From positions 1 to 64,000 of the forward strand of contig MFPR01000043.1 in NCBI GenBank assembly GCA_001784175.1: a DNA stretch of 64,000 nt. Reading direction: 5' to 3'. Below, one piece after another: positions 1 through 64,000 of the stretch (position 1 is its first letter; every line of letters begins with the position of its first letter). The notes under the pieces are model-generated. The model made no database searches, was not told the DNA's origin, and was given only the letters and a program-made list of their open reading frames with translations. The translations under genes were made by a program, and so were the position numbers. The stretch is from Candidatus Lindowbacteria bacterium RIFCSPLOWO2_12_FULL_62_27 (GTDB lineage Bacteria > Lindowbacteria > 2-12-FULL-62-27).

Positions 1-60
1 CGTCGATTCTGCAAAGCCCGCAGACGCTGGAAATCCCTCTCCCGCTTCCAAACGTCGTGA

Positions 61-408
61 AATTATCTTAGCGGGCATGAGTTTAAGGATGCGGCGATGG
101 ACAAGGCCGAATTCGGGCCCACCAAGGAGATCGACAAGCCGCACGATTGCGTAAGGGCCGTCGCCGAGGAGGAGAATTCCATCACGTTCGCCTCTCTGGC
201 ATTCAAGGAGCCGGGAACGAAATCGCTGGCGCTCAACAAGGTCGAGCCGACGAACAAGAACGTCAAGTCGGGGACCTACATCCTGTCGCGGCCGCTTGTG
301 CTCGTCGCCAAGACCCTGCCGAAGGGCGATCTCAAGAAGTTTTTCGATTTCATTCTCAGCAAGGACGGCCAGGCGATCGTCGCGAAAAATTTCGTGCCGG
401 TGAAATAG
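61..408 (+). pseudogene. PstS-like phosphate-binding protein, C-terminal remnant
   Basis: The frame ends in a segment typical of the C-terminus of periplasmic phosphate-binding proteins: a conserved VRAVAEEENSITFASLAF stretch, then SGTYILSRPLVLVAK and a final helix with FFDFILSKDGQAIV. PstS is the substrate-binding subunit of the PstSCAB importer. The frame is open only from position 61, because a TGA lies at 58-60. The upstream motif expected as R-E-x-S-G-x-x-E-F appears split: RRE is readable in frame 2 and SGHEFKD in frame 1. This suggests a frameshift rather than a short gene. The first ATG (97) would give 103 residues, about a third of a normal PstS. I read it as a broken gene, although the window edge hides its 5' part. 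Confidence 0.6.
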
Positions 409-420
409 TCCTGATCACTT

Positions 421-442
421 CCTCTCCCCGCAGGGGGAGAGG
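421..442. terminator. Hairpin after the pstS remnant
   Basis: A 9-bp perfect stem (421-429 paired with 434-442, 4-base loop) lies just after the PstS-like stop codon and before the chemotaxis operon. No T-tract follows, so its role as a terminator is inferred from position only. Confidence 0.4.
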
Positions 443-507
443 GGGGAAAGGCGCGGCGCGCAACGACTCCGAGCGGGTCGTGAACCGGGAAGGGAGATGA
501 TGTATCC

Positions 508-2028
508 ATGCTGCGATTTATCCGGAACCTGAAGGTTCGCGGGAAACTCATGCTCTTTACGGCGCTTTTCGTCGTCGCCTTCATGGCGGCCGTCGCCGGC
601 GCAGTCTACATGATCAACACGGTCAAGGTGGGCGGCGCGCTCTACGACGAAATTCGGATCTACAAGGACTCCATCGGGAATGTGGCGCTTCTCAAGTCCG
701 ACCTCAACGAAGTGCGCGGGTATCTTCTCGAGATGATCGGAGAGCGCGACAAGGACGCCCGGGAGTCGTGCCGGGGAAAAATCGACGAGATTGCGTCCCA
801 TGCGGACGCGCTCTTCGAGGAGGTCCTGAAGGTCGTCCGAGCGGAGGACGTGCGGACGGCGATCACCGACGCGCAGGGCACGTGGAACGATTTCAAGGAG
901 TCGATGAACGGCGAAGTCATCCCGGCCTTGGCGGCGGGCCGGGAGGACGAGGCGCGCGAACTTGCGGGCGGCGCGCTCAAGATGCGATACAACCGGTTCA
1001 TCGAGCAGTCCGGCGGTGCGGCGGACGTGTTGGGTCTCAAGATCGCGGAGCTTGAGGAGAACGCCGTCGGGAGCGTCCGCCGGAATCTGATCCTGCTCGG
1101 CGCCGTCTGCGGGGTCATCCTCGTCGTTCTGTTCGCCCTCGCGGTCGGGATCATCCGCTCCATCACGGGGCCGCTGGGCAAGGCGATCGGGATTGTGCAG
1201 AAGAACGCGATGGAGGTCGGGTCGTCCTCGTCCGAGATTTTAAGCTGCGGCCAGCAGATGGATGTGACGGTGAAGGACCAGGCGCGCAAGATCGGGGACG
1301 CGTCGGCGGCGATTTCCGAAATGACGACCTCCATCGGCGAAGTGGCGAACCACGCCGGGCAGGTCCGGGAGAAGACCAACACGGCCAAATCCGCCGCGGA
1401 GGAGGGCGTCCAGAACGTTCAGGCGGTGGTGGTCGGCATGGACCGCATTCAGACGATCATCCGCGAGACCGGCGCCAAGGCCGGAGCGCTGGGAGAAAGT
1501 GGCCGGAAGATCGGCAAGATCGTCGAGGTGATCACCCAGATCGCCGAGCAGACGTCGCTTCTGGCGCTCAACGCCGCCATCGAGGCCGCCCGGGCCGGCG
1601 AGCACGGCCGGGGATTCGCGGTGGTGGCCGACGAAGTCTCCAAGCTGGCCGAGCGGGTCGGGCGAAGCGCCAAGGAGATCGAGGGACTGATCACGGCCAT
1701 TCAGGACGAGACGGCGGCGGCTGCGCGAACGACCGAGTCGGCCGCGGAGGAGGTCAACACACAGGTGGCGGCCGTCCATCACACCGGCGAGGCGCTGTCG
1801 AACATCAATAAGGTCATCCTGAACGTGTCGGACATGGTCAACGCCATCGCCGCCGCCATGTCGGAACAGTCGAAGGCCACGGCCGAGATCCAGCGCGCCA
1901 CCGAAGCCATCAACCAGTCCGGCAAGGAAAGCGTCGCCGCGTCGGAACAGCTCGTGAAGGAGGGCCGGGGCATGGCCGAGAAGTCCCAGGCCATGGCGGC
2001 CGCCATCGGGCTTCTCGAGAAACTCTGA
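508..2028 (+). CDS. Methyl-accepting chemotaxis protein
   Basis: A 506-residue transmembrane chemoreceptor. A first membrane helix lies at about residues 14-36, a helical sensor region of about 155 residues follows, and a second membrane helix at about 192-215 ends with IIRSITGP. The cytoplasmic signalling coiled coil carries the family tip in the sequence [20 protein letters not shown] followed by [16 protein letters not shown]. The HAMP region is short and poorly matched. The C-terminus (LLEKL) lacks a CheR-docking pentapeptide. An AGGGAG ribosome site precedes the ATG. It is the first gene of the chemotaxis operon, and its sensed ligand cannot be read from the sequence. Confidence 0.95.
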
Positions 2029-2044
2029 TGCGCGCAACACGGCG

Positions 2045-3100
2045 ATGAAACCGATCAAGGTCCTGATCGTCGACGACTCGGCCTTCATGCGCAAATTCCT
2101 CGCCGAGGCGCTGCTGGACGATCCGGCCATCGAAGTGGCGGGGCACGCCCGCACCGGCAAGGAAGCGCTCGACAAGGTGACGGCCGACATCGATGTCGTC
2201 ACGATGGACATTGAAATGCCGGACATGGACGGCCTCGCGGCCGTCCGCCGCATCCGGGAACGGAAACTCCCGTGCCGCATCATCATGGTTTCCGCGCTGA
2301 CCGACGTGGGCGCGGACACGACCCTGCAGGCGCTCAAAGCCGGGGCGGAGGAGTTCATCCTGAAGCCCCGGGAAATGACGCCCCCGGTCGCCGCGGCCTT
2401 CCGGCAGGATCTGACGTACAAGATCCGGGAACTGGGCGTGCGGCGCCGCCTGGTCGCTGCGGCCAAAGATATGCCGCGGGCCGCCAGCATGGCCGCGAGG
2501 CTGGAACGGGTCCACATCGATCTCGTCGTCATCGGCGCGTCCACCGGCGGCCCCTCCGCCCTTCGGACCATTCTTTCGGAAATCCCCGCCGATTTCCCCG
2601 TCCCCATCGCCATCGCCCAGCACATGCCGCCGCTTTTCACCGCCCATCTGGCGGCCGACCTGTCGAGCGCCGCCAAAGTCAAGGTCATTGAAGCGCGCGA
2701 GGGGATGTACCTTTCGGCGGGGACAGCGGTGGTGGCGCCCGGCGGGAGCAACCTGAAACTCCTCCGCAGGAACGCCGGATTCAAATGCACGCTCGACAAG
2801 CCCGACAACGGCATCCAGCCGGTCCCGTCGGTCGACGCGCTCTTTCAAAGCCTCGCTCAGGCGGCCGACCAGGTTCTGGCGGTGATTCTGACCGGCATCG
2901 GCAGTGACGGCGCCGCGGGGATGCTGGAACTCAAGCGGCAGGGCGCGATCACCGTTGCCCAGGACGCCTCGACCAGCGTCGTCTACGGCATGCCGCGCGC
3001 CGCGCTGGAAAAAGGAGGGGTCGACGAAGTCGTTGTCCTCCCGCGCATCGCGGAGCGTCTGATCGCCTACGTGGGGGCCACGCGCCGATGCAACTCGTGA
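2045..3100 (+). CDS. cheB: CheB, chemotaxis protein-glutamate methylesterase
   Basis: A 351-residue two-domain protein. The N-terminal receiver has DD near residue 10 and phospho-acceptor Asp55 in VTMDIEMPDMDG. The C-terminal methylesterase has the catalytic triad visible as Ser166 (GASTGG), His193 (AQHMPP) and Asp288 (GSDGAAGM). It removes methyl groups from chemoreceptor glutamates, opposing CheR, when phosphorylated by CheA. It lies 16 bases after the MCP gene and overlaps cheW by 13 bases, so it is part of the same operon. Confidence 0.97.
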   Translation: MKPIKVLIVDDSAFMRKFLAEALLDDPAIEVAGHARTGKEALDKVTADIDVVTMDIEMPDMDGLAAVRRIRERKLPCRIIMVSALTDVGADTTLQALKAGAEEFILKPREMTPPVAAAFRQDLTYKIRELGVRRRLVAAAKDMPRAASMAARLERVHIDLVVIGASTGGPSALRTILSEIPADFPVPIAIAQHMPPLFTAHLAADLSSAAKVKVIEAREGMYLSAGTAVVAPGGSNLKLLRRNAGFKCTLDKPDNGIQPVPSVDALFQSLAQAADQVLAVILTGIGSDGAAGMLELKRQGAITVAQDASTSVVYGMPRAALEKGGVDEVVVLPRIAERLIAYVGATRRCNS

Positions 3101-3555
3101 CGTTCCGGGTCGGCCGCGAGCGATACGGCCTGGACATCATGGCCATTCAGGAGATCATCATTCCCGAGGAGATCACGACCCTGCCGAATCTGCCCGATTT
3201 CATCGAAGGCATCGTCAATCTGCGCGGCTCGATTTTCCCCATCGTGGATATGCGCAAAAGATTCAAAACGGCTGATCCCGATCCGGCGGGCCGGGTGTTG
3301 ATCACCGAGGTGGAAGGTTCTCCCATCGGCCTGCGCGTCGATGGGGTGGATCGGGTGATCCGTGTGGACGAGGAGTCGATGCGTCGCCCGCCGGCCGTCC
3401 TCGCAGGTCTTGGCGCCCGGTTTGTCCGCGCCGTCTGCGAGACGCCCCGGGGACTCATCCTCATGCTTGACCTCGGAAAACTTCTCGACTCGGGCGAAGT
3501 GACCGCGCTTGCAACGTCAGGGGTTGGAGGGACAGCAGATGGCCGCGCCGGTTGA
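3088..3555 (+). CDS. cheW: CheW-like coupling protein 1
   Basis: A 155-residue single-domain CheW fold: the opening FRVGRERYGLDI, PDFIEGIVNLRGSIFPIVDM, a variable middle, and a C-terminal LILMLDLGKLLD. It links receptors to the histidine kinase CheA. Its 5' end overlaps cheB by 13 bases and its 3' end overlaps the next cheW. The tail after about residue 135 is not conserved. Confidence 0.93.
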   Translation: MQLVTFRVGRERYGLDIMAIQEIIIPEEITTLPNLPDFIEGIVNLRGSIFPIVDMRKRFKTADPDPAGRVLITEVEGSPIGLRVDGVDRVIRVDEESMRRPPAVLAGLGARFVRAVCETPRGLILMLDLGKLLDSGEVTALATSGVGGTADGRAG

Positions 3556-4027
3556 GAAGGCCGTGTCGAAGGAGACGGCCAGGAAACAGATTCTGGAATT
3601 TGTCCTGCGCGGCCAGCGATACGGCATGGACATCCAGTCCGTCGTCGAGGTTATCGCCTCGCAGGCGGCCACCCCGGTCTTTCACACGCCGCCCTACGTC
3701 CTCGGCGTCATGAATCTCCGGGGCGTCGTCGTCTGCCTCTTTGAAACCGCCTGGTTCTTCGACCTGCCGCCGGCCGCGCCGACCCCGAAAACCCGCATTC
3801 TCGTCATGCGGTCGAACGAATCGGGCGCGGAGCAGGAGGCCGGATTCGTCGTCGACGAGGTCCTCGGCGCCCGCTGGATCGAAACGCGCTCTCTCTATCC
3901 GGCCCCGCCCACCCTGGCGGGATCGATCCGGGAATATATCACAGGCGTGATCGAGGAGGCGGGTGGGCCCCTCATCCTGCTCTCGGCCGACAAGATCTTC
4001 GTCTCCGAAAAGGTCGCCGGGTTATGA
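3539..4027 (+). CDS. cheW: CheW-like coupling protein 2
   Basis: A second CheW-domain protein of 162 residues (LEFVLRGQRYGMDIQSV, VLGVMNLRGVVVCLFE). I place the start at the ATG at 3539 because a perfect GGAGG lies 8 bases upstream; the longer frame would begin with a TTG at 3509 that has no ribosome site. It overlaps cheW1 by 17 bases and cheR by 4. The usual glycine-rich purpose line is less conserved than in CheW1, so the two copies may couple different receptors or the CheR/CheA partners. Confidence 0.9.
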   Translation: MAAPVEKAVSKETARKQILEFVLRGQRYGMDIQSVVEVIASQAATPVFHTPPYVLGVMNLRGVVVCLFETAWFFDLPPAAPTPKTRILVMRSNESGAEQEAGFVVDEVLGARWIETRSLYPAPPTLAGSIREYITGVIEEAGGPLILLSADKIFVSEKVAGL

Positions 4028-5793
4028 ACGGGACGGCGATGGTGGCCGACTCGGACTTGCGCAAATTCGCCGCGCTGATCCGCCAGAAGACGGGCATGGT
4101 GATGGACGAGGTCCGGCGGAAAATTCTCGAAACCCGCCTCGAGGAGCGAATCCGCGCGCTCGCCCTGCCGGGTCCCGCCGAGTATTACGATCTGATCTGG
4201 TTCGGCGGGGAGGGGCCGGCGGAACTCAAGGAACTGATCGACGCGATGCTGATCAATGAGACCCTCTTCTACCGCAATAACCCCCAGATGGAGATTTTGG
4301 AGAAGGACGTGTTCCCGGCCCTGATCCGGCGGCGGATTTCAGATGCAAGCGCGGAACCCATCCGAGTCTGGAGCGCCGGCTGTTCGACGGGCGCCGAAGC
4401 CTTCAGCGTCGTCATGGCATTCGAGGAAGCCCGGACCGCGATCGGCCTCGCCGCCGGCGGCGTCGCCGTCTCAGTGCTCGGAACGGACATCAGCACCCGG
4501 GCGCTCGCCGCAGCTGTGGAGGCCGTCTATTCGCCCCGGCCGGTCGAAAACGCGCCGCCACCCATCGTCTCGCGATATTTCACCCGCGAAAAGACCGGAT
4601 ACCGGGTGGCGGATTCGGTCCGGCGGCCAGTGTCGTTCCGCCGGCACAATCTTCTCGACAGCGCCTATCCGGAAGGATTCGACCTGATTTTCTGCCGGAA
4701 CGTCATGATCTATTTCGATGCCGAGACGCGGGAAAAGGTCGTCGAAAAATTCTACCGCGCGCTCAACCCCGACGGCTTCATTTTCATCGGCCACACCGAG
4801 ACCCTTCTGGACTGGCCGGAATTTTTCCGTCCCCGGCACAGCGTCGACGCCATTTATTACGAGAAATGGTCGACCGACCGCCGCGCCGCCGCGGCAGCGC
4901 GCGGCACCATCGCGCCTGCCGCGCCGGATCGCCGGCGGCCCGTCGAGGAGAAATCGCCCCCCGCGGTTTCCGTTGAAGAAAGGCCGCTCACGTTTGCCGG
5001 GCATACTGCGGCCTGCGAGCTGGCGGTCAAGGGCGTTCTGGACGCCAACTGCCCGCGCGATGTTTTCAAGGAACGCATGTTGCTCTTTCTGGCCAAACGG
5101 GCGGACGTCAAGGTCATTGATCTTGCTGATGTGCCGTTTGTTTCCAATGAGTTCATCCGGGTTCTCCGGCAGGCCCTGGCCGTGATGAAATCGGAGGGCG
5201 TTCAGCCTTTCATCGTCTGCCCGCCGGGAGACTTTTTGAAACATTTTCAGGCGGCGGCCCTGGACAAATTTTCCGCGCTGGTTGAGGACCGCGTCCATCT
5301 CCATCGGGAAATCACCGCGTCTCGGAAAAATTCAACCGCCGGCGTCCCCCCATCACCGATTCCGTTCCGGCCAACCGCGCCGCCCCAACCGGCGCGCCCT
5401 TCCTTCACGCCAAAAAAAGGGAGGGCGCATGTCGAGGCGCGTTGTGACAACGGCGAGGCCTGCGTGACGCTCGCCGGCTGTCTGGACAGCGCCGGGTGCG
5501 ACGCGGAGGGGCATTCCGACATCTCCGGCCAGATCAAACAGGCAGTCGCCGGCGTCTTCCGGAAGATGCAGGATCGGCCGGCCGGCCGGCGGGCCGTCCA
5601 GGTCCGGATTGAAAACGCGACCTGCGTCTCTTCCGACATCGTCACACTCCTTTCCCGCGCGGCCGTTCTCGCCCGGGAATACGGCCTGCCCTTTCGGGTG
5701 GTCGTGGACGACGAAAAAATCCTCCGGTTCGTCGCGCGCCATCTTTCGCGCGCGGACTTGGCCTTCAAACTGGAATATGATCGAAGACCCTGA
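4024..5793 (+). CDS. cheR: CheR methyltransferase with two C-terminal STAS-like domains
   Basis: 589 residues. Residues 1-285 form a normal CheR: an N-terminal helical domain, then the SAM-binding fold with VWSAGCSTGAEAFS, GTDIS and FCRNVMIYFD, ending in GHTETL. It methylates receptor glutamates using SAM. After a linker, two regions of about 100 residues (about 325-425 and 470-589) look like STAS/anti-sigma-antagonist folds, with ADVKVIDLADVPFVSNEFIRV and the TLAGCLDSAG...DIVTLLSRAAVLAREYG pattern. These extensions are not part of ordinary CheR (about 270-290 residues). Their assignment is by pattern only. The stop overlaps the cheA start region. Confidence 0.9.
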   Translation: MNGTAMVADSDLRKFAALIRQKTGMVMDEVRRKILETRLEERIRALALPGPAEYYDLIWFGGEGPAELKELIDAMLINETLFYRNNPQMEILEKDVFPALIRRRISDASAEPIRVWSAGCSTGAEAFSVVMAFEEARTAIGLAAGGVAVSVLGTDISTRALAAAVEAVYSPRPVENAPPPIVSRYFTREKTGYRVADSVRRPVSFRRHNLLDSAYPEGFDLIFCRNVMIYFDAETREKVVEKFYRALNPDGFIFIGHTETLLDWPEFFRPRHSVDAIYYEKWSTDRRAAAAARGTIAPAAPDRRRPVEEKSPPAVSVEERPLTFAGHTAACELAVKGVLDANCPRDVFKERMLLFLAKRADVKVIDLADVPFVSNEFIRVLRQALAVMKSEGVQPFIVCPPGDFLKHFQAAALDKFSALVEDRVHLHREITASRKNSTAGVPPSPIPFRPTAPPQPARPSFTPKKGRAHVEARCDNGEACVTLAGCLDSAGCDAEGHSDISGQIKQAVAGVFRKMQDRPAGRRAVQVRIENATCVSSDIVTLLSRAAVLAREYGLPFRVVVDDEKILRFVARHLSRADLAFKLEYDRRP

Positions 5794-8479
5794 AGTTCTG
5801 AGCACGTTTCTGGACGAGGCCGACGAGCGCATCCAGTCCGTGACGGACCACCTTCTGGCCGTCGAAAAAAGCGGGGAACTCTCCAAAGACCGCGCCGAAC
5901 ACCTTCAGCGCACCCTCCACAACCTGAAAGGCGCCGGCCGGATGATCGGCCTGACGCACTTCCAGAATCTGGTCCACACGATGGAGGGACTCGTCAAAGC
6001 CGCGGGGACGGGATTGGACCCGGCGGAATTGGTCCAGCTTCTCCTCGAAGGCGCGGACGAAATCCGCATCGTCTGCGGGTCCATGCGCGCCGCCAGCCGG
6101 CCGCTCGATCCGCCGGAACTGGACACCGTCAACGACAAATTGGCGCTGTTTCTACCCGCCGAACAGCCCCCGGAACCGGTAGAGGCGTCAGAACCTCCGC
6201 ACCTCCACACCGGCGCACCGCTTCCGATCGACCATCATTACGATCCGGCGGAGGCCGGCATCATGTTGGACGATTTCTTGGCCGAGGCGGATGAGATGTT
6301 GGAGACTTTGCAGAATGCCTGCCTGGCCCTCGAAAAATCGCCCTCGCTCGGCGAAATCAACAACGTCTTTCGCGTCGCCCACACCCTCAAAGGCTCCTCC
6401 GGCATCATCAATCTCAAGGCCATGAACGAACTCACGCACAGCCTCGAGGAACTTCTCGACGGCGCGCGCAAAGGCGAGCGGGAAATCACGCGCGAATGGG
6501 TCGACCTGCTCCTCGCCGCGCTCGACGAGCTGTCGGTAATCCTCAAAAAACTCAAAACGAAGCGGGAGTTCGACCACGACATCGGCCCCATGATCGGCCG
6601 GATCGAGGCTTTGAAAGAGGGAAGGCCGATAAACGCGGCGCGGGCAGACACGCCGGGGGCGTCTCAGCCCGCCGCCCATGAGTCCGATCCGCCCAAACCC
6701 GCCGCGTCGGAAGGCGCGGCCCAATCCATCCGGGTGGACATCGTCAAGCTGGACAAGGTGATCAATCTGGTGGGGGAACTCGCCATCGCCAAAATCAGGT
6801 TCGACCAGCGCATCCATGAGGCGGAGTCCTTGAAGGACGAGCTGGCCCGGGTGGCGCGGGCCGTCCGCGGCGAATTCGACGCCGCCAAGGTCCGGTCCGA
6901 CATCGAGCTTCTCGACGCGACGTTTCTGGAAACCCTCGAGGACCAGCGCCGCGCCTCGGAGGACCTTCAGCGCATCTCGGGCGAGCTTCAGGAGGCCGTC
7001 ATGCGCACGCGCATGGTCCCCGTCGCCCAGGTGCTCAACAAATTCCCGCGCATGGCGCGCGACATCTCGAAGGCGCAGAACAAGACGGTCAATCTCTCGA
7101 TCAGCGGCGAGGAGACGGAGATGGACAAGACCGTTGTCGAGCGCATCGGCGACCCGCTCATGCACCTCGTCCGAAACGCCATCGACCACGGCATCGAGTC
7201 CCCGGCGGAACGCCGCCGCGCGGGCAAGCCGGAGGCCGGAAGCGTCTCCATCCGCGCCTGCTATCAGGGCGACCAGGTGGTCATTGAAGTCTCGGACGAC
7301 GGCGGCGGCATCCGGCGGCAGAAGGTCCTGGCCGCGGCCGTCGAAAAGGGGCTCCTGACGAGGGAGGAGGCCGAGGTGATGACGCCCGCGGCCGCCCTCG
7401 ACCTCATTTTCAAGCCGGGCCTGTCGACCGCCGACAAAGTCACCGACATTTCCGGCCGGGGCGTCGGCATGGACGTCGTGCGCGACAGCATCGCCAAACT
7501 CAAGGGCGTCGTCAGCGTCCATTCCGAGGAGGGCAAAGGCTCGACGTTCACGGTGAAACTGCCGCTCACGCTGGCCATCATTCAGGTGCTGATGGTGAAA
7601 GCCGGGGGCCGGCGGCTCGCGATGCCGCTGGCGGCCGTGCAGGAGTCGCTTCTCGTCGAGTCGAAGGACATTCATTCCATCGGCCCCAGGGAGACGTTCA
7701 ATCTGCGGGGCGAAGCCATGTCGCTTGTTCGTCTGGCCGACATGCTCGGAGACGCGGGCCATGCATGGTCGGGCGGAAGTTCCGTGCGGCACATCGTGGT
7801 GGCGACCAGCGGCCGGGAGAAGGTGGGCCTGGAGGTGGACGCCTTTGAAGGAAAACGCGAGGTGGTGATCAAGACTCTGGGCACGGTCTTAAAGCGCGTC
7901 CGGTTCGCCGCGGGCACGACCATCATGGGCGACGGGAGTCTGGTGTTGATCGCCGATCTGCACGAGATCGTTCGCGCATCGAAGGAGATGGAGGCGGTGT
8001 CGATGGCGCGCCGGATCGTCGACAAAGCGCCGATGGCGAAGGACGCGGCTCGGGACAAGACAGTGGAACCGCCGGCCGGTGCGGCGCCGCCGCGAACATT
8101 TCGCGCGTCCCTCCTCCTCGTCGACGACTCCCCGACGGTCCTCCAGCTCCTTTCGCCCGGCATCGAAAGCGGCGGTATCCGGGTGTTCAAGGCATTGGAC
8201 GGCAGGCAGGCGCTGGAGATTCTGAAAAAGGAAAAGATCGACGCGATCGCCACCGACGTCGCGATGCCCCAGATGGACGGATACGAGCTTTGCCGCCGCG
8301 TGCGCAAAATGCCCGGCAAGGACGCGATGCCGGTCATCCTTTTCTCGGCCAAGGGCGAGAAGATGGACAAAATCCGGGGATTCGACGCCGGCGCCGACGA
8401 CTACTTCGTCAAACCCTTCGAGCCTTCCGCCATCGTGGCCAAATTGGAGAGCATGCTCCGGCTGGTACAAAGCAAATGA
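5777..8479 (+). CDS. cheA: Hybrid CheA histidine kinase (HPt-HPt-kinase-CheW-receiver)
   Basis: 900 residues starting at the ATG at 5777; upstream codons in this frame lie inside cheR and look like shadow sequence. Two HPt domains carry His48 (HNLKGAG) and His202 (HTLKGSSG). The ATPase domain has its N-box HLVRNAIDHGIE near residue 463, DDGGGI near 508 and GRGVGMDVV near 561. A CheW-like domain covers about 600-735. A C-terminal receiver has acceptor Asp827 (ATDVAMPQMDG). It autophosphorylates and feeds CheB, CheY-like and its own receiver. The fused receiver and doubled HPt suggest a phosphorelay or phosphate sink. It overlaps cheR by 17 bases and the next gene by 4 (ATGA). Confidence 0.95.
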   Translation: MIEDPEVLSTFLDEADERIQSVTDHLLAVEKSGELSKDRAEHLQRTLHNLKGAGRMIGLTHFQNLVHTMEGLVKAAGTGLDPAELVQLLLEGADEIRIVCGSMRAASRPLDPPELDTVNDKLALFLPAEQPPEPVEASEPPHLHTGAPLPIDHHYDPAEAGIMLDDFLAEADEMLETLQNACLALEKSPSLGEINNVFRVAHTLKGSSGIINLKAMNELTHSLEELLDGARKGEREITREWVDLLLAALDELSVILKKLKTKREFDHDIGPMIGRIEALKEGRPINAARADTPGASQPAAHESDPPKPAASEGAAQSIRVDIVKLDKVINLVGELAIAKIRFDQRIHEAESLKDELARVARAVRGEFDAAKVRSDIELLDATFLETLEDQRRASEDLQRISGELQEAVMRTRMVPVAQVLNKFPRMARDISKAQNKTVNLSISGEETEMDKTVVERIGDPLMHLVRNAIDHGIESPAERRRAGKPEAGSVSIRACYQGDQVVIEVSDDGGGIRRQKVLAAAVEKGLLTREEAEVMTPAAALDLIFKPGLSTADKVTDISGRGVGMDVVRDSIAKLKGVVSVHSEEGKGSTFTVKLPLTLAIIQVLMVKAGGRRLAMPLAAVQESLLVESKDIHSIGPRETFNLRGEAMSLVRLADMLGDAGHAWSGGSSVRHIVVATSGREKVGLEVDAFEGKREVVIKTLGTVLKRVRFAAGTTIMGDGSLVLIADLHEIVRASKEMEAVSMARRIVDKAPMAKDAARDKTVEPPAGAAPPRTFRASLLLVDDSPTVLQLLSPGIESGGIRVFKALDGRQALEILKKEKIDAIATDVAMPQMDGYELCRRVRKMPGKDAMPVILFSAKGEKMDKIRGFDAGADDYFVKPFEPSAIVAKLESMLRLVQSK

Positions 8480-9612
8480 AAGTACTCATTGTCGACGACA
8501 GCCGCCTCACGCGGCAGGTCATCCGAAAAACGCTGGGTGGGGAATTCGAAGTCGTCGAGGCGGCGGACGGCCCTTCGGCCATTGCGCAACTTGCCTCATG
8601 GCCGGACTTGGTGCTTCTTGCCAATACCCTCATGGACGGCAGCGGCTATTCGCTCTGCTCGTCTGTCCGTTCCCTCCACCAGGGAGGCGACATCCCCATC
8701 TTCCTCATGGGCGCATCCGCCGAGCCGACCGACTACGCGGCGGGCTTTGAAGCAGGCGCGTCCGGATATCTCACCAAGCCCTTCGAAAAAGAGGATCTCC
8801 TCAACCTCCTCATGCTCCTGTCCAGCCGCACGACCTTCGCGCGGGGCGCCACGGCCCTGGTCGTGGATGACTCCAAATCGGTGCGGGTCGTCCTGAAGAA
8901 GACCCTTCTCAACGCCGGATTCGAGGTCGTCGAGGCCGAAAACGGCCGGGAGGGACTCGACCGCCTGGGCCAGCAACGAATCGATGTCATCAGCCTCGAC
9001 TATGAAATGCCCGTCCTCGATGGGCTTGGATTCATGCGGAGCCTGAATAATACGGAGAGACTGGCCCGACCGCCCGTCCTCATGCTGACGTCACGCTCAG
9101 ACGAAGAGGCGCGTCAGCGTGCCGAATCCGCCGGCGTCGACGCCTTCCTGACCAAACCTTTTCAAACGGACCAATATTTGAAAACTCTCGTGGGGCTTGT
9201 CAGCCGCGCGGTCGATTACTCCGCCTACACCGTCTTTTTCGTCGATGACAGCGCCGTCACCCGGAAAAAGCTTGACCTTCTGCTCATCGGCAGGGGATTT
9301 CAGAGAAAAGGATTCGACTCCGGCGTGTCTCTGCTGAAATTTTTTGACGTCGGCGGCAGAGACGACATCCCCGACCTCATCCTGCTCGACCTTTTGATGC
9401 CGGGCATCGACGGCATCACCGTGCTGAAGAACCTCCGGGCGCGGGAGGGGCTGGGTCGCGTTCCCGTCGTCATGATTTCCGGCTACGGCAAGTCCACGGC
9501 GATCGTGGCGGCCCTGAACGCCGGCGCCAACGATTTCATCGTCAAGCCCTACAACGAGGACGAGGTCCTCGCGCGGATCAACATTCACCTGAAACCGAAG
9601 GAAATGGCCTGA
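8476..9612 (+). CDS. Triple-receiver response regulator
   Basis: 378 residues starting at the ATG of an ATGA overlap with cheA. It is made of three receiver domains (about 1-118, 128-246, 254-374) with no output domain. Receivers 2 and 3 keep the acceptor aspartate (ISLDYEMPVLDG and ILLDLLMPGIDG) and the KPF/KPY lysine. In receiver 1 the acceptor position is Ala49 (LVLLANTL), while its DD pair and KPF lysine remain, so it is probably unphosphorylatable. It most likely accepts phosphate from CheA and acts through protein contacts. Confidence 0.92.
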   Translation: MKVLIVDDSRLTRQVIRKTLGGEFEVVEAADGPSAIAQLASWPDLVLLANTLMDGSGYSLCSSVRSLHQGGDIPIFLMGASAEPTDYAAGFEAGASGYLTKPFEKEDLLNLLMLLSSRTTFARGATALVVDDSKSVRVVLKKTLLNAGFEVVEAENGREGLDRLGQQRIDVISLDYEMPVLDGLGFMRSLNNTERLARPPVLMLTSRSDEEARQRAESAGVDAFLTKPFQTDQYLKTLVGLVSRAVDYSAYTVFFVDDSAVTRKKLDLLLIGRGFQRKGFDSGVSLLKFFDVGGRDDIPDLILLDLLMPGIDGITVLKNLRAREGLGRVPVVMISGYGKSTAIVAALNAGANDFIVKPYNEDEVLARINIHLKPKEMA

Positions 9613-9628
9613 GACGTCGTGAAGAAAA

Positions 9629-9844
9629 TCAGGCGGCGGCTTGCGCGCGGTTCGACAAAATGCCGTGTTCGGCAAGCCGGCAGGTGACGTGATCCTGGAT
9701 GAGATCGAGTCCGTTGGGGAGGTCGAGAAGCTTGATGTCCTCGCCCAGGAGTCCGGAAAAATGGGACCGGATGTATTCCGTCATCCGCATGCGGGCTTCC
9801 TCGGCCGTCGACCAGTTGAACGCGCCGTTTTTGGGCAATACCAT
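9629..9844 (-). CDS. Small hypothetical protein within the chemotaxis cluster
   Basis: A 71-residue protein read against the surrounding operon. The start is set at 9844 by an AAAGGAG ribosome site upstream of the ATG; the longer frame up to 10051 is a shadow of cheX. It contains an amphipathic stretch (STAEEARMRMTEYIRSHF) and no membrane segment or recognised motif. It lies tail-to-tail with the triple-receiver gene (gap 16) and head-to-head with cheX. I do not recognise it. Confidence 0.6.
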   Translation of the reverse strand: MVLPKNGAFNWSTAEEARMRMTEYIRSHFSGLLGEDIKLLDLPNGLDLIQDHVTCRLAEHGILSNRAQAAA

Positions 9845-9873
9845 GTTGGTTTCTCCTTTCGCGGGACATTTGC

Positions 9874-9891
9874 GGCCCCCCTTTGGGGGCC
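9874..9891. repeat. GC hairpin between divergent genes
   Basis: A perfect 7-bp stem of GGCCCCC and GGGGGCC with a 4-base loop lies between the 71-residue gene (minus strand) and cheX (plus strand), 50 bases ahead of cheX. It could be an attenuator or operator; nothing in the sequence decides this. Confidence 0.45.
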
Positions 9892-9940
9892 TATGTAGGT
9901 TTATCGGCATTTGACAATTGAGAACTGAAAGGAGTGCGGC

Positions 9941-10423
9941 ATGAAAGTCGAATACCTGAATCCGTTTTTGGACGCGTCGCGGTCGGTCATCCAGGAACTG
10001 GGATTGGGCAGGGCCACCGTCGGAAAAATCGAAATCGCCCCCAATCCCCACGGGTCCGGCGGCCTGCTTTCCATGATCGGCATCACGGGCCGCCTGACCG
10101 GCCGGGTGCTCTACGACATGAATGAGTCGACCGCCATCAACATCGCCGGCGTCATGATGGGGGAGACGCTGCCCGAATTGACCCAGATGGCGCGGTCAGC
10201 CATCGGCGAGTTCACCAACATGATTTCCGGCAACGCCGCCACGATCCTCAAAGAGCGCGGATTCGCCGTCGACATCACTCCTCCGACCGTCATCACCGGC
10301 GGACAGATGACCCTCACCGATTTCGGGGAGATGAACGTGACGCTGGTCGTGCCGCTCATTCTCAACAAGGGCGTCGTGACGGTGAATCTCGCGATCAAGG
10401 AGGCGCATAAGCATGGCGGATGA
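9941..10423 (+). CDS. cheX: CheX-type CheY phosphatase
   Basis: 160 residues of the CheC/CheX/FliY phosphatase fold. The catalytic pair is visible as Glu90 and Asn93 in the helix SAIGEFTNMISGNA. It should dephosphorylate CheY-P and so set the adaptation time, replacing CheZ. An AAAGGAG site precedes the ATG. The CheY-like gene overlaps its 3' end by 11 bases. Its sequence is closely similar to the first 155 residues of the large gene at 10836, pointing to a local duplication. Confidence 0.9.
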   Translation: MKVEYLNPFLDASRSVIQELGLGRATVGKIEIAPNPHGSGGLLSMIGITGRLTGRVLYDMNESTAINIAGVMMGETLPELTQMARSAIGEFTNMISGNAATILKERGFAVDITPPTVITGGQMTLTDFGEMNVTLVVPLILNKGVVTVNLAIKEAHKHGG

Positions 10424-10829
10424 GTTGGCGCTTCCGAAAAAACCGGACGGATCGAACTTCAAAATCCTCATCGTCGACGATTCGGAGTTCATGATCAAAA
10501 ACCTGGAGCGGATCCTCACCGGCATGGGCGCGGACGTCCTCGATTCTGCGCTGGATGGCCTTCAGGCGGTCGAGAAATACAAAAAACTCATGCCGAACAT
10601 CGATCTCGTCACGCTCGACATCACCATGCCGAACATGTCGGGAATCGACGCCCTCGCGGCGATCCGCTCGGCGGACCCCAAGGCCCGCGTGGTCATGGTG
10701 TCGGCCCTGGGTCATCAGGATATCGTGAAAACCGCCATCCTCAAGGGCGCCAAACATTTTGTCGTGAAACCCTTCAAGGCGGAAAAGGTCTTCGAGGTTC
10801 TGAAACTGGTGCTGTCCAAACCCGCCTGA
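10413..10829 (+). CDS. CheY-like single-domain response regulator
   Basis: 138 residues: a 14-residue lead, then a complete receiver (FKILIVDDSEFM, acceptor Asp69 in LVTLDITMPNMSG, final Lys in FVVKPF). No output domain. It sits between two CheX-domain genes, so it is the likely diffusible output of CheA and the substrate of the neighbouring phosphatase. Confidence 0.92.
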   Translation: MADELALPKKPDGSNFKILIVDDSEFMIKNLERILTGMGADVLDSALDGLQAVEKYKKLMPNIDLVTLDITMPNMSGIDALAAIRSADPKARVVMVSALGHQDIVKTAILKGAKHFVVKPFKAEKVFEVLKLVLSKPA

Positions 10830-10835
10830 TTTCGG

Positions 10836-13800
10836 ATGAAAGTCGAATACGTCAGGCCCTTTCTGGACGCAGCCCGCGCGGTGCTGTCTGAACTGGGGAT
10901 AGACAAACCGTCCGTGGGTCAAATACAGATCGTCGACCGACCACGCGTGCAAAGCGGCCTGGTCGTCATGATCGGGATCGCGGGCCGGCTGGACGGCCGC
11001 GTCTTCATCGACATGACGCGGGAGGCCGCCGCCAGTATCGCTACGGCTGTTTTGGGTCAGGAGCTGCCTGATATGGAAAGCATGACCCGGTCCGCCGCCG
11101 CCGAAATCGCCAATATGATCTGCGGCCGCGCCGTTTCGCTCCTCGGCAAAAGTGGCTACGCGGCGGACATATCGCCCCCCACCGTTTTCGTCGGCGGAGA
11201 AATTTCCATCCCCGACGCGGAAGGCCTCGGCAAAATTCTCGTCGCGCCTGTCGTCTCCGGCATCGGCACGCTGACTTTGAATATCGTCGTCCACGAGGTC
11301 AAATCCCACATTTTGCAAACCGGCGTGCCGGTGGTCGCCGAATCAACATCGGTTTACGCATACGCCGACCTCCCGCTTGCGAAAAAATTGAGATTCTTTG
11401 ACGACCCGGAGTTGTTTCTGCAATGGCACTACGTCGCCGCCGGGCAGATGGTCTGGTTCGATCCGTCAGGGAAAATCCGGCCGGGGATTGCCGGACCGGG
11501 GATCCAATCCGCCGCCGCCGGCGCATGGGCGACCGGTGACGGAATCATCCGCTGGTTTGCCGACGGCCCGGCCGTCACCCACATCCAACCCATGCCTGCC
11601 AAATCGGTCCCCGCCACGCCTGCCCGATACGCGAGCTCGATCCTGATCGACGGCTCCATCGAAAACCGGTCCATTCACGCCGCCGGCGACATCTTTCTGC
11701 TCGGTGACGCCGAATCCTGCGCCCTTGAGGCCGGCGGCGATATTTTTGTCCTCGGCCGATTTGACGGCGGGCGCATCACGGATGCCTCGTCGGTTTTGAT
11801 CCATGCCGCCAATTCCTCCCAAATATCCGCCCTGGCCGCCATCCATCTTCGGCGCGGCGCCTATTTCTCCACGCTGACGGCGCCCGTTGTATCTGCACAC
11901 GCCGGCCGCATCCTCGGCTGCACCGTCAACGCATCCGTCGCCGTCGTCGCCGCGCAGATCGGCTGGGCCGAATCGACGACACGAATCTCTTTTGACCCCG
12001 GGCTTTTCACAAAATATCTGGACGCCGTCGTCGGAAGAATCCGCTCGTTCGTGCAGAAGAATCAAAAGGACCTCGGACACGATGCGCTGGCCCGCCACCG
12101 TCTGGAAAAAACGATGGCCGCCCTGCTCAAACAAAAATCCGTCGCCATCCTCTCAGCGGATCAATTCCTGCAACCTCTCGAAATTCGCCGGCAGGGTCAG
12201 CCTTGGAAAGGGATTTTGCCGAAATCCGGCACGTTGAACCTGACAGGCGGACAAATCGTTGCGGACCCGGCGGCATACCTTGACGCGCCGGTTCCCATGC
12301 CCGCCATCTCGCCCCCGCGAAAAACCGACGCCAAACATTTCGTGGTCGTGACCGACGGACAGAAACGCCGATTCGGCGAACTTTCCGTCGACGGCGCCGA
12401 TGTCCGCCGTTTCCCGTCCTTTTTCCCGGCCATCCCGCGGCTGCTCTGGCTGAATGCGCAGAGCCTCGACAAAGCCGTCGACGAGGCCGTGAGAATCCTG
12501 CGGCTGGCGCGAAGCTCCATCGAGGCGCGCGCGTTGAAGGAGGCCCCGGCCGGCGAACCCATCATGGTTCTGGCAGGAGAAAAACGGATCCCGCGCTCCC
12601 TTAAATCCGACTGGTCCGGCGACGAACTCCTGGCCATGCAAAAAAATCTCGATGGCGGCTTTAAATTCGAAAACCGGTCCAAAGGCCTCTATCTGAAAGT
12701 CTGGCCGGCGAAAATGGGAGGCCGGCCCGCCGATTTCGATCTCTTCCGCTCCGAAATTTCTACGCGCCGAATCAAACCGACCATCGCCTTTGAGAATATC
12801 GAGTCCCATTTCCGAAATGCGACCGGAGTCCCCTTTCTCATCGGCGAACCTTTGCCCCCGCCTGTAGATGGCCGCTTTGAAATCCGGGTTTCACCTGACC
12901 GGCTTTCGGCCAAACTCGCCGTCATCTCGCATCGCGGAGAAGGCCGCCCCGTCGATTTCGCGGCCGTCCTTGCCGAACTTTCCAATCTCTCTCTCGAACA
13001 CGATCCGGACGAAATCACGACGTTCCTTCAGAACGTCAAAGACAAGGATACATTCCGCTTCCAGGGCAAACCCCCGAAACGGGGTGAGGACGCAACGGTG
13101 GAGATGCCCTTTATTCCCGGGATGGGCCGGTGTACGGAGACCGGCTACGCGGGGGTACACGTGATGGCGCAATCGCCCCACTGGATGCGCGTGGCCCGCG
13201 GCGACGTGCTTGCCGTGATCCGCGCGCCGTCGAAAGGCTCTGACGGCCGGGCGGTGACCGGATCCGTTATTGCCGCAACCGGAGGAAGGGAGGTTCATCT
13301 CAACGCCGGTTTGGGCGCAACATACGAACGCGTGGACGGGGGCGCGAGAATTCTCGCCGCCCAGGACGGCCATGCTTGGCTGGGCGGCGACAGAATCCAT
13401 GTCGACGGACTGCAAACCGTGAAGGAACTTTCCGGGCCGGCGAAAATATCGGGCGCGGTTCGTGTTGAGGGCGACATTTCGGCGGGGGCGGACGTCAGTA
13501 TAACGGGAAACGTTTTCGTCGCCGGGAAAATTTATGGAAAGGTCGCTGTTGGCGGATCGCTGGTGTGCGAGGGCGGCATCATCGGTGGGGAGGTTCTTGT
13601 CGAGCAATTCGCATGGGCGCGGTTTTCGGACAAGAGCCGGATAACGGTACGCCGGAGTTTCACAGTCCTCCATTCGATCACGTCCTCCGACCTCCAGGTC
13701 GGCGACTACTTGATCGTCTCCGATCCGGGGCGGATCTATGGCGGGGAGATTGTGGCAGGCAAGGGCGTTGAGGCGTCGGAAATCGGCACGCCGATCGGCG

Positions 13801-14267
13801 TCGTGACGACCCTGGCGATCGGCCTTTCCCCCTTTCTCAGGGAATCCCGTCTCAAACTCGATGAACGTCTGAGGAAGCGGGAACAGGAGCGCATGGAACT
13901 CAAGCGGGAACTCGATCCGCTCATCACCGAATATAAAAACGCCGAGACCTTGCAGATTCTGGGCAAGGACTACGAGAAAGACATGCTGGGAGACCTCCTG
14001 CGGATGGAGGCTGAAATCGCCGCGCTGAATGAGGATGTGGGGCATCTTGCCGATCCAGATCGATATTGTTTCTTCGATGGCGCGTCTCTGGCGGTGCGCG
14101 ACACCATCCATCCGGGCGCGGCCATCCGCTTTGGCGAGTGTCCGTTAAACGAAGGATTCGGCCGAAGGGGGTCGATCTATATCCGAAAGCGCGGGGACAT
14201 CGCGATCGATGTCGACGATTTTAGAGCGCTGGGGATAACGCTCGTGCCGCCGGATATTTCAGGATAG
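10836..14267 (+). CDS. CheX-FapA (DUF342) fusion protein
   Basis: 1143 residues. Residues 1-155 are a CheX phosphatase domain with Glu90 and Asn93 conserved. A first polymer-like beta-helical segment rich in G-D-I-x-x-L-G repeats begins near residue 268 and is followed by helices. From about residue 500 a full FapA/DUF342 module follows: palm-like domain (VEMPFIPG near 765), right-handed beta-helix (VRVEGDISAGADVSITGNV near 868), a charged coiled coil at about 1005-1075, and a C-terminal strand domain. FapA-type proteins are known as flagellar or polarity assembly factors, so this protein may anchor CheY-P dephosphorylation at a cell site. That role is inferred. It is the last gene of the operon and ends in TAG. 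Confidence 0.85.
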   Translation: MKVEYVRPFLDAARAVLSELGIDKPSVGQIQIVDRPRVQSGLVVMIGIAGRLDGRVFIDMTREAAASIATAVLGQELPDMESMTRSAAAEIANMICGRAVSLLGKSGYAADISPPTVFVGGEISIPDAEGLGKILVAPVVSGIGTLTLNIVVHEVKSHILQTGVPVVAESTSVYAYADLPLAKKLRFFDDPELFLQWHYVAAGQMVWFDPSGKIRPGIAGPGIQSAAAGAWATGDGIIRWFADGPAVTHIQPMPAKSVPATPARYASSILIDGSIENRSIHAAGDIFLLGDAESCALEAGGDIFVLGRFDGGRITDASSVLIHAANSSQISALAAIHLRRGAYFSTLTAPVVSAHAGRILGCTVNASVAVVAAQIGWAESTTRISFDPGLFTKYLDAVVGRIRSFVQKNQKDLGHDALARHRLEKTMAALLKQKSVAILSADQFLQPLEIRRQGQPWKGILPKSGTLNLTGGQIVADPAAYLDAPVPMPAISPPRKTDAKHFVVVTDGQKRRFGELSVDGADVRRFPSFFPAIPRLLWLNAQSLDKAVDEAVRILRLARSSIEARALKEAPAGEPIMVLAGEKRIPRSLKSDWSGDELLAMQKNLDGGFKFENRSKGLYLKVWPAKMGGRPADFDLFRSEISTRRIKPTIAFENIESHFRNATGVPFLIGEPLPPPVDGRFEIRVSPDRLSAKLAVISHRGEGRPVDFAAVLAELSNLSLEHDPDEITTFLQNVKDKDTFRFQGKPPKRGEDATVEMPFIPGMGRCTETGYAGVHVMAQSPHWMRVARGDVLAVIRAPSKGSDGRAVTGSVIAATGGREVHLNAGLGATYERVDGGARILAAQDGHAWLGGDRIHVDGLQTVKELSGPAKISGAVRVEGDISAGADVSITGNVFVAGKIYGKVAVGGSLVCEGGIIGGEVLVEQFAWARFSDKSRITVRRSFTVLHSITSSDLQVGDYLIVSDPGRIYGGEIVAGKGVEASEIGTPIGVVTTLAIGLSPFLRESRLKLDERLRKREQERMELKRELDPLITEYKNAETLQILGKDYEKDMLGDLLRMEAEIAALNEDVGHLADPDRYCFFDGASLAVRDTIHPGAAIRFGECPLNEGFGRRGSIYIRKRGDIAIDVDDFRALGITLVPPDISG

Positions 14268-14294
14268 AAATGCATGGGTACTGGAGAATGTGGA

Positions 14295-14774
14295 TTACTT
14301 CAGTTTCTCGAGCGCCGCCTGGAGGGCGTTGAAATTGGGCAGGTCCTTCGGGGTCGGCGTCTGTTCGCTGTACTGCACGATCCCTTTTTTGTCGATGACG
14401 AAGGCCGCCCGGGCGCTGACGGCGCCGAGGCCGATGAGGTCCGGCAGGAGCGTCCCGTAGCTTTCGGCCGTTTTCTTGTTGAGGTCGGACAGGAGCGGGA
14501 TCGTGATTTTCTCTTTCTGGGCCCACGCCTCCTGCGCGAAGGGGCTGTCGACGCTGACGCCGTAGACCTCCGCGTTCAGGGACGAATAGGCGCTGATGCC
14601 TTTCGAGACGTCGCACATCTCCTGCGTGCAGACGCCGGTGAAGGCCAGCGGGAAAAACAGGAGCACCGTGTTTTTCTTTCCAAAATTGTCGCTGAGCTTG
14701 ACGTCCTTGAGGCCGTCCGCCGTTTTCGTTTTCAGCGCAAAGTCCGGCGCTTTCGAACCAACCGAGATGGCCAT
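14295..14774 (-). CDS. Peroxiredoxin (AhpE/PrxQ-like)
   Basis: 159 residues. The start at 14774 is chosen for an AGGAG 8 bases upstream. The thioredoxin-fold peroxidase motif reads PLAFTGVCTQEMC, with the peroxidatic cysteine in T-x-x-C and a possible resolving cysteine five residues later, as in BCP/PrxQ. A conserved Arg lies in AVSARAAFVID. It reduces peroxides using thiols and is cytoplasmic. It is convergent with the CheX-FapA gene, with 27 bases between the stops. Confidence 0.9.
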   Translation of the reverse strand: MAISVGSKAPDFALKTKTADGLKDVKLSDNFGKKNTVLLFFPLAFTGVCTQEMCDVSKGISAYSSLNAEVYGVSVDSPFAQEAWAQKEKITIPLLSDLNKKTAESYGTLLPDLIGLGAVSARAAFVIDKKGIVQYSEQTPTPKDLPNFNALQAALEKLK

Positions 14775-14842
14775 GGTCTCTGCTCCTCTCACCGTGAGAT
14801 TTTTTCGGCGCCCCGTCCATCGGCGCGCACTTGAATCGAACA

Positions 14843-14871
14843 GGTAAACACAGCGCCCCGCCCTCCGTCAA
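14843..14871 (-). promoter_or_regulatory. Possible promoter of the peroxiredoxin gene
   Basis: TTGACG (14871-14866), a 17-base spacer, then a weak -10 box TTTACC (14848-14843). The -35 box overlaps the stop codon of the upstream gene. A normal leader of about 60 bases with a ribosome site would result. Confidence 0.4.
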
Positions 14872-15734
14872 CTGCCCTCCAGCTTGAACGCGCGCGCCAG
14901 TTTCAGGAGCTGCCGGACCTGCTCGTGGCTCATGCGGAGCCTTCGGGCCGACTCGAGGAGGCTGGCGGTTTCGCGGTAGGTCTGGACCGCCCGGACGACC
15001 CGCTGATACGCCACAACTTCGCGGATGTCCCACGGCTGATCGAGCGCCGGCCGGTCCTTGAAAATCCGCCGCAGCTTGGACGATTCGTACGCGGACAGGC
15101 TCTGGCCGTCGAAAAACCGCCGGAGGGTCCGTTGCGAAATGCCCGCGTGCTTGGCGAAGAAGTACCGGTCGGCCGCTGTCGGCAGGCGCGCCGCAAGACG
15201 CTCGCGCGCAAGATCGAGGCGGTCCATCCATTTGTTTCCGTCCGCATCGGCGGGGACGAAATCCATGCCCAGGGCAAGACCGAGATCGTTCAGCACCCGC
15301 TGGATGTTCTGAAGGCTTCGCGGGCCCAACGACGGAAACCGCAGAAGCTCGCGCGGCGTCCGGGCGACCAGCTCGCCCAGCCGGTCGATCTGCGCGAGAC
15401 GCAGGCGGTCGAGCATCGCGTCCGAAAAGCCGCACTGCTCGATCGGCATGCCCAGAAGCGCCGTGAGGTCCGTGTCGCGCGCCGCCATCCATTCCGGCGC
15501 GCGGATCGTCACGCCCAGCGCCCGCAGCCGCGCCTTGAGGCGCCGCAGCGACTGCCGGCCGAAATGCCGGATCCGCAGCAGGTCCTCCTCCCGCGCCTGC
15601 GCGACCTGTCCCACCGTGTGGAACCCGGCGGTCTTCAGGGACCGGTAGACGCGCGCCGGAAGGCGCAGCTCTTCGAGGGATATGTTCGGTCCGGGCGGCG
15701 CGAGCGGCGCCGTCGGCCGTGGGTCTTTTTTCAT
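14868..15734 (-). CDS. Stand-alone protein with two RNA-polymerase alpha-CTD-like (helix-hairpin-helix) domains
   Basis: 288 residues. Two repeats resemble the alpha C-terminal domain: LRLPARVYRSLKTAGFHTVG...LLRIRHFGRQSLRRLKARL at about 25-75 and GFSDAMLDRLRLAQIDRLGE...LLRFPSLGPRSLQNIQRVL at about 100-150. Each has the G-x-x-S-L helix-hairpin-helix that contacts DNA in RpoA. The C-terminal third is helical, with likely helix-turn-helix motifs (HAGISQRTLRRFFDG; ARRLRMSHEQVRQLLKLARA). No alpha N-terminal domain is present. It may be a DNA-binding regulator; the function is not known to me. The start ATG at 15734 has only a weak ribosome site. Confidence 0.7.
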   Translation of the reverse strand: MKKDPRPTAPLAPPGPNISLEELRLPARVYRSLKTAGFHTVGQVAQAREEDLLRIRHFGRQSLRRLKARLRALGVTIRAPEWMAARDTDLTALLGMPIEQCGFSDAMLDRLRLAQIDRLGELVARTPRELLRFPSLGPRSLQNIQRVLNDLGLALGMDFVPADADGNKWMDRLDLARERLAARLPTAADRYFFAKHAGISQRTLRRFFDGQSLSAYESSKLRRIFKDRPALDQPWDIREVVAYQRVVRAVQTYRETASLLESARRLRMSHEQVRQLLKLARAFKLEGS

Positions 15735-15756
15735 GCGTCTTTTCTCATCGATCCTC

Positions 15757-15785
15757 TTGCTTTCTCTGTCGAGTCTGATTATTCT
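15757..15785 (+). promoter_or_regulatory. Promoter of the ATP-cone/kinase-like gene
   Basis: TTGCTT (15757-15762), a 17-base spacer and TATTCT (15780-15785) precede a leader of about 30 bases holding GGAGG. It is divergent from the alpha-CTD-like gene. Confidence 0.55.
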
Positions 15786-15820
15786 CAGGAATCGGGAGAG
15801 AATTCAAGTCGGAGGCAGCG

Positions 15821-17530
15821 TTGAGCGTACCGAACACCATCGTCAAGATCGTCAACAAACACGGCCAGATCGAGGATTTTGATCTCTCCCGCATCGTCCG
15901 GTCCATCAATTCCGCCATTGTCGACGTCCATGGGAAAAACCTCGGCATCTCCGAACACCGCGCGCTCAAGTATGCCAAGAGCGTCGCGGCGCGCGTCTAC
16001 CGGGAATACTATGAGCTGGAGTGGATCAAGACCCAGTTCATCGCCCAGTACGTGAGCTACGACCCGGCCGAACGCCACCGCAGGATGCAGGACGCCTTCA
16101 TCTCCGTTCGGATGACGTTTGTGCTGCTGGAAAAGTTCCGGGACCAGATCGGCGCGCAGAAAGTTCAGGACGCGGCCGACCGGCTCAAGGCCTTCATCCG
16201 GGCCGAACTCGATATCGCGCAGGTCGATCCGAAATTCACCGAGGGCCTCTTCCCCCGGCTCAACGAGGAGGTCCGGGCCGCGATGGCCGAATTCCTCGCC
16301 GCGCGGGTTCAACAGATGGCAGCCCAAAAAATTCCGCCCAGCGTCCTCTGCCCCACTCGCGAGTACGTGCAGGACACGATCGAAAAGGAGCTGAAGGACC
16401 TCGGCGAGATCGAGATTGCCGAAGGCTACATGATCTACCGCGAGGGCCGGCGGAAAATCCATTCGGGCGACATATCCGAACTCCAGTTCACCCGTGACGG
16501 CATCCCGCGGGACCACGTGCGGCGCACGCTCGAGTGGAACATCGACAACGAGTGCGACAGCGTCTTCGGCCTCAACGACTGGATCCTAGGCCGGAACGGC
16601 CGGGACATCCGGGACCTCGTCCAGATGTGCGAACAGCGGTTTCGGGAGGACATCCTCGATACGGCGCAGCGGATCGTCGACCTCAAGGGCGTCCTCCAGG
16701 TCGTCATCATCGCCGGGCCGTCCTGTTCCAACAAGACCACCACGACGGTCATCATCGGCCAGGAACTCAAACGCGTGAATCTCCGGTTCAAGCAGCTCAA
16801 CGTCGACGACTATTTTTTCGACCTTGAAAACCAGCCCAAGGACGAGTTCGGCGACTACGATTTCGAAATGCCCGAGGCCATCGACATGGCGCTGCTCAAC
16901 CGGCACCTCGAGGACCTCCTCGCCGGCAAGGAAGTTCAGAAACCGAAGTACAACTTTAAAAAAGGCGGCCGGGACGGGTTCGAGCCTTTCCACCTCGAAC
17001 CGGGCGAAATCATTCTCATCGACTGCCTCCACGGCCTCTATCGGCAGCTCACGGCAGCCGTGCCGCAGAACAGGAAGTTCCGCATCTACATCGAGTCGAT
17101 GAACGTCGTCCGCAACGCCTTCGGCGCCTGGACCCGATGGGCCGACGTGCGGATGATGAAACGCATGATCCGTGACGCGCGGCACCGCGGATACAGCACC
17201 GAACAGACCCTCGCGCACTGGCCGTACGTCCGCAAGGGCGAACTCAAGCACATCATTCCGTACATCTTTTCGACCGATTCGGTCATCAACGCCGGCCTGC
17301 CCTACGAGCTGGCCGTGCTGAAATTTTCCCTGAAGGACATTCTGCCCGGCCTCGATTTCGTCCACAGGCTGCGGGTCGAGGGCCGGCTCGACCCTTATGT
17401 CCGCGGGATCCGCACGCACTCCCTGCTCAACACCGTCCTCGAACTGTCCAACTCGGACATCATTCCCAACACCTCGCCCATCCGCGAATTCATCGGCGGG
17501 TCCATCTACATGATCCCGCACAACGACTGA
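15821..17530 (+). CDS. ATP-cone plus uridine-kinase/phosphoribulokinase-like protein
   Basis: 569 residues from a TTG start with GGAGG five bases upstream. The N-terminal ~95 residues look like an ATP-cone (IVKIVNKHGQIEDFDLSRI), an allosteric nucleotide-binding domain best known from ribonucleotide reductases. The C-terminal half is a P-loop kinase with the loop GPSCSNKTTTT near residue 305, where uridine kinases have S-G-K-T, then NVDDYFFD, and a lid region. Similar long proteins occur as putative uridine kinases in diverse bacteria. Substrate is not proved. It is followed by murG with a 25-base gap. Confidence 0.7.
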   Translation: MSVPNTIVKIVNKHGQIEDFDLSRIVRSINSAIVDVHGKNLGISEHRALKYAKSVAARVYREYYELEWIKTQFIAQYVSYDPAERHRRMQDAFISVRMTFVLLEKFRDQIGAQKVQDAADRLKAFIRAELDIAQVDPKFTEGLFPRLNEEVRAAMAEFLAARVQQMAAQKIPPSVLCPTREYVQDTIEKELKDLGEIEIAEGYMIYREGRRKIHSGDISELQFTRDGIPRDHVRRTLEWNIDNECDSVFGLNDWILGRNGRDIRDLVQMCEQRFREDILDTAQRIVDLKGVLQVVIIAGPSCSNKTTTTVIIGQELKRVNLRFKQLNVDDYFFDLENQPKDEFGDYDFEMPEAIDMALLNRHLEDLLAGKEVQKPKYNFKKGGRDGFEPFHLEPGEIILIDCLHGLYRQLTAAVPQNRKFRIYIESMNVVRNAFGAWTRWADVRMMKRMIRDARHRGYSTEQTLAHWPYVRKGELKHIIPYIFSTDSVINAGLPYELAVLKFSLKDILPGLDFVHRLRVEGRLDPYVRGIRTHSLLNTVLELSNSDIIPNTSPIREFIGGSIYMIPHND

Positions 17531-17555
17531 CCGGCCGCGGGGGGACTTGAGGGGG

Positions 17556-18671
17556 ATGGACGAACAGAAAGAAAAGAAAGTGGCGCTGGCCGCCGGCGGC
17601 ACCGGCGGGCACCTCTTTCCGGCGCTGGCCCTGGCGGAGGAAATCATTTCGCAGCCGGGTTTCGGCCGCGTGGTGTTTCTGGCGGCCGAGCGCCCCCTCG
17701 ACCGCCACATCCTGGGCGGGGCGGACCGGTTGTGGGGCCGGCAGTTCAAGTGCGTGTATCTGCCGGGCAGCGCCTACGCGGGCCAGCCGGGGTGGAGGAA
17801 GCTCCTCTCCATATTATATATGGCCTGGGCGGTGCTGTCGGCCTGGTTCCATCTCAGGGGGTGCCGGGCGGTCGTGGCCTTCGGCGGATACGCGTCGGTC
17901 GCATCGGTTCTGGCGGCGCGCCTGCGGGGGATCGCCGTTTACCTGCACGAACAGAACGCGATCCCGGGCCGGGCCAACCGGCTCATGGCGCGGTTCGCGA
18001 AACACATTTTTCTGACGTTCGAGGAGGCCGCGCCGCTCTTCGGCCCGCGCGCCGACCGCTGCCGGGTGGTGGGCTGCCCGGTGCGGAAAAAAATCCTGTT
18101 CGAGCGCGAGGCCGGCCCGCACGCCCGGATGCGGATGCTGGTGGTGGGCGGAAGCCAGGGCACAAAATTCTTTCTGGATTTTTTCCTCGGCCGGCCGGAA
18201 TTCTTCGCCTGGCTCCTCGAACGCGTCGACATCCTGTTTCTTGCGGGCTCGCAACTGGCCGAAACCCCGCCGGCCCGCCGGCTTGTCGAAAACGCACGGC
18301 ACCTCCGGGGGAGCTTCACGCTCCTGCCCTTTCTCGACCGCATGGGTCCCGCAGTCCGGTCGGCGGACATCATCCTCTCCAGGTCCGGGGCGTCCTTTCT
18401 GGCGGAACTCGCCTCCGTCGGCAAGGCCCGGACGATTCTCGTGCCCTTTCCGCTCGCGATGGACGGCCATCAAGACGCCAACGCGAAGGCGCTGCAGCGG
18501 AGCGGCCATTCGCTGGCGGAATTGAGAGTGATCGACGAGACGCAGCAGGCGGAGATGGAGGAAACCATTCACGGATTCGTCGTCGGCGGGCCGGTGCCGC
18601 CGCCACCTTCCTTCAGCGACCGGCACGCCGGCGCGGCCAACGAGATTCTGTCCGAACTTCATTCAAATTGA
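17556..18671 (+). CDS. murG: MurG-like UDP-GlcNAc:lipid I N-acetylglucosaminyltransferase
   Basis: About 371 residues, starting at the ATG at 17556 (a TTG at 17547 is also possible). Family motifs are present in order: AAGGTGGHLFPALALAEE, a membrane-associating stretch, AFGGYAS, LHEQNAIPGRANR, VVGCPVRKK, VVGGSQGTKFF, LSRSGASFLAEL and PFPLAMDGHQDANAK. MurG adds GlcNAc to lipid I on the inner membrane face to form lipid II. Several motif residues differ from the standard (GCPVR for GNPVR, GTKFF for GARxx), so a related glycosyltransferase is possible. No other mur gene is nearby. It directly abuts def. Confidence 0.82.
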   Translation: MDEQKEKKVALAAGGTGGHLFPALALAEEIISQPGFGRVVFLAAERPLDRHILGGADRLWGRQFKCVYLPGSAYAGQPGWRKLLSILYMAWAVLSAWFHLRGCRAVVAFGGYASVASVLAARLRGIAVYLHEQNAIPGRANRLMARFAKHIFLTFEEAAPLFGPRADRCRVVGCPVRKKILFEREAGPHARMRMLVVGGSQGTKFFLDFFLGRPEFFAWLLERVDILFLAGSQLAETPPARRLVENARHLRGSFTLLPFLDRMGPAVRSADIILSRSGASFLAELASVGKARTILVPFPLAMDGHQDANAKALQRSGHSLAELRVIDETQQAEMEETIHGFVVGGPVPPPPSFSDRHAGAANEILSELHSN

Positions 18672-19175
18672 ATGCTTCACATCCTGCGGTATGGAGATCC
18701 CGCCCTCCGGAAAAAGTCGGGCCCTGTTGAAAAACTGAACGCCGCCGTCCGCCGTCTCGCTGAGCAGATGATCAAATCGATGCGCGCCGCGGCCGGCGTC
18801 GGCCTCGCGGCGCCGCAGGTTGGCCGGAACCTCCGGATCGCGGTCGTGCACCACGCGGAATTTCAACCGAAGCCGCTCATCCTGATCAACCCCGTGATTC
18901 TCGAGCGGTCGAATGATCTCACGCAAGTGGAAGAAGGGTGTCTCTCCGTGCCCCATCTGAACGTTGCGGTGGCCCGGTCGAAGGCAGTCCGCGTGCGATA
19001 CCGCGCGGCGGGCGGGGAAACGGTCGAACGGGAGTTCCATGACCTCATGGCGCGGATCGTACAGCACGAGTGCGATCACCTCGAAGGCAAAATGATCGTG
19101 GACCATCTCGACCTTCAGACCCGGCTGAGGTTTGAAGCGCAGTTGAAAAAGGCGAACCCGGGAGGGGACGCTTGA
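18672..19175 (+). CDS. def: Peptide deformylase
   Basis: 167 residues with the three signature motifs: GVGLAAPQVG, EEGCLSVP and QHECDHLEG. The Cys and the two His of HECDH bind the metal and the Glu is catalytic. It removes the formyl group from nascent proteins. It begins right after murG and shares four bases with fmt, the classic def-fmt pair. Confidence 0.97.
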   Translation: MLHILRYGDPALRKKSGPVEKLNAAVRRLAEQMIKSMRAAAGVGLAAPQVGRNLRIAVVHHAEFQPKPLILINPVILERSNDLTQVEEGCLSVPHLNVAVARSKAVRVRYRAAGGETVEREFHDLMARIVQHECDHLEGKMIVDHLDLQTRLRFEAQLKKANPGGDA

Positions 19176-20128
19176 AAAAACTCAGCGTCGTCTTCCTCGC
19201 CAGCGGCCCGTTCGCCCTTCCCGCGCTGCATCACGTCCTGGGCCGCGCGGATGGCGAACTTCTCGTCGTCTCGCAGCCGGACCGGCCGGCGGGCCGGGGG
19301 AAATCCGAGCGAGCGACAGCGGCGGCGGAGTCGGTCGCGTCGAAGACGGAGCTCGTCAAATCTCCAAACGTCAACGCCCCCGCTTTTATCGAGGGCCTCC
19401 GCACTCGGCGATTCGACCTCATGCTGGTCTGCGATTTCGGGCAGATTCTGAAACCGGCGCTCTTTGAACTCCCGCCGCTCGGTTGCTTCAATCTCCACGG
19501 ATCGATCCTGCCGGCGTACCGGGGCGCGGCGCCGATCCAGCGCGCCCTCCTGGCCGGCGAACTCCGCACGGGCGTGACGCTTCTCAGGGTCAACGAACGA
19601 TGCGACGCGGGACCGATCGTGTCCACGATCGAGACCGATATCGGGCCGGCGGAAAATTACGGAGACCTGCACGGGCGGCTGTCCGATCTGGCGGTGCGTC
19701 TGTTGGCGCCGTTTCTCGATCAATGCGTGGCCGGCAAGCTCCCGCCGGAGCACCCGCAGGATGAGTCGAGGGCGACGATGGCGCCCAAAATCAAAAAGGA
19801 GGAACTCCACCTCGATTTCAGCCGGCCGGCGGCGGAGATCGACCGGCGCGTCCGGGCGTTCGCGCCGAAACCGGGCGCGTATGCGATGTGGAAAGGCCGG
19901 CGATTTAAAATCCTCAAGGCGGAATTGGAGCGCCCTCCGGCGCCGCCGCCGGCCAGCGGCGCGCCGGGACGGATCGAAGTCGCGCCGGACCGCCGCAGTC
20001 TCCGAGTGGCCTGCGCGGGCAAAACGTGTCTCAGGCTCATGGACCTTCAGCCGGAAGGCGGCCGGGTTCAAGCGGCGGCGGAATTCGTCAACGGCCACCC
20101 CGACCTGCCGGGCGCCGTCTGGGTTTGA
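19172..20128 (+). CDS. fmt: Methionyl-tRNA formyltransferase
   Basis: 318 residues from a TTG start that overlaps the def stop, with GGAGGGG upstream. The catalytic fold shows CFNLHGSILPAYRGAAPIQRA with the Asn-His pair, and the Asp in NERCDAGPIV. The C-terminal tRNA-binding domain follows from about residue 205. It formylates Met-tRNA with 10-formyl-THF. Partner of def. Confidence 0.95.
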   Translation: MKKLSVVFLASGPFALPALHHVLGRADGELLVVSQPDRPAGRGKSERATAAAESVASKTELVKSPNVNAPAFIEGLRTRRFDLMLVCDFGQILKPALFELPPLGCFNLHGSILPAYRGAAPIQRALLAGELRTGVTLLRVNERCDAGPIVSTIETDIGPAENYGDLHGRLSDLAVRLLAPFLDQCVAGKLPPEHPQDESRATMAPKIKKEELHLDFSRPAAEIDRRVRAFAPKPGAYAMWKGRRFKILKAELERPPAPPPASGAPGRIEVAPDRRSLRVACAGKTCLRLMDLQPEGGRVQAAAEFVNGHPDLPGAVWV

Positions 20129-20176
20129 CCTGTGTCACGGGGACCGGGGGATCTTCAATAAAGGCGACGATCTTCA

Positions 20177-22849
20177 TTAATAGGACGCGCTAATCACCGC
20201 CAGATTGTAAATCATGTGAGCGAGGAACGGTGCCAGGAGCAGCCTCGACTTTTCAAAAACGAACGCCGTCACAATTCCGAGACCAAAGACCGGCATCCAG
20301 GAATAGGGCGGATGCACGATGGTGAAGAGGCCCGCGCTTAACACAACCGCCCATGCCGGCCGCATCGTCCGGCGCAATCCCCGGTAGATGATGCCGCGGA
20401 AAATAAATTCCTCAAATACGGGAGCGGCGAAGACCGCCATTCCCCCAATCCAAGCCAGCATTTCGGGATCCATGGTTTTCGCTCCCGACAGCGCTTTCTC
20501 CTTGAGCAGCCGGAGAGGCTCAATCAAATCCGCCGCGTGGAGATAGGCCAGCCCCAGGACCGCCGCCAGAATTCCGCCGGCTATCCCCTGGGCGATCGTC
20601 ATTCCGACCCCGACGCCGGCGTGCTCCGGTGAAGACCGGAATCCCACTTTCTGAAAAAGATCCGGCACCTTTTGCCGCCAGAACACGAGCAGCGCGCCGA
20701 TGCCCACCACCATGCCGGCGACAACATACGCGATCAACATCAGCGGACCGGGAGCCAGCTCCCATCCCGACAATAAAATGACCGACAGGCCCTGGATCAC
20801 AAAAAATGCCTGCACCGCGATCATGCCGTCCGCCAGCGAAATGGACGGCGGCGGGGAATCCACAGGGTCGAGAAAATAAGGACAATGATCCCGGACTTTC
20901 TGCCAGAGCGCGAAAGCGAGCAGGAGGCTCAAGACAATCTGGGTGACCTTCACCCATATCGACGGATTGTAAATGGCGTGCGCGTACATCGCGGCCAGAA
21001 TCATGTACAGGTAAATCATCGACGGCCGGATCCGTTTCTGCTGTTCGCGTTCGAGCGGGTCGGTCGCCAGAATCCCGATCCCGGACGCGATGAAGGAATA
21101 AATCGCGACGCCCGCAACCGCGACGATGGCGTTGACCGCCGTTACTCCCGAATGGGCGCCCATGGCCAGCACCGCGGTCGCGTACACCAGCGCGATCAAA
21201 CACCAAAGATACGTTTTATCGCGAAGGATCACATCCAGAGGCCGCGGCACCGTATACAGCATCCAGAGCGCGCCGCTCTCGACTGAAAGCGCATGAAGGG
21301 CGCTGGACATCAAAACGAAGGCGCCCAGGCCAAAGGCGAGAAGCGCGGATCCCTGCACGCCCTCGGACGCCCCATGAAGAAAGTCGGGGTTGATGATCAG
21401 GTTATACCCCAGGATGATCAGAGGCACGACCAGGGTCTGCATGAGAAACGCCCGGTCCCGAAAAAGCAGCCGGATATCTTTTCCGACAACGCCGCTGAGG
21501 GTCCACCCCCTGGCCGGCCCCGCCGCCGAGGGAATCCTCCGCGCGCCTCGATAAGGCCCGCCGGCGCCTTTCAGACCGTCGCGAACGCACCACTGCGCCA
21601 GTCGAACCGTTGCGAATGTAAAGAGGACCGCGGTCAGCAGGACAGCCGCCCACAGCGAGCCGGGAGTTGACCCGGCCTCGGCAATCACGATCGGCAGGGA
21701 AAAGGGATTCCACAGAAACGCCGCCGGCGTGCGATCGGCGAGATCGATGAGAAACGACGCCGGCCCCGCCGTGATCTGCCACATGAGGGCCAAAAAGGCC
21801 GAGATGCCCAACAGCGAAAAAATGGCCTGAATATTTTTCAACCGGTTCGGCGGAAAATTCTTCCGCAGGCCGGTCTCCGTGATCAGATGCAGGCAGGCCA
21901 GAATCATCCCGTAATACGCGGCCAGCGCGCCGCCGATCGCGACGGACCAACCGCCATATCCGGCGCACGCGAAAATCGAAAAGAGGAATGGCCAGAACAC
22001 GATCCAGGTAAAGGGATTGACCAGCGCCAGTTCGATGACTTTTGACAGAAAGATCGTCCAGGCCGGAACCGGAAAGGTGAACAGCCATTCCAGGCTCCAT
22101 TCCACCCGCCCGAGATCCTGCGACATGCTGCCCACCATCATGAAATACATCGCGACGACCAGGTAAAGCAAAGCGATCGCCAGCGCGCGGATCATGGCGG
22201 ATTGATCCGGCGGAGTCGGCCAGACGGACTCGCTGGGAAAGAAGGTCGCGCGTTCGGTCACGACGCGAAATCCGGCGGAGCCTCTTTCCTCAAATGCCGC
22301 CATCATTTTTTCCACCTTCTCCGCCTGATCTTTCTTCGACACACTCGGATCGTCCACAAAATATTCAAAACTTTCCCTCAGGGATTGCAGAAAGGCATCT
22401 CGTCGCGGATCCCCGTTCTCTCCTTTTCTGATCTTTCTCCATTCTGCTTTTTTTTCCAGGATCGCCCGATACTGCCATTTCCCGACGGCGATGCGGGTAT
22501 CCGCGGCGCGGCCCTCCTCCGGACCCGCCGCGCGGCGCTCTTTCAATTCGGCGGACAGTTTCACGATCATTTGCATGGATATTCCGACGCCGTTGAGCGC
22601 GAACATCCCGAGCAGGAACGGAAACAGGATGAAGCTGACCATCCGCTTGCGGGGGGTTCCCGTTCGAGCTGCGGGAGGGTCGGATTTTTTCCGGCCGAAC
22701 TTCATCGAGAAAACCCCGGTGGCGCGGTTCAGGAATTTTCGGGCCGACAGCCGCGACGTGATCCAGATGACGCGAATCGCCCCGGGAGGCGGAGGCGCCG
22801 GCGTCATCCGGGAATCGGAACTACTGGGAATTCGCCGGGGAGGCGTCAC
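20177..22849 (-). CDS. ABC-2 type permease fused to a CPBP-family intramembrane protease domain
   Basis: About 890 residues with many hydrophobic segments. The first ~650 residues resemble ABC-2 export permeases, with a large extracytoplasmic loop after the first membrane segment. The last ~200 residues are a CPBP (CAAX/bacteriocin-processing) protease: EEFIFRG near residue 810, FTIVHPP, and HMIYN near the end, the three metal-site motifs. The start is uncertain: GTG at 22849 overlaps the ATPase gene by 29 bases, and an ATG at 22807 is also possible. It partners the ABC ATPase upstream, so it probably exports and may process a substrate. Confidence 0.85.
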   Translation of the reverse strand: MTPPRRIPSSSDSRMTPAPPPPGAIRVIWITSRLSARKFLNRATGVFSMKFGRKKSDPPAARTGTPRKRMVSFILFPFLLGMFALNGVGISMQMIVKLSAELKERRAAGPEEGRAADTRIAVGKWQYRAILEKKAEWRKIRKGENGDPRRDAFLQSLRESFEYFVDDPSVSKKDQAEKVEKMMAAFEERGSAGFRVVTERATFFPSESVWPTPPDQSAMIRALAIALLYLVVAMYFMMVGSMSQDLGRVEWSLEWLFTFPVPAWTIFLSKVIELALVNPFTWIVFWPFLFSIFACAGYGGWSVAIGGALAAYYGMILACLHLITETGLRKNFPPNRLKNIQAIFSLLGISAFLALMWQITAGPASFLIDLADRTPAAFLWNPFSLPIVIAEAGSTPGSLWAAVLLTAVLFTFATVRLAQWCVRDGLKGAGGPYRGARRIPSAAGPARGWTLSGVVGKDIRLLFRDRAFLMQTLVVPLIILGYNLIINPDFLHGASEGVQGSALLAFGLGAFVLMSSALHALSVESGALWMLYTVPRPLDVILRDKTYLWCLIALVYATAVLAMGAHSGVTAVNAIVAVAGVAIYSFIASGIGILATDPLEREQQKRIRPSMIYLYMILAAMYAHAIYNPSIWVKVTQIVLSLLLAFALWQKVRDHCPYFLDPVDSPPPSISLADGMIAVQAFFVIQGLSVILLSGWELAPGPLMLIAYVVAGMVVGIGALLVFWRQKVPDLFQKVGFRSSPEHAGVGVGMTIAQGIAGGILAAVLGLAYLHAADLIEPLRLLKEKALSGAKTMDPEMLAWIGGMAVFAAPVFEEFIFRGIIYRGLRRTMRPAWAVVLSAGLFTIVHPPYSWMPVFGLGIVTAFVFEKSRLLLAPFLAHMIYNLAVISASY

Positions 22850-23579
22850 CCGTCACGGAAAAAAAGATCTCTTCCAGGGAGCTGTCGTGGGACAGGTTCG
22901 ACCTGAGTTCCGACAGCGTCCCCGCCGCCGCCAGACGGCCTTTCGCGATGATGCCGGCCCGCGTGCAGAGCCGCTCGGCCTGATCCAGAAGATGCGTGCT
23001 GAAAAAAACCGTCCGGCCGTCCGCGATTTTTTCGCGCATCAAATCGTGCAAGGCGCGCGTCGCGTAGGGGTCCAGGCCGTTGGTCGGCTCGTCCAAAATG
23101 AGGACCATCGGATCGTGCAGAAGAGCGCAGATCAGGGCGAGCTTCTTTTTCATTCCGCGCGAGTAATTGACCGCGTACTCCTCCAGGGCGTCCATCATGT
23201 CGAGGCGCTCGCAGAGCGGGCCGCCGCGGGACTCGATCGATTCCCGGTCCAGGCCGTGCATTTCGCCCACGAACAGCAGAATTTCACGGCCGCGCAAGTA
23301 ATCGTAAAAGACCGGTTCATCCGGCAGGTATCCCACCCGGCGCTTGACTTCGACCCGATCGCGGAAACAATCGAATCCGTCGACGGTCGCGGCGCCCGCG
23401 GTCGGCTGAAGAATGCCCATCATCATGAGAATCGTCGTGGTCTTGCCGGCGCCGTTGGGCCCGAGAAGCGCAAAAAGCTCGCCGGGACTGACCTGGAGAT
23501 GCAGATCGACCACAGCGTCGAAATCGCCGTAGCGCTTCGAAAGGCCCCGGATGTCCACAAGCGGCGATGCGCCGGCCAT
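22821..23579 (-). CDS. ABC transporter ATP-binding protein
   Basis: 252 residues: Walker A LLGPNGAGKTTT, signature YSRGMKKKLALI (a variant of LSGGM) and Walker B LILDEPTNGLDP, with the switch His in FFSTHLLD. It is of the ABC-2/NatA type and powers the permease-protease encoded just downstream. It starts 15 bases after a short ORF and shares 29 bases with the permease gene, indicating one operon. Confidence 0.93.
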   Translation of the reverse strand: MAGASPLVDIRGLSKRYGDFDAVVDLHLQVSPGELFALLGPNGAGKTTTILMMMGILQPTAGAATVDGFDCFRDRVEVKRRVGYLPDEPVFYDYLRGREILLFVGEMHGLDRESIESRGGPLCERLDMMDALEEYAVNYSRGMKKKLALICALLHDPMVLILDEPTNGLDPYATRALHDLMREKIADGRTVFFSTHLLDQAERLCTRAGIIAKGRLAAAGTLSELRSNLSHDSSLEEIFFSVTGDASPANSQ

Positions 23580-23594
23580 GAGGGAGAGGTCGCC

Positions 23595-23753
23595 TTAGAC
23601 TTTCAGGAGCGCCCTGGCTTCTTGAGCGACGTGTTCCGCCATGAACCCGAACGGAAAACTGACCACCCGATACCGAATCCCCTCCGACCGCAATTTCTCG
23701 TGTGCCTCCAGACAAAACTGATAGGGAATTTCATATTCAGCCGTAGCCTCCAC
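23595..23753 (-). CDS. Short hypothetical protein leading the ABC operon
   Basis: A 52-residue frame from GTG at 23753, with natural-looking composition (ATAEYEIPYQF, EGIRYRVVSFPFGF, ending EARALLKV). It is not annotated by length-based callers because a longer overlapping frame exists. A good promoter puts the predicted transcript start at or next to the GTG. No family is recognised. It ends 15 bases before the ABC ATPase start. An out-of-frame ATG further in would give an unnatural sequence, so I favour this frame. Confidence 0.45.
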   Translation of the reverse strand: MEATAEYEIPYQFCLEAHEKLRSEGIRYRVVSFPFGFMAEHVAQEARALLKV

Positions 23754-23759
23754 AACGCA

Positions 23760-23788
23760 AATATAACGCGAAACAGGGCGGGATGCAA
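23760..23788 (-). promoter_or_regulatory. Promoter of the ABC exporter operon
   Basis: TTGCAT (23788-23783), 17-base spacer, TATATT (23765-23760). Only six bases separate the -10 box from the GTG at 23753, predicting a leaderless message. Confidence 0.65.
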
Positions 23789-23881
23789 CGATTTTGACAC
23801 CGCTGCCCGCGACCGGGGGTCATCGGACCGGGGGTCATTCCGTAGCATTGTAACACGGGACCAGATAAACGAACGGACTAT

Positions 23882-24175
23882 TCAGATCGCGTGCAATTCG
23901 CGCTTGATGCATTCGCCGAGCAAATGACGGATGAACGTCTGATAGGGCATCGATTTCATGGTGGCGATTTTTCGGATCGCCTGGATTTGCACGGGGTCGA
24001 GCTTGATGGAGAGGTTCTGAAGACGTCGCCGGCGTTTGCCGGAACGGATGTCTTTTTTCAGCTCCTCCGTCAGAGAAAATTCCACCGGCTCATCCGAGAG
24101 GTCGTCCAGAGTGTGCCGCCGCCGATCGTAATATTCGGCCAACATCTGCCTGTTTCGCGCTTCCTTGTCCGGCAT
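23882..24175 (-). CDS. Antitoxin, CopG/BrnA-like (ribbon-helix-helix)
   Basis: 97 residues. The C-terminal half (LSIKLDPVQIQAIRKIATMK...TFIRHLLGECI) has the strand-helix-helix pattern of RHH DNA-binding antitoxins. The N-terminal half is charged and could wrap the toxin. It follows the BrnT-like toxin gene after three bases, the usual toxin-first order in brnTA. It should neutralise the toxin and repress the shared promoter. Confidence 0.8.
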   Translation of the reverse strand: MPDKEARNRQMLAEYYDRRRHTLDDLSDEPVEFSLTEELKKDIRSGKRRRRLQNLSIKLDPVQIQAIRKIATMKSMPYQTFIRHLLGECIKRELHAI

Positions 24176-24178
24176 GGT

Positions 24179-24463
24179 CTATCTTCCTTTCATTTTTCTG
24201 CAATAGCCCGCTTCCGCCGAGTCCATGTCCCATCCTGTGATGGGTCTTGCCAACTGTTTGGGCTTCATTTCGAATACGATCACCAGCAATCGGCCGGCCG
24301 ATGTCCTGCCGAACGCCTTGTAATGCCCCTTCTTCGTCCTGCGCACATGGGGATCACCGGCAAGCACATCCTCCGCCTCTTCGGGACGTATGCCGTGATT
24401 CAATTCCAAATGCAGGACATTCCCCGCATCCCATTCAATGTCCCCAATACGCAGGCCGGCCAT
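24179..24463 (-). CDS. BrnT-like toxin
   Basis: 94 residues with the BrnT pattern: IEWDAGNVLHLELNHGI, PEEAEDVLAGDP, KAFGRTSAGRLLVIVFE and ARPITGWDMDSAE with a C-terminal Y-x-x-K. BrnT proteins are RelE-fold ribonucleases that inhibit translation. The ATG lies only nine bases after the -10 box, so the mRNA leader is about three bases. It forms an operon with the RHH antitoxin. Confidence 0.82.
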   Translation of the reverse strand: MAGLRIGDIEWDAGNVLHLELNHGIRPEEAEDVLAGDPHVRRTKKGHYKAFGRTSAGRLLVIVFEMKPKQLARPITGWDMDSAEAGYCRKMKGR

Positions 24464-24467
24464 CTGA

Positions 24468-24501
24468 GTAATACATTACATTACCGCTCGTTCCTTGTCA
24501 A
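24468..24501 (-). promoter_or_regulatory. Promoter with palindromic operator of the BrnT/BrnA-like operon
   Basis: TTGACA (24501-24496), a 17-base spacer and TAATGT (24478-24473). A perfect palindrome GTAATACATTAC (24468-24479) covers the -10 box, as expected for autorepression by an RHH antitoxin. Confidence 0.7.
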
Positions 24502-24550
24502 ATCACCGGCAAAACACGGTCGGGCAGCACAGGGACATGGCCGCGATTTC

Positions 24551-24579
24551 TTGACATTCACCACCCGGCGGTCTAAACT
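24551..24579 (+). promoter_or_regulatory. Promoter of the TPR-dxr-rseP operon
   Basis: A consensus TTGACA (24551-24556), 17-base spacer and TAAACT (24574-24579). The ATG at 24588 lies eight bases after the -10 box, so the transcript would be almost leaderless. Confidence 0.7.
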
Positions 24580-24587
24580 GCCGGCAG

Positions 24588-25616
24588 ATGAAGAATTCCA
24601 AAAATCTGCAGGACGCGTTGGATCAGGAGCGCCGCATCGCGGAGCACTGTTTTGTCCGCGGGGACGCGCGCCGGGCCCTGCCGCATTTCCGCCGGGCGCT
24701 TTTGGTCGAGCCCGACTCGGACAGGATAGAGATGCGGGTGGCCCAGTGCCTTGACCGGCTTGGGAAGTTGGACGAGTCCTACGCGGCGTTCCGCGCGCTG
24801 GTCGAGCGCGGCGTAGGCCGGTGCGAGGAGCCGCTTCGGCGGGAGATCCTGCAGGCCTTCACGAATCTCTGCCATCGGCTCAACCGGGACCCGGAGGTCA
24901 TCGAGTGCCTTTCTCCGCATCTCCCGCTCCTCGAGCAAACGCCGCCCCTCTATTACAATCTTGGGCTGGCCTTTTACAAATGCAACCGTTTGGAAGAGTC
25001 GAAGGAATGTTTTGAACGGATCAAGGCCATTCATGCCAACCATTCCGCCGGTTACATCGGGCTGGCGGTTCTCTATTGTCATTTCGGCCATCTGGAATCC
25101 GCGATCCAGGAGCTTCAGGCGGCCCGCGCCGCCGCGCCGAACGACGTGCAGGTCGTGGAGAATCTGGCCGTGGTGCAGATGAAAATCGGAAACCCGCTGG
25201 CCGCCGTGACGACGCTCCGAAGCGCCCTCTCGAAGGGCGGCGGGTTTCACAGCCCCAAGTTCTATCACCTCCTCGGCGTCGCTCATCTGCGGCTGGGGGA
25301 GCTGGCCCGGGCCGAAGGGTATCTTCAGAAAAGTCTGGCCATCGAGCGGACGAGCGAGGCGCTGCGGGAGATGGGCTGGCTTCAGATCACCCGCGGGAAT
25401 TTCGACGGGAGCATCGCATACCTCAAGGACGCCCTGGCGCTGAACCCGAACGACGTCTGGGCCAAGCTGGATCTTGCCATCGCCTATTTCAAGCAGGGGA
25501 TCACGATGGACGCCCAGGTCCTCTTCAACGAGGCCCGGGCGGTTTCGCCCACGCCGGAAGTCACCCGACTGCTCGACGACCTCGCCCGGGCCATCGAAAC
25601 CGCGCCGAGACCGTAG
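24588..25616 (+). CDS. TPR-repeat protein
   Basis: 342 residues composed of about eight tetratricopeptide-like helical pairs, clearest at YYNLGLAFYKCNRLEESKEC, AGYIGLAVLYCHFGHLESAI and AWKLDLAIAYFKQG-type units. No signal peptide or membrane helix, so it is likely a cytoplasmic scaffold. It is the first gene of an operon with dxr, rseP and proS. Its partner is unknown. Confidence 0.8.
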   Translation: MKNSKNLQDALDQERRIAEHCFVRGDARRALPHFRRALLVEPDSDRIEMRVAQCLDRLGKLDESYAAFRALVERGVGRCEEPLRREILQAFTNLCHRLNRDPEVIECLSPHLPLLEQTPPLYYNLGLAFYKCNRLEESKECFERIKAIHANHSAGYIGLAVLYCHFGHLESAIQELQAARAAAPNDVQVVENLAVVQMKIGNPLAAVTTLRSALSKGGGFHSPKFYHLLGVAHLRLGELARAEGYLQKSLAIERTSEALREMGWLQITRGNFDGSIAYLKDALALNPNDVWAKLDLAIAYFKQGITMDAQVLFNEARAVSPTPEVTRLLDDLARAIETAPRP

Positions 25617-25626
25617 CGCGGCCGGC

Positions 25627-26790
25627 ATGAGGAACGTCGCAATTTTCGGCTGCACCGGGTCGATCGGCCGGTCGGCTCTCTCGGTGATCAGGCGGTTTCC
25701 GGACCGTTTGCGGGTCCATACGCTGGCGGCGCGCGGCCGGCGGCTTCGAACGCTCCTCGATCAGGTCCGAAAATTTCGTCCAAAATATTTGATCGTGACC
25801 GATGAGTCCCGCGCGGCGGCCCTCAACGGACATGTGCCGGGCGGAACGCGGCTGCTGAGAGGCATGCGCGCGCTGACCGATGTCCTGGAGGACTCGCGGC
25901 CGGACGTTCTCCTGCACGGCGTCGTGGGCGCGGCGGGCCTGCCGTCGGCGCTCGCCGCCGCCAAAAGCGGCGTCACGCTGGCCATTGCCAACAAGGAATC
26001 GCTGGTCTGCGCCGGCGGGTTTCTCCGGCGCGCCGCCCAAAAAAGCGGCGCCCGGCTTTTGCCGGTCGACAGCGAACACAACGCGATTTTCCAGGTCATG
26101 GCCGGGGAAAGGCCCGACAGCGTCCGGAAAATTCTCCTCACCGCGTCCGGTGGGCCGTTCTTCAGGCGCGCCGGCGCCTTTTCGCGAATCACGCCGCGGG
26201 AAGCGCTCCGGCATCCGAACTGGAAGATGGGTCCCAAAATCACGGTGGATTCCGCCACGCTGATGAACAAGGCCCTCGAGATTATCGAAGCGAAATTTCT
26301 GTTTGACGCGCCGGCCGACAGGATCGGCGTTGTCATTCACCCCGAATCGATCGTTCATTCGATGGTCGAGTTCGTCGACGGCAGCGTCAAGATGCAGGCC
26401 GCGGTGCCGGACATGCGGCTGCCGATCCAGTATGCGCTTTTCTATCCCGACCGGATGGCGTCCTGCGTGCAGCGTCTGGATCTCGCGCGGGTCGGCCGGC
26501 TCACCTTTTACGAGCCGGACCGCCGCCGGTTTCCGTCTCTGGCGTTCGCGTACCGCGCCCTGGAGCTGGGCGGGTCGGCGCCGGCGGTGATGTCGGCGGC
26601 CAACGAGATCGCCGTCACCGCGTTTTTGGAAGGCCGGATCCGGTTCGACCGGATATTCGACGTCGTCCGGCGCACGCTCGATCTGACAAAGTCCTTTCGG
26701 GCGTCCGCCATCGAGGACATTCTGGAGGCCGACCGCCTGACGCGCCTTCGGGCGACGGCGCTGGCCGGCAAACTCTCATGTACATCCTGA
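25627..26790 (+). CDS. dxr: 1-deoxy-D-xylulose 5-phosphate reductoisomerase
   Basis: 387 residues from the ATG at 25627. Motifs: NADPH-binding GCTGSIGRSALSV, ANKESLVCAG, metal/substrate site PVDSEHNAIFQ, LTASGGPF, HPNWKMGPKITVDSATLMNK and HPESIVHSMVEF. It catalyses the committed step of the MEP isoprenoid pathway. It overlaps rseP by 13 bases; the dxr-rseP-proS order is widely conserved in bacteria. Confidence 0.97.
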   Translation: MRNVAIFGCTGSIGRSALSVIRRFPDRLRVHTLAARGRRLRTLLDQVRKFRPKYLIVTDESRAAALNGHVPGGTRLLRGMRALTDVLEDSRPDVLLHGVVGAAGLPSALAAAKSGVTLAIANKESLVCAGGFLRRAAQKSGARLLPVDSEHNAIFQVMAGERPDSVRKILLTASGGPFFRRAGAFSRITPREALRHPNWKMGPKITVDSATLMNKALEIIEAKFLFDAPADRIGVVIHPESIVHSMVEFVDGSVKMQAAVPDMRLPIQYALFYPDRMASCVQRLDLARVGRLTFYEPDRRRFPSLAFAYRALELGGSAPAVMSAANEIAVTAFLEGRIRFDRIFDVVRRTLDLTKSFRASAIEDILEADRLTRLRATALAGKLSCTS

Positions 26791-28130
26791 TCGGCTCTCT
26801 TCTCGTCCTCGGCATTGCCGTGCTGGTTCACGAGTTCGGCCATTTTGTCGTGGCGCGCAGAAACGGCGTCCGGGTGGAGGAATTCTGCATCGGCTTTCCG
26901 CCGAGAATTTTCAAATTCAAAAAGGGCGTGACCCAGTACAGCATCGGCATCATTCCGGTCGGCGGATTCGTCAAAATGGCCGGCGAGGACCCGGAATCGC
27001 TCAGCGGCGCGCCGGACGAGTTTTTCTCGAAGTCCATTCCGGTCCGCATCCGGATCGCGCTGGCGGGCCCGTTCGGCAATTTCGTCTGCGCCTATTTCTG
27101 CGTGCTCATCTATCTCTGGACCGGGGGGGTCCAGGAGGCGCTGCACGCGCCGGTGTTCGGCACGCCCACCGACACGGAGGCCTACCGGTCGGCGGGCATC
27201 GAGGTGGGGGACAGGCTCGTGGCGGTGCGCGGAAAAACGCCGGAAACATTTTCGGAAGCGTTCGAGATTCTCCAAGCCGGCGACACCTGGCCGGCGGATA
27301 TTGCCCTGGAACGCGGCGAGTCAAGGCTCGACCTTCAACTCGACTCCGAGCAGGCCCAACGGCTGTCGGAAGGCGCGTTTCCGAAGATCGATCTTGTCGT
27401 GTCCCGGGTCATGCCGGGAAGCCCGGCCGCCCGGGCCGGGCTGGAGAGCGGGGACCGGATTCACGAAATCGACGGGGGGCCGGTGGACGAGTGGCAGGAA
27501 CTGCAGAAAATCGTGTCGGCAAAGGGCGGCGAAACGGTGACCCTCGCCTTTTCAAGAGGGAACGACCGCCACTCCATAACGCTCATCCCGCAGATTCAGA
27601 GCCAGCAGACCGAAAACGGCGAGATGGAAAAAGTCGGCCGGATCGGAATCCAGAATGCCGTTGCCTCGCGGTCCCACGCCTACGGCTTCTGGGAGGGTCT
27701 CTGGGTCGCGTTGAAGATGCTGTTCGGGTTCATCACCCTTTTTCTGGACGTCCTCTGGCGGCTCCTGACCGGCGGCCTCTCGGTGAAACTCCTCGGCGGC
27801 CCCGTCGGAATCGCGCAGTACGCGGGGGAAAGCCTGCGGCAGGGCTCGCACCAGTTTCTGATGTTCCTCGGCGTGATCAACGCCAATTTGGGATTTGTGA
27901 ATCTCATCCCGTTCTTCCTCATCACCGACGGCGGACTCATCTTCCTCTTCCTCATCGAGGCCGTCCGTCGCCGGCGGATGTCGATCCGGGGACTGGAGCG
28001 GTGGCACAAGCTCGGCTGGGCGATGGTCCTCACCCTGCTGGTGATGGCCACCTACAACGACCTGATGATCCGCCTGGAGCTGGGCGAGAAGGTTTCGCGG
28101 GGGTTCGATGCGCTGCGGCGGCTGTTCTGA
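26778..28130 (+). CDS. rseP: RseP-type site-2 protease
   Basis: 450 residues. Zinc site HEFGH at residues 18-22 in the first membrane helix, two PDZ-like domains (about 125-195 and 205-270), and a third-helix motif LGFVNLIPFFLITDGG where most homologues have N-L-x-P-I-P-x-L-D-G-G. It cleaves membrane-embedded anti-sigma factors or signal peptides. The substitution FFLIT for IPxL is mild and keeps the Asp-Gly-Gly. Confidence 0.95.
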   Translation: MYILIGSLLVLGIAVLVHEFGHFVVARRNGVRVEEFCIGFPPRIFKFKKGVTQYSIGIIPVGGFVKMAGEDPESLSGAPDEFFSKSIPVRIRIALAGPFGNFVCAYFCVLIYLWTGGVQEALHAPVFGTPTDTEAYRSAGIEVGDRLVAVRGKTPETFSEAFEILQAGDTWPADIALERGESRLDLQLDSEQAQRLSEGAFPKIDLVVSRVMPGSPAARAGLESGDRIHEIDGGPVDEWQELQKIVSAKGGETVTLAFSRGNDRHSITLIPQIQSQQTENGEMEKVGRIGIQNAVASRSHAYGFWEGLWVALKMLFGFITLFLDVLWRLLTGGLSVKLLGGPVGIAQYAGESLRQGSHQFLMFLGVINANLGFVNLIPFFLITDGGLIFLFLIEAVRRRRMSIRGLERWHKLGWAMVLTLLVMATYNDLMIRLELGEKVSRGFDALRRLF

Positions 28131-28145
28131 CCGCCGCCGGTAAAG

Positions 28146-28197
28146 TGATATCATGATATCATGATAGCTATCATGATATCATGATATCATGATATCA
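28146..28197. repeat. 44-bp perfect palindrome built of ATGATATC units
   Basis: Positions 28146-28189 form a perfect palindrome: two 20-base arms around a central AGCT. One more TGATATCA unit follows to 28197. The block is AT-rich in a GC-rich genome and lies between rseP and proS. It is not followed by a T-tract. Confidence 0.85.
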
Positions 28198-28241
28198 GTT
28201 TGGGGTTGGAGGCTTGAAAAGTCCGTGAAGGCGTGCGTGCG

Positions 28242-29501
28242 ATGAGGGCGTCGGTCCTGCTGGCGCCCACGCTCAAGGAGGTGCCGCGCGAGGCGGAGGC
28301 GGTCAGCCACCGGCTGCTCCTTCGCGCCGGATTCATCCGGCCTCTCGCGTCCGGCATCTATCTCTTTCTCCCGCTGGGCCTGCGGGTCCTTCGGAAGATC
28401 GAGACGATCGTGCGCGAGGAGATGGACCGCGCCGGGGCCCAGGAACTGCTCCTGGCGGCGCTCCATCCGCGGGAACTGTGGGAGGCGACCGGCCGCTGGG
28501 CCTCCTACGGGGACGACATGATGAAACTGCGGGACCGGACCGGCCGCGAGTTCGGGCTGGGTCCGACGCACGAGGAGGTCATCACCCAGCTCGCCGCGCA
28601 GGAGATTCACTCCTACCAGGACCTGCCCAAGGCGCTCTATCAGATTCAGGTCAAATTCCGGGACGAGCCCCGGCCGCGATTCGGGCTTCTCCGATGCAAG
28701 GAATTCATCATGAAGGATTGCTACAGTTTTCACGCGACCCGGGAAGACGCCGAGAAAACGTACGAGCGGATGCTCGCCGCCTACAAAACCGTCTTCACGC
28801 GCGTCGGGATCCGGTTCATCCCGGTCCGGGCCGATCCCGGACTGATCGGCGGCAACCTGTCGCACGAATTCATCATGCCGGCCGAAAGCGGCGAGGACAC
28901 GCTGATTCATTGTCCGTCCTGCGGCCACGCCGCGAGCCTCGAAGGCGCCGAGGGCGCCGCGCCCTCATCGAGCTGTCCCGCGTGCCACAAGGAGGCGTCG
29001 CTGGTTCGGGGCATGGAGATCGGCCACATCTTTTTTCTCGGCACGAAATACAGCGCCAAACTCAACGCGCAGTTTCTGGACGCCGACGGCGTCCGCAAGC
29101 CCATCGAGATGGGCTGTTACGGCATTGGCGTATCGCGGCTGATTTCGGCGGTGGTCGAAAGCAGCCATGACGACAAAGGCATGATCTGGCCCAAGTCGGT
29201 GGCGCCGTACCGCGTTCATCTGATCGTGACCACGATGGACAAGCCCGACGTGGTGGCCGCCGCCGAACGCGCCTATGCGGACCTTTCGGCCGCGCTGAAC
29301 GGCGACTGCCTGATCGACGACCGCGACTGCCGGGCGGGCGTCAAGTTTCACGACGCGGATCTTCTGGGCATTCCCGTGCGGCTTGTCTTCGGCCGCGGCG
29401 TGGCCGAAGGGAACGTGGAACTTCAGGAGCGGGCCACGGGTCAAAGCCGGTCCATTCCCTTGAAACAGGCGGCGGACGAGGTTAAATCTCTGCTTGCATG
29501 A
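28242..29501 (+). CDS. proS: Prolyl-tRNA synthetase, short form lacking the editing insertion
   Basis: About 419 residues from the ATG at 28242 (a GTG at 28233 is possible). Class II motifs: motif 2 region VKFRDEPRPRFGLLRCKEFIMKD and motif 3 MGCYGIGVSRL; TxE loop GLGPTHEEV. Normal bacterial-type ProRS has about 565 residues with a ~180-residue editing domain between motifs 2 and 3. Here that place holds only a short segment with two CxxC pairs (CPSCGH and CPACHK), perhaps a small zinc knuckle. It attaches proline to tRNA-Pro. Its stop overlaps the next ATG. Confidence 0.95.
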   Translation: MRASVLLAPTLKEVPREAEAVSHRLLLRAGFIRPLASGIYLFLPLGLRVLRKIETIVREEMDRAGAQELLLAALHPRELWEATGRWASYGDDMMKLRDRTGREFGLGPTHEEVITQLAAQEIHSYQDLPKALYQIQVKFRDEPRPRFGLLRCKEFIMKDCYSFHATREDAEKTYERMLAAYKTVFTRVGIRFIPVRADPGLIGGNLSHEFIMPAESGEDTLIHCPSCGHAASLEGAEGAAPSSSCPACHKEASLVRGMEIGHIFFLGTKYSAKLNAQFLDADGVRKPIEMGCYGIGVSRLISAVVESSHDDKGMIWPKSVAPYRVHLIVTTMDKPDVVAAAERAYADLSAALNGDCLIDDRDCRAGVKFHDADLLGIPVRLVFGRGVAEGNVELQERATGQSRSIPLKQAADEVKSLLA

Positions 29502-30145
29502 AAAACGGCAAGGCACGCATGTCGAGAAGGAAATTCCTGGCCAAAGGCGGGATCGCGGCCATGGCGGCCATGGCGGCCATGGCGTCTGAGTCCAAGGCCG
29601 CCCGCGCGCCCAAAAAGAAAACACCCGCGCCTCCCCCGCCTCCTGAAAAACCCCCGGAGGAGCCGCCGGTCACACTGACGGCGGTGGAATTGAATCTGAC
29701 CGTCAACGGCAAAAAAATTTCGCGCACCGTTCCCGCCGGCCGGACGCTGGCGGAATTTCTCAAGGAAGATCTCGGTTACGCCGGCGTCAAAATCGGTTGC
29801 GGTCACGCCGAGTGCGGGGCCTGCACCGTCCTCGTCAACCTTCAGCCCGTCTACAGTTGCCGGTATCTGGCGGTGCTCGCGGACCAGGGCGTGGTCGAAA
29901 CCATCGAGGGCGTCGCCCCGGCCGGGGCCGACCTGCACCCGATACAAAAAGCCTTCATGGAGCATGACGCGCTCCAGTGCGGGTTCTGCACGCCGGGCAT
30001 GATCTGCGCCGCCAAGTCGCTCATCGCAAAAAATCCCAAGGCCGAGGACGAGGACATCCGCGAGGGCCTCGCCGGCAACCTGTGCCGGTGCGGCGCCTAC
30101 CAGAACATCCTGGCCGCGGTCCGTTCCGTGAGCCGGGCGTCGTAG
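29498..30145 (+). CDS. Molybdenum hydroxylase [2Fe-2S] subunit with Tat signal (PaoA-like)
   Basis: About 215 residues. The N-terminus MSRRKFLAKGG starting at 29519 is a twin-arginine signal; an ATG at 29498 overlaps the proS stop. After a proline-rich linker come the plant-type cluster GCGHAECGACTV with a later Cys, and the second cluster CGFCTPGMI...LCRCGAYQN. It passes electrons between the molybdenum and FAD subunits of a xanthine-oxidase-family enzyme. The Tat signal points to a periplasmic complex like PaoABC of E. coli. Confidence 0.92.
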   Translation: MKNGKARMSRRKFLAKGGIAAMAAMAAMASESKAARAPKKKTPAPPPPPEKPPEEPPVTLTAVELNLTVNGKKISRTVPAGRTLAEFLKEDLGYAGVKIGCGHAECGACTVLVNLQPVYSCRYLAVLADQGVVETIEGVAPAGADLHPIQKAFMEHDALQCGFCTPGMICAAKSLIAKNPKAEDEDIREGLAGNLCRCGAYQNILAAVRSVSRAS

Positions 30146-30149
30146 CCCG

Positions 30150-32486
30150 ATGGCATCGTCCGAGTATACCGAGGTCGTGGTCGAAGGCCGCAAGGTCCGC
30201 CTGCGGGCGCCCGCAGCGGAGGCGATCCCGGCCTATGGCGCGGCCACGCGGGTAGTGGGCACGGCCGCTCAGCGTGTGGACGCGCTGGAAAAAGTAACGG
30301 GTCGCGCCGTCTATCCGTCCGACCTGCGTCTGCCCGGCATGGTCCACGCGCGTTTTGTGCGGAGCGCCCGCGCCCACGCGCGGATCACGTCGATGGACCT
30401 GTCGCATGCGGAAAAGGTCCCGGGATTTCTTGCGGCGATTGGGCCTTCGGAGCTTTCGGAAAAATCTCTGAAGGACATGCTGGGCCGGGAACTACCCATC
30501 CTGACGGAGGAGCCCAAATATTATGGAGAGGAGATCCTGGCCGTATGCGCGGAGACCGATGATGCGGCCCGGGCCGCCGCCCGCGAGGTCCGGATCACTT
30601 ACGAGACGCTTCCGTTCTCGGTCGACCCGGAGGAGCGTGTCCGCGCCGGCCAGTTCGTGGGCGGCGGCTGGACGCCCACCGGGCCGGGCCGGCCGGCCGT
30701 CTACGAGCGCGGAAATGTCCAAAAAGCCATGGCCGCCGCCAACCGGATCATCGAGCGGACCTACCGCACGGCGCCGAACGTTCACAGTTCGATCGAGCCG
30801 CACGCCGCCGTGGCCTCATACGAGGAGGGGCGCTGGACGGTCTGGGAATCGACCCAGGGCGTCTTCGCCGTCCGGGAGGAACTGGCGGCGATGCTGGGCG
30901 CGCCGCTCCTCAGCGTTCGCGTGATCGGCACGCACATGGGCGGCGGATTCGGCAGCAAGGTTTCCGCCGGGAAATACACATTCATCGCCGCGTACCTGGC
31001 GAAAAAACTGGGCCGGCCGGTTCGATGCGTTCAGGACCGGTCCGAAGAGTTTGTCTCGCCCTACGGCCGGCCGCCCTCGGTCGTCACGATCAAGGCCGCG
31101 GTCCGGCCGGACGGAAAATTGCTGGCGATCGAACAAAAGGGAATCCACGCCGCCGGCCCTTACGGATTTGGCGCCGAATGGGGCCACGCCGAGGACATGG
31201 CGGCCGAGATGTACGCCTGCGACAATGTGCGGACGGAAACGTACGCCGCGCTCACTCACACTCCCCCGCCCTGCGCCATGCGCGCGCCCGGCCACGCGCA
31301 GGCCGCGTTTTCGCTCGAACAGATGATGGACGAGATCGCGCGGGAAATCGGAATGGATCCGGTCGAGTTCCGTTTAAAGAATCTGCCCGCGCGCGATCCT
31401 GTTTCCGGAAAGCCCATCGCCGTCCCGAGAGGGTCTCACGGGCTGGCCGAATGCCTCAAAAAAGGCGGGGAACTTTTCCAGTGGAAGAAGCGGCGCAAAG
31501 AAACGCGTGACGCGCCCCCGCCCCGATTCCGCCGCGGCGTCGGCGTCGCCGCCACCGCCTGGAGCGCCGGGGGCGGGCCACCGGCGTCCGTGGTGATTCG
31601 CATCCATGCGGATGGCGTTGCGGAGCTGTTTGCCGGCGCGGCGGACATCGGCACCGGCACGCGGACGGCGCTGGCGCAGATCGCGTCCGAAGAAACCGGC
31701 GTCCCCGTCGATCGAATCCGCGTGACGAACGCCGACACGGCGCTGACGTCGTACTGCCTTCCGAGCTACGGCAGTCTCACCCTCGCGTCGACCGGCCCCG
31801 CCGTCCGCCGGGCGGCCGTCGCGTGCCGCCGGCAGCTCCTGTCGATTGCATCGGACATCCTGGAAGCTCCGGAAAAAAATATCGTGCTGGCCGGCGGCCG
31901 CGCGACGCGCCCCGCATCCCGCAAGACGCCGGAGTCCTCCGTTCCCATCGCCAAACTCGTGGAACTTTCCGCGTCGCGTGAGATCGTCGGCCTGGGCGAG
32001 CGCGAGGGCAATCCCGACATGTCGATCCGGTCCCACGGCGCGCAATTCGTGGCCGTGGAGGTCGACACAGAAACGGGGACCATCGAGGTGACGGACCTCG
32101 TGGCGGTCAACGACAGCGGCCGGGTGATCAATCCGACGATGTTCAAGAGCCAGCAGTACGGCGGCGTGACGATGGGTTTGGGCATGGGTCTGACGGAGGA
32201 ACGCGTGTACGATTTGGAGACCGGCCGGCCGCTGAATCCCAATCTGACCGATTACAAAGTTCCGACGATCCTCGATCAGCCGGCGGCGTTTCAGGCCGTG
32301 CCCCTCGAGGTCCCGTACGACGGAAACAATCTGGGCGCCAAGGGGCTTGGAGAGCCGCCCATCATTCCGACCGCGGCCGCCGTCGCCAACGCCGTGTACG
32401 ACGCCATCGGCATTCGCCTCGCCGCTCTGCCCCTCACGCCCAAGCGCGTGATCGATGCGCTCCATCCGCCGGAGTCGAAGCCATGA
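30150..32486 (+). CDS. Molybdenum hydroxylase large (molybdopterin) subunit (PaoC-like)
   Basis: 778 residues of the xanthine dehydrogenase/aldehyde oxidoreductase large-subunit family: MGGGFGSKV, ALTHTPPPCAMRAPGHAQ and the catalytic glutamate in GLGEPPIIPTAAAVANAVYDA. It binds the molybdenum cofactor and hydroxylates aldehydes or N-heterocycles; the substrate is unknown. It has no signal of its own and would be carried out by the Tat-bearing subunit. The gene follows with a 4-base gap and overlaps the FAD-subunit gene by four bases. Confidence 0.92.
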   Translation: MASSEYTEVVVEGRKVRLRAPAAEAIPAYGAATRVVGTAAQRVDALEKVTGRAVYPSDLRLPGMVHARFVRSARAHARITSMDLSHAEKVPGFLAAIGPSELSEKSLKDMLGRELPILTEEPKYYGEEILAVCAETDDAARAAAREVRITYETLPFSVDPEERVRAGQFVGGGWTPTGPGRPAVYERGNVQKAMAAANRIIERTYRTAPNVHSSIEPHAAVASYEEGRWTVWESTQGVFAVREELAAMLGAPLLSVRVIGTHMGGGFGSKVSAGKYTFIAAYLAKKLGRPVRCVQDRSEEFVSPYGRPPSVVTIKAAVRPDGKLLAIEQKGIHAAGPYGFGAEWGHAEDMAAEMYACDNVRTETYAALTHTPPPCAMRAPGHAQAAFSLEQMMDEIAREIGMDPVEFRLKNLPARDPVSGKPIAVPRGSHGLAECLKKGGELFQWKKRRKETRDAPPPRFRRGVGVAATAWSAGGGPPASVVIRIHADGVAELFAGAADIGTGTRTALAQIASEETGVPVDRIRVTNADTALTSYCLPSYGSLTLASTGPAVRRAAVACRRQLLSIASDILEAPEKNIVLAGGRATRPASRKTPESSVPIAKLVELSASREIVGLGEREGNPDMSIRSHGAQFVAVEVDTETGTIEVTDLVAVNDSGRVINPTMFKSQQYGGVTMGLGMGLTEERVYDLETGRPLNPNLTDYKVPTILDQPAAFQAVPLEVPYDGNNLGAKGLGEPPIIPTAAAVANAVYDAIGIRLAALPLTPKRVIDALHPPESKP

Positions 32487-33469
32487 CCTGGCCGATCACG
32501 CTGGAGCGCCCGAAGGATCTCGCCGCCGCCACCCGCCGGCTTGCGGCGCTGGGCGGCAAAGGCGCCGTGCTGGGCGGCGGCCTGGAGCTTCTCGACATGC
32601 GCAATCGCCCGGAAATCCTGATTCCGACGAGGTTTCTTGGCCCGATGTCGTACATCGAAGTCCGCAGCGCGGAGGTCCGGATCGGTGCGGCGACCACCCT
32701 CGGCGAACTCGTGGACAGTTCCTCCATCCGGCACTACGCGTGGCCGCTCTGGGAGGCTGCGCGGCTGGTGGGCTCGCCGCAAATCCGGGCCCAGGCCACC
32801 CTCGCGGGCAATCTGCTCCAGCGGCCGAGGTGCTGGTATTTCCGGAACGGCTTCCCCTGTCTGAAAAACGGCGTCGAGGGGTGTCCGGCCGAAACGGGCG
32901 ACAACCGGCATCACGCGATCTTTGACGGCGGGCCGACCTACAGCGTCTATCATTCCGACATCGGCCTCGTTCTGCACGCGCTTCAGGCGACCCTCGCCAT
33001 CGCAACGCCGGAAGGCGACAAAGTGATCTCGATGTTCGATCTCTATGCCGACCCCAAAAAGGATCCGGCGCGGGAGCACGTTCTCAAGCCCGGCGAGATC
33101 ATCCGGGAGATACGCTTCCGCCAACTGGACAACCGGTGGGTCGGGACGTTTTTGAAAGTGAGGGACCGGCGCGGATTTGATTTCGCGCTCGCGTCCGTCG
33201 CGGTCACTTACAATAATTATTACGGAAAATTCAGCAGCGTACGGATTCTCCTCGGAGCGGTGGCGCCGCGCGCCTACGTTCCCCAGAAGAGCATCGACTT
33301 TCTGCAAAACCGGAAATTGAACCGTTCCCTCCTCGCGCCGGCGGCCGACCTCTCGATCGAGGGCGCGCAGCCGCTGGCGCACAACGCGTACAAGGTCCAT
33401 CTCGTCCGCAACCTGGTCATGCGCGCGCTGGAAAAAACATACGACCGGCTGAGCTGGAAACCCGATTAG
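32483..33469 (+). CDS. Molybdenum hydroxylase FAD subunit with probable [4Fe-4S] loop (PaoB-like)
   Basis: 328 residues with the FAD-binding fold (LGGGLELLDMRNRP, IGAATTLGEL, LAGNLLQRPRCWYF). A cysteine-rich loop at about residues 115-140 (RCWYFRNGFPCLKNGVEGC) matches the extra loop that holds a [4Fe-4S] cluster in PaoB/YagS-type subunits. The subunit order here is Fe-S, Mo, FAD instead of the paoA-B-C order. It ends with TAG. Confidence 0.9.
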   Translation: MTWPITLERPKDLAAATRRLAALGGKGAVLGGGLELLDMRNRPEILIPTRFLGPMSYIEVRSAEVRIGAATTLGELVDSSSIRHYAWPLWEAARLVGSPQIRAQATLAGNLLQRPRCWYFRNGFPCLKNGVEGCPAETGDNRHHAIFDGGPTYSVYHSDIGLVLHALQATLAIATPEGDKVISMFDLYADPKKDPAREHVLKPGEIIREIRFRQLDNRWVGTFLKVRDRRGFDFALASVAVTYNNYYGKFSSVRILLGAVAPRAYVPQKSIDFLQNRKLNRSLLAPAADLSIEGAQPLAHNAYKVHLVRNLVMRALEKTYDRLSWKPD

Positions 33470-33483
33470 CGGTTGATTTCAAA

Positions 33484-34095
33484 TTGGCCGCGGTCCTCAT
33501 TCTCCTCCTCGTCGGGTCCCCAGTCGCCCACGCCGACTCTCCGTCTCCGGTCGAGTTGATCTCCCGCCATGCCCTCGCGGAATGGGTCGTGACCGGCGAG
33601 CCGCTCGAAGCTGGCCCGGCGGCGCTTTCGAAACTCATCCACGATCTGCCGGCGGCGGTCCGGCTGGCCCGCGAGGTGACGGGCTTGGACTACCGGCTGA
33701 CGCGGATCGACACCGACGAATTCGAACTCCAAACCCCGCGCGGCCTGACGGCGCGCCTGCATCCGATCGTGACGAGGTCGGACACGGCCGGCGGAGAATT
33801 CGAGGCGGTCGGCCATGGCGTTTTCCGCCGCGCGGGAAATCTCTTCCGCGGGCGGTATGCGCTGAGATTCCGCTACCGCGTCGTCACCGACACGGAGGCG
33901 CGCGGGTCGGCGCTCGCGAAGGGAGATTTTCATGTCTACGTGGACGTCGAAAACCGGTTCGTGCGTTTTCTGTCCCTGTTTGTCCGCGGCTTGATCAACG
34001 AGCGATTGAAGGAAGAGATGGACCGGATGATGCTGGAGGCCAAGGCGGTCATGAAAACGGCGGAAGCGCGGCGGGCCGGATCAAAATCGTGGTGA
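33484..34095 (+). CDS. Secreted hypothetical protein
   Basis: 203 residues from a TTG at 33484, opening with a signal peptide (AAVLILLLVGSPVAHA). The rest is a mixed alpha/beta domain without a family I recognise; it ends in a charged helix. It lies 14 bases after the molybdenum hydroxylase operon and may belong to it. Its last 47 bases overlap the 3' end of the convergent phosphatase gene. Confidence 0.65.
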   Translation: MAAVLILLLVGSPVAHADSPSPVELISRHALAEWVVTGEPLEAGPAALSKLIHDLPAAVRLAREVTGLDYRLTRIDTDEFELQTPRGLTARLHPIVTRSDTAGGEFEAVGHGVFRRAGNLFRGRYALRFRYRVVTDTEARGSALAKGDFHVYVDVENRFVRFLSLFVRGLINERLKEEMDRMMLEAKAVMKTAEARRAGSKSW

Positions 34096-34810
34096 TGTTG
34101 TCGGCGGCGCCCTGCAACCGCGCCGCGCGTACGAGATTTCGCGCGCCGGCCGCCGCGCCCGGATTGCCGCTCAGGAGATTCTCTGCATCCGCGATCGTCA
34201 CGCCTTCAAACAATCCATCGCTGGCGATCAGAATGTACCGATCGCAGTCACACAGATCGTATTCCACGATATGAGGGGTTGATATGAGGCCTGCTTCACG
34301 CATCGCCCGGTCGCCGAAACTGCGGGTAGGGACAAGCCCCCGGTCCGCGCCGTAAAAATAGGGGCGGCGGATGCGCGCCCCTGTGGCGCGGATTCGCGCG
34401 AATTCTCCGGCGTCATCAAGCCGGTGTGTCTGACTCAACAGGCGGGCCGTCGATCCGATCACGATCACGCTCGCATCTCCGGCGTTGGCCGCCGTCAAAC
34501 GATGGCCTGAAACATAAGCGCAGGCCGCCGTGGATCCGCAATCCATTTGGCGGCATTCCCGGTCCATTTCCGTGAATGCCGATTCGAGCGAGTCCGCCAC
34601 AGGCAATCCTCGGTCAAAAAATGAAAAAAAATGGCCGGAAAGCCGACCGGCCAGTCGGTCGGCGACAGAGACGCCTGCGTGTCCGTCGAATACGCCCGCG
34701 AAGATGCCCTCGGGCCGGATCACCACACGGCTTCGATCCTCCATCCGCCGCCGCATCCCTTTTGTGCGTTCGACATGAAGTTCCGGAATTTTCTCGCCAC
34801 ATGTGATCAT
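34049..34810 (-). CDS. PP2C-family protein serine/threonine phosphatase
   Basis: About 253 residues from the ATG at 34810 (AAGG upstream); the ATG at 34831 is also possible and lies near a TATACT box at 34849-34844. PP2C motifs appear in order: RRRMEDRS, GVFDGHAG, GSTAACA, ANAGDAS, TRSFGD, LIASDGLFEG and ADNITTI. The two metal-binding Asp residues of the family are present. It should reverse Ser/Thr phosphorylation and is a natural partner for the kinase at 39.3 kb. Confidence 0.92.
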   Translation of the reverse strand: MITCGEKIPELHVERTKGMRRRMEDRSRVVIRPEGIFAGVFDGHAGVSVADRLAGRLSGHFFSFFDRGLPVADSLESAFTEMDRECRQMDCGSTAACAYVSGHRLTAANAGDASVIVIGSTARLLSQTHRLDDAGEFARIRATGARIRRPYFYGADRGLVPTRSFGDRAMREAGLISTPHIVEYDLCDCDRYILIASDGLFEGVTIADAENLLSGNPGAAAGARNLVRAARLQGAADNITTILIRPAALPPFS

Positions 34811-34890
34811 CGATCGACCGCCTTTCCGCATTTTGGCCTACCAAGTATACAGCGGCGGGGAGACGTCAAACCGAACAGTCTGAGATAAAA

Positions 34891-37800
34891 TTATTGGCCG
34901 TAATACGTGCGGACCAGCGCCCGGCCCGGCGCCGATTCCATAAATACATCGCGAACCCGCCGGATGCCCCCGAAATCCCCGTGGCCGAATGTTCCCGTAA
35001 TGACGCACGCAGCGCCTTTGGCGCCGGCCGCGGCGGCGCCGCCGACCGAACCGTCGGTCGCCGGCGTGGGCTCGTACGTCGAAACGGACTCCGGAAACAC
35101 GATCCCGCCCGGATCCACAATCCGGCCGTTCGCCGTGCCGTCCAGATCGCCCGGGCCGCCGTCCCGCAGGGTCAGCTCGACCACCGAATCGCCGTCCAGG
35201 CTCCCGAGCTGCGGCGTCATGTCGATCCATGCCTTGTTCGATTCGTTCCATAGATAATACTTGGCGCCCGCTGGAACATTTTCCGGCATCGTCATGGCGA
35301 TCGTGACCGAGCCGCCGATCGGCACGCCGCTGACATTGTACGTGAACAGCCCGTACTTGAAGGACGACTTTGGATGGACGTTCTGACCGGCGGGAGAGAC
35401 CTCCTGGTCGTAGTCCACGGGGCCCATCACATCGATCTTTCCTGTCGAGTTGTTGGCGAGGGTGTACTTGAACCGGTCGTCGGCTTTCGGCTGTCGGGGC
35501 GTGGGCGACGGGCCGGTATCAAGCGCCGGTTTCTTCCGGTCCTGAGGTTTCTGCTTGTCGTCATCCTTCCGTCCGTGCTCATGCCCGTCATCGTCGTCAT
35601 CGCATTCGCCGTTCACGTACGTGTTGTTGTTCACGACCGTGTACGTGTTGTCGATGTCGATTTGCACGTGAATCTCCGGCCGAACCATCACCACTTCTTT
35701 CGCCGCCGGCTGGTCCAGCGGGTCGGCCCCTGTCGTGAACGTCCGGGCTTCGCTCCACTCGCTCCACGCGCCCTTGCTGTCCCGTACCCGCACTCTCCAC
35801 GCGTAGCCGGTTTTCCCCCGCAGAAGCCCGCGCGGAAAGCGCAGAGAGGTGTCGGCCGTGGTGGCCGTACCTCCCTCGATGATCCAGTTGGCCACCATCC
35901 TCTCGTTCACGAACATCCCGCTCGCGTCTGTCACCTGCCAGTGCGTTCCCATTTGTGAGTCGTTTTCCGGATCCGAAAACCGGCTGATCATGAGTTCGAC
36001 TGTTGTCGGCACGCTCTCCGCCCCGTCAGTCGGAGAAATCGGGCGCGGCCGGTACGGACCAAAATTAAACGTCGGGCGAAGCGTGACCGTATCGCCGATC
36101 ACCGGCAATCCGACAATTCGGACCTTCTCCGATATCGACAGTTGGATCGCATGGGCCGGCGTGGCCGTGGAAGAAACCGATCCCCTCATGGCGTCCAGCG
36201 CGGCCTCCCACCAGCTTTTCGGCGTGGCGACGATCGGCGCCGTATCGCCCACGCGCGTCCGGAAATGATACCGGTCGCGGCCGTCCGTCCGAAAATCGTG
36301 CGTGACGATCAGGTGGGACGGCGCGCCCTTTTTCAGCGTGAGATCCAGTCTTGAAAAGTCAGCCGAGCCGTCTTCGTTCAAATAAAAGGTCTCGGCCAGT
36401 TTTGTGTCCTCACGGCCGTCGCCGTTGCCGTCCAGCCACAGCGCCGCGGCCGTCACGTCCCGCAACCGCCCCGTGTAGGTGTAGGTGGTCGTCCGGAGAC
36501 CGTTCAAGGCGACGGTGCTGTCCGCCAGCAGCGTGAGGTGAAGCATATGAATCTGGTCCGCCGCCGAGGGGACTTCGCGCGCCGGCGCGCGCATCGGGCT
36601 TTGCGACGCGTAAATCGTCACCGTGTCCTGCGCCGATTGCTGAGTTTGCGCCGCAGGCTCGCACGCGCCGCTGGTGTTTATCCCCCGGACTTCGTAAATG
36701 TCCAGCATCGAGGTCGCCGTCGTGCTCGGCTGGCCCCACACCGTGAACGTGTGCCGGATTTTGACGCTTTTAACCGCTTTGGGAGGGAACACCCTGCCGT
36801 CCCCGACTTTCAGCCATTCCCACCGCGTCGATCCGGCCGCGCCCGCGGCCGGCGCGCTCGTATAAATATCCATCTGAATGGAATTTTGCGGCTCGTTGCG
36901 CCCGGGATTGTCCTTCAGCCGGTACTCGTAATCGTACATCACGCCCGTCATCGTCGTCGCGCCGGGGAAGTCGACCTGTAAAATCGCGTCGACTTTCGGG
37001 TCCACGTAATAGTTCGCCGTGACATTGAACGCCGTCAGGGAATTTGAATCGAAGGCGTTTCGAATATTTCCGGCCGAGGTGACTCTCACGTTTTGCCCCG
37101 GAGGAATTTCATACCGGATGTTTCCCGTCTCCGGTTGAATCCAGCAGCTTTTCGGACCGATCACCAGCCGTGAGACTTCGCCCGTGTCGCCTTTTTCGCC
37201 CGTCCTGGAATAGGCGGTCGCGCGCCAGAAGTAGGAGCCGGCCGGCATCGACAACGGGGGCCGGATCGACGTGTCCGTCCGCCGCTCGCTCACAAACGGG
37301 CTTGCAAAATCCCGGTTGTTGGCCAGCTCGAACACGTAATGCGATATCCCATGGCGAGATCGCGCGTCCGACCAGGAAAAGGTCAGCTGCGGCTCCGTCG
37401 TCGTCAAGCCGTTTGGCGGCTGAAGCAGTTTCGGCGCCGTCGGAACGTCCGCCGCGATGCCGCGAATTTCGTAAATGTCGAGTTGGACGGCCGCCGTCCG
37501 ATCGTTGTCCTTCCAGGGGTTCATTCGGTGGTCGATCCGGACATTCCGGACCATGCACGGATCAAAGGAGGCGCCGTCCCCGACGTCCTTCCAGATCCAC
37601 TGGGAATATCCGTTGGATGGATCCGGCGTCTCGATTTGAATCCGCGTCCGGCTTTGGGCCGGAGTGGATCGCGAAGCGTTGGCGCCGCGGTAACGGTAAT
37701 CGTAGGTGATGCCTTTGAGATGGACGCCGCCGGAAAACGCGGCGTAAATCTGAACGAAAAAGTCACGGCTTGAATAATAATAGCTGGAATACGACGTGGG

Positions 37801-38094
37801 CCGTGTGTATTCGATATGGTAGGCCGTCGCCGGATTCGAGTCAAACGCCAGGGCGGTGGATCCCTTCGTCTGCGGCGACCGGCCGCCGGCCTCGTCGTAG
37901 GCTGTAATCTGGTTCTGAGACGTGTATCCCGCCCAATACCCGAGCGGCTTTGGCTGGACCCAGTCGCCCGGCGACGCCGCAACCTGCGTCGCCGCGATCG
38001 CGGCTTCAACCCCTACCATCACCCATCCAGCCGCCAAAATGAGGCTGAGAACAAGGCACACCGGTGCACGCATCAAGTCACGTTGCGTCTTCAT
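34891..38094 (-). CDS. Large secreted multidomain protein with CFI-box-like C-terminus
   Basis: 1067 residues with a signal peptide. Two discoidin-like regions (about 40-215 and 325-495) share the pattern DSN-x-x-TA(Y/F)...YDY-x-Y(R)...VGDG...DIYE(I/V)RGI. A fibronectin-III-like region lies between them (about 220-315) and another after about 690. An acidic D-rich linker with HEHGRKDDDK (about 845-880) precedes a choice-of-anchor domain (VPAGAKYYLWNES, LTLRDGGPGDLDGTANG). The end, CVITGTFGHGDFGGIRRVRDV then SAPGRALVRTYYGQ, resembles the CFI-box-CTERM sorting tail. Likely a surface or extracellular binding protein. Confidence 0.8.
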   Translation of the reverse strand: MKTQRDLMRAPVCLVLSLILAAGWVMVGVEAAIAATQVAASPGDWVQPKPLGYWAGYTSQNQITAYDEAGGRSPQTKGSTALAFDSNPATAYHIEYTRPTSYSSYYYSSRDFFVQIYAAFSGGVHLKGITYDYRYRGANASRSTPAQSRTRIQIETPDPSNGYSQWIWKDVGDGASFDPCMVRNVRIDHRMNPWKDNDRTAAVQLDIYEIRGIAADVPTAPKLLQPPNGLTTTEPQLTFSWSDARSRHGISHYVFELANNRDFASPFVSERRTDTSIRPPLSMPAGSYFWRATAYSRTGEKGDTGEVSRLVIGPKSCWIQPETGNIRYEIPPGQNVRVTSAGNIRNAFDSNSLTAFNVTANYYVDPKVDAILQVDFPGATTMTGVMYDYEYRLKDNPGRNEPQNSIQMDIYTSAPAAGAAGSTRWEWLKVGDGRVFPPKAVKSVKIRHTFTVWGQPSTTATSMLDIYEVRGINTSGACEPAAQTQQSAQDTVTIYASQSPMRAPAREVPSAADQIHMLHLTLLADSTVALNGLRTTTYTYTGRLRDVTAAALWLDGNGDGREDTKLAETFYLNEDGSADFSRLDLTLKKGAPSHLIVTHDFRTDGRDRYHFRTRVGDTAPIVATPKSWWEAALDAMRGSVSSTATPAHAIQLSISEKVRIVGLPVIGDTVTLRPTFNFGPYRPRPISPTDGAESVPTTVELMISRFSDPENDSQMGTHWQVTDASGMFVNERMVANWIIEGGTATTADTSLRFPRGLLRGKTGYAWRVRVRDSKGAWSEWSEARTFTTGADPLDQPAAKEVVMVRPEIHVQIDIDNTYTVVNNNTYVNGECDDDDDGHEHGRKDDDKQKPQDRKKPALDTGPSPTPRQPKADDRFKYTLANNSTGKIDVMGPVDYDQEVSPAGQNVHPKSSFKYGLFTYNVSGVPIGGSVTIAMTMPENVPAGAKYYLWNESNKAWIDMTPQLGSLDGDSVVELTLRDGGPGDLDGTANGRIVDPGGIVFPESVSTYEPTPATDGSVGGAAAAGAKGAACVITGTFGHGDFGGIRRVRDVFMESAPGRALVRTYYGQ

Positions 38095-38132
38095 TTTGAA
38101 CCCCCCTTTTATTCGATTGTCAAAGATCCCTC

Positions 38133-38149
38133 ACCCCCGAATCGGGGGT
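38133..38149. repeat. Perfect inverted repeat between divergent genes
   Basis: ACCCCCGA and TCGGGGGT (8-bp arms, one base between) lie 39 bases upstream of the large secreted gene and about 85 bases before the FHA promoter. It could be an operator or a hairpin in the leader of the minus-strand gene. Confidence 0.5.
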
Positions 38150-38234
38150 CCCACTTCCTTCCTCCGCCCTATACAGCGTCTATCCCCGGCCAAACCGAAC
38201 ATGCGGCCCGCGGATTTTCCCGCTCATCGAAAAC

Positions 38235-38263
38235 TTGACTTCCCAACCAACCGTTACTATTCA
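38235..38263 (+). promoter_or_regulatory. Promoter of the FHA-sigma-kinase operon
   Basis: TTGACT (38235-38240), 17-base spacer and TATTCA (38258-38263). The ATG of the FHA gene starts two bases later, so a leaderless transcript is likely. Confidence 0.6.
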
Positions 38264-38265
38264 CC

Positions 38266-38739
38266 ATGCCTCTGAAACGCAAATTCGAGACCACCACGAC
38301 CAAACGCGTCCCGTTCTCGAAACACCCCGGCTACACGCTCGAAGTCCACGACCTCGGGGGATTTTTGTCGAATGTTCAGTACGCCCTGGAATTCGAGAAG
38401 GAACGGGTGCCGGTCAGCGCCAAATTCATGACGGTCGGGCGCGGCGAGATGAACCACATCGACATCCGCGATGAAAACGGGCAGATCTCCCGCGTGCACG
38501 CCAAAATCGAATGCAAGGACGGCGCCTTCACGATCACCGACATGGGCAGCACCAACGGCACTTACCTGAACGGCAACATCATTGAAAAGCGCAAAGCGTT
38601 CCATTTGAATGCCGGCGACACCATCGTCTTCGGGAAATGCGCCATGGCGCGGTTCATCCGGCTTGAACCGCCCGCCGCCGACCCCGACGCCGACGCGAGA
38701 GATATCCTGCCCGACACGATTTCGCGCGCCTCCGGCTGA
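38266..38739 (+). CDS. FHA-domain protein
   Basis: 157 residues with one forkhead-associated domain at about 45-125: a GRGEMNHIDI strand, ISRVHAKI with the conserved Ser-Arg-x-His, and MGSTNGTYLNG. FHA domains bind phosphothreonine. Its operon partners are an ECF sigma factor and a Ser/Thr kinase, so it probably reads phosphorylation by that kinase. No membrane segment. Confidence 0.92.
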   Translation: MPLKRKFETTTTKRVPFSKHPGYTLEVHDLGGFLSNVQYALEFEKERVPVSAKFMTVGRGEMNHIDIRDENGQISRVHAKIECKDGAFTITDMGSTNGTYLNGNIIEKRKAFHLNAGDTIVFGKCAMARFIRLEPPAADPDADARDILPDTISRASG

Positions 38740-38744
38740 CCCGC

Positions 38745-39341
38745 ATGTCCGCCGGTCCATTCTCCGAAACCGTCCGGCTCCTCAAATCGGCCGGCCAGGG
38801 AGACGACGGGGCCTTTCGGGCGCTCCTCGCCAAATACCAGGACCGCATCCACCTGATCGCGAGGTTCCGGCTCGGTCAGCGCCTTCGCCGCAAGATGGAT
38901 TCCATGGACATCGTGCAGGACGCCATGCTCCGCGCCCTCAAATCGGGCGCGCCGTCGGTGATCGAAAACGAGGGCGGATTCATCAAATGGCTTTACTCCC
39001 TGGTCGAACACCAGATCATCGACAACGTCGATTACTTCGACGCCGGAAAGCGCGCCCTGTCGGCCGAGGCCTCGCTCGAAGACTCCGCCGTCCGGAACCG
39101 CGCGGACGGGATCGTCGCCGGCAGAGGTGACGAGGCCGAAAAAATAGAAAACACGATGCTCCTCGAATCCCTGCTGGACACGCTCGAGGACGATGAACGC
39201 GACATCATCCTCCACCGCGACATCTACGGATATTCCTTCAAGGAAATCGCCGCGCTGGTCGACTCGACCTCCGACGCCGTGCGGGTCCGGTATGGGCGGA
39301 TCAAATTCAAGCTTTCCAAACTGGTCGCCGATGCAGGATGA
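38745..39341 (+). CDS. ECF-type RNA polymerase sigma factor
   Basis: 198 residues. Region 2 shows RLRRKMDSMDIVQDAMLRAL; region 4 shows LDTLEDDERDIILHRDIYGYSFKEIAALVDSTSDAVRVRYGR. This layout is close to ECF factors that sit beside Ser/Thr kinases in planctomycete-like bacteria. It begins five bases after the FHA gene and overlaps the kinase gene by 11 bases, so control by phosphorylation rather than an anti-sigma factor is inferred. Confidence 0.9.
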   Translation: MSAGPFSETVRLLKSAGQGDDGAFRALLAKYQDRIHLIARFRLGQRLRRKMDSMDIVQDAMLRALKSGAPSVIENEGGFIKWLYSLVEHQIIDNVDYFDAGKRALSAEASLEDSAVRNRADGIVAGRGDEAEKIENTMLLESLLDTLEDDERDIILHRDIYGYSFKEIAALVDSTSDAVRVRYGRIKFKLSKLVADAG

Positions 39342-41682
39342 GGCCGAACCCCTCTTTCTAAAGTACCTCGAGGCGGTCGAATCCGGCAAACCGCCGGATA
39401 CGACCCAGGCGCCCTACAACAATCCCGAATTTCTCAAAATTCTGGCCGCCCATACTCGAATCAACCGCGCCATCCACGGCGCCGGCGAGGAACTCAATCC
39501 CCTGCACATCGGCGGCATGCCGGACCTGCCGGAACTGGAGATCGTCGGCGAAATCGGCCGCGGCGGGATGGGGCTGGTCTTTCTCGCCCGCGACACCTCC
39601 CTCGACCGTGAAGTCGCCGTTAAAATCATCCCCAAACTGAACAATGAACAGATCATCAAGCGCTTCGCCCTCGAAAGTAAAATCCTCGCGAAACTCAACC
39701 ACCCCAACATCGTCGTCATCCACAGCCACGGCCAGAGCCAGGACCATTTCTATTACGTCATGGAAAAACTCGAGGGCGTCACCCTCAACCAGGTCATCGT
39801 CTGGCTGACCGAAAACCGGTTCGAATGCGCGTCCGACGTGTTCAAATTCATGGCCGGCGACATCAAGACCCTCCCGGCCGAAAATTCCGCCGCGACCCGC
39901 ATCGACGGGGAATACTGCCGCAAAATCGTCGAGATCGTCCGGCAGGCCAGCGACGCCCTCGCCTTCGCGCACGCGGGCGGCGTTGTCCACCGCGACATCA
40001 AACCCTCCAATCTCGTGTTCGACAAATTCGGCATGGTCAAAATTCTTGATTTCGGCATCAGTAAAATCGCGTCGCCCTCACAGCTCACCATGCCGGACGA
40101 ATTCGTCGGCACGCCCTACTACGTCTGCCCCGAAATGCTGCACGGCCGGGAGGCGACGCCGCAGGCCGACGTCTATTCGCTCGGCGTCGTCCTCTACGAG
40201 CTTCTCAGCCTGACCCTGCCGTTTGACTACGACTCGATCGACGCGCTGTATTCCGCGATCAAGGAAAAAATCCCGGCGCGGATCACCGCGATCCGCAGGG
40301 AACTGCCGCGCGACCTGGACGTCATCGTCCAGACGGCCATGGAAAAGGATCCGGAGCATCGATATCCCGACATGATGACGCTTCGCGCCGACCTCGAGTT
40401 CTTTCTCGGCAACAAACCTCTCAAATTCGCAAAGTACAGCCTCTGGCGAACCCTCGCCAAGCACGCCCACGCCCGGCGCAAGGGCCTCGCGGTCGGGTCG
40501 CTCGTGATGGCCGCCGCGGTCGTCGCGGCCAATTTCTGGATCACGTCCCTGCGGTCTCAACTGCGCGAACGTGAAACCATGCACGCCCTCACGGAAGTCC
40601 GCCAGAAGGAGAGGACCGAGCAGACGCGCAAACATGCGGCCGGCGCGTTTCTCAAGGCCATTTTTTTCAAGGCGCTCGATTTTCACGTCGGCGAAAAAAT
40701 GCGCGCCCTCGCCGATCTTCGCGATCAGGCGGCTGAAACCCGGGATCCGTTCATCTTCGGCCTGTACCTCTCGCTCAAAATATCTTCGGACGGCCGCACG
40801 CTCGCCATCGACGCCAAAAAAATAGATGCGGACTACGACTCCGCCGCGGCCGCGCTTCTCGCCCTCCAGCCCGATTGGTTGTCGGCCCGCCTCTTTTCCA
40901 AACTCGCGGGCGACCCAAACATCGAGCTGGCCGATCTGATCGACCGTACCGGCCACATGGCCGACGCCGCGCCGGCGTTTGAAGACAATTTCCTCGTCGG
41001 CGCGTTCCTGCTTCTGGCCGGCGACCCGGCCGACGCGGCCGGGTTTTTCAAAAAAAGTTTCGAATCCAAACGGGACTTTTTCCACGCCAAACTCTGCGAG
41101 GGCGCCGCCGTCGCCTACGCCGGCCGGCTCGACGACGGCATCGCGATCCTCCAGAACGACGTCATCCCCGCCGGCGACGAGATCAAGCTCTTTCTTCTCG
41201 CGGAGCTTTTTTCCCAGAAAAACGAGATCGTCAAGGCCAAATCCCACTACGACCGGCTGGTCGGCGCGTATCCCGAGAGCGTCTTCGGATTCCAGTACGT
41301 CAATTTTCTCGCGACCCACGGATTTGACGATGAGGCCGTGGCCTACGTCGCCCGGCGGGGCGATACCGAAATCAAGCTGATCTACCTCACGGCCAAATTC
41401 GCGGAAGCCAGATCGCCCGAGGAAGGCATCCGGTTCCTCGACGAGGCGTTCGCCATCCAGCCGTATCCGTACATGTATTCGCTGAAAGCCGAAGCGCTGG
41501 CGGGACTCGGAAAATACGACCAGGCCATCGAGACCCTCAAGCTGGTGGTCGACCTCAACCAGAAATCGAAATCGGATACGTACACCCGCGCGAATTATCT
41601 GACGATGATGGGCGACATCCTGGGCGACAAGGGCGATTTCTCGCAGGCGCGAAAACAGTACCGCGAAGCCTATGACATTTAG
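39331..41682 (+). CDS. Membrane Ser/Thr protein kinase with TPR domain, ended by an in-frame amber codon
   Basis: 783 residues from the ATG at 39331, which overlaps the sigma gene. Kinase domain about residues 70-345: glycine loop GEIGRGGMG, Lys in VAVKII near 97, HRDIKPSNL near 220, DFGISKI near 240, and GTPYYVCPEM. One membrane helix at about 387-406 (VGSLVMAAAVVAANFWIT). After it, TPR-like repeats run to the stop. The TAG at 41680-41682 interrupts a TPR helix (REAYDI then RKYNDRNSV), and the same frame stays open to 42681. The kinase and membrane parts remain intact. Confidence 0.88.
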   Translation: MQDEAEPLFLKYLEAVESGKPPDTTQAPYNNPEFLKILAAHTRINRAIHGAGEELNPLHIGGMPDLPELEIVGEIGRGGMGLVFLARDTSLDREVAVKIIPKLNNEQIIKRFALESKILAKLNHPNIVVIHSHGQSQDHFYYVMEKLEGVTLNQVIVWLTENRFECASDVFKFMAGDIKTLPAENSAATRIDGEYCRKIVEIVRQASDALAFAHAGGVVHRDIKPSNLVFDKFGMVKILDFGISKIASPSQLTMPDEFVGTPYYVCPEMLHGREATPQADVYSLGVVLYELLSLTLPFDYDSIDALYSAIKEKIPARITAIRRELPRDLDVIVQTAMEKDPEHRYPDMMTLRADLEFFLGNKPLKFAKYSLWRTLAKHAHARRKGLAVGSLVMAAAVVAANFWITSLRSQLRERETMHALTEVRQKERTEQTRKHAAGAFLKAIFFKALDFHVGEKMRALADLRDQAAETRDPFIFGLYLSLKISSDGRTLAIDAKKIDADYDSAAAALLALQPDWLSARLFSKLAGDPNIELADLIDRTGHMADAAPAFEDNFLVGAFLLLAGDPADAAGFFKKSFESKRDFFHAKLCEGAAVAYAGRLDDGIAILQNDVIPAGDEIKLFLLAELFSQKNEIVKAKSHYDRLVGAYPESVFGFQYVNFLATHGFDDEAVAYVARRGDTEIKLIYLTAKFAEARSPEEGIRFLDEAFAIQPYPYMYSLKAEALAGLGKYDQAIETLKLVVDLNQKSKSDTYTRANYLTMMGDILGDKGDFSQARKQYREAYDI

Positions 41683-42681
41683 CGGAAATACAATGACCGC
41701 AATTCCGTCATCACCACGGCCCGGCGGCTCTGCACCCTCTACGCCGCGTCCGGAGACGATAACGCCTGCGAACCGCTGATCCACGAAGTTCTCAAACCGG
41801 ACTACGACGGCTGGCCCAACGGAAAACTTCTTTTCCTGAAAGATTTTATGCCGCCGGCGGAATTTCGAAATATCCTCCTCGCGCGGCTCGCCCAGCCCTC
41901 CGACCGGAACGTCACGCTCTATTTTACGTTTCTGACGTTTCTCGGCACGGAATCCGATACCGTCATGCAGTCCTACGCGCGAAACGCCGTGATCTCCGAC
42001 CCGGCCGACGACGCCGCGCGAACCTACCTCATCGACTACAGCATCCACGCCGGCAAATTCGACGAGGCCGACTACGAATGCCGCCAGTGGATGGCCCGCA
42101 AACCCCTCGATTACCGGCCCCTGCTCTCCATCGCCATGGTCCGCCGCCTGCGCCGGAATTTCAAAGACGCGATCGGCATGGCCGAATCGGCGCTCAAGGC
42201 GCACGAATCCTGGCGCGCGTCCGCGGACTACGTCGAACGCGCCGGCTACGACGCCGACATCAAAAAAATCTGGCAGGAACTCGCCTTCTGCCACGAATCG
42301 GCCGGCGACCTCGACCGCGCCGTCCTCTATCACAAAAAAATATTCGATTTCTCGCTGGAGGAAAACAACCGGACCGTCGACCCGTCCGTCTATATTTCCC
42401 TCATGGAAATTTACATCCGCGCCAAACGCTATGCCGACGCCCGCGAATTCGACAGGCTCGCCGGCCGATACCGCGTCTTCGAAAATCTCCCCGGCACGAA
42501 CCTCCGCATCCTCGAGGAAAGCCTCGCCGAGGACCTCACGTCGGCCCTCAACAAGCTCATCTACGTCCGGATCCTGCGCATCAACCACCCGCCCGCCCGT
42601 GCCGCCGACCTCGCCAGAAAATTCGCCGCCGAAGACCCCGTCTTCGCCGCCGTCTGGTCCGACCCCGGGGAGAGGCCATGA
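41683..42681 (+). pseudogene. C-terminal TPR continuation of the kinase gene after the amber codon
   Basis: The frame continues without a break from RKYNDRNSVITTARRLC through TPR-like repeats to the TGA at 42679-42681. An ATG at 41848 could give a separate 277-residue product, but no ribosome site is seen there. With the TAG read as sense the protein would have 1116 residues. TAG is one base from codons for Tyr, Gln, Lys, Glu, Trp, Ser or Leu, so a point nonsense change or a sequencing error are the simplest explanations. Confidence 0.75.
42643..42675. repeat. 33-bp direct repeat, copy 1 (end of kinase gene)
   Basis: A 33-base segment covering the last codons of the kinase gene is repeated exactly at 43734-43766. 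The two copies bracket the first TA-like module and the first long repeat element. Confidence 0.85.
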
Positions 42682-42719
42682 TCCCTTCTGCTTTCTGCTC
42701 ATGCTCACGGCAGGGAGTT

Positions 42720-43118
42720 TTATATTCGGCGGATTCGAATATGATCGTCAGGGGTCTCCCATGGAATGATTTCGCCGTCAGGCCCGATTTCAAACAGCCG
42801 ATGTTTCGCATCCTTGTAATCTTCGAAAAATGTCCGCATGGCTTTGATCCAAATCCGCGTACGTTCTGAAATCGGCATCCGCTGAGGCACGTGGGAGAGA
42901 AGGACGATGGACTCGCCCATTTTCGGGAAATCGAAAAAATCCTCGTCCTGCGTCAGGAAGATGCAGGGTGTCCCTTCCAGGCGTCGAACGACGTCCCGGT
43001 CGCTCGTTCCGCGCAGTTTCAGAGGAATCATATGATCAACCTCGTAACCGAGCTTCTTAAGTCGGGCGTACAATTCCAGAGGGAAATTTTCGTCCAGCAG
43101 GATGCGACGGGATGTCAG
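42720..43118 (-). CDS. DUF5615 (PIN-like) putative toxin 1
   Basis: About 132 residues if read from a CTG at 43118, where AAGGAG lies six bases upstream and the CTGA overlaps the stop of the DUF433 gene. The first ATG (43073) would cut off the conserved opening ILLDENFP. Acidic residues of the PIN-like site are visible in LLDEN and TQDEDFFDFP. Such proteins are paired with DUF433 antitoxins and are predicted ribonucleases. Confidence 0.75.
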   Translation of the reverse strand: MTSRRILLDENFPLELYARLKKLGYEVDHMIPLKLRGTSDRDVVRRLEGTPCIFLTQDEDFFDFPKMGESIVLLSHVPQRMPISERTRIWIKAMRTFFEDYKDAKHRLFEIGPDGEIIPWETPDDHIRIRRI

Positions 43119-43345
43119 GCGGCGCTCCTTCGCGCGGGCGGTACATACTCGCTGATGTGCGCCGCATATCTCAACGCGTCCTTGATCTGGCGCGCCGTGA
43201 CTCTATAGCTGCCGCAAATGGCCTTCTCCGAATCGCCGGCCGCCAGCCCGCCGATGATGGTGGCCACATCGATCCGTGTTCCCTTCAAACACGGCTTTCC
43301 AAACCGAATATCCGGATTCTGGTCAATCCCTGGGAATATCTCCAT
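43115..43345 (-). CDS. DUF433 putative antitoxin 1
   Basis: 76 residues with the DUF433 pattern: PGIDQNPDIRFGKPCLKGTRI, then a helix-turn-helix-like stretch (VTARQIKDALRYAA). It is the first gene of the operon and precedes the DUF5615 toxin, overlapping it by four bases. It is expected to repress the promoter directly upstream. Confidence 0.85.
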   Translation of the reverse strand: MEIFPGIDQNPDIRFGKPCLKGTRIDVATIIGGLAAGDSEKAICGSYRVTARQIKDALRYAAHISEYVPPARRSAA

Positions 43346-43351
43346 GATCTA

Positions 43352-43380
43352 ACTTTATCGTATGGGCTTTTCGTTTTCAA
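43352..43380 (-). promoter_or_regulatory. Leaderless promoter of DUF433/DUF5615 module 1
   Basis: TTGAAA (43380-43375), 17-base spacer, TAAAGT (43357-43352), then six bases to the ATG at 43345. Confidence 0.7.
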
Positions 43381-43445
43381 GGCATTCACCTCCCGTTCAC
43401 CTCATAGGAGCCTCATAGGAGGCGGCCCGAAGCCGCGCGGCAAGC

Positions 43446-43630
43446 GCGATTTGTGATTGGTGATTTCCGATTGATGATTTGTGATTGCGAAAATCACAAA
43501 TTGGAAATCACCAATCACAAATCACAAATAATCTTTTCCCTTGCCCCTGCCGTCCCCGCCGCCCGCCCGCCGTTCCGGGGAAGCGGGTCATGATGGACGC
43601 ATCCCGCATCTTGCAACCGGGCTGCCGCCG
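43446..43630. repeat. Interspersed repeat copy A (long form, with nested AT-rich hairpin)
   Basis: The left half holds a 20-bp perfect inverted repeat (43449-43468 with 43503-43522) enclosing a second hairpin of ATTTGTGATT/AATCACAAAT. The right half (about 43555-43630) is the GC-rich unit shared by all six copies, with the core GGGTCATGATGGACGCATCC. It lies upstream of TA module 1. The same composite recurs at 52.2 kb. The 615 bases between 43345 and 43961 hold only this element, the duplicated gene tail and a hairpin. Confidence 0.85.
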
Positions 43631-43720
43631 TCTCCATAAGTTTCCGAACCGGAACCTGCTCATCATGAATAAATTGCGTCACAACTTAACAACTAACGGT
43701 CTGGGCCGTGTTTCTTGTTT

Positions 43721-43770
43721 CTTGTTTCTAAAATTCGCCGCCGTCTGGTCCGACCCCGGGGAGAGGGAGT
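43721..43770 (+). pseudogene. Duplicated tail of the kinase gene
   Basis: KFAAVWSDPGERE is readable here. It matches the kinase C-terminus with one internal loss of EDPVFAA, a 21-base deletion between two TTCGCCGCC repeats. Bases 43734-43766 are identical to 42643-42675. Confidence 0.7.
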
Positions 43771-43788
43771 AAGCAGGTACCCCTTTCC

Positions 43789-43815
43789 CCCTCTCCCGCC
43801 AAAGGCGGGAGAGGG
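43789..43815. terminator. 12-bp perfect hairpin
   Basis: CCCTCTCCCGCC pairs with GGCGGGAGAGGG across an AAA loop. It lies between the duplicated kinase tail and the next gene; the sequence type is a common intergenic hairpin. Termination is inferred. Confidence 0.45.
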
Positions 43816-43960
43816 ACAGGGTGAGGGTGGCCAAAAACTCTCTTCTCGCCCGTTCGCTTTCTATCCCGAATCCCGCTTATTAGAGTAGAGGGGCAATTTG
43901 GCGAGAGCGAATCAGAAGTAGTTCTCGATCTTTTACAAGTAAACAAAGGGGGGTCAGGAC

Positions 43961-44566
43961 ATGAAAAAATATTTGGCTCTGGGTTTGGCCATGGGTGTGT
44001 GTCTGAGTCTGTCGCCGGCCGCGTCGGCCGGATACGGGTCGATCAGCGGAATGGTTGGAATGAAAAGCGGCGCGGAAGCGGCGAAAGGCGGTTTTTATTC
44101 GGAAGCGGACTTCTGGTACAACCTGAACAGCGTGGTCGCGTTTGGGACGGGCGTCGGCTTCAGCTCCTATGACGGGCTCGACGACGTCGGCAAATTCATG
44201 ATGATCCCGGCCCTCCTCAACATGCGGATCTCGACGCCGACCGACCGGGTGAAATTCTACGGTGAAGGCGGCGTCGGGTATTACTTCTTCGATTTCAAGA
44301 TGGATCCTTCCATCACATCCGAGTTGGCCGCATACGGCATTGACGGCGAAGTCGACTTTGAGAGCACGACCGGCACGCATTTCGGCGGCGGCATGTTGGT
44401 GGCGCTTGGCCGGAGCACAGTCCTGGGCCTGAGCGTCCGCCGGGTCTCCGTCCAACCGCAGGCAACCGTGACCCTCCGGGATTCCTTCGGCCAGTCGTTG
44501 ACGCTCAGCGGCACGTCGGACCAGAGTTCGACGGTCTACGGCCTGAATCTATCGGTCAAGTTCTGA
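43961..44566 (+). CDS. Outer-membrane beta-barrel-like protein
   Basis: 201 residues with a signal peptide (YLALGLAMGVCLSLSPAASA). The mature part has alternating hydrophobic strands (FYGEGGVGYYFFDFKM, HFGGGMLVALGRSTVLGLSVR) and ends in LNLSVKF with a terminal phenylalanine, the mark of outer-membrane barrels recognised by BamA. A GGGGGG-type ribosome site lies ahead of the ATG. Length fits an eight-stranded barrel. A second, truncated copy of its tail lies at 46.9 kb. Confidence 0.8.
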   Translation: MKKYLALGLAMGVCLSLSPAASAGYGSISGMVGMKSGAEAAKGGFYSEADFWYNLNSVVAFGTGVGFSSYDGLDDVGKFMMIPALLNMRISTPTDRVKFYGEGGVGYYFFDFKMDPSITSELAAYGIDGEVDFESTTGTHFGGGMLVALGRSTVLGLSVRRVSVQPQATVTLRDSFGQSLTLSGTSDQSSTVYGLNLSVKF

Positions 44567-44745
44567 CCGCGCGTTGACAGCCGAGAAAGCCGCAAGATAC
44601 GGTCATGCGATATTCACTTGTATTTATTGATGCCATGATCCCTGCATCCTTTTTGGCGCCGTTGCAAACCCGCGAGAGGGGGAGCCGGCCCTTGAAGGAT
44701 GGGGGTGTATCCGGTCGGCGCGGGAAATCCTGGTACGCCGGCCGC

Positions 44746-44820
44746 CCCCGCCGCCCGCCCGCCGATCCGGGGAACCGGGTCATGACGGCGGCATCCGGCA
44801 TCCGGCAATCTGGCAGCCTC
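44746..44820. repeat. Interspersed repeat copy B
   Basis: GC-rich unit with the core GGAACCGGGTCATGACGGCG followed by GCATCCGGCATCCGGCAATC. It lies 40 bases from the end of the second DUF5615 gene. No gene is convincing in the 180 bases to its left. Confidence 0.85.
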
Positions 44821-44859
44821 GGAACCCGTTTTCACAAGGATGACACCATTCGCGCCCCG

Positions 44860-45198
44860 TTAAAGAAACAGGACTTTGTTTTCGAGATCGGGGAAATCGT
44901 TCTCTCTGGCGACAGCCGCGACTTTTTTGATGAGGACCCCAACGCCGAATTTTCTTGGATGCGCGTAAATAATCCCGGGGTGCGAGGCCCCTTGTTGCCT
45001 GCGTTCATCCGCGATCTTCAAAAAATCCGCGTCGTGCGTCAAAAGGACGGACCCGGTCGCGGCGGCATACGACAGGTGCTGTTCATCCTCCGCGGCAAGC
45101 AGCCCCGCATCTTGGGCTGTCGAAATTGGGATGTCGAGACGCTTCAGTCCTTCTGCAATGTTCGAGGGAATGTTTTCGTCCAGATGGAGGGTGAGCAC
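44860..45198 (-). CDS. DUF5615 (PIN-like) putative toxin 2
   Basis: 112 residues: LHLDENIPSNIAEGLKRL at the N-terminus and LLTHDADFLKIADERRQQG in the middle carry the acidic residues of the PIN-like site. It follows its DUF433 partner after nine bases. It is clearly diverged from copies 1 and 3, so these are separate acquisitions, not fresh duplicates. Confidence 0.85.
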   Translation of the reverse strand: MLTLHLDENIPSNIAEGLKRLDIPISTAQDAGLLAAEDEQHLSYAAATGSVLLTHDADFLKIADERRQQGASHPGIIYAHPRKFGVGVLIKKVAAVARENDFPDLENKVLFL

Positions 45199-45207
45199 AA
45201 CAAACCG

Positions 45208-45501
45208 TCAGAGGCTGTAAGACACGCCGAACTTCCTGGCAAGCCGCTTGACCGTCTTCTCGTCCTCCCGGATCTCGCAGTCGAGGGCGGCCTTGTGCCG
45301 GAAGTAGTAAGCCAGGGCTTCGTGAACCTGAAAAAGCCGGAGATGGGGATGCGCGTTCACAATTTCCTCAGCCGTCATGCCCAGCCGCTCATGTTCGACG
45401 GCAATCTGCGACACGCGAATTCGACTGCCGGCAACCACCGCTTTTTTCCCGCCCCCAGGCCTGCCGAGAAACGAAATACCCGGATACGTCATTGTCACCA
45501 T
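45208..45501 (-). CDS. DUF433 putative antitoxin 2
   Basis: 97 residues with the DUF433 core VVAGSRIRVSQIAVEHERLG, MTAEEIVNAHPHL and a helical end (HEALAYYFRHKAALD). It is the first gene of the pair with DUF5615 toxin 2 and starts at an ATG six bases after the -10 box. Confidence 0.85.
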   Translation of the reverse strand: MVTMTYPGISFLGRPGGGKKAVVAGSRIRVSQIAVEHERLGMTAEEIVNAHPHLRLFQVHEALAYYFRHKAALDCEIREDEKTVKRLARKFGVSYSL

Positions 45502-45507
45502 AGTTCA

Positions 45508-45536
45508 ACTCTCCTAAATCTCCGAAACAGAGTCAA
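45508..45536 (-). promoter_or_regulatory. Leaderless promoter of DUF433/DUF5615 module 2
   Basis: TTGACT (45536-45531), 17-base spacer, GAGAGT (45513-45508), then six bases to the ATG. The -10 region GATTTAGGAGAGTTG is nearly the same as at the HepT/MntA promoter. Confidence 0.65.
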
Positions 45537-45670
45537 GCAAAACCATCGGCAACGCATCTTCGCCGGCAAGTCAAGTAGTGGATGGCCGGACCGGCCGTCT
45601 CTCGCCGGCCTTCTGCTTCGCCCCTTTGCACTTGGCACTTTCCACTTTTCACTTTCCCCTGCCAAATCTG

Positions 45671-45740
45671 CCCGCCCGCCGATCCGGGGAACCGCGGCAT
45701 GATGGCGGCATCCGGCATCCGGCAACCGGGCTGCCGCCGG
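45671..45740. repeat. Interspersed repeat copy C
   Basis: GC-rich unit with the core GGAACCGCGGCATGATGGCG. It lies upstream of the module-2 promoter and 18 bases from the end of hepT, so it separates two minus-strand TA operons. Confidence 0.85.
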
Positions 45741-45757
45741 CCCCGGGCTCCTAAACT

Positions 45758-46093
45758 TTACGTGTCGCTGGGTGTTGAAGCAGGCGGGAGAGGTTCTGAC
45801 AAGAGATTTTCAAGCGCCGTGATCAAGGGCGGCATATCCTGGGTTATGGTGCTCCACAGGATGTCGAGGTTGATGTCAAAGTATGCGTGGATCAGGCGGT
45901 TTCGCATGCCGACGATGTCCAGCCACGGGACATGCGGCTGTCTATTCCGTGTCTCGTCTGACACCTTGGTCGCGGCTTCGCCGACGATTTCAATGCATTT
46001 CACCAGAGAAAGCGCCAGCATTCGGCTGGAATCCAAGTCCGGGCGGGACCTGCCGCTGACAAATTCACGGGCTTCCTTTGCCGCGTCGAGCAT
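45758..46093 (-). CDS. hepT: HepT-like HEPN-domain toxin
   Basis: 111 residues from the ATG at 46093. The HEPN ribonuclease motif R-x4-H appears as MRNRLIHAYF followed by DILW, typical of HepT (DUF86). Homologues begin about six residues earlier (LVLLRHMLDAA is readable), so translation may start at a CTG upstream. It is encoded just after the MNT gene; in this family the MNT partner adenylylates a HEPN tyrosine (the Tyr of HAYF) to silence it. Confidence 0.85.
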   Translation of the reverse strand: MLDAAKEAREFVSGRSRPDLDSSRMLALSLVKCIEIVGEAATKVSDETRNRQPHVPWLDIVGMRNRLIHAYFDINLDILWSTITQDMPPLITALENLLSEPLPPASTPSDT

Positions 46094-46112
46094 ATGCCGC
46101 AGGAGAACCAGA

Positions 46113-46421
46113 TCAGGGTTCGGCGTACTGCACCTCGGCGCCGGCCATGACGTCGTCTCTAAAATACCGGCTCAGATCCGCAGGCGTCCGCAGATCCACT
46201 TTCCGGCCCGCAAAATGCTCCGACAGCTCCCGTTCCATCCGCGCCACCCCCAGAAAACCGGGTGTCCGGCCGGCCTCAAACTCGACCAGCACGTCCACAT
46301 CGCTGTCGGGACCGAACCGGTCCGTGAGCACCGATCCGAACAGCGAAAGCTTCCGAACGTGATTCCGCCGGCAAAATGTTCGAATCCCTTCTCTCGAAAA
46401 ATCGAGACGGTCCGCTTTCAT
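46113..46421 (-). CDS. mntA: MntA-like minimal nucleotidyltransferase antitoxin
   Basis: 102 residues. The nucleotidyltransferase motif [20 protein letters not shown] has the Gly-Ser and the two catalytic Asp residues. It partners the HepT toxin that follows. It starts at an ATG six bases after the -10 box. Confidence 0.88.
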
Positions 46422-46427
46422 GGTGAA

Positions 46428-46456
46428 ACTGTCCTAAATCCGAATCGGCAAGTCAA
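46428..46456 (-). promoter_or_regulatory. Leaderless promoter of the MntA/HepT operon
   Basis: TTGACT (46456-46451), 17-base spacer, GACAGT (46433-46428), six bases to the ATG. Confidence 0.65.
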
Positions 46457-46509
46457 GCGCACTGCCGCCGCATCCGGCTTCGCCTCCAATGCCGCCCGCC
46501 GACTCGCCG

Positions 46510-46590
46510 CCCCCGCCGCCCGCCCGCCGATCCGGGGAACCGCGTCATGAGGACGGCATCACGCGTCTTGCAATCGGGTAGCCTCCGGCC
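46510..46590. repeat. Interspersed repeat copy D
   Basis: GC-rich unit (core GGGGAACCGCGTCATGAGGA, ending in GGGTAGCCTCCGGCCC). It is about 55 bases upstream of the MntA/HepT -35 box. On its other side a kinase-gene remnant begins immediately. Confidence 0.85.
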
Positions 46591-46597
46591 CAGCACT

Positions 46598-46735
46598 CCC
46601 ATTCGCACCCTTCTGGACAAAATGCTCTATATCCGCGTCCTTCGAATCAACCGCAAAACCGGCTTGGCGGAGAAGCTCCATAAATCTTTCGCCGCGTCAG
46701 ATAAGAATTTCCTTCTGATCATGCAGGGTTCTTAA
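46598..46735 (+). pseudogene. Remnant similar to the C-terminus of the 39.3-kb kinase
   Basis: LDKMLYIRVLRINRKTGLAE and KLHKSFAASDKN align with the kinase C-terminus LNKLIYVRILRINHPPARAA and DLARKFAAEDPV. Only this tail is present, directly joined to repeat copy D. It is a paralogue remnant, not a recent copy. Confidence 0.65.
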
Positions 46736-46775
46736 CTCGAGTTACGCAAACGGCAAAAATGAGGATAAAATTGGC

Positions 46776-46856
46776 CACAAGAGGCACAAGAAGCACAAAA
46801 AATTTCTACTTTTATGGTTCTCTTGTGCCTCTTGAGTCAGTTTTGTGCCTCTTGTG
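46776..46856. repeat. Inverted repeat of CACAAGAGGCACAA
   Basis: 14-bp perfect arms at 46776-46789 and 46843-46856, with a third partial copy at 46823-46834. AT-rich, in a gene-free stretch. The roughly 620 bases between 46421 and 47044 hold only a promoter, a repeat, this element and two gene remnants. Confidence 0.6.
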
Positions 46857-46882
46857 TAAAAAATGCGTTACTCGTGTTCTTA

Positions 46883-46966
46883 AATCACTTCACCCTTGCG
46901 GCCTTCACCGGCGTCAGTGACCGGAGATCGACGGTCTACGGATTGAATCTGTCGGTGAAGTTCTAA
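46883..46966 (+). pseudogene. Remnant of the beta-barrel gene tail
   Basis: TLAAFTGVSDRRSTVYGLNL then SVKF and TAA matches the end of the 43961 barrel protein (SGTSDQSSTVYGLNLSVKF) at protein and DNA level, with scattered differences. Nothing of the N-terminal part remains. Confidence 0.7.
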
Positions 46967-47043
46967 AATGTTCGCTTTTCCCTCAAAATCCCGCTGTATT
47001 CAATGGACAGGTTCTTTAACAACTGAAAACAGGAGGGATTGAA

Positions 47044-47586
47044 ATGATGAGAAACCGGTATCTTGGTCTGGGGTTGCTGATATCCATGTTCGTTTTATCA
47101 AGCGCGTTCGAAACACACGCGTCGCAATGGGACACGCCGAAATACAACTCATGGTGGGGAGGGATTGGTTCCGGCGGCGCCTGGACGTTGGGCGTGCGGG
47201 GAAAAAACCTTGGTATTGCCATGGGGGGTACAGGCGAAGCGCAAATGTCGGAGGACCAGATTCTGGACTGGGCGGTGCCGCATGATGACTACACGAGTCT
47301 GGGAAGAAAAAGCACCAGTTCAGCATGGGGCATTGATCTCCTGGGCTTTGTCAATCCGTTGAAATGGTGCTCGATTCAGATGGGTCTTGGCGTCTACAGC
47401 CAGGACTTTCGAGACGTCGCCCAGTCAAACGTCACCGGCTGGACATACACGCAGGGCAAAAGCAGTGAAACACAGATGGCCTATTCCGCGGGACTCCAAT
47501 TTTTGCCCTTCAATAAATTGACATTCGGCGTTGATTACCATTCAGTCCGCGGGGTTACGGGTGTCATCGGATTGAAATTCGATTGA
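47044..47586 (+). CDS. Small exported protein, possible outer-membrane barrel
   Basis: 180 residues with a signal peptide (YLGLGLLISMFVLSSAFETHA) and GGAGGGA upstream of the ATG. The mature region is Gly- and aromatic-rich with alternating strands (SSAWGIDLLGFVNPLKWCSI, AYSAGLQFLPFNKLTFGVDY), ending GVIGLKFD. I do not recognise the family. It is followed at 33 bases by another exported protein. Confidence 0.65.
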   Translation: MMRNRYLGLGLLISMFVLSSAFETHASQWDTPKYNSWWGGIGSGGAWTLGVRGKNLGIAMGGTGEAQMSEDQILDWAVPHDDYTSLGRKSTSSAWGIDLLGFVNPLKWCSIQMGLGVYSQDFRDVAQSNVTGWTYTQGKSSETQMAYSAGLQFLPFNKLTFGVDYHSVRGVTGVIGLKFD

Positions 47587-47618
47587 CCGGCCGCCCGTGA
47601 AAAAAAGGAGAAGATGAC

Positions 47619-48209
47619 ATGAAAAAATTCCTTGGAATCCTCGCCGTGGCTCTTTTGTTCGCGTCGGTTGTATCCGCGAATGCGGAGGACGAGAAATACG
47701 TCACGACGCTGACCGCCAGAAGTTTTTCGTCGGTCGTCGTTCTTCAGTTTCGTCAGATGAGCCCGGACTGGATAGACCAGCATTTTACGACTGAAGATCA
47801 GAGGAAGACCGTCCGCAATGTGATCAAAGGCAAAGAAGGTCGCGGTCTGTTTGTCGTGGCTGGCGGCGACGGTTATTTCTTTCCCTCCAACATCCAATTT
47901 GTCCAGGGATATTCGGCGTATTCCGTCAACAATCGCGATATCCTGCCGATATCCGACAATTTCTCCGGCAAAATGGTCGAGGGAACCATGGCCATGGGGA
48001 TCATTTTTATTCCCGATCGGATCGATCTGTCGGAGAAGGTCGAAGTGCTCTACGACGATTCGAGAGAAGTGTTGAATGTTGCCGAGGTCGGGACGCCTGC
48101 GGTGCAATCTAAGCCGGACCGCTTGAACGATCTGAAAAAACGCAAGGATGAACTGGAACGCGAATACGCGTCGATCCTTGCTCAAATCGCCGAACTCGAA
48201 GGCAAATAG
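47619..48209 (+). CDS. Exported protein with C-terminal coiled coil
   Basis: 196 residues: signal peptide (FLGILAVALLFASVVSANA), a compact domain of about 130 residues, and a C-terminal coiled coil (LNDLKKRKDELEREYASILA). A GGAG ribosome site is present. No family recognised. It shares an operon-like arrangement with the genes on both sides. Confidence 0.65.
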   Translation: MKKFLGILAVALLFASVVSANAEDEKYVTTLTARSFSSVVVLQFRQMSPDWIDQHFTTEDQRKTVRNVIKGKEGRGLFVVAGGDGYFFPSNIQFVQGYSAYSVNNRDILPISDNFSGKMVEGTMAMGIIFIPDRIDLSEKVEVLYDDSREVLNVAEVGTPAVQSKPDRLNDLKKRKDELEREYASILAQIAELEGK

Positions 48210-48223
48210 AGGGGCGATTGCCC

Positions 48224-49582
48224 GTGAAGCGGCGGAGATTGTTTACGCTTATTGCGGTGTTGCTTTCCCTCTGCCCGGCCGCAGTTGCGGACATCTCCAC
48301 GGAGGATGTACAGGTTCTTGATCGCCAGGCCCGCGAAGGCGATTCCCAGGCTCAGTACTATCTGGGCGTTGTCTTCTACGAGGGAATCCATCGGGAAAAA
48401 AACTGGGTTTCCGCCTCGGAGTGGGTTTATGCTTCCGCCATGCAGGGGCACCCTGACGCGGCCTATCAGGTTGGCCGGATGACGTATCTTGGCGAAGCAT
48501 TCAATCAGGATACGGCGCTGGGACTGGAGTGGATGACGTATGCGGCCCGGCTTGGACATCCGAAGGCCGCCGAGTTTCTCCGGCAATTGGCCTTGCGCTC
48601 CGATCGAGAATACTCTACAGGCAGTGAAGCCGGGATCCCCCCGGCCGAACCCGACCCCGAGGTGGACGACGAATCCGGCGACAATCCGGCGGTCGAGCAG
48701 GCCGAGGCACTGCCGACTCCACGGCAGATGTCTGCCGCCCGCATTGAGCTGAATTACCGGAGCCGAAAATACTTGGACGAGTCCACGGAATACCCGGCGG
48801 CGACCAAGCTGAAAATATGGCGGGATTTTGTGGCGGAATTCGGCCGAAGTAAATATGCCGGGTTTGCCCAAGGACGGATCGACTCGTGGGAAACCATATC
48901 GGCGGAAGAAGATGCACAGATGCGGTCGCAGGGATTCGGCACAATTGAAAGTCTTCAAAAGGCGAATGGACTCGATCCGGATGGCCGGATGGGACCGCGG
49001 ACGCGGGCGTTGCTGAAGTCGAAAATCCGAAGCCGGGACTCAGAACCGGGCGCCGAATCCGGCCGCAAGCCCAATGAACCGCTCGCCGCCGCGGATGTTT
49101 CGGCAAGACACGACTTGAAGAAAGTCGCCGCGGCCGTACTGGACCAGGACCCGCGAAACAAGGGCATCTCAGTCCGGCTCCTTCGAAAATCCCAGGGACA
49201 AAAATCCGTCCTGGTTTTTGATCTCCTGGCGGTTTCCGGAGACAACAGCGCTATGGATGTCTTTCGAGTGTTCAATCAGGCCGCCGAAAAAATCCAAAAC
49301 GAACATTTTGATGAAATCCGTCTCGCGTACAAAGGCGATGTCCGGTTCACGATCGATGGAGATTATTTTCAAACCCTGGGGGCGGAATATTCCTCGCAGA
49401 ACCCGGTTTATACGCTGAGGACGTTTCCGGAAAATCTTTATCGCCCGGACGGATCAAAGGCATTTGGAACGTGGTCCGGAGGCATATTGGGCGTCGTCAA
49501 AGAACAGATGGACGATTTCCATCGATTCCACAGGGAATGGTACATGAACGACCTCATCGCCGCCGCGGGAGCATCCAGGTAA
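48224..49582 (+). CDS. Sel1-repeat protein with peptidoglycan-binding-like motif
   Basis: About 452 residues from GTG at 48224, chosen for the GAGGGG seven bases upstream (a TTG lies six bases earlier). Signal peptide (LFTLIAVLLSLCPAAVA), then two or three Sel1-type repeats (GDSQAQYYLGVVFYEG, GHPDAAYQVGRMTYLGEA, TYAARLGHPKAAEF). A central motif, SLQKANGLDPDGRMGPRTRA near residue 245, matches PG_binding_1. The C-terminal 170 residues are of unknown family. Likely periplasmic or outer-membrane associated. Confidence 0.75.
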   Translation: MKRRRLFTLIAVLLSLCPAAVADISTEDVQVLDRQAREGDSQAQYYLGVVFYEGIHREKNWVSASEWVYASAMQGHPDAAYQVGRMTYLGEAFNQDTALGLEWMTYAARLGHPKAAEFLRQLALRSDREYSTGSEAGIPPAEPDPEVDDESGDNPAVEQAEALPTPRQMSAARIELNYRSRKYLDESTEYPAATKLKIWRDFVAEFGRSKYAGFAQGRIDSWETISAEEDAQMRSQGFGTIESLQKANGLDPDGRMGPRTRALLKSKIRSRDSEPGAESGRKPNEPLAAADVSARHDLKKVAAAVLDQDPRNKGISVRLLRKSQGQKSVLVFDLLAVSGDNSAMDVFRVFNQAAEKIQNEHFDEIRLAYKGDVRFTIDGDYFQTLGAEYSSQNPVYTLRTFPENLYRPDGSKAFGTWSGGILGVVKEQMDDFHRFHREWYMNDLIAAAGASR

Positions 49583-49722
49583 CCGACCTCCTCGGACAGA
49601 CGTGACGGCAGATGTGTCAGTCCAGCCGCGAAAAACGTCACCGCAAATGTTCGGTTTTACTTCCGCCAGCCGCTGTCAATGGTAGAGATAGTTCTTTCAC
49701 AAGTGCAAAGGGGGTAGTGATT

Positions 49723-49914
49723 GTGCGTATCCTGAATGTTGCGTGGTCATCTCTGTCCGCCTGTCTGTGTCTGCCCGGGGCTGTTTTTCTATCCCTGCTG
49801 CCGTTCCCAACTGAATCGTTCGCCGGCGCGCCCGGCATCGACGCGTTCACCCGGCACGGCGCGGGCGTCCGGGCGGTGGGGATGACCTCGGACAAACTCA
49901 TCGCCTTGGATTGA
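49723..49914 (+). pseudogene. Truncated secreted-protein gene (signal peptide only)
   Basis: A 63-residue frame from GTG with AAAGGGGG upstream: a signal peptide (VRILNVAWSSLSACLCLPGA...LPFPTESFAGA) and 20 residues more before a stop at the edge of the next TA block. The upstream region resembles that of the 43961 barrel gene. Probably a host gene whose body was lost when the TA block arrived. Confidence 0.5.
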
Positions 49915-50141
49915 ATATGAGGATCCAATGAACTGGCCGTCGACCGCCTGTAGGAATAGTCTTGGCTCAAACTTTAAGTTACCCTCAGTGGTTCTATCTA
50001 TCTCTGAATCGACAAAGAGGTGGCTCATGTATCGGACTACCTCGACAGTCGGGAAGTATGGGATTCATCCTATCGGCTTCGGGCCGCACGCATCCGATTC
50101 AAGCCGGACGCGGGGGTCTGTGTGTGCGGTTTCCCTTCCCT
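49915..50141. other. Gene-free stretch
   Basis: No convincing gene on either strand. Overlapping frames show weak RGGS and GF-type patterns that could be a decayed formylglycine-enzyme-like tail, but the signal is too poor to call. Confidence 0.4.
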
Positions 50142-50312
50142 TCACGCTGGTTGTGAGGTTTCGTCCGGTGGGGTCTTGTCTGGCTGGGTTAGCCCGAGAG
50201 CCAGTCTCACGGCATGGTCGACTTTTGTCAGAAGGCTCGCGGGGGTGTGTCCGATGATGCGTTCTAATGGAAATGGAACGAGAACGATGTCGCCCCGGTT
50301 ATATCTCCCCAT
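50142..50312 (-). pseudogene. MazF/PemK-like toxin with internal deletion
   Basis: A 56-residue frame from the ATG at 50312. It starts like MazF/PemK (GRYNRGDIVLVPFP) and then runs into the family's last helix (ASLLTKVDHAVRLALGL), with about 60-70 central residues missing. The join is in frame. It overlaps the 3' end of its antitoxin gene by 14 bases, as in intact mazEF-like operons. Key RNase residues of the middle region are absent, so it is probably inactive, or a dominant-negative micro-protein. Confidence 0.65.
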
Positions 50313-50511
50313 ACCGGTCCTCGGCCGGGTCGTCCCAGATGGGCCGAAGCGCCGTCTCCTGCGCCTTCAAGGTCTGGTCCGCAACGGACCCGCCAATCAT
50401 CAGGATGATCCGGGCTTGAGCGCCATCGGGAATCCGGTCGCTGATCTCCTTCGGAATCTGCAACGGCTTGCCCGGCTCAACCCTGGCATCAAACTCGTAC
50501 GCGAACGTCAT
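50299..50511 (-). CDS. Putative antitoxin of the MazF-like protein
   Basis: 70 residues from the ATG at 50511: FEFDARV-type strand opening (MTFAYEFDARVEPGKPLQIP), an IPDGAQARIILMIGG core, and an acidic tail (IWDDPAEDRYGEI). The layout fits small antitoxins with a beta-rich N-terminal part and a toxin-binding acidic tail. The overlap with the MazF-like frame supports the pairing. Confidence 0.65.
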   Translation of the reverse strand: MTFAYEFDARVEPGKPLQIPKEISDRIPDGAQARIILMIGGSVADQTLKAQETALRPIWDDPAEDRYGEI

Positions 50512-50517
50512 GCCCGA

Positions 50518-50546
50518 AGTGTGCCAATCCTTTCGGCGGTCGTCAA
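50518..50546 (-). promoter_or_regulatory. Leaderless promoter of the antitoxin/mini-MazF operon
   Basis: TTGACG (50546-50541), 17-base spacer, CACACT (50523-50518), six bases to the ATG. The -10 box is weak. Confidence 0.5.
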
Positions 50547-50578
50547 CTGAAGTGGACCCCATGACCGGCATGTGGGAA

Positions 50579-50935
50579 CTAACTTTTCGTCAATTTCGGA
50601 TCTGGGCCTTCATGAATCGTGAGCTTGCCGACATAGGATTCCGGACTTGCTGTCTGGAAGAGCTGTTCAACGGCCGCGATTTCTTCGTCGGCTTTCGTGG
50701 TGCCCAGCCGAAGGAGGATGATGCCCAGATGCGGTGTCGGGCGGAGATTTTTCTGAACGGCGAAATCCTTGTCGTTGGTGATCAGAAGATCGTATCGGCC
50801 CTGAATGGCATGAACCAGCTCCCCGTTTTCGACGCCCAAGAGCGCGGCATCCTTGGCGTGGTCGGTTTCGTGGCCACGGGATTTAAGACGTTGTCCGAGG
50901 GAATATGGAACATTTTCATCAAGCAGGATTCGCAT
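50579..50935 (-). CDS. DUF5615 (PIN-like) putative toxin 3
   Basis: 118 residues: MRILLDENVPYSLGQRLKS, HAKDAALLG and LLITNDKDFAVQ carry the PIN-like acidic residues. It overlaps its DUF433 partner by 17 bases. Predicted ribonuclease toxin. Confidence 0.87.
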   Translation of the reverse strand: MRILLDENVPYSLGQRLKSRGHETDHAKDAALLGVENGELVHAIQGRYDLLITNDKDFAVQKNLRPTPHLGIILLRLGTTKADEEIAAVEQLFQTASPESYVGKLTIHEGPDPKLTKS

Positions 50936-51170
50936 GAGTAAACGCCGACGCCAGACAGGAGCTGAAATGGATCACGGCCCGGATGTCCTCCCGTGTCAGG
51001 GTGGGGTAGTTTTCGAGAATTTCCTCGAAATTGCTCCCGCCCTCAAGATTGTCCAGAACGACGTACAGCGGGATTCGCGTCCCTTTGACGCACGGAGTCC
51101 CGCCCATGATGCGGGGGTCGACGCTGATCCGAGGATGATCTTTCAGCAACTCTCTGTAATTCGGCTCCAC
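50919..51170 (-). CDS. DUF433 putative antitoxin 3
   Basis: 83 residues from a GTG start. The core HPRISVDPRIMGGTPCVKGT then RIPLYVVLDNLEGG, followed by NYPTLTREDIRAVIHFSS, is the classic DUF433 signature. First gene of the pair with DUF5615 toxin 3. Confidence 0.9.
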   Translation of the reverse strand: MEPNYRELLKDHPRISVDPRIMGGTPCVKGTRIPLYVVLDNLEGGSNFEEILENYPTLTREDIRAVIHFSSCLASAFTHANPA

Positions 51171-51177
51171 GAAAATG

Positions 51178-51206
51178 ATTATAACCGATCAACCCGAGAA
51201 GGGCAA
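51178..51206 (-). promoter_or_regulatory. Leaderless promoter of DUF433/DUF5615 module 3
   Basis: TTGCCC (51206-51201), 17-base spacer and a consensus TATAAT (51183-51178), seven bases before the GTG at 51170. Confidence 0.7.
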
Positions 51207-51351
51207 ACGATGGTAAATGCCGGACTGATCGCCGGCAACCGTCTCCGGCGGCCGGACATGAGACGCCGGAAGTCTTGCAATCTTGCAATATCCGGGCGCG
51301 CTTTCCAATGCCCCGGACGCCGGAATATGTACGCCCGTGCCGCAACAACCC

Positions 51352-51741
51352 TTATGGAAAGATTCGCAGGACCTTTCTGGGAAATTCGAGATGAAGATTA
51401 AAACGGGACAGGAAATCCATGCCCAGAAGTCCGTCGGCAGGCATGTTCGGAGGAATGGAATGAACGCATACCTTGAAATTCCTGACCGATTGACCCAGCG
51501 CTTCGAATCTCGGGACCCTCATGCGCGGCGCGTACTCAAGCGTGCTGGCGGTCGTGAGAGCGCACCGTTCGCGCGATGCGGCCGGATCACAGCCAATCTC
51601 AAGCAATTGAACTGGCGCCACGATTGTGTAAACCGATCCTGTGTCCAGAATCAGCCGCAAGAGGCTGGCGCCCTTGGGTCCGTGTATCGCCGCGTCAACA
51701 ATGATCAGCCGGGCGGTTGGATCGATCGGAAACTCAAACAC
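51352..51741 (-). CDS. Retropepsin-like (clan AA) aspartic protease
   Basis: 129 residues with one active-site motif LILDTGSVYTIV and the later hydrophobic motif GLLGMDFLSRF, the two marks of retroviral-type aspartic proteases, which work as dimers. No signal peptide, so it acts in the cytoplasm. It is the second gene of a pair (gap three bases) with the 51745 gene and sits among TA operons. Role unknown. Confidence 0.85.
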   Translation of the reverse strand: MFEFPIDPTARLIIVDAAIHGPKGASLLRLILDTGSVYTIVAPVQLLEIGCDPAASRERCALTTASTLEYAPRMRVPRFEALGQSVRNFKVCVHSIPPNMPADGLLGMDFLSRFNLHLEFPRKVLRIFP

Positions 51742-51744
51742 GAG

Positions 51745-52017
51745 TCAGGCCCAGGCCGGCCAGACGGAAATGCAAACTGCCGTATCCTCCGGAATTGTTT
51801 CGTCCGAACAGACCGTCATCAGCATCCGGCCCCGGTCTCTGACCTTCATGGCCACCCGATGAATTTCCATTCGGTCGGGACTGTGAGCCAGGAGCCGCCC
51901 GGTCTTGGCCGTGGTCGTGGCCGGGTCGTATTCCGCCACCTCAATGAGGAGCCACGTCTTTCTTTTCTTAAACCGCCTCCGAATCGTTTCGATGCCCTCA
52001 ATACGCCCCCGTTTCAT
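51745..52017 (-). CDS. Small partner of the retropepsin-like protease
   Basis: 90 residues starting at an ATG six bases after a -10 box. It has a basic N-terminus (MKRGRIEGIETIRRRFKKRK) and a beta-rich remainder with TWLLIEVAEYDPATTTAKTG and a RLLAHSPDRMEIH segment. I recall no functional annotation for it. It resembles the small partners often found beside such proteases. The tight linkage and the shared promoter style suggest a two-component unit. Confidence 0.7.
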   Translation of the reverse strand: MKRGRIEGIETIRRRFKKRKTWLLIEVAEYDPATTTAKTGRLLAHSPDRMEIHRVAMKVRDRGRMLMTVCSDETIPEDTAVCISVWPAWA

Positions 52018-52023
52018 GTCAAA

Positions 52024-52052
52024 GTTTTCCTACATACCTTCAGGCAAGTCAA
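52024..52052 (-). promoter_or_regulatory. Leaderless promoter of the retropepsin pair
   Basis: TTGACT (52052-52047), 17-base spacer, GAAAAC (52029-52024), six bases to the ATG. The -35 neighbourhood GCTTGACTTGCC matches the MntA/HepT promoter. Confidence 0.6.
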
Positions 52053-52059
52053 GCGCGCA

Positions 52060-52130
52060 GCCGCCCGACCGCCGATCCGGGGCACAGGGTCATGATGCCC
52101 GCATCCCGCATCTTGCAATCGGGCGCACCC
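52060..52130. repeat. Interspersed repeat copy E
   Basis: GC-rich unit (core GGCACAGGGTCATGATGCCC, then CGCATCTTGCAATCGGGC). It lies about 10 bases upstream of the retropepsin-pair promoter. The 316 bases between 52017 and 52334 hold only this promoter and copies E and F. Confidence 0.8.
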
Positions 52131-52187
52131 TTGGCACGATGCAGCCGGAGGAACACATTCAATGCAGGCAATGCACAGACGAGGAAG

Positions 52188-52378
52188 GCGCGATTTGTGA
52201 TTGGTGATTTCCGTTTGGTGATTTGTGATCGCGAAAATCACAAATTGGAAATCCCAAATCACAAATCACAAATAATCTTTTCCCTTGCCCCTGCCGTCCC
52301 CGCCGCCCGCCCGCCGATCCGGGGAACCGGGTCATGATGGACGCATCCGGAATCCGGAAAGCTGGCAGCCTCCGGCCC
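52188..52378. repeat. Interspersed repeat copy F (long form)
   Basis: Same composite as copy A: an AT-rich nested hairpin (about 52190-52272) joined by the same TCTTTTCCCTTGCCCCTGCC sequence to the GC-rich unit. Its right end supplies the start codon of the next plus-strand frame. Confidence 0.85.
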
Positions 52379-52690
52379 TATTTTCTCCTTCTTGTCATTT
52401 CTGTTTTCGGGTTCGTGCTGCCGGCCTGCGGGAAAATGATGTCGGACAGCATCGTTGTTTTCCAAGTGCAGGTTTCGGGCGGCTTGGCGAGCGATGAATT
52501 CATCTCCCTGTATAATCCTCGTCCCGAAACCGTTTCTCTCACTCCCTATCGGATTTCCATCACTACAGGGGTGAGCAATACGCTGTCCACCTACGATGCC
52601 GGACTCGGTGGGAGCATGGGGCCGTTTGGGTTTTATCGAATCACACTTTCGACCGCCGACACCGCCTTAAGAGATGCCGGATTCGACGGG
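52334..52690 (+). pseudogene. N-terminal part of a frameshifted lipoprotein with lamin-tail-like domain
   Basis: The frame begins inside repeat copy F (MMDASGIRKAGSLRP is repeat-derived) and runs into a lipoprotein-type signal with LPAC lipobox (FLLLVISVFGFVLPAC). A lamin-tail-like domain follows (SDEFISLYNPRPETVSLTPY). From about 52680 the natural sequence continues in the next frame (52674-54347), so a frameshift or out-of-frame deletion separates the two parts. Confidence 0.65.
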
Positions 52691-54347
52691 GTTGGCGATA
52701 CCGTCGGCTCGGGTGAGTTTTGCGATTGCGCATCCGTCGAGCACGGCGGGATATTTCCGGGACGTATCGGGCCTCACGGCCGATTCGGCATGGACCGACA
52801 CGGATGGGTACGCGCAGGACACGTTTACGCTCGGGTCGGCCCGCGGCGTGTATCTGGTGACGGCGACCAGCGACTCGAACCCGATCCAAAAGACGATGTT
52901 CTATGCCTATGCGGACGGGTTCGATCTTGCGGCAAAGACGTGGAAACTCGTCGCGCCGAACAAGGAAGCGTCAGCGGTATCGTTGATGGCCCCGGTTTTG
53001 CATCCCATCAGCACGCTTCTGTCCCGATCGACCGTCTACGAGTGGAACGAGAACGCGGGAGTCAATGCCGGGCTGTATGATTATTCCAAAGCGACGGGCA
53101 TCGCGCGTGGGCGGGGATACTGGATCTACGACGACACCGGCGTTGGTGTCGTCTTTTCGGGAAGCTCCGGATTCGACACCGTCACCGTTTCGCTTACGGC
53201 CGGCTGGCACATCATTGGCACCGGAGAATATTTTTACATCGACTGGGATTCCGATGTCCGGTTCGATACCGGCAGTACGAAACTGACGCCCGCGCAGGCG
53301 GCCGCGGCCGGGGTCATTAACAATTCCGTCTACTGGTACCATGGCAGCGGCTACTACCGCGGGCCGGATCCGCTGACGCCGGCGCTCTCGCGCGTTCAGC
53401 TCAAACCGTCCGTCGGATTTTTCATGTATACCGCGCTGGCCTGCAACATGAGCCTATATCCGAATCCTCGGTCGCCGGCGGAGACGGCGACGCAGATTCT
53501 GAATCAGGCGCCGGCGCTGGTGACGAGAAACGCGAAAGATGGAACCCCCCACCCAGCCTCCCCCACAAGGGGGGAGGAGTTGTACGGCGCGGGCGCCTCG
53601 AAGTACACGCAATCGCAACCGGCCGAAACCAACTGGGACGTACGGTTCATCCTGTCCGGCGGCGGGCTAATGGAGTTTCAGAATTACATCGGAGTGAAAC
53701 CGTCGGCGACGGACGTGCTGATGTATGACCGCCGCGCGCCACCGCTGGCGGCCGGGCGATACCTTGCGATGAGTTTTGCCGGCGAAGATGGCGTGCGAAA
53801 GGCCGCGAGTTACGTGGAGCCGATCCGGACGGCGGCCAAATGGGATTTTCAAATTCAGAGCGACCTGACCGGCCAGGCGGTGACGCTGGCGTGGGACAAT
53901 CTGCAGAGCATTCCGGAGAAATTTGCCGCGTACCTCATCACACCCGCCGGGCCGCCGGTCGACATGCGCAAGAGCGCGTCGTTCAGTTTCGCCACGAACG
54001 CGGACGGCCCGACGGCCGCGTCATTCAGCGCGATCGCGGGACAGCCGGACTATGTCGCGGCGTTTCTGGCGCCGCCGCTGGACCGGGGGTTCACATTCGC
54101 GTATCCGAACCCGGGACCCGACGGCAACAGCTTCGTCTATTTCAAACACAACGTTACGGCCGGCGACGTTCGAATCAAAATTTTCGACGTTGGCGGCCGG
54201 CTCGTGCGGGAACTGACCGGAAGCGTCTCGCCGATCCCGTGGGACACGACCAACCGATTCGGCCAGAAACTCGGGTCGGGCGTGTACCTCTACATCGTCG
54301 AGGGCAGCGGCGCGAGGCTCGTGGACAGGGTGGCGATCGTACGATGA
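52674..54347 (+). CDS. Secreted protein with Ig-like and FlgD-type C-terminal domain (C-terminal part of a split gene)
   Basis: About 557 residues. It opens with a Big_1-like Ig domain (GLAIPSARVSFAIAHP, TDTDGYAQDTFTLGSARGVY), then a domain with ARGRGYWIYDD and SAGWHIIG-like motifs often seen in such proteins. It ends in a FlgD-Ig/type IX-sorting-like tail (VRIKIFDVGGRLVRELTG, LGSGVYLYIVEG). The ATG at 52674 is unlikely to be a real start; the protein probably continued from the 52334 frame. Its TGA overlaps the ATG at 54344 (ATGA). Confidence 0.75.
   Translation: MPDSTGLAIPSARVSFAIAHPSSTAGYFRDVSGLTADSAWTDTDGYAQDTFTLGSARGVYLVTATSDSNPIQKTMFYAYADGFDLAAKTWKLVAPNKEASAVSLMAPVLHPISTLLSRSTVYEWNENAGVNAGLYDYSKATGIARGRGYWIYDDTGVGVVFSGSSGFDTVTVSLTAGWHIIGTGEYFYIDWDSDVRFDTGSTKLTPAQAAAAGVINNSVYWYHGSGYYRGPDPLTPALSRVQLKPSVGFFMYTALACNMSLYPNPRSPAETATQILNQAPALVTRNAKDGTPHPASPTRGEELYGAGASKYTQSQPAETNWDVRFILSGGGLMEFQNYIGVKPSATDVLMYDRRAPPLAAGRYLAMSFAGEDGVRKAASYVEPIRTAAKWDFQIQSDLTGQAVTLAWDNLQSIPEKFAAYLITPAGPPVDMRKSASFSFATNADGPTAASFSAIAGQPDYVAAFLAPPLDRGFTFAYPNPGPDGNSFVYFKHNVTAGDVRIKIFDVGGRLVRELTGSVSPIPWDTTNRFGQKLGSGVYLYIVEGSGARLVDRVAIVR
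53557..53577. repeat. Intergenic-type hairpin inserted in a coding frame
   Basis: CCTCCCCC and GGGGGAGG arms around a short loop. The translated segment TPHPASPTRGEELYG is a typical product of such intergenic repeats, so an element seems to have entered this gene in frame. Confidence 0.6.
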
Positions 54348-54356
54348 TGAGAGAAT

Positions 54357-54391
<35 letters not shown>

Positions 54392-54402
54392 ACTACTGTT
54401 AC

Positions 54403-54430
54403 TGGCTTGTGGCTTCTGGCTTCTGGCTCC
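54403..54430 (+). repeat. Second heptamer array TGGCTTC (4 imperfect copies)
   Basis: TGGCTTG, TGGCTTC, TGGCTTC and TGGCTCC run in tandem inside the region that encodes the hydrophobic core of the porin signal peptide. Confidence 0.8.
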
Positions 54431-54449
54431 TTCTCCAGCGTATGGCCAG

Positions 54450-55847
54450 ATGTCCGCCGAGGAATTGCGGCGGGAGCGGGTCGAGACGACGGAAGAGTTG
54501 CGCAGGACTCAGGATGCGTTCGGGTCGTCGAGCTGGGCCAGCCGCGCGGTGGGCGGCGGCGGGGGATGGCGGCTGGATTATGGCGGGTGGATTTCACCCG
54601 CGTTTACGTCGTCGGCCGACAACGACCGCGACCGGGCGGCGCAGGACGCGCTCGACCATACGTGGGACATGGATTTGCGGCTCTACACGAAACTCTTGAG
54701 CCGGTCCGGCAAGTCGCAATTGTACGCGCGATTCAAGACCACGCATGCGTCCAACAGCCGCGCGTCGGAGGCGGTCCGCAAGAGCGATTGGATCCAACCC
54801 GCGGTCGACATGCTCTATTATTCAGCGTCGATTCAGGCCGGGAGCGTCAAGAACACCTTGACGGCGGGCCGCCAGTTCATTCTCGTCGAGCGCGGCGTCT
54901 CGTTCGGCCTCACGGTCGACGGTCTCGGCTACGAGATGCAGTCGCGCCGCAACCGCCTCCAGATTTTCTTCGCCCGGCAGCTTCCCGGGGACGACAACGT
55001 CGATTATCTCGCCAAATCGCCCGGGCGGTCGAAACGGTTTTTTTACGGCGGTGAATGGATCTGGAAATACATCCGGGGCCAGCAGGTCGGCCTCATGACC
55101 GTCTTCAACAGCGATCAGAACGACGGATCGGCCGACGCCGCCGGACAGAAACATCAGATCGACTCGCAGTATTACGGGATCGGGTTCGAAGGAAATATTT
55201 TCGCGCGGCTGTCCTACTGGGTGCATCACGTCCGGGAAACCGGCAAGACCCACTCCGACTTCGCCACGACGCTGTCTGCGGACAAAATCGGCATCGACGC
55301 GGCCGCGACGAATCTGGGCCTCCGGTATTTCTTCCCTACGAGGATTTCGCCCAGTGTCTACTTCGAATACGCCTCGGGCAGCGGGGACGCCGACGCGAAG
55401 GGCAACACCAGTTCGACCACGGGCGGAAGCGGATCGCTTGCCGGAAGCGGCGCCGGCGGCAAGGACCGGCGGTTCATATCGTTTGGCGGCCTGTCGCTCG
55501 GCTACGCTCTTGCGCCGCAGTTGGCGAACCTGTCGGCCTATAAACTCGGCATGAGTCTCAAGCCGTTCGGGTATGTGTCGAGCGCGTTCTGGAACAACAT
55601 GACGATTCAGCCTGCATACTACGAGTTTCGCCGGAAGAGTTCGACCGGCGCGACGTCGGATCCGTACACCGTGCGCGCGGCCGGCCAGTCGAACGACATC
55701 GGCTCCGAACTGGATTTCACATGGTCCTGGGTCCTCTGGGGCGACCTGCAGTACCAGTTCAAATACGGCAAGTTCATGCCGGGACACGCCTACGACAGCC
55801 GCGGCACTGAAACTTACCTGCGGCTCAAGATCTCGGTGGATTTATGA
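54450..55847 (+). CDS. Outer-membrane beta-barrel porin, alginate-export-like; likely phase-variable start
   Basis: 465 residues from the internal ATG at 54450. The chain is rich in alternating beta strands (FTWSWVLWGDLQYQFKYG, AATNLGLRYFFPT) and resembles the alginate-export porin family; strands run to the last residue (LRLKISVDL). In the same frame upstream, a signal peptide is readable (ILLLLACGFWLLAPSPAYGQ) but no ATG, GTG or TTG lies in frame before the stop at 54348. The ATG at 54344, coupled to the upstream stop, would be in frame if one heptamer were lost. As written the porin may be off. Confidence 0.8.
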   Translation: MSAEELRRERVETTEELRRTQDAFGSSSWASRAVGGGGGWRLDYGGWISPAFTSSADNDRDRAAQDALDHTWDMDLRLYTKLLSRSGKSQLYARFKTTHASNSRASEAVRKSDWIQPAVDMLYYSASIQAGSVKNTLTAGRQFILVERGVSFGLTVDGLGYEMQSRRNRLQIFFARQLPGDDNVDYLAKSPGRSKRFFYGGEWIWKYIRGQQVGLMTVFNSDQNDGSADAAGQKHQIDSQYYGIGFEGNIFARLSYWVHHVRETGKTHSDFATTLSADKIGIDAAATNLGLRYFFPTRISPSVYFEYASGSGDADAKGNTSSTTGGSGSLAGSGAGGKDRRFISFGGLSLGYALAPQLANLSAYKLGMSLKPFGYVSSAFWNNMTIQPAYYEFRRKSSTGATSDPYTVRAAGQSNDIGSELDFTWSWVLWGDLQYQFKYGKFMPGHAYDSRGTETYLRLKISVDL

Positions 55848-56347
55848 GAGCGCAGCGCACAGCCATCATCCGCCTCTTGGTCGCCCTTGCGTTTTTCCTC
55901 TACCTGCCCCTGACGGATTTCAGGCATGCGGCGGTTGCCGGCAATGATGAGAACGCGTACTACCGCAAGCTGCTCGTGAAGCGCGAGGCGACCGTCGAGG
56001 ACGCCATTCATGTCGTGGCCCGGTTTTATGAATACGAAGGCGAGACGAACATGTTGAAGGAGCTGAATTTTCTCCTTGAGAAAAACGTCGCGTTCCGCCG
56101 CGACATCAACAAGATGGCCGGCCAGCCGCTGACCAAGGGCGACATCGCCAACCTCATGATGAACGCCATGGGCAAGCGGTCCGGCATGATGTCGAAGATG
56201 TTTCCGAACAACCAGCGCTACGCCCTCCGGGAGGCGATCAAGTCCGGCCTCTTCGGCGGGGACAGCACGGTGATGGACCGCGTGGCCGGCAACGAGCTTC
56301 TGGGGCTTCTGGGGCAGATGCAGGAAAAGAAGGAGGCGAAGAAGTGA
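55844..56347 (+). CDS. Small exported protein between porin and FecR genes
   Basis: 167 residues with a signal peptide (IIRLLVALAFFLYLPLTDF). The mature part is helical and charged (REATVEDAIHVVARFYEYEG, LTKGDIANLMMNAMG). It overlaps the porin gene by four bases (ATGA) and the FecR gene by four, so the three are translationally coupled. No family recognised. Confidence 0.75.
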   Translation: MRAQRTAIIRLLVALAFFLYLPLTDFRHAAVAGNDENAYYRKLLVKREATVEDAIHVVARFYEYEGETNMLKELNFLLEKNVAFRRDINKMAGQPLTKGDIANLMMNAMGKRSGMMSKMFPNNQRYALREAIKSGLFGGDSTVMDRVAGNELLGLLGQMQEKKEAKK

Positions 56348-57372
56348 TGGCGCCGGGGATGTTGCTGGTGGTCGCCCTGTTGGGGCTGGTGGCGCCGACA
56401 CTAACTGCCGCGGAAATCATGGCCGGGCGGCTGACCGGCGTGAAGGGAAATGTCGAGGTGCAGAAACGCGGGGCGGAGGAATGGACGGCGGCGACGGACG
56501 GCATGGAAATTCAGCCGGGCGACCGGATCAACGCCGGATTCAACGGCAGGGCGGTATTGGAATTTGAAAACAGCCGCACCGAGATCCGGCCGGTGACGCA
56601 GTTTGTGGTGGGCCGGGCATTCACGACAAACGACCTGCATTACACCGAACTGTTCCTGCAGGTGGGCAAAGTGCTGTCGGAGGTAAACCCGAACAACGGG
56701 AAACAGAATAGATTCAATGTGACGTCGCCTGTGGCGGTTGCAGGCGTGCGCGGCACCAAACAGGAAGTCCGGTTCGCGCCCGCCGTGGGGATGGACGTAA
56801 AAATTCACGAAGGCCATGGCGTGGTCTCGCCGGTATCGGCGGACAAACTTCCGCCGGCGGTTCAGCAGCTTCTGCAGATCGCGCCCAAAGGCGGCAATCG
56901 CGCCGGCGGCGTGGCCGAGCTTCGCGAGGAAGGCGGCAAAGGCGGGAAGACCGACGTGGCGACGCCGAAGGAGGCGGTGGAGGCGTTCAACGAGTGGATA
57001 CAGGACGCGGCCGGCGGCGCGGCGGGCGAAAATGCCGGCGTACTCGACGCGCAGACGTTCGAGTACAGCATCCCGGTGTCGGAGGGCCAGTCGGCCTCAG
57101 TCGTGAGCAGTATCGATCCGTCGGCGGTCGTGGACGCGGCGCAGACCCTCGCGAAAGAGGCCGTGGCCGACGTCACGCCGGCCGGACTCAGCAGCAAGGA
57201 AGAGGAAGCGACGGCCAAGTACACCGAGGCGCTGACGACGACGGTTTCCGAGACGCAGAAACAGGAACAGAGCGCGCTGAACCAGGTCACGATTCAGGAA
57301 AACATCCAATCGACCCAGTCCGGCGGAACCCCGCCTACGGCCACGAATCTTCCGCCCGCGCGGCCGCAATAA
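56344..57372 (+). CDS. FecR-domain exported protein
   Basis: 342 residues from GTG at 56344 or ATG at 56347. After a signal peptide comes a FecR domain (about 25-135): GRLTGVKGNVEVQKRGAEEW, LQPGD-like IQPGDRINAG, and SPVAVAGVRGTKQEV. The rest is Ala/Glu-rich and low in complexity, with many Gln and Thr near the end. Stand-alone FecR-domain proteins are common near secreted or barrel proteins; there is no membrane helix for anti-sigma signalling here. Last gene of the porin operon. Confidence 0.85.
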   Translation: MMAPGMLLVVALLGLVAPTLTAAEIMAGRLTGVKGNVEVQKRGAEEWTAATDGMEIQPGDRINAGFNGRAVLEFENSRTEIRPVTQFVVGRAFTTNDLHYTELFLQVGKVLSEVNPNNGKQNRFNVTSPVAVAGVRGTKQEVRFAPAVGMDVKIHEGHGVVSPVSADKLPPAVQQLLQIAPKGGNRAGGVAELREEGGKGGKTDVATPKEAVEAFNEWIQDAAGGAAGENAGVLDAQTFEYSIPVSEGQSASVVSSIDPSAVVDAAQTLAKEAVADVTPAGLSSKEEEATAKYTEALTTTVSETQKQEQSALNQVTIQENIQSTQSGGTPPTATNLPPARPQ

Positions 57373-57413
57373 CGGCGCCGCACGGGGTCAGTGAAAGACG
57401 GTAACCCCCCTCA

Positions 57414-57436
57414 ATCCCCCCTTTTCAAGGGGGGAT
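57414..57436 (+). terminator. Hairpin terminator after the FecR operon
   Basis: A 10-bp perfect stem (ATCCCCCCTT with AAGGGGGGAT, 3-base loop) lies 41 bases after the fecR-like stop and just before the gap promoter. No long T-tract follows. Confidence 0.55.
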
Positions 57437-57443
57437 GAAGGGA

Positions 57444-58556
<1,113 letters not shown>

Positions 58557-58561
58557 CGGCC

Positions 58562-59770
58562 ATGGAAACCGCGACGGCCTCTTTTTCCAAGAAGACGATC
58601 GACGATGTGAAGTTCTCCGGCCGGCGCGCGCTCGTGCGCGTTGATTTCAATGTCCCGATGACGCCGGAAGGCAAAATCGCGGACGACACGCGACTCCGCG
58701 AGAGCCTGCCGACCCTCCGCAAGATCCTGGCCGACGGCGGCAGCGCCGTGCTCATGTCGCACATGGGCCGGCCGAAGGGCAAGGTCGTCGAGTCGATGCG
58801 CCTCGCGCCCATCGCCGCCGGCCTCTCGGAGCGGCTGGGCCGGCCGGTCCGGGCGCTGAAAGACTGCGTCGGCCCCGAGGTGGAACGTGAAGTTGCATCG
58901 CTGAAACCGGGAGACGTGGCGCTCCTTGAGAATCTGCGGTTCCATCCGGAGGAGGAAAAAAACGATCCCGGCTTTTCCAAGTCCCTCGCGCGGCTCGGGT
59001 CCGTGTACGTGAACGACGCGTTCGGCACGGCGCACCGCGCGCACGCCTCGACCGTGGGCGTGACCGAGCATCTCAAGCCGCGCGTGGCGGGGTATTTGAT
59101 GAAGAAAGAAATCGAATATCTCGGCCGGATTCTCTCCAATCCTGCCCGGCCCTTCGTCGCGGTCTTCGGCGGCGCGAAAGTTTCCAGCAAACTGTCGGTG
59201 TTGAAGAATCTTCTGACGAAGGTCGACCGGCTCCTCATCGGCGGCGCGATGACCTACACCTTCGTCGTTTCCCAGGGCGGCCGGGTCGGCAAGTCTCTCT
59301 GCGAGCGGGAACTGGCGGACGAAGCGCGGAACATCCTGGAGGAGGCGAATCGCCGCGGCGTCGAGGTGCTGTTGCCGACCGACTCGCGCGCGGTGCAGGA
59401 CGTCGATAAGCCTTCGACGATCCAGGTCGTCCCCTCGGATCAGATCCCGGACGACCGCGAGGGTGTCGACATCGGCCCGGACACCGTAAAGCGTTTTTCG
59501 GCGGCGCTCCGGGACGCGAAGACCGTTTTTTGGAACGGCCCCCTGGGCAAGTTCGAGCGGCCGGAATATGCGGACGGAACGTTTTCCTTCGCCCGCGCGC
59601 TGGCGTCATCCGGCGCGACCAAAGTGGTCGGCGGCGGGGACTGCGTGTCGGCGGTCCACGGCGCGGGCGTGGCGGACAAGATCGACCACATTTCGACCGG
59701 CGGCGGCGCGTCGATGGAATTTCTGGAGGGCCAGATTCTCCCGGGCGTGGCGGCCCTGGACGACCGATAG
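58562..59770 (+). CDS. pgk: Phosphoglycerate kinase
   Basis: 402 residues from the ATG at 58562. Motifs: RRALVRVDFNVPM, LMSHMGRPKGK, LLENLRFHPEEEKNDP, VNDAFGTAHRAHAS and the nucleotide site GGGDCVSAV. It transfers phosphate from 1,3-bisphosphoglycerate to ADP. tpiA follows after 18 bases. Confidence 0.98.
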   Translation: METATASFSKKTIDDVKFSGRRALVRVDFNVPMTPEGKIADDTRLRESLPTLRKILADGGSAVLMSHMGRPKGKVVESMRLAPIAAGLSERLGRPVRALKDCVGPEVEREVASLKPGDVALLENLRFHPEEEKNDPGFSKSLARLGSVYVNDAFGTAHRAHASTVGVTEHLKPRVAGYLMKKEIEYLGRILSNPARPFVAVFGGAKVSSKLSVLKNLLTKVDRLLIGGAMTYTFVVSQGGRVGKSLCERELADEARNILEEANRRGVEVLLPTDSRAVQDVDKPSTIQVVPSDQIPDDREGVDIGPDTVKRFSAALRDAKTVFWNGPLGKFERPEYADGTFSFARALASSGATKVVGGGDCVSAVHGAGVADKIDHISTGGGASMEFLEGQILPGVAALDDR

Positions 59771-59788
59771 CCGCGGCCGTTCGTCCTC

Positions 59789-60553
59789 ATGCGCAGAAAA
59801 AAACTTCTGGCGGGCAACTGGAAAATGTTCAAGACCGTCGGCGATGCCCTCGCCCTGGTCCGCAAACTCAAAATCTCCGTCGGCCAGGTCCGGGACCGGG
59901 AGGTGGCGGTGTGCCCGCCGTTCACGTCGCTCAAATCCGTTTCTGAAATCCTGTCCGACACCCAGATCCGGCTGGGTGCGCAAAACATGCACTACGAAAA
60001 AGAGGGCGCCTTCACCGGCGAAATTTCCCCCGACATGCTGGCCGATCTCGGCGTCGTCTACGTCATCCTCGGCCACAGCGAGCGCCGCCACGTTTTCGGC
60101 GAGCCGGACGACCTCATCGCCAAAAAAGTCCAGTCGGCCTTTCCGCGCGACCTGAAGCCGATTCTCTGCGTGGGCGAAACCCTGGACCAGCGGCAGGCGG
60201 ACCAGACCCGGTCGGTGGTGCTGGGCCAGATGGAGGCGGGCGTCCGGCTTTTGTCGGCCGACCAGGCGAAGTTTCTGACCGTCGCCTACGAGCCGGTGTG
60301 GGCGATCGGCACCGGCCACACGGCGACGCCGCGGCAGGCGCAGGAGGTCCACGAGGTCATCCGCGGATTTCTCCAGAAACGGTTCGGCCCCGTGTCGGAG
60401 GAGATCCGGATCCTGTACGGAGGCAGCGTCAAGCCGGAGAACATCGACGAGCTGATGGCCGAGCGGGACATCGACGGCGCGCTGGTGGGCGGCGCTTCCC
60501 TGACAGCGGAATCCTTTTCGAGAATTGTCCGGCACAACGGCGGCGGCGCGTGA
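59789..60553 (+). CDS. tpiA: Triosephosphate isomerase
   Basis: 254 residues: LAGNWKMFKT with the substrate Lys, ILGHSERRH with the catalytic His, VAYEPVWAIGTG with the catalytic Glu, and LYGGSVKPEN. Interconverts DHAP and G3P. It shares four bases with the next gene. Confidence 0.98.
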   Translation: MRRKKLLAGNWKMFKTVGDALALVRKLKISVGQVRDREVAVCPPFTSLKSVSEILSDTQIRLGAQNMHYEKEGAFTGEISPDMLADLGVVYVILGHSERRHVFGEPDDLIAKKVQSAFPRDLKPILCVGETLDQRQADQTRSVVLGQMEAGVRLLSADQAKFLTVAYEPVWAIGTGHTATPRQAQEVHEVIRGFLQKRFGPVSEEIRILYGGSVKPENIDELMAERDIDGALVGGASLTAESFSRIVRHNGGGA

Positions 60554-62052
60554 CCGGGCTGCGCCGCCCGGCGCTGCCGGCGGTTTTTGTTCTGAGTCTT
60601 CTCGCATTCATGATCTGGACCGGCGCCGCCGATGCGGCGGGAAAAAAGCAGAAGTCGAAGCACTGGGCGCCGGACACCGCCGCACTGCAGGCCGCCCACG
60701 CGCTTGCGGATACGCCTGCGGCGGACACGCCGGTCGCGGCAACAGACACGCCGGTCGCCGCGCCGGCAGCCGACACGCCCGTCTCCGACACGATCGCGCC
60801 CGACACCCGCGCCTTCACGGCCCGGCCGGGCGGCCGGTTTTATCATGACCGCAGTTTCGCCCACGCCCCGCCGCCGGGCGGCGCGGGGGTGCTGACGGCG
60901 TCGGACACGATGTCCCTGAGCGACAGTTTCACGGCGTGTCCCATTTGTTTCGAAACGCCGATCACCGAGGAGGATTTCGATCTGGAGGAGGCCATCGCCA
61001 GCCAGGTTTCGGGCATCGTGGAGTTCCGGTACCGCAAGCTGGACAACCCGGCGATCGAGGATCGGCTGCGCCGGATCGGCCTGCCGATGACGAAGATACT
61101 GGACCGTAATCATCTCGAATTTTTCTTCACGCCCCTTCGATCGTCCTTTGAAAAGAACGCCATCTCGGCCGGCAACGGGTACATCTATTTCACGACGGGC
61201 CTCCTCGACATCATGGAAGACGACGACGAGGTCGCGTCCGTTCTGGCGCACGAAATCTGTCACGGGGAGTTCCGGCATGTCCTGCAGGACTTCAAGCTCA
61301 CCCAGAAACTGACCCTGATCACCGCCATCGCCTCCGCCGTCGTGAACCGCTCGGGAACCCTCGGCGGCGTCTTTCAGGTGCTCCAGGACTACGCCGCGCA
61401 ACTGGTGCTGAACGGATTTTCCCGGCAATTCGAGCTGGAGGCCGACGCCGGCGCCAAATGGATTCTGGAAAGCCTCGGCCGCGACACGCATGCGATGCGG
61501 CGCGTGCTTCAAAAGCTCGACGATCTCTCCCGCGACCGCCCCGACCGCCCGTCCGTCTTTGCGTCGCACCCGGAGGAATCGGCGCGGATCAAGGCCTTTG
61601 ACAACACCCTCGTGTTCAACCGGACCCTCCGCGGCGATACGCTGTCGATGCATCTCAAATTTCAGCGGCCCCGCGCCGTTGGGTGGTTCAAGGAGCGGGC
61701 TGTGCCGGCGCTCTACGCGACGATTCTGAACGAGCGCGACACCGCCGTGATCGTCGACAACTTTGAGGCCGCCTACCACGCCACGGACATGCCGCAGGTC
61801 AAAGTCGAGGTGTCGCCCGGCAGCATGTACATTCCGGAACACAGCTATGGGCAGATCAAGATTCTTGTGATCGCCAAGACAGACCTGTCGCGCCATCCGC
61901 GCGCGGTCGATTTTTCCTGTACCATTAAAAGAACAGATGAAGAGGCGGCCCCGCCAAAATCCAAATCCAAATCCAAAACGGAAAAGAAGGAAAAACCCAA
62001 ACCCGAACGAATCTCTTTTCATTTCGACCTTACCGATGCCGGCCGTCCGTGA
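60550..62052 (+). CDS. M48-family metalloprotease with signal peptide
   Basis: 500 residues from GTG at 60550, overlapping the tpiA stop. An N-terminal signal or anchor (LPAVFVLSLLAFMIW) and an Ala/Asp/Thr-rich linker with repeated ADTPVA-like units precede the protease domain. Zinc motif HEICH (LAHEICHGEF) and the downstream Glu in FELEADAGAKWIL define M48. Homologues (BepA/LoiP type) handle outer-membrane protein quality control in the periplasm. The C-terminal ~130 residues are not typical and end in a Lys/Pro-rich tail. Confidence 0.88.
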   Translation: MTGLRRPALPAVFVLSLLAFMIWTGAADAAGKKQKSKHWAPDTAALQAAHALADTPAADTPVAATDTPVAAPAADTPVSDTIAPDTRAFTARPGGRFYHDRSFAHAPPPGGAGVLTASDTMSLSDSFTACPICFETPITEEDFDLEEAIASQVSGIVEFRYRKLDNPAIEDRLRRIGLPMTKILDRNHLEFFFTPLRSSFEKNAISAGNGYIYFTTGLLDIMEDDDEVASVLAHEICHGEFRHVLQDFKLTQKLTLITAIASAVVNRSGTLGGVFQVLQDYAAQLVLNGFSRQFELEADAGAKWILESLGRDTHAMRRVLQKLDDLSRDRPDRPSVFASHPEESARIKAFDNTLVFNRTLRGDTLSMHLKFQRPRAVGWFKERAVPALYATILNERDTAVIVDNFEAAYHATDMPQVKVEVSPGSMYIPEHSYGQIKILVIAKTDLSRHPRAVDFSCTIKRTDEEAAPPKSKSKSKTEKKEKPKPERISFHFDLTDAGRP

Positions 62053-62626
62053 GTGGGCCGCCTACGGCTCCGTGGCCGCCGGGATTCTCTGCGCGGCCGC
62101 CCTGATCCGCTGGATGCCGGTCGTGCCGGCCCACTCGGGTCTGAATATTCCGAAGATAGTCGTTCCCGCGCGTGCCCCGGTTACGCCGGAGGCGCTGGTT
62201 GTCCGTCGTGATCTCCAGCCGCCGCCGTCACTGGAACGCCGGGTGACGCCGGCGCCGCGCGCTCCGCGCAAGGTCATTCCAGCGCGGGTGACGCCGGTGG
62301 CGGAAACGCCGGCGTCTGCGCCTGCGCCCGTCGAGCGTCCCGCTGTCCCGGTGGCTGTGCCGGTCCCGGTGGTTCCGGTGGTCCAGCCGGCCGCGCCGCG
62401 TCCGACGGGCATCCAGGTCAAAGTCGGGGACGCGGACAAATTCAGGGAGAGCGTCGGCGTCGTCGTCGCGCGCCATTCGGCCAAGGTCGAATTTTCCGGC
62501 GCCGCCATTCGAATTCAGGTGCCGGCCGACCGCCGCGTTGCCTTGAAGGCGGACTTGGACCGCGCCATTTTTGAACACCTGTCGGACGACGGCGTTTCAT
62601 TCCAGATCGATTTAACGTCTCCGTGA
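62036..62626 (+). CDS. Membrane-anchored proline-rich protein
   Basis: About 196 residues from the ATG at 62036, which overlaps the protease gene by 17 bases. One N-terminal membrane helix (YGSVAAGILCAAALIRWM), a Pro/Val/Ala-rich spacer of about 80 residues (PVAVPVPVVPVVQP), and a compact C-terminal domain of about 75 residues with VKVGDADKFRESVGVVVARH. No family recognised. A periplasm-spanning spacer is likely. Confidence 0.65.
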   Translation: MPAVREWAAYGSVAAGILCAAALIRWMPVVPAHSGLNIPKIVVPARAPVTPEALVVRRDLQPPPSLERRVTPAPRAPRKVIPARVTPVAETPASAPAPVERPAVPVAVPVPVVPVVQPAAPRPTGIQVKVGDADKFRESVGVVVARHSAKVEFSGAAIRIQVPADRRVALKADLDRAIFEHLSDDGVSFQIDLTSP

Positions 62627-62639
62627 AGCGCCGCGCTTC

Positions 62640-62668
62640 TTGACACTTTTTCCGGGACGACCTAGCAT
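62640..62668 (+). promoter_or_regulatory. Promoter of glmU
   Basis: TTGACA (62640-62645), 17-base spacer, TAGCAT (62663-62668). The ATG lies 16 bases after the -10 box, giving a leader of about 10 bases. Confidence 0.65.
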
Positions 62669-62684
62669 CCCTCTTTTGGCAACC

Positions 62685-64000
62685 ATGTCGAAACGAACCG
62701 GGGTCTTTTTGATTCTCGCTGCGGGCAAGGGTACCCGCATGAAGTCGCCGCTGGCGAAGGTCCTTCATCCGCTGTGCGGCCGGCCGATGTTGTGCCACCT
62801 GCTGGACCAGACGATGTCCTTTCGGGACATGCGGACGGTCTGCGTGATCGGGCACGACGCGGAGGGGGTGCGCGCGGTGCTGCCGGCGGCCGTTGGGTCG
62901 GTCATTCAATCCCCGCAGCGCGGGACGGGAGACGCCGTCCGCGTGGCCCGCCGGGCCTTTGCGGGCGCGCGGGTGCTGGTGGTGGCGCCGGGCGATGCCC
63001 CGATGGTGTCGGCGGGAACGTTTCGGCGGCTGCTCGAACACCACCGGCGCAAGAAGGCGCTGGCGACGGTGCTGACGGCGGAGCCGGAGGAACCGGCCGC
63101 GTATGGCCGGGTGATTTGCAATCCGGACGGCACGGTCCAGCGGATCGTTGAGGCGGTCGATGCCGATCCTGAGACGCTGAAGGTCCGGCGGATCAACACC
63201 GGCATCTACGCGTTCGACCCGCGGGCGCTTCTGGCCGTGATCGGCCGGATCGGCAAAGCGAACCGCAAAGGCGAGTTTTATCTGACGGATGCGATCGAGC
63301 TTTTGTCGGCCCGCGGCTGCGTCGCGTCGCTGAACACGGATGACCCGGACGAAGTCACCGGGATCAACAGTCTCGCCGAACTGGCCCGGCTGGAAGGCGC
63401 GATCCAGAAACATCTGCGCGGCCGGCTGATGGAAAACGGCGTGCAGATTCCGCATCCCCAGTCGGTTTACCTGGAGCCGTCGGTGCGGGTCGACGCCGGC
63501 GCGCGGCTTCTTCCCGGTTCGCATCTGGCGGGCCGGACGGTGGTGGAGGCCGGCGCGGTGATCGGGCCGGACGCGTTCGTGGTGGACAGCCGGATCGGCC
63601 CGCGGTCCCGGATCTGGTATTCGGTGGTTGAGGGATCGGTGCTCGGAGAAAATGTGGTGGTCGGCCCCTTCGCGCACCTTCGGCCAAAGACACGTCTGGC
63701 CCCGGGCGCCCGGGTGGGCAATTTTGTGGAAACGAAGGCCGCGCGAATCGAAAGCGGCGCGAAGGCGATGCACTTGTCGTATGTCGGAGACGTGACGATC
63801 GGCGCCGGGGCCAACATCGGCGCCGGGACGATCACGTGCAATTATGACGGATTTCATAAATATCCCACCCGGATCGGCCCCGGGGCCTTCATCGGCTCCA
63901 ATGCGTCGCTCGTGGCGCCGGTCACCGTGGGCGCCGGGGCCGTGGTGGGCGCCGGTTCGGTGATCACCAAAAATGTTCCGGCCGACAGTTTGGCGCTGAC
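62685..64000 (+). CDS. glmU: GlmU, bifunctional N-acetylglucosamine-1-phosphate uridyltransferase / glucosamine-1-phosphate acetyltransferase (cut by the window end)
   Basis: At least 438 residues, open to the last base. Uridyltransferase domain: LILAAGKGTRMKSPLAKVLH, QSPQRGTGDAV, VVAPGDAPM, RINTGIYAF and GEFYLTDAI. The C-terminal left-handed beta-helix acetyltransferase begins near residue 255 and shows VGNFVETKAARIESGAKAMH, LSYVGDVTIGAGANIGAGTI and TCNYDG. It makes UDP-GlcNAc for peptidoglycan and lipid A. About 20 residues are missing at the window edge. Confidence 0.97.
   Translation, partial: MSKRTGVFLILAAGKGTRMKSPLAKVLHPLCGRPMLCHLLDQTMSFRDMRTVCVIGHDAEGVRAVLPAAVGSVIQSPQRGTGDAVRVARRAFAGARVLVVAPGDAPMVSAGTFRRLLEHHRRKKALATVLTAEPEEPAAYGRVICNPDGTVQRIVEAVDADPETLKVRRINTGIYAFDPRALLAVIGRIGKANRKGEFYLTDAIELLSARGCVASLNTDDPDEVTGINSLAELARLEGAIQKHLRGRLMENGVQIPHPQSVYLEPSVRVDAGARLLPGSHLAGRTVVEAGAVIGPDAFVVDSRIGPRSRIWYSVVEGSVLGENVVVGPFAHLRPKTRLAPGARVGNFVETKAARIESGAKAMHLSYVGDVTIGAGANIGAGTITCNYDGFHKYPTRIGPGAFIGSNASLVAPVTVGAGAVVGAGSVITKNVPADSLAL

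Follow-up and report, generated by a model that had tools for sequence, protein, structure and literature searches.

Small toxin–antitoxin-type operons lying between duplicated gene ends in a Lindowbacteria genome, and a probable transposase-free route of insertion

How toxin–antitoxin (TA) operons that lack a transposase pass from genome to genome and build up into islands is a question raised by a 64,000-nucleotide stretch of the genome of Candidatus Lindowbacteria bacterium RIFCSPLOWO2_12_FULL_62_27 (contig MFPR01000043.1, positions 1 to 64,000; hereafter the window). Six small operons at 42,720–52,017 all lie on the minus strand, as claimed in the original prediction, and are accompanied by copies of one repeat (Table 1). 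The TA-type assignments, including those of the DUF433/DUF5615 and retropepsin pairs, come from family matches only. In agreement with the original prediction, no transposase or integrase was seen in the island, and the only open reading frames between the repeats are those of the small operons. The three DUF433/DUF5615 pairs have the repeat in common, yet they are only ~30–40% identical in their aligned parts and therefore are not recent duplicates.

Table 1. Positions of operons, repeats and duplicated gene ends in the window.
Feature	Position	Strand	Remark
Operon 1	42720..43345	-	DUF433 (43345-43115) then DUF5615 PIN-like (to 42720); family matches
Operon 2	44860..45501	-	DUF433 then DUF5615; family matches
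Operon 3	45758..46421	-	MntA then HepT, type VII TA family; NCBIfam matches under curated cut-off
Small pair	50142..50571	-	No family matched; resembles MazF/antitoxin as judged by eye only
Operon 4	50579..51170	-	DUF433 then DUF5615; family matches
Operon 5	51352..52017	-	90-aa ORF then retropepsin-like aspartyl protease; family match
Repeat copy 1	43546..43641	+	Upstream of operon 1
Repeat copy 2	44738..44833	+	26 nt beyond operon 2 stop
Repeat copy 3	~45661..45750	+	Between operons 2 and 3
Repeat copy 4	46503..46598	+	Upstream of operon 3
Repeat copy 5	~52048..52143	+	Upstream of operon 5
Repeat copy 6	52290..52385	+	Includes start codon of plus-strand gene at 52334
Candidate degenerate seventh copy	51255..51302	+	Past operon 5 stop; marginal
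161-nt block, left	43444..43604	+	AT-rich hairpin and first part of repeat
161-nt block, second copy	52188..52348	+	95.7% identical to 43444-43604
33-nt duplication, left copy	42643..42675	+	3' end of gene 41848-42681, which now ends GERP*; exact
33-nt duplication, right copy (displaced)	43734..43766	+	Followed by GAGTAA (GERE*)
~53-nt duplication, left copy	44514..44564	+	3' end of gene 43961-44566
~53-nt duplication, right copy	46912..46964	+	Beyond operons 2 and 3
Fragment like C-terminus of gene 41848-42681	46600..46735	+	Directly 3' of copy 4; read from translations
Putative promoter, operon 3	46422..46457	-	CTTGACTTGCC-N5-GGATTTAGGACAGT-N6-ATG; 0 substitutions
Same putative promoter, operon 5	52018..52053	-	5 substitutions
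Same putative promoter, operon 2	45502..45537	-	6 substitutions

All six repeat copies of the original prediction were found; they are 75–96 nt long, lie on the plus strand within 43.5–52.4 kb and, in four cases, stand just upstream of minus-strand TA-type operons, as had been stated (copies 2 and 6 do not). The expectation that the repeat would not be spread evenly held as well: across the 4.39-Mb genome, a degenerate pattern allowing up to three mismatches matched six times in the forward and never in the reverse orientation (control, 0), and BLAST of the genome revealed no additional convincing copy outside the six. An exact search with the degenerate pattern found the repeat in no other public genome or viral contig, and Rfam gave no match. 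Identity to copy 2 ranges from 66 to 86% across 96 nt, and the core is 82–91% identical from copy to copy. Among the informative sites, 19 of the 36 possible pairings fail the four-gamete test, and the copies are therefore mosaic. The candidate seventh copy is regarded as marginal because about five gaps were tried and 3 of 1000 shuffles scored as well. A coding origin of the repeat was rejected, the variation showing no third-position bias as judged by eye, and so was a MITE or REP element, since the copies occur only in the island and form no hairpin.

Operon 1 is bracketed by exact 33-nt copies of the 3' end of the gene at 41848–42681, and operons 2 and 3 together by ~53-nt, 85% identical copies of the 3' end of the gene at 43961–44566. 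These brackets support the originally proposed unit of repeat and operon to the extent that such blocks are inserted between duplicated ends of resident genes. Local alignment did not support a longer version of the 33-nt duplication, of ~59 nt and interrupted by a deletion. The flanking gene of this locus had no match in two other genomes of the family, where no empty site was found.

Elsewhere in this genome, TA islands contain different repeats, several of which correspond to the 3' end of the adjacent gene, and the TA islands of a relative again have different repeats, often recognisable as such 3' ends. In genome G001, relatives of the window TA operons likewise adjoin other repeats. Because other islands differ in this way, the window repeat looks like duplicated local DNA, the mark of insertion; the original reading thus stands as regards a local, TA-associated repeat with mosaic copies, and is unsupported where it allowed for a dedicated mobilisation sequence. 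In one island of the same genome (L059), ~13 partial or full copies of a resident gene's 3' end with its terminator are interspersed with HicA, DUF433/DUF5615, PIN, DUF2442 and zeta-toxin genes, and at another locus (L085) a PIN pair is flanked by two 46-nt fragments resembling tRNA 3' ends. A KSB1 genome carries a [R-TA1-S][R-TA2-S] array between a Crp-like gene and valS, in which R is the 3' end of the Crp-like gene; an empty site was sought, and the relatives were too distant. The repeats at two further loci (L125/L152) were left out of the support because they belong to a CRISPR-type array, and repeats within giant repetitive genes were set aside.

An empty and a filled site could be compared in Nitrospirota. 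In the filled genome (G098), the Mrp P-loop gene lies 999 nt past the Sat stop codon, and a 702-bp insert at the sat 3' end, holding a DUF433/DUF5615 pair and nothing else, is accompanied by a 35-nt duplication (97% identity). In the empty one (G099), the same gene lies 263 nt past the Sat stop and there is no duplication.

The association is real but moderate. Across phyla, flanking repeats were detected at 7 of 59 DUF433 loci, compared with 6 of 203 off-centre windows (p=0.012), leaving 52 loci without a detectable one; a single protein served as the query for this search because the alignment query was insufficiently conserved. In the Lindowbacteria genome itself, no flanking repeat could be detected at 23 of 32 TA loci. 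Moreover, when 800 kb were sampled, the intergenic intervals bracketed by repeats divided about equally into those with TA or nuclease genes and those lacking TA genes, and therefore the insertion process is not TA-specific. An unexpected observation was that unrelated TA operons in two genomes have a common putative promoter of leaderless type.

Taken together, we consider it somewhat probable (roughly 0.6) that TA-type operons enter beside gene ends by a transposase-free process in which a long target stretch of variable length is duplicated. The landing site would be duplicated over tens to ~200 bases, without any transposase of the operons' own. We infer that the duplication could arise by template switching in replication or repair, during which a TA block would be copied before return to a point upstream of departure. 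Repeated insertion at the same spot would add both operons and copies of that spot, and would therefore produce an island-specific repeat. The copies of the window repeat occupy three separate places, and this reading therefore needs the additional assumption of a second, local relocation, by which blocks of operon and repeat would move to other gene ends. Arrays may persist because a cell in which the repeats recombined would lose an antitoxin and suffer for it. This reading is supported by the position of operons between direct repeats, several of which are adjacent-gene 3' ends, and by the Nitrospirota cassette and its duplication, both absent in the relative; counting against it are copy 6, which spans a gene start and not a 3' end, the many TA loci that lack a detectable flanking repeat, and the fact that the genomes are metagenome assemblies. 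End joining is disfavoured, as Ku was not found in genomes G000–G003 and G098, although the lack of Ku in G003 is weak evidence because that assembly is only 59% complete.

Direct repeats of whatever origin might instead collapse unless addictive or essential content lies between them, so that survivorship alone, with no special insertion process, would create the pattern. The half of the bracketed intervals that carry TA or nuclease genes fits this account, as does the view that TA genes counter cassette-array loss in super-integrons (PMC2654758); we nevertheless judge it unlikely, since it explains neither repeats that copy the 3' ends of adjacent genes, their last codons having been replaced, nor the joint appearance of insertion and duplication in Nitrospirota, and since intervals lacking TA genes persist too. 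Local tandem duplication of one repeat–operon block, after which the operons diverged or were replaced, agrees with the restriction of the copies to 9 kb and one strand, but it is very improbable given that the operons belong to unrelated families and that the DUF433/DUF5615 pairs have diverged far more than the repeats.

Two further alternatives invoke recombinases. The cassettes could be remnants of tyrosine-recombinase elements that entered at gene 3' ends and were either moved by a recombinase acting in trans or reduced by decay to their TA genes, with the repeats as att sites. As in integrative elements at tRNA or gene 3' ends, the direct repeats equal a gene 3' end and the last codons are replaced (at L168 and window operon 1 in a manner resembling att restoration); the tRNA-like repeats of L085 and the 14 tyrosine-recombinase ORFs of the genome point the same way. 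However, no cassette, in the window or elsewhere, holds an integrase, the repeats differ in sequence and length from site to site (33–230 nt), and the Nitrospirota insert, whose duplication still retains 97% identity, consists of the TA pair only, which makes this origin improbable. An integron lacking its integrase (CALIN), with the repeats as attC sites, is scarcely credible. The island does resemble chromosomal integron arrays, being TA-rich and made up of small operons that share one direction, with array-specific repeats, also in a single direction, between them, whereas the RYYYAAC/GTTRRRY pair is absent from every copy on both strands and the fold z is ~0 or positive for most copies, versus -3.4 to -4.4 in a true attC array with DUF433/DUF5615 (L151), the positive control, which passed for both boxes and fold. 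Furthermore, no integron integrase was identified: three of the 14 tyrosine recombinases were scanned, scoring 104–188 bits against a TIGR02249 (IntI) cut-off of 265 bits, and the remaining 11 were judged by eye in an assembly that is 94% complete.

Insertion with target duplication at gene ends has its closest parallel in restriction–modification genes, which are described in PMC3874152 and PMC3031569 as inserting with long variable target duplications (credited there to Nobusato 2000 and Furuta 2010) and as resisting allelic replacement. On that account, both cases involve addiction-type genes, long variable duplications (order of 100 bp), no dedicated transposase and direct repeats that permit further recombination. 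The direct repeats found here are likewise long and variable, with 33 nt and ~53 nt in the window and 35–230 nt around TA inserts elsewhere. The present case differs from that account in its repeated insertion at one locus, its island-specific repeat and its frequent use of gene 3' ends; and the inserts contain TA-type families instead of restriction–modification genes, so it is a variant of that case and not a member of it. A ParE/ParD-like module next to MaOC1 in Microcystis aeruginosa PCC 7806, as described in PMC7935541, similarly lies between identical 152-bp direct repeats, the first beginning 14 bp past the stop of the neighbouring gene. The passages on this module describe it as single, with one repeat pair that has inverted repeats inside, and they mention neither an array nor a model of insertion.

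A broader proposal, which we regard as possible but doubtful, is that TA operons spread in several phyla as transposase-free cassettes, in which template switching would copy a shared promoter and its operon into gene ends and duplicate a long stretch of the target; addiction would make replacement lethal and addition viable, and each site would expand into an array with a site-specific repeat, comparable to an integron's stock of cassettes but recombinase-free. The duplicated gene end provides a simple sequence mark locating each insertion, and comparisons of empty and filled sites can therefore measure the process. Stepwise addition with duplication of the landing site may be the cause of the pile-up of TA operons into islands, and gives a possible reason for integron-like TA islands that have no integrase.

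Gene 41848-42681 has its 3' end repeated in two exact 33-nt copies, one on either side of operon 1. The left copy is fused to this gene, whose present terminus is GERP*, and the right copy retains an apparently older terminus, GERE*. Similarly, operons 2 and 3 are bracketed together by 3'-end copies of gene 43961-44566 (about 53 nt, 85%), and island repeat copies are present in both inserts. The filled/empty comparison called for in the original prediction was obtained at the sat locus of Nitrospirota rather than at the window locus. In genome G098, the sat 3' end carries a DUF433/DUF5615 cassette of 702 bp between 35-nt copies (97%), with Sat ending in KGSSS* and the displaced copy retaining KGGG*. 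In G099 (Sat 92% identical), sat is joined directly to mrp, the duplication is absent, and the distance to the Mrp P-loop is 263 nt, versus 999 in G098. A third genome, G103, shares the insertion start of G098, its contig stopping within the insert. The sat insertion has the same anatomy as operon 1. The reading we favor, at a probability of roughly 60%, is transposase-free insertion with a long target duplication of variable length.

All six repeat copies of the original prediction were recovered, on the same strand within 43.5-52.4 kb, and copies 1, 3, 4 and 5 indeed precede operons 1, 2, 3 and 5. Copies 2 and 3 lie 26 and 8 nt beyond the stops of operons 2 and 3, respectively, so that the minus-strand order is copy 4, MntA/HepT, copy 3, DUF433/DUF5615, copy 2. 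Copy 6 includes the start codon of a plus-strand gene (from 52334); this gene resumes in a different frame at ~52700 (52674-54347, Por secretion tail), through a frameshift or sequencing error. Pfam matches assign five operons to TA-type or TA-like families (three DUF433/DUF5615, MntA/HepT and a retropepsin pair); the retropepsin's partner and a sixth small pair matched no family. A genome-wide search by BLAST and with a degenerate pattern allowing three mismatches returned no additional copy in the 4.39-Mb genome. The exact degenerate pattern gave no hit in GTDB contigs, where near records of this genome were possibly excluded, or in viral contigs, and Rfam no match to the repeat. Among the copies, all four combinations occurred at 19/36 pairs of informative sites. 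The last block matches between copies 1 and 3, the preceding one between copies 2 and 3, and the 5' part between copies 1 and 6, which have 161 bases in common at 95.7%. This mosaic pattern indicates recombination or conversion between copies.

Coordinates of repeats, putative promoters and bracketed loci (L, stretches elsewhere; unprefixed, window)
Feature	Position	Detail
Island repeat copy 1	43546-43641	
Island repeat copy 2	44738-44833	
Island repeat copy 3	~45661-45750	
Island repeat copy 4	46503-46598	
Island repeat copy 5	~52048-52143	
Island repeat copy 6	52290-52385	
Putative promoter, operon 3	46422-46457	0 substitutions
Putative promoter, operon 5	52018-52053	5 substitutions
Putative promoter, operon 2	45502-45537	6 substitutions
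Putative promoter, 71-aa ORF with PIN-like partner	L060:11067-11102	1 substitution
Putative promoter, further sites	L065:8089, 8943, 14431; L073:12985	
AT-rich inverted repeats	43448-43529; 52192-52273; L275:17165-17243	degenerate 8-9-base units, gatttgtgattggtgattt
Separate inverted-repeat element	46736-46880	cacaagaggcacaagaagcac, with a gene-end fragment on either side
DUF1016 nuclease gene flanked by hsdM and hsdS	L096:13058-16960	locus bracketed by 40-nt direct repeats at hsdM end
1086-aa ribonucleotide-reductase-like gene (named by eye)	L269:1205-4670	inside 70-nt direct repeats

Degenerate units comparable to the AT-rich ones, of different sequence (cacttttcactt, gacagaagacag), occur near TA-type genes.

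The DUF433 search identified 10 loci in the same genome. At L059 (C4:213.5-233 kb), about 13 complete or partial copies of a resident gene's 3' end plus terminator run in one direction, with HicA, DUF433/DUF5615, PIN, DUF2442 and zeta-toxin genes between them. Elsewhere, a retropepsin is flanked by 250-420-nt repeats (L060), four copies of a 100-200-nt repeat surround UPF0175 and ORF6N genes (L092, from the unselected sample), and a PIN pair is bracketed by 46-nt fragments resembling a tRNA 3' end (L085, a stretch containing no whole tRNA). Each of these islands has different repeats. Two sites far apart (L116, L265) have the same 110-198-nt repeat, which resembles a gene end with its terminator, around a ParE-type locus and a DUF4258-type ORF. 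The proposal that repeat and operon move as a unit failed between genomes: relatives of operons 1 and 2 in G001 (73-74% DNA identity) adjoin different repeats, and the repeat thus does not accompany the operon. An attC identity was rejected, since attC boxes are absent from every copy and no copy folded clearly above shuffles on either strand, whereas the sites of a true attC array, our positive control (L151, G061:C4), gave fold z of -3.4 to -4.4. That array includes a DUF433/DUF5615 cassette; its sites (GCCCAAC...GTTGGGC) span about 135-150 nt. A long CRISPR-type array lies near a DUF433 gene in G061:C22 (L152).

Outside the phylum, KSB1 bacterium BS750m-G25 (L149, L154) carries R-TA1-S-R-TA2-S between a Crp-like gene and valS, where R is the Crp-like gene 3' end (120 nt, 87.5%), S a 116-nt stretch (90.5%), TA1 DUF433/DUF5615 and TA2 a RelE-like pair (by eye). 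Across phyla, direct repeats flanked 7/59 DUF433 loci versus 6/203 windows placed off-centre at the same loci (Fisher p=0.012); a PIN gene is bracketed in one of these six. Within the genome, they flanked 9/32 DUF433, PIN and ParE loci versus 27/420 sample windows, windows and loci not being wholly independent; the 27 lie mostly inside giant repetitive genes and include one TA island. In an 800-kb sample of the genome, TA-like genes or the hsd-operon DUF1016 nuclease occupied about half of the intergenic brackets; among the contents of the others were an NrdJ-like gene, an unknown 185-aa ORF and noncoding DNA. The association with TA genes is real, though of moderate strength, and insertion of this kind is not TA-specific.

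A putative promoter, CTTGACTTGCC-N5-GGATTTAGGACAGT-N6-ATG, precedes operons 2, 3 and 5; G001 has it ahead of one DUF433 pair and of three small-ORF/PIN-like pairs. None was found in 800 kb of sampled genome (up to six substitutions) or in viral contigs. Its box spacing would place the transcription start near the ATG, as in leaderless-type transcripts. Unrelated TA-type operons of two genomes thus have nearly identical start regions, which may reflect common regulation or operon exchange behind a common promoter.

Insertion with long variable target duplications has been reported for RM genes (PMC3874152, PMC3031569), and in Microcystis one TA module is enclosed by direct repeats of 152 bp directly after a gene (PMC7935541). 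To these the present analysis adds arrays whose repeats are island-specific, the use of gene 3' ends as targets, and a single filled/empty pair involving a TA-type cassette. No Ku was found in G000-G003 or G098 (G003 59% complete), which makes end joining less likely. For transposase-free insertion, we infer template switching as the molecular step, which fits the variable length, gene-end targets and absent recombinase. The gene-end bias may stem from selection, since the gene is restored when the duplication is long. Once formed, the arrays would be kept in place by addiction, by analogy with RM and TA genes described in the literature.
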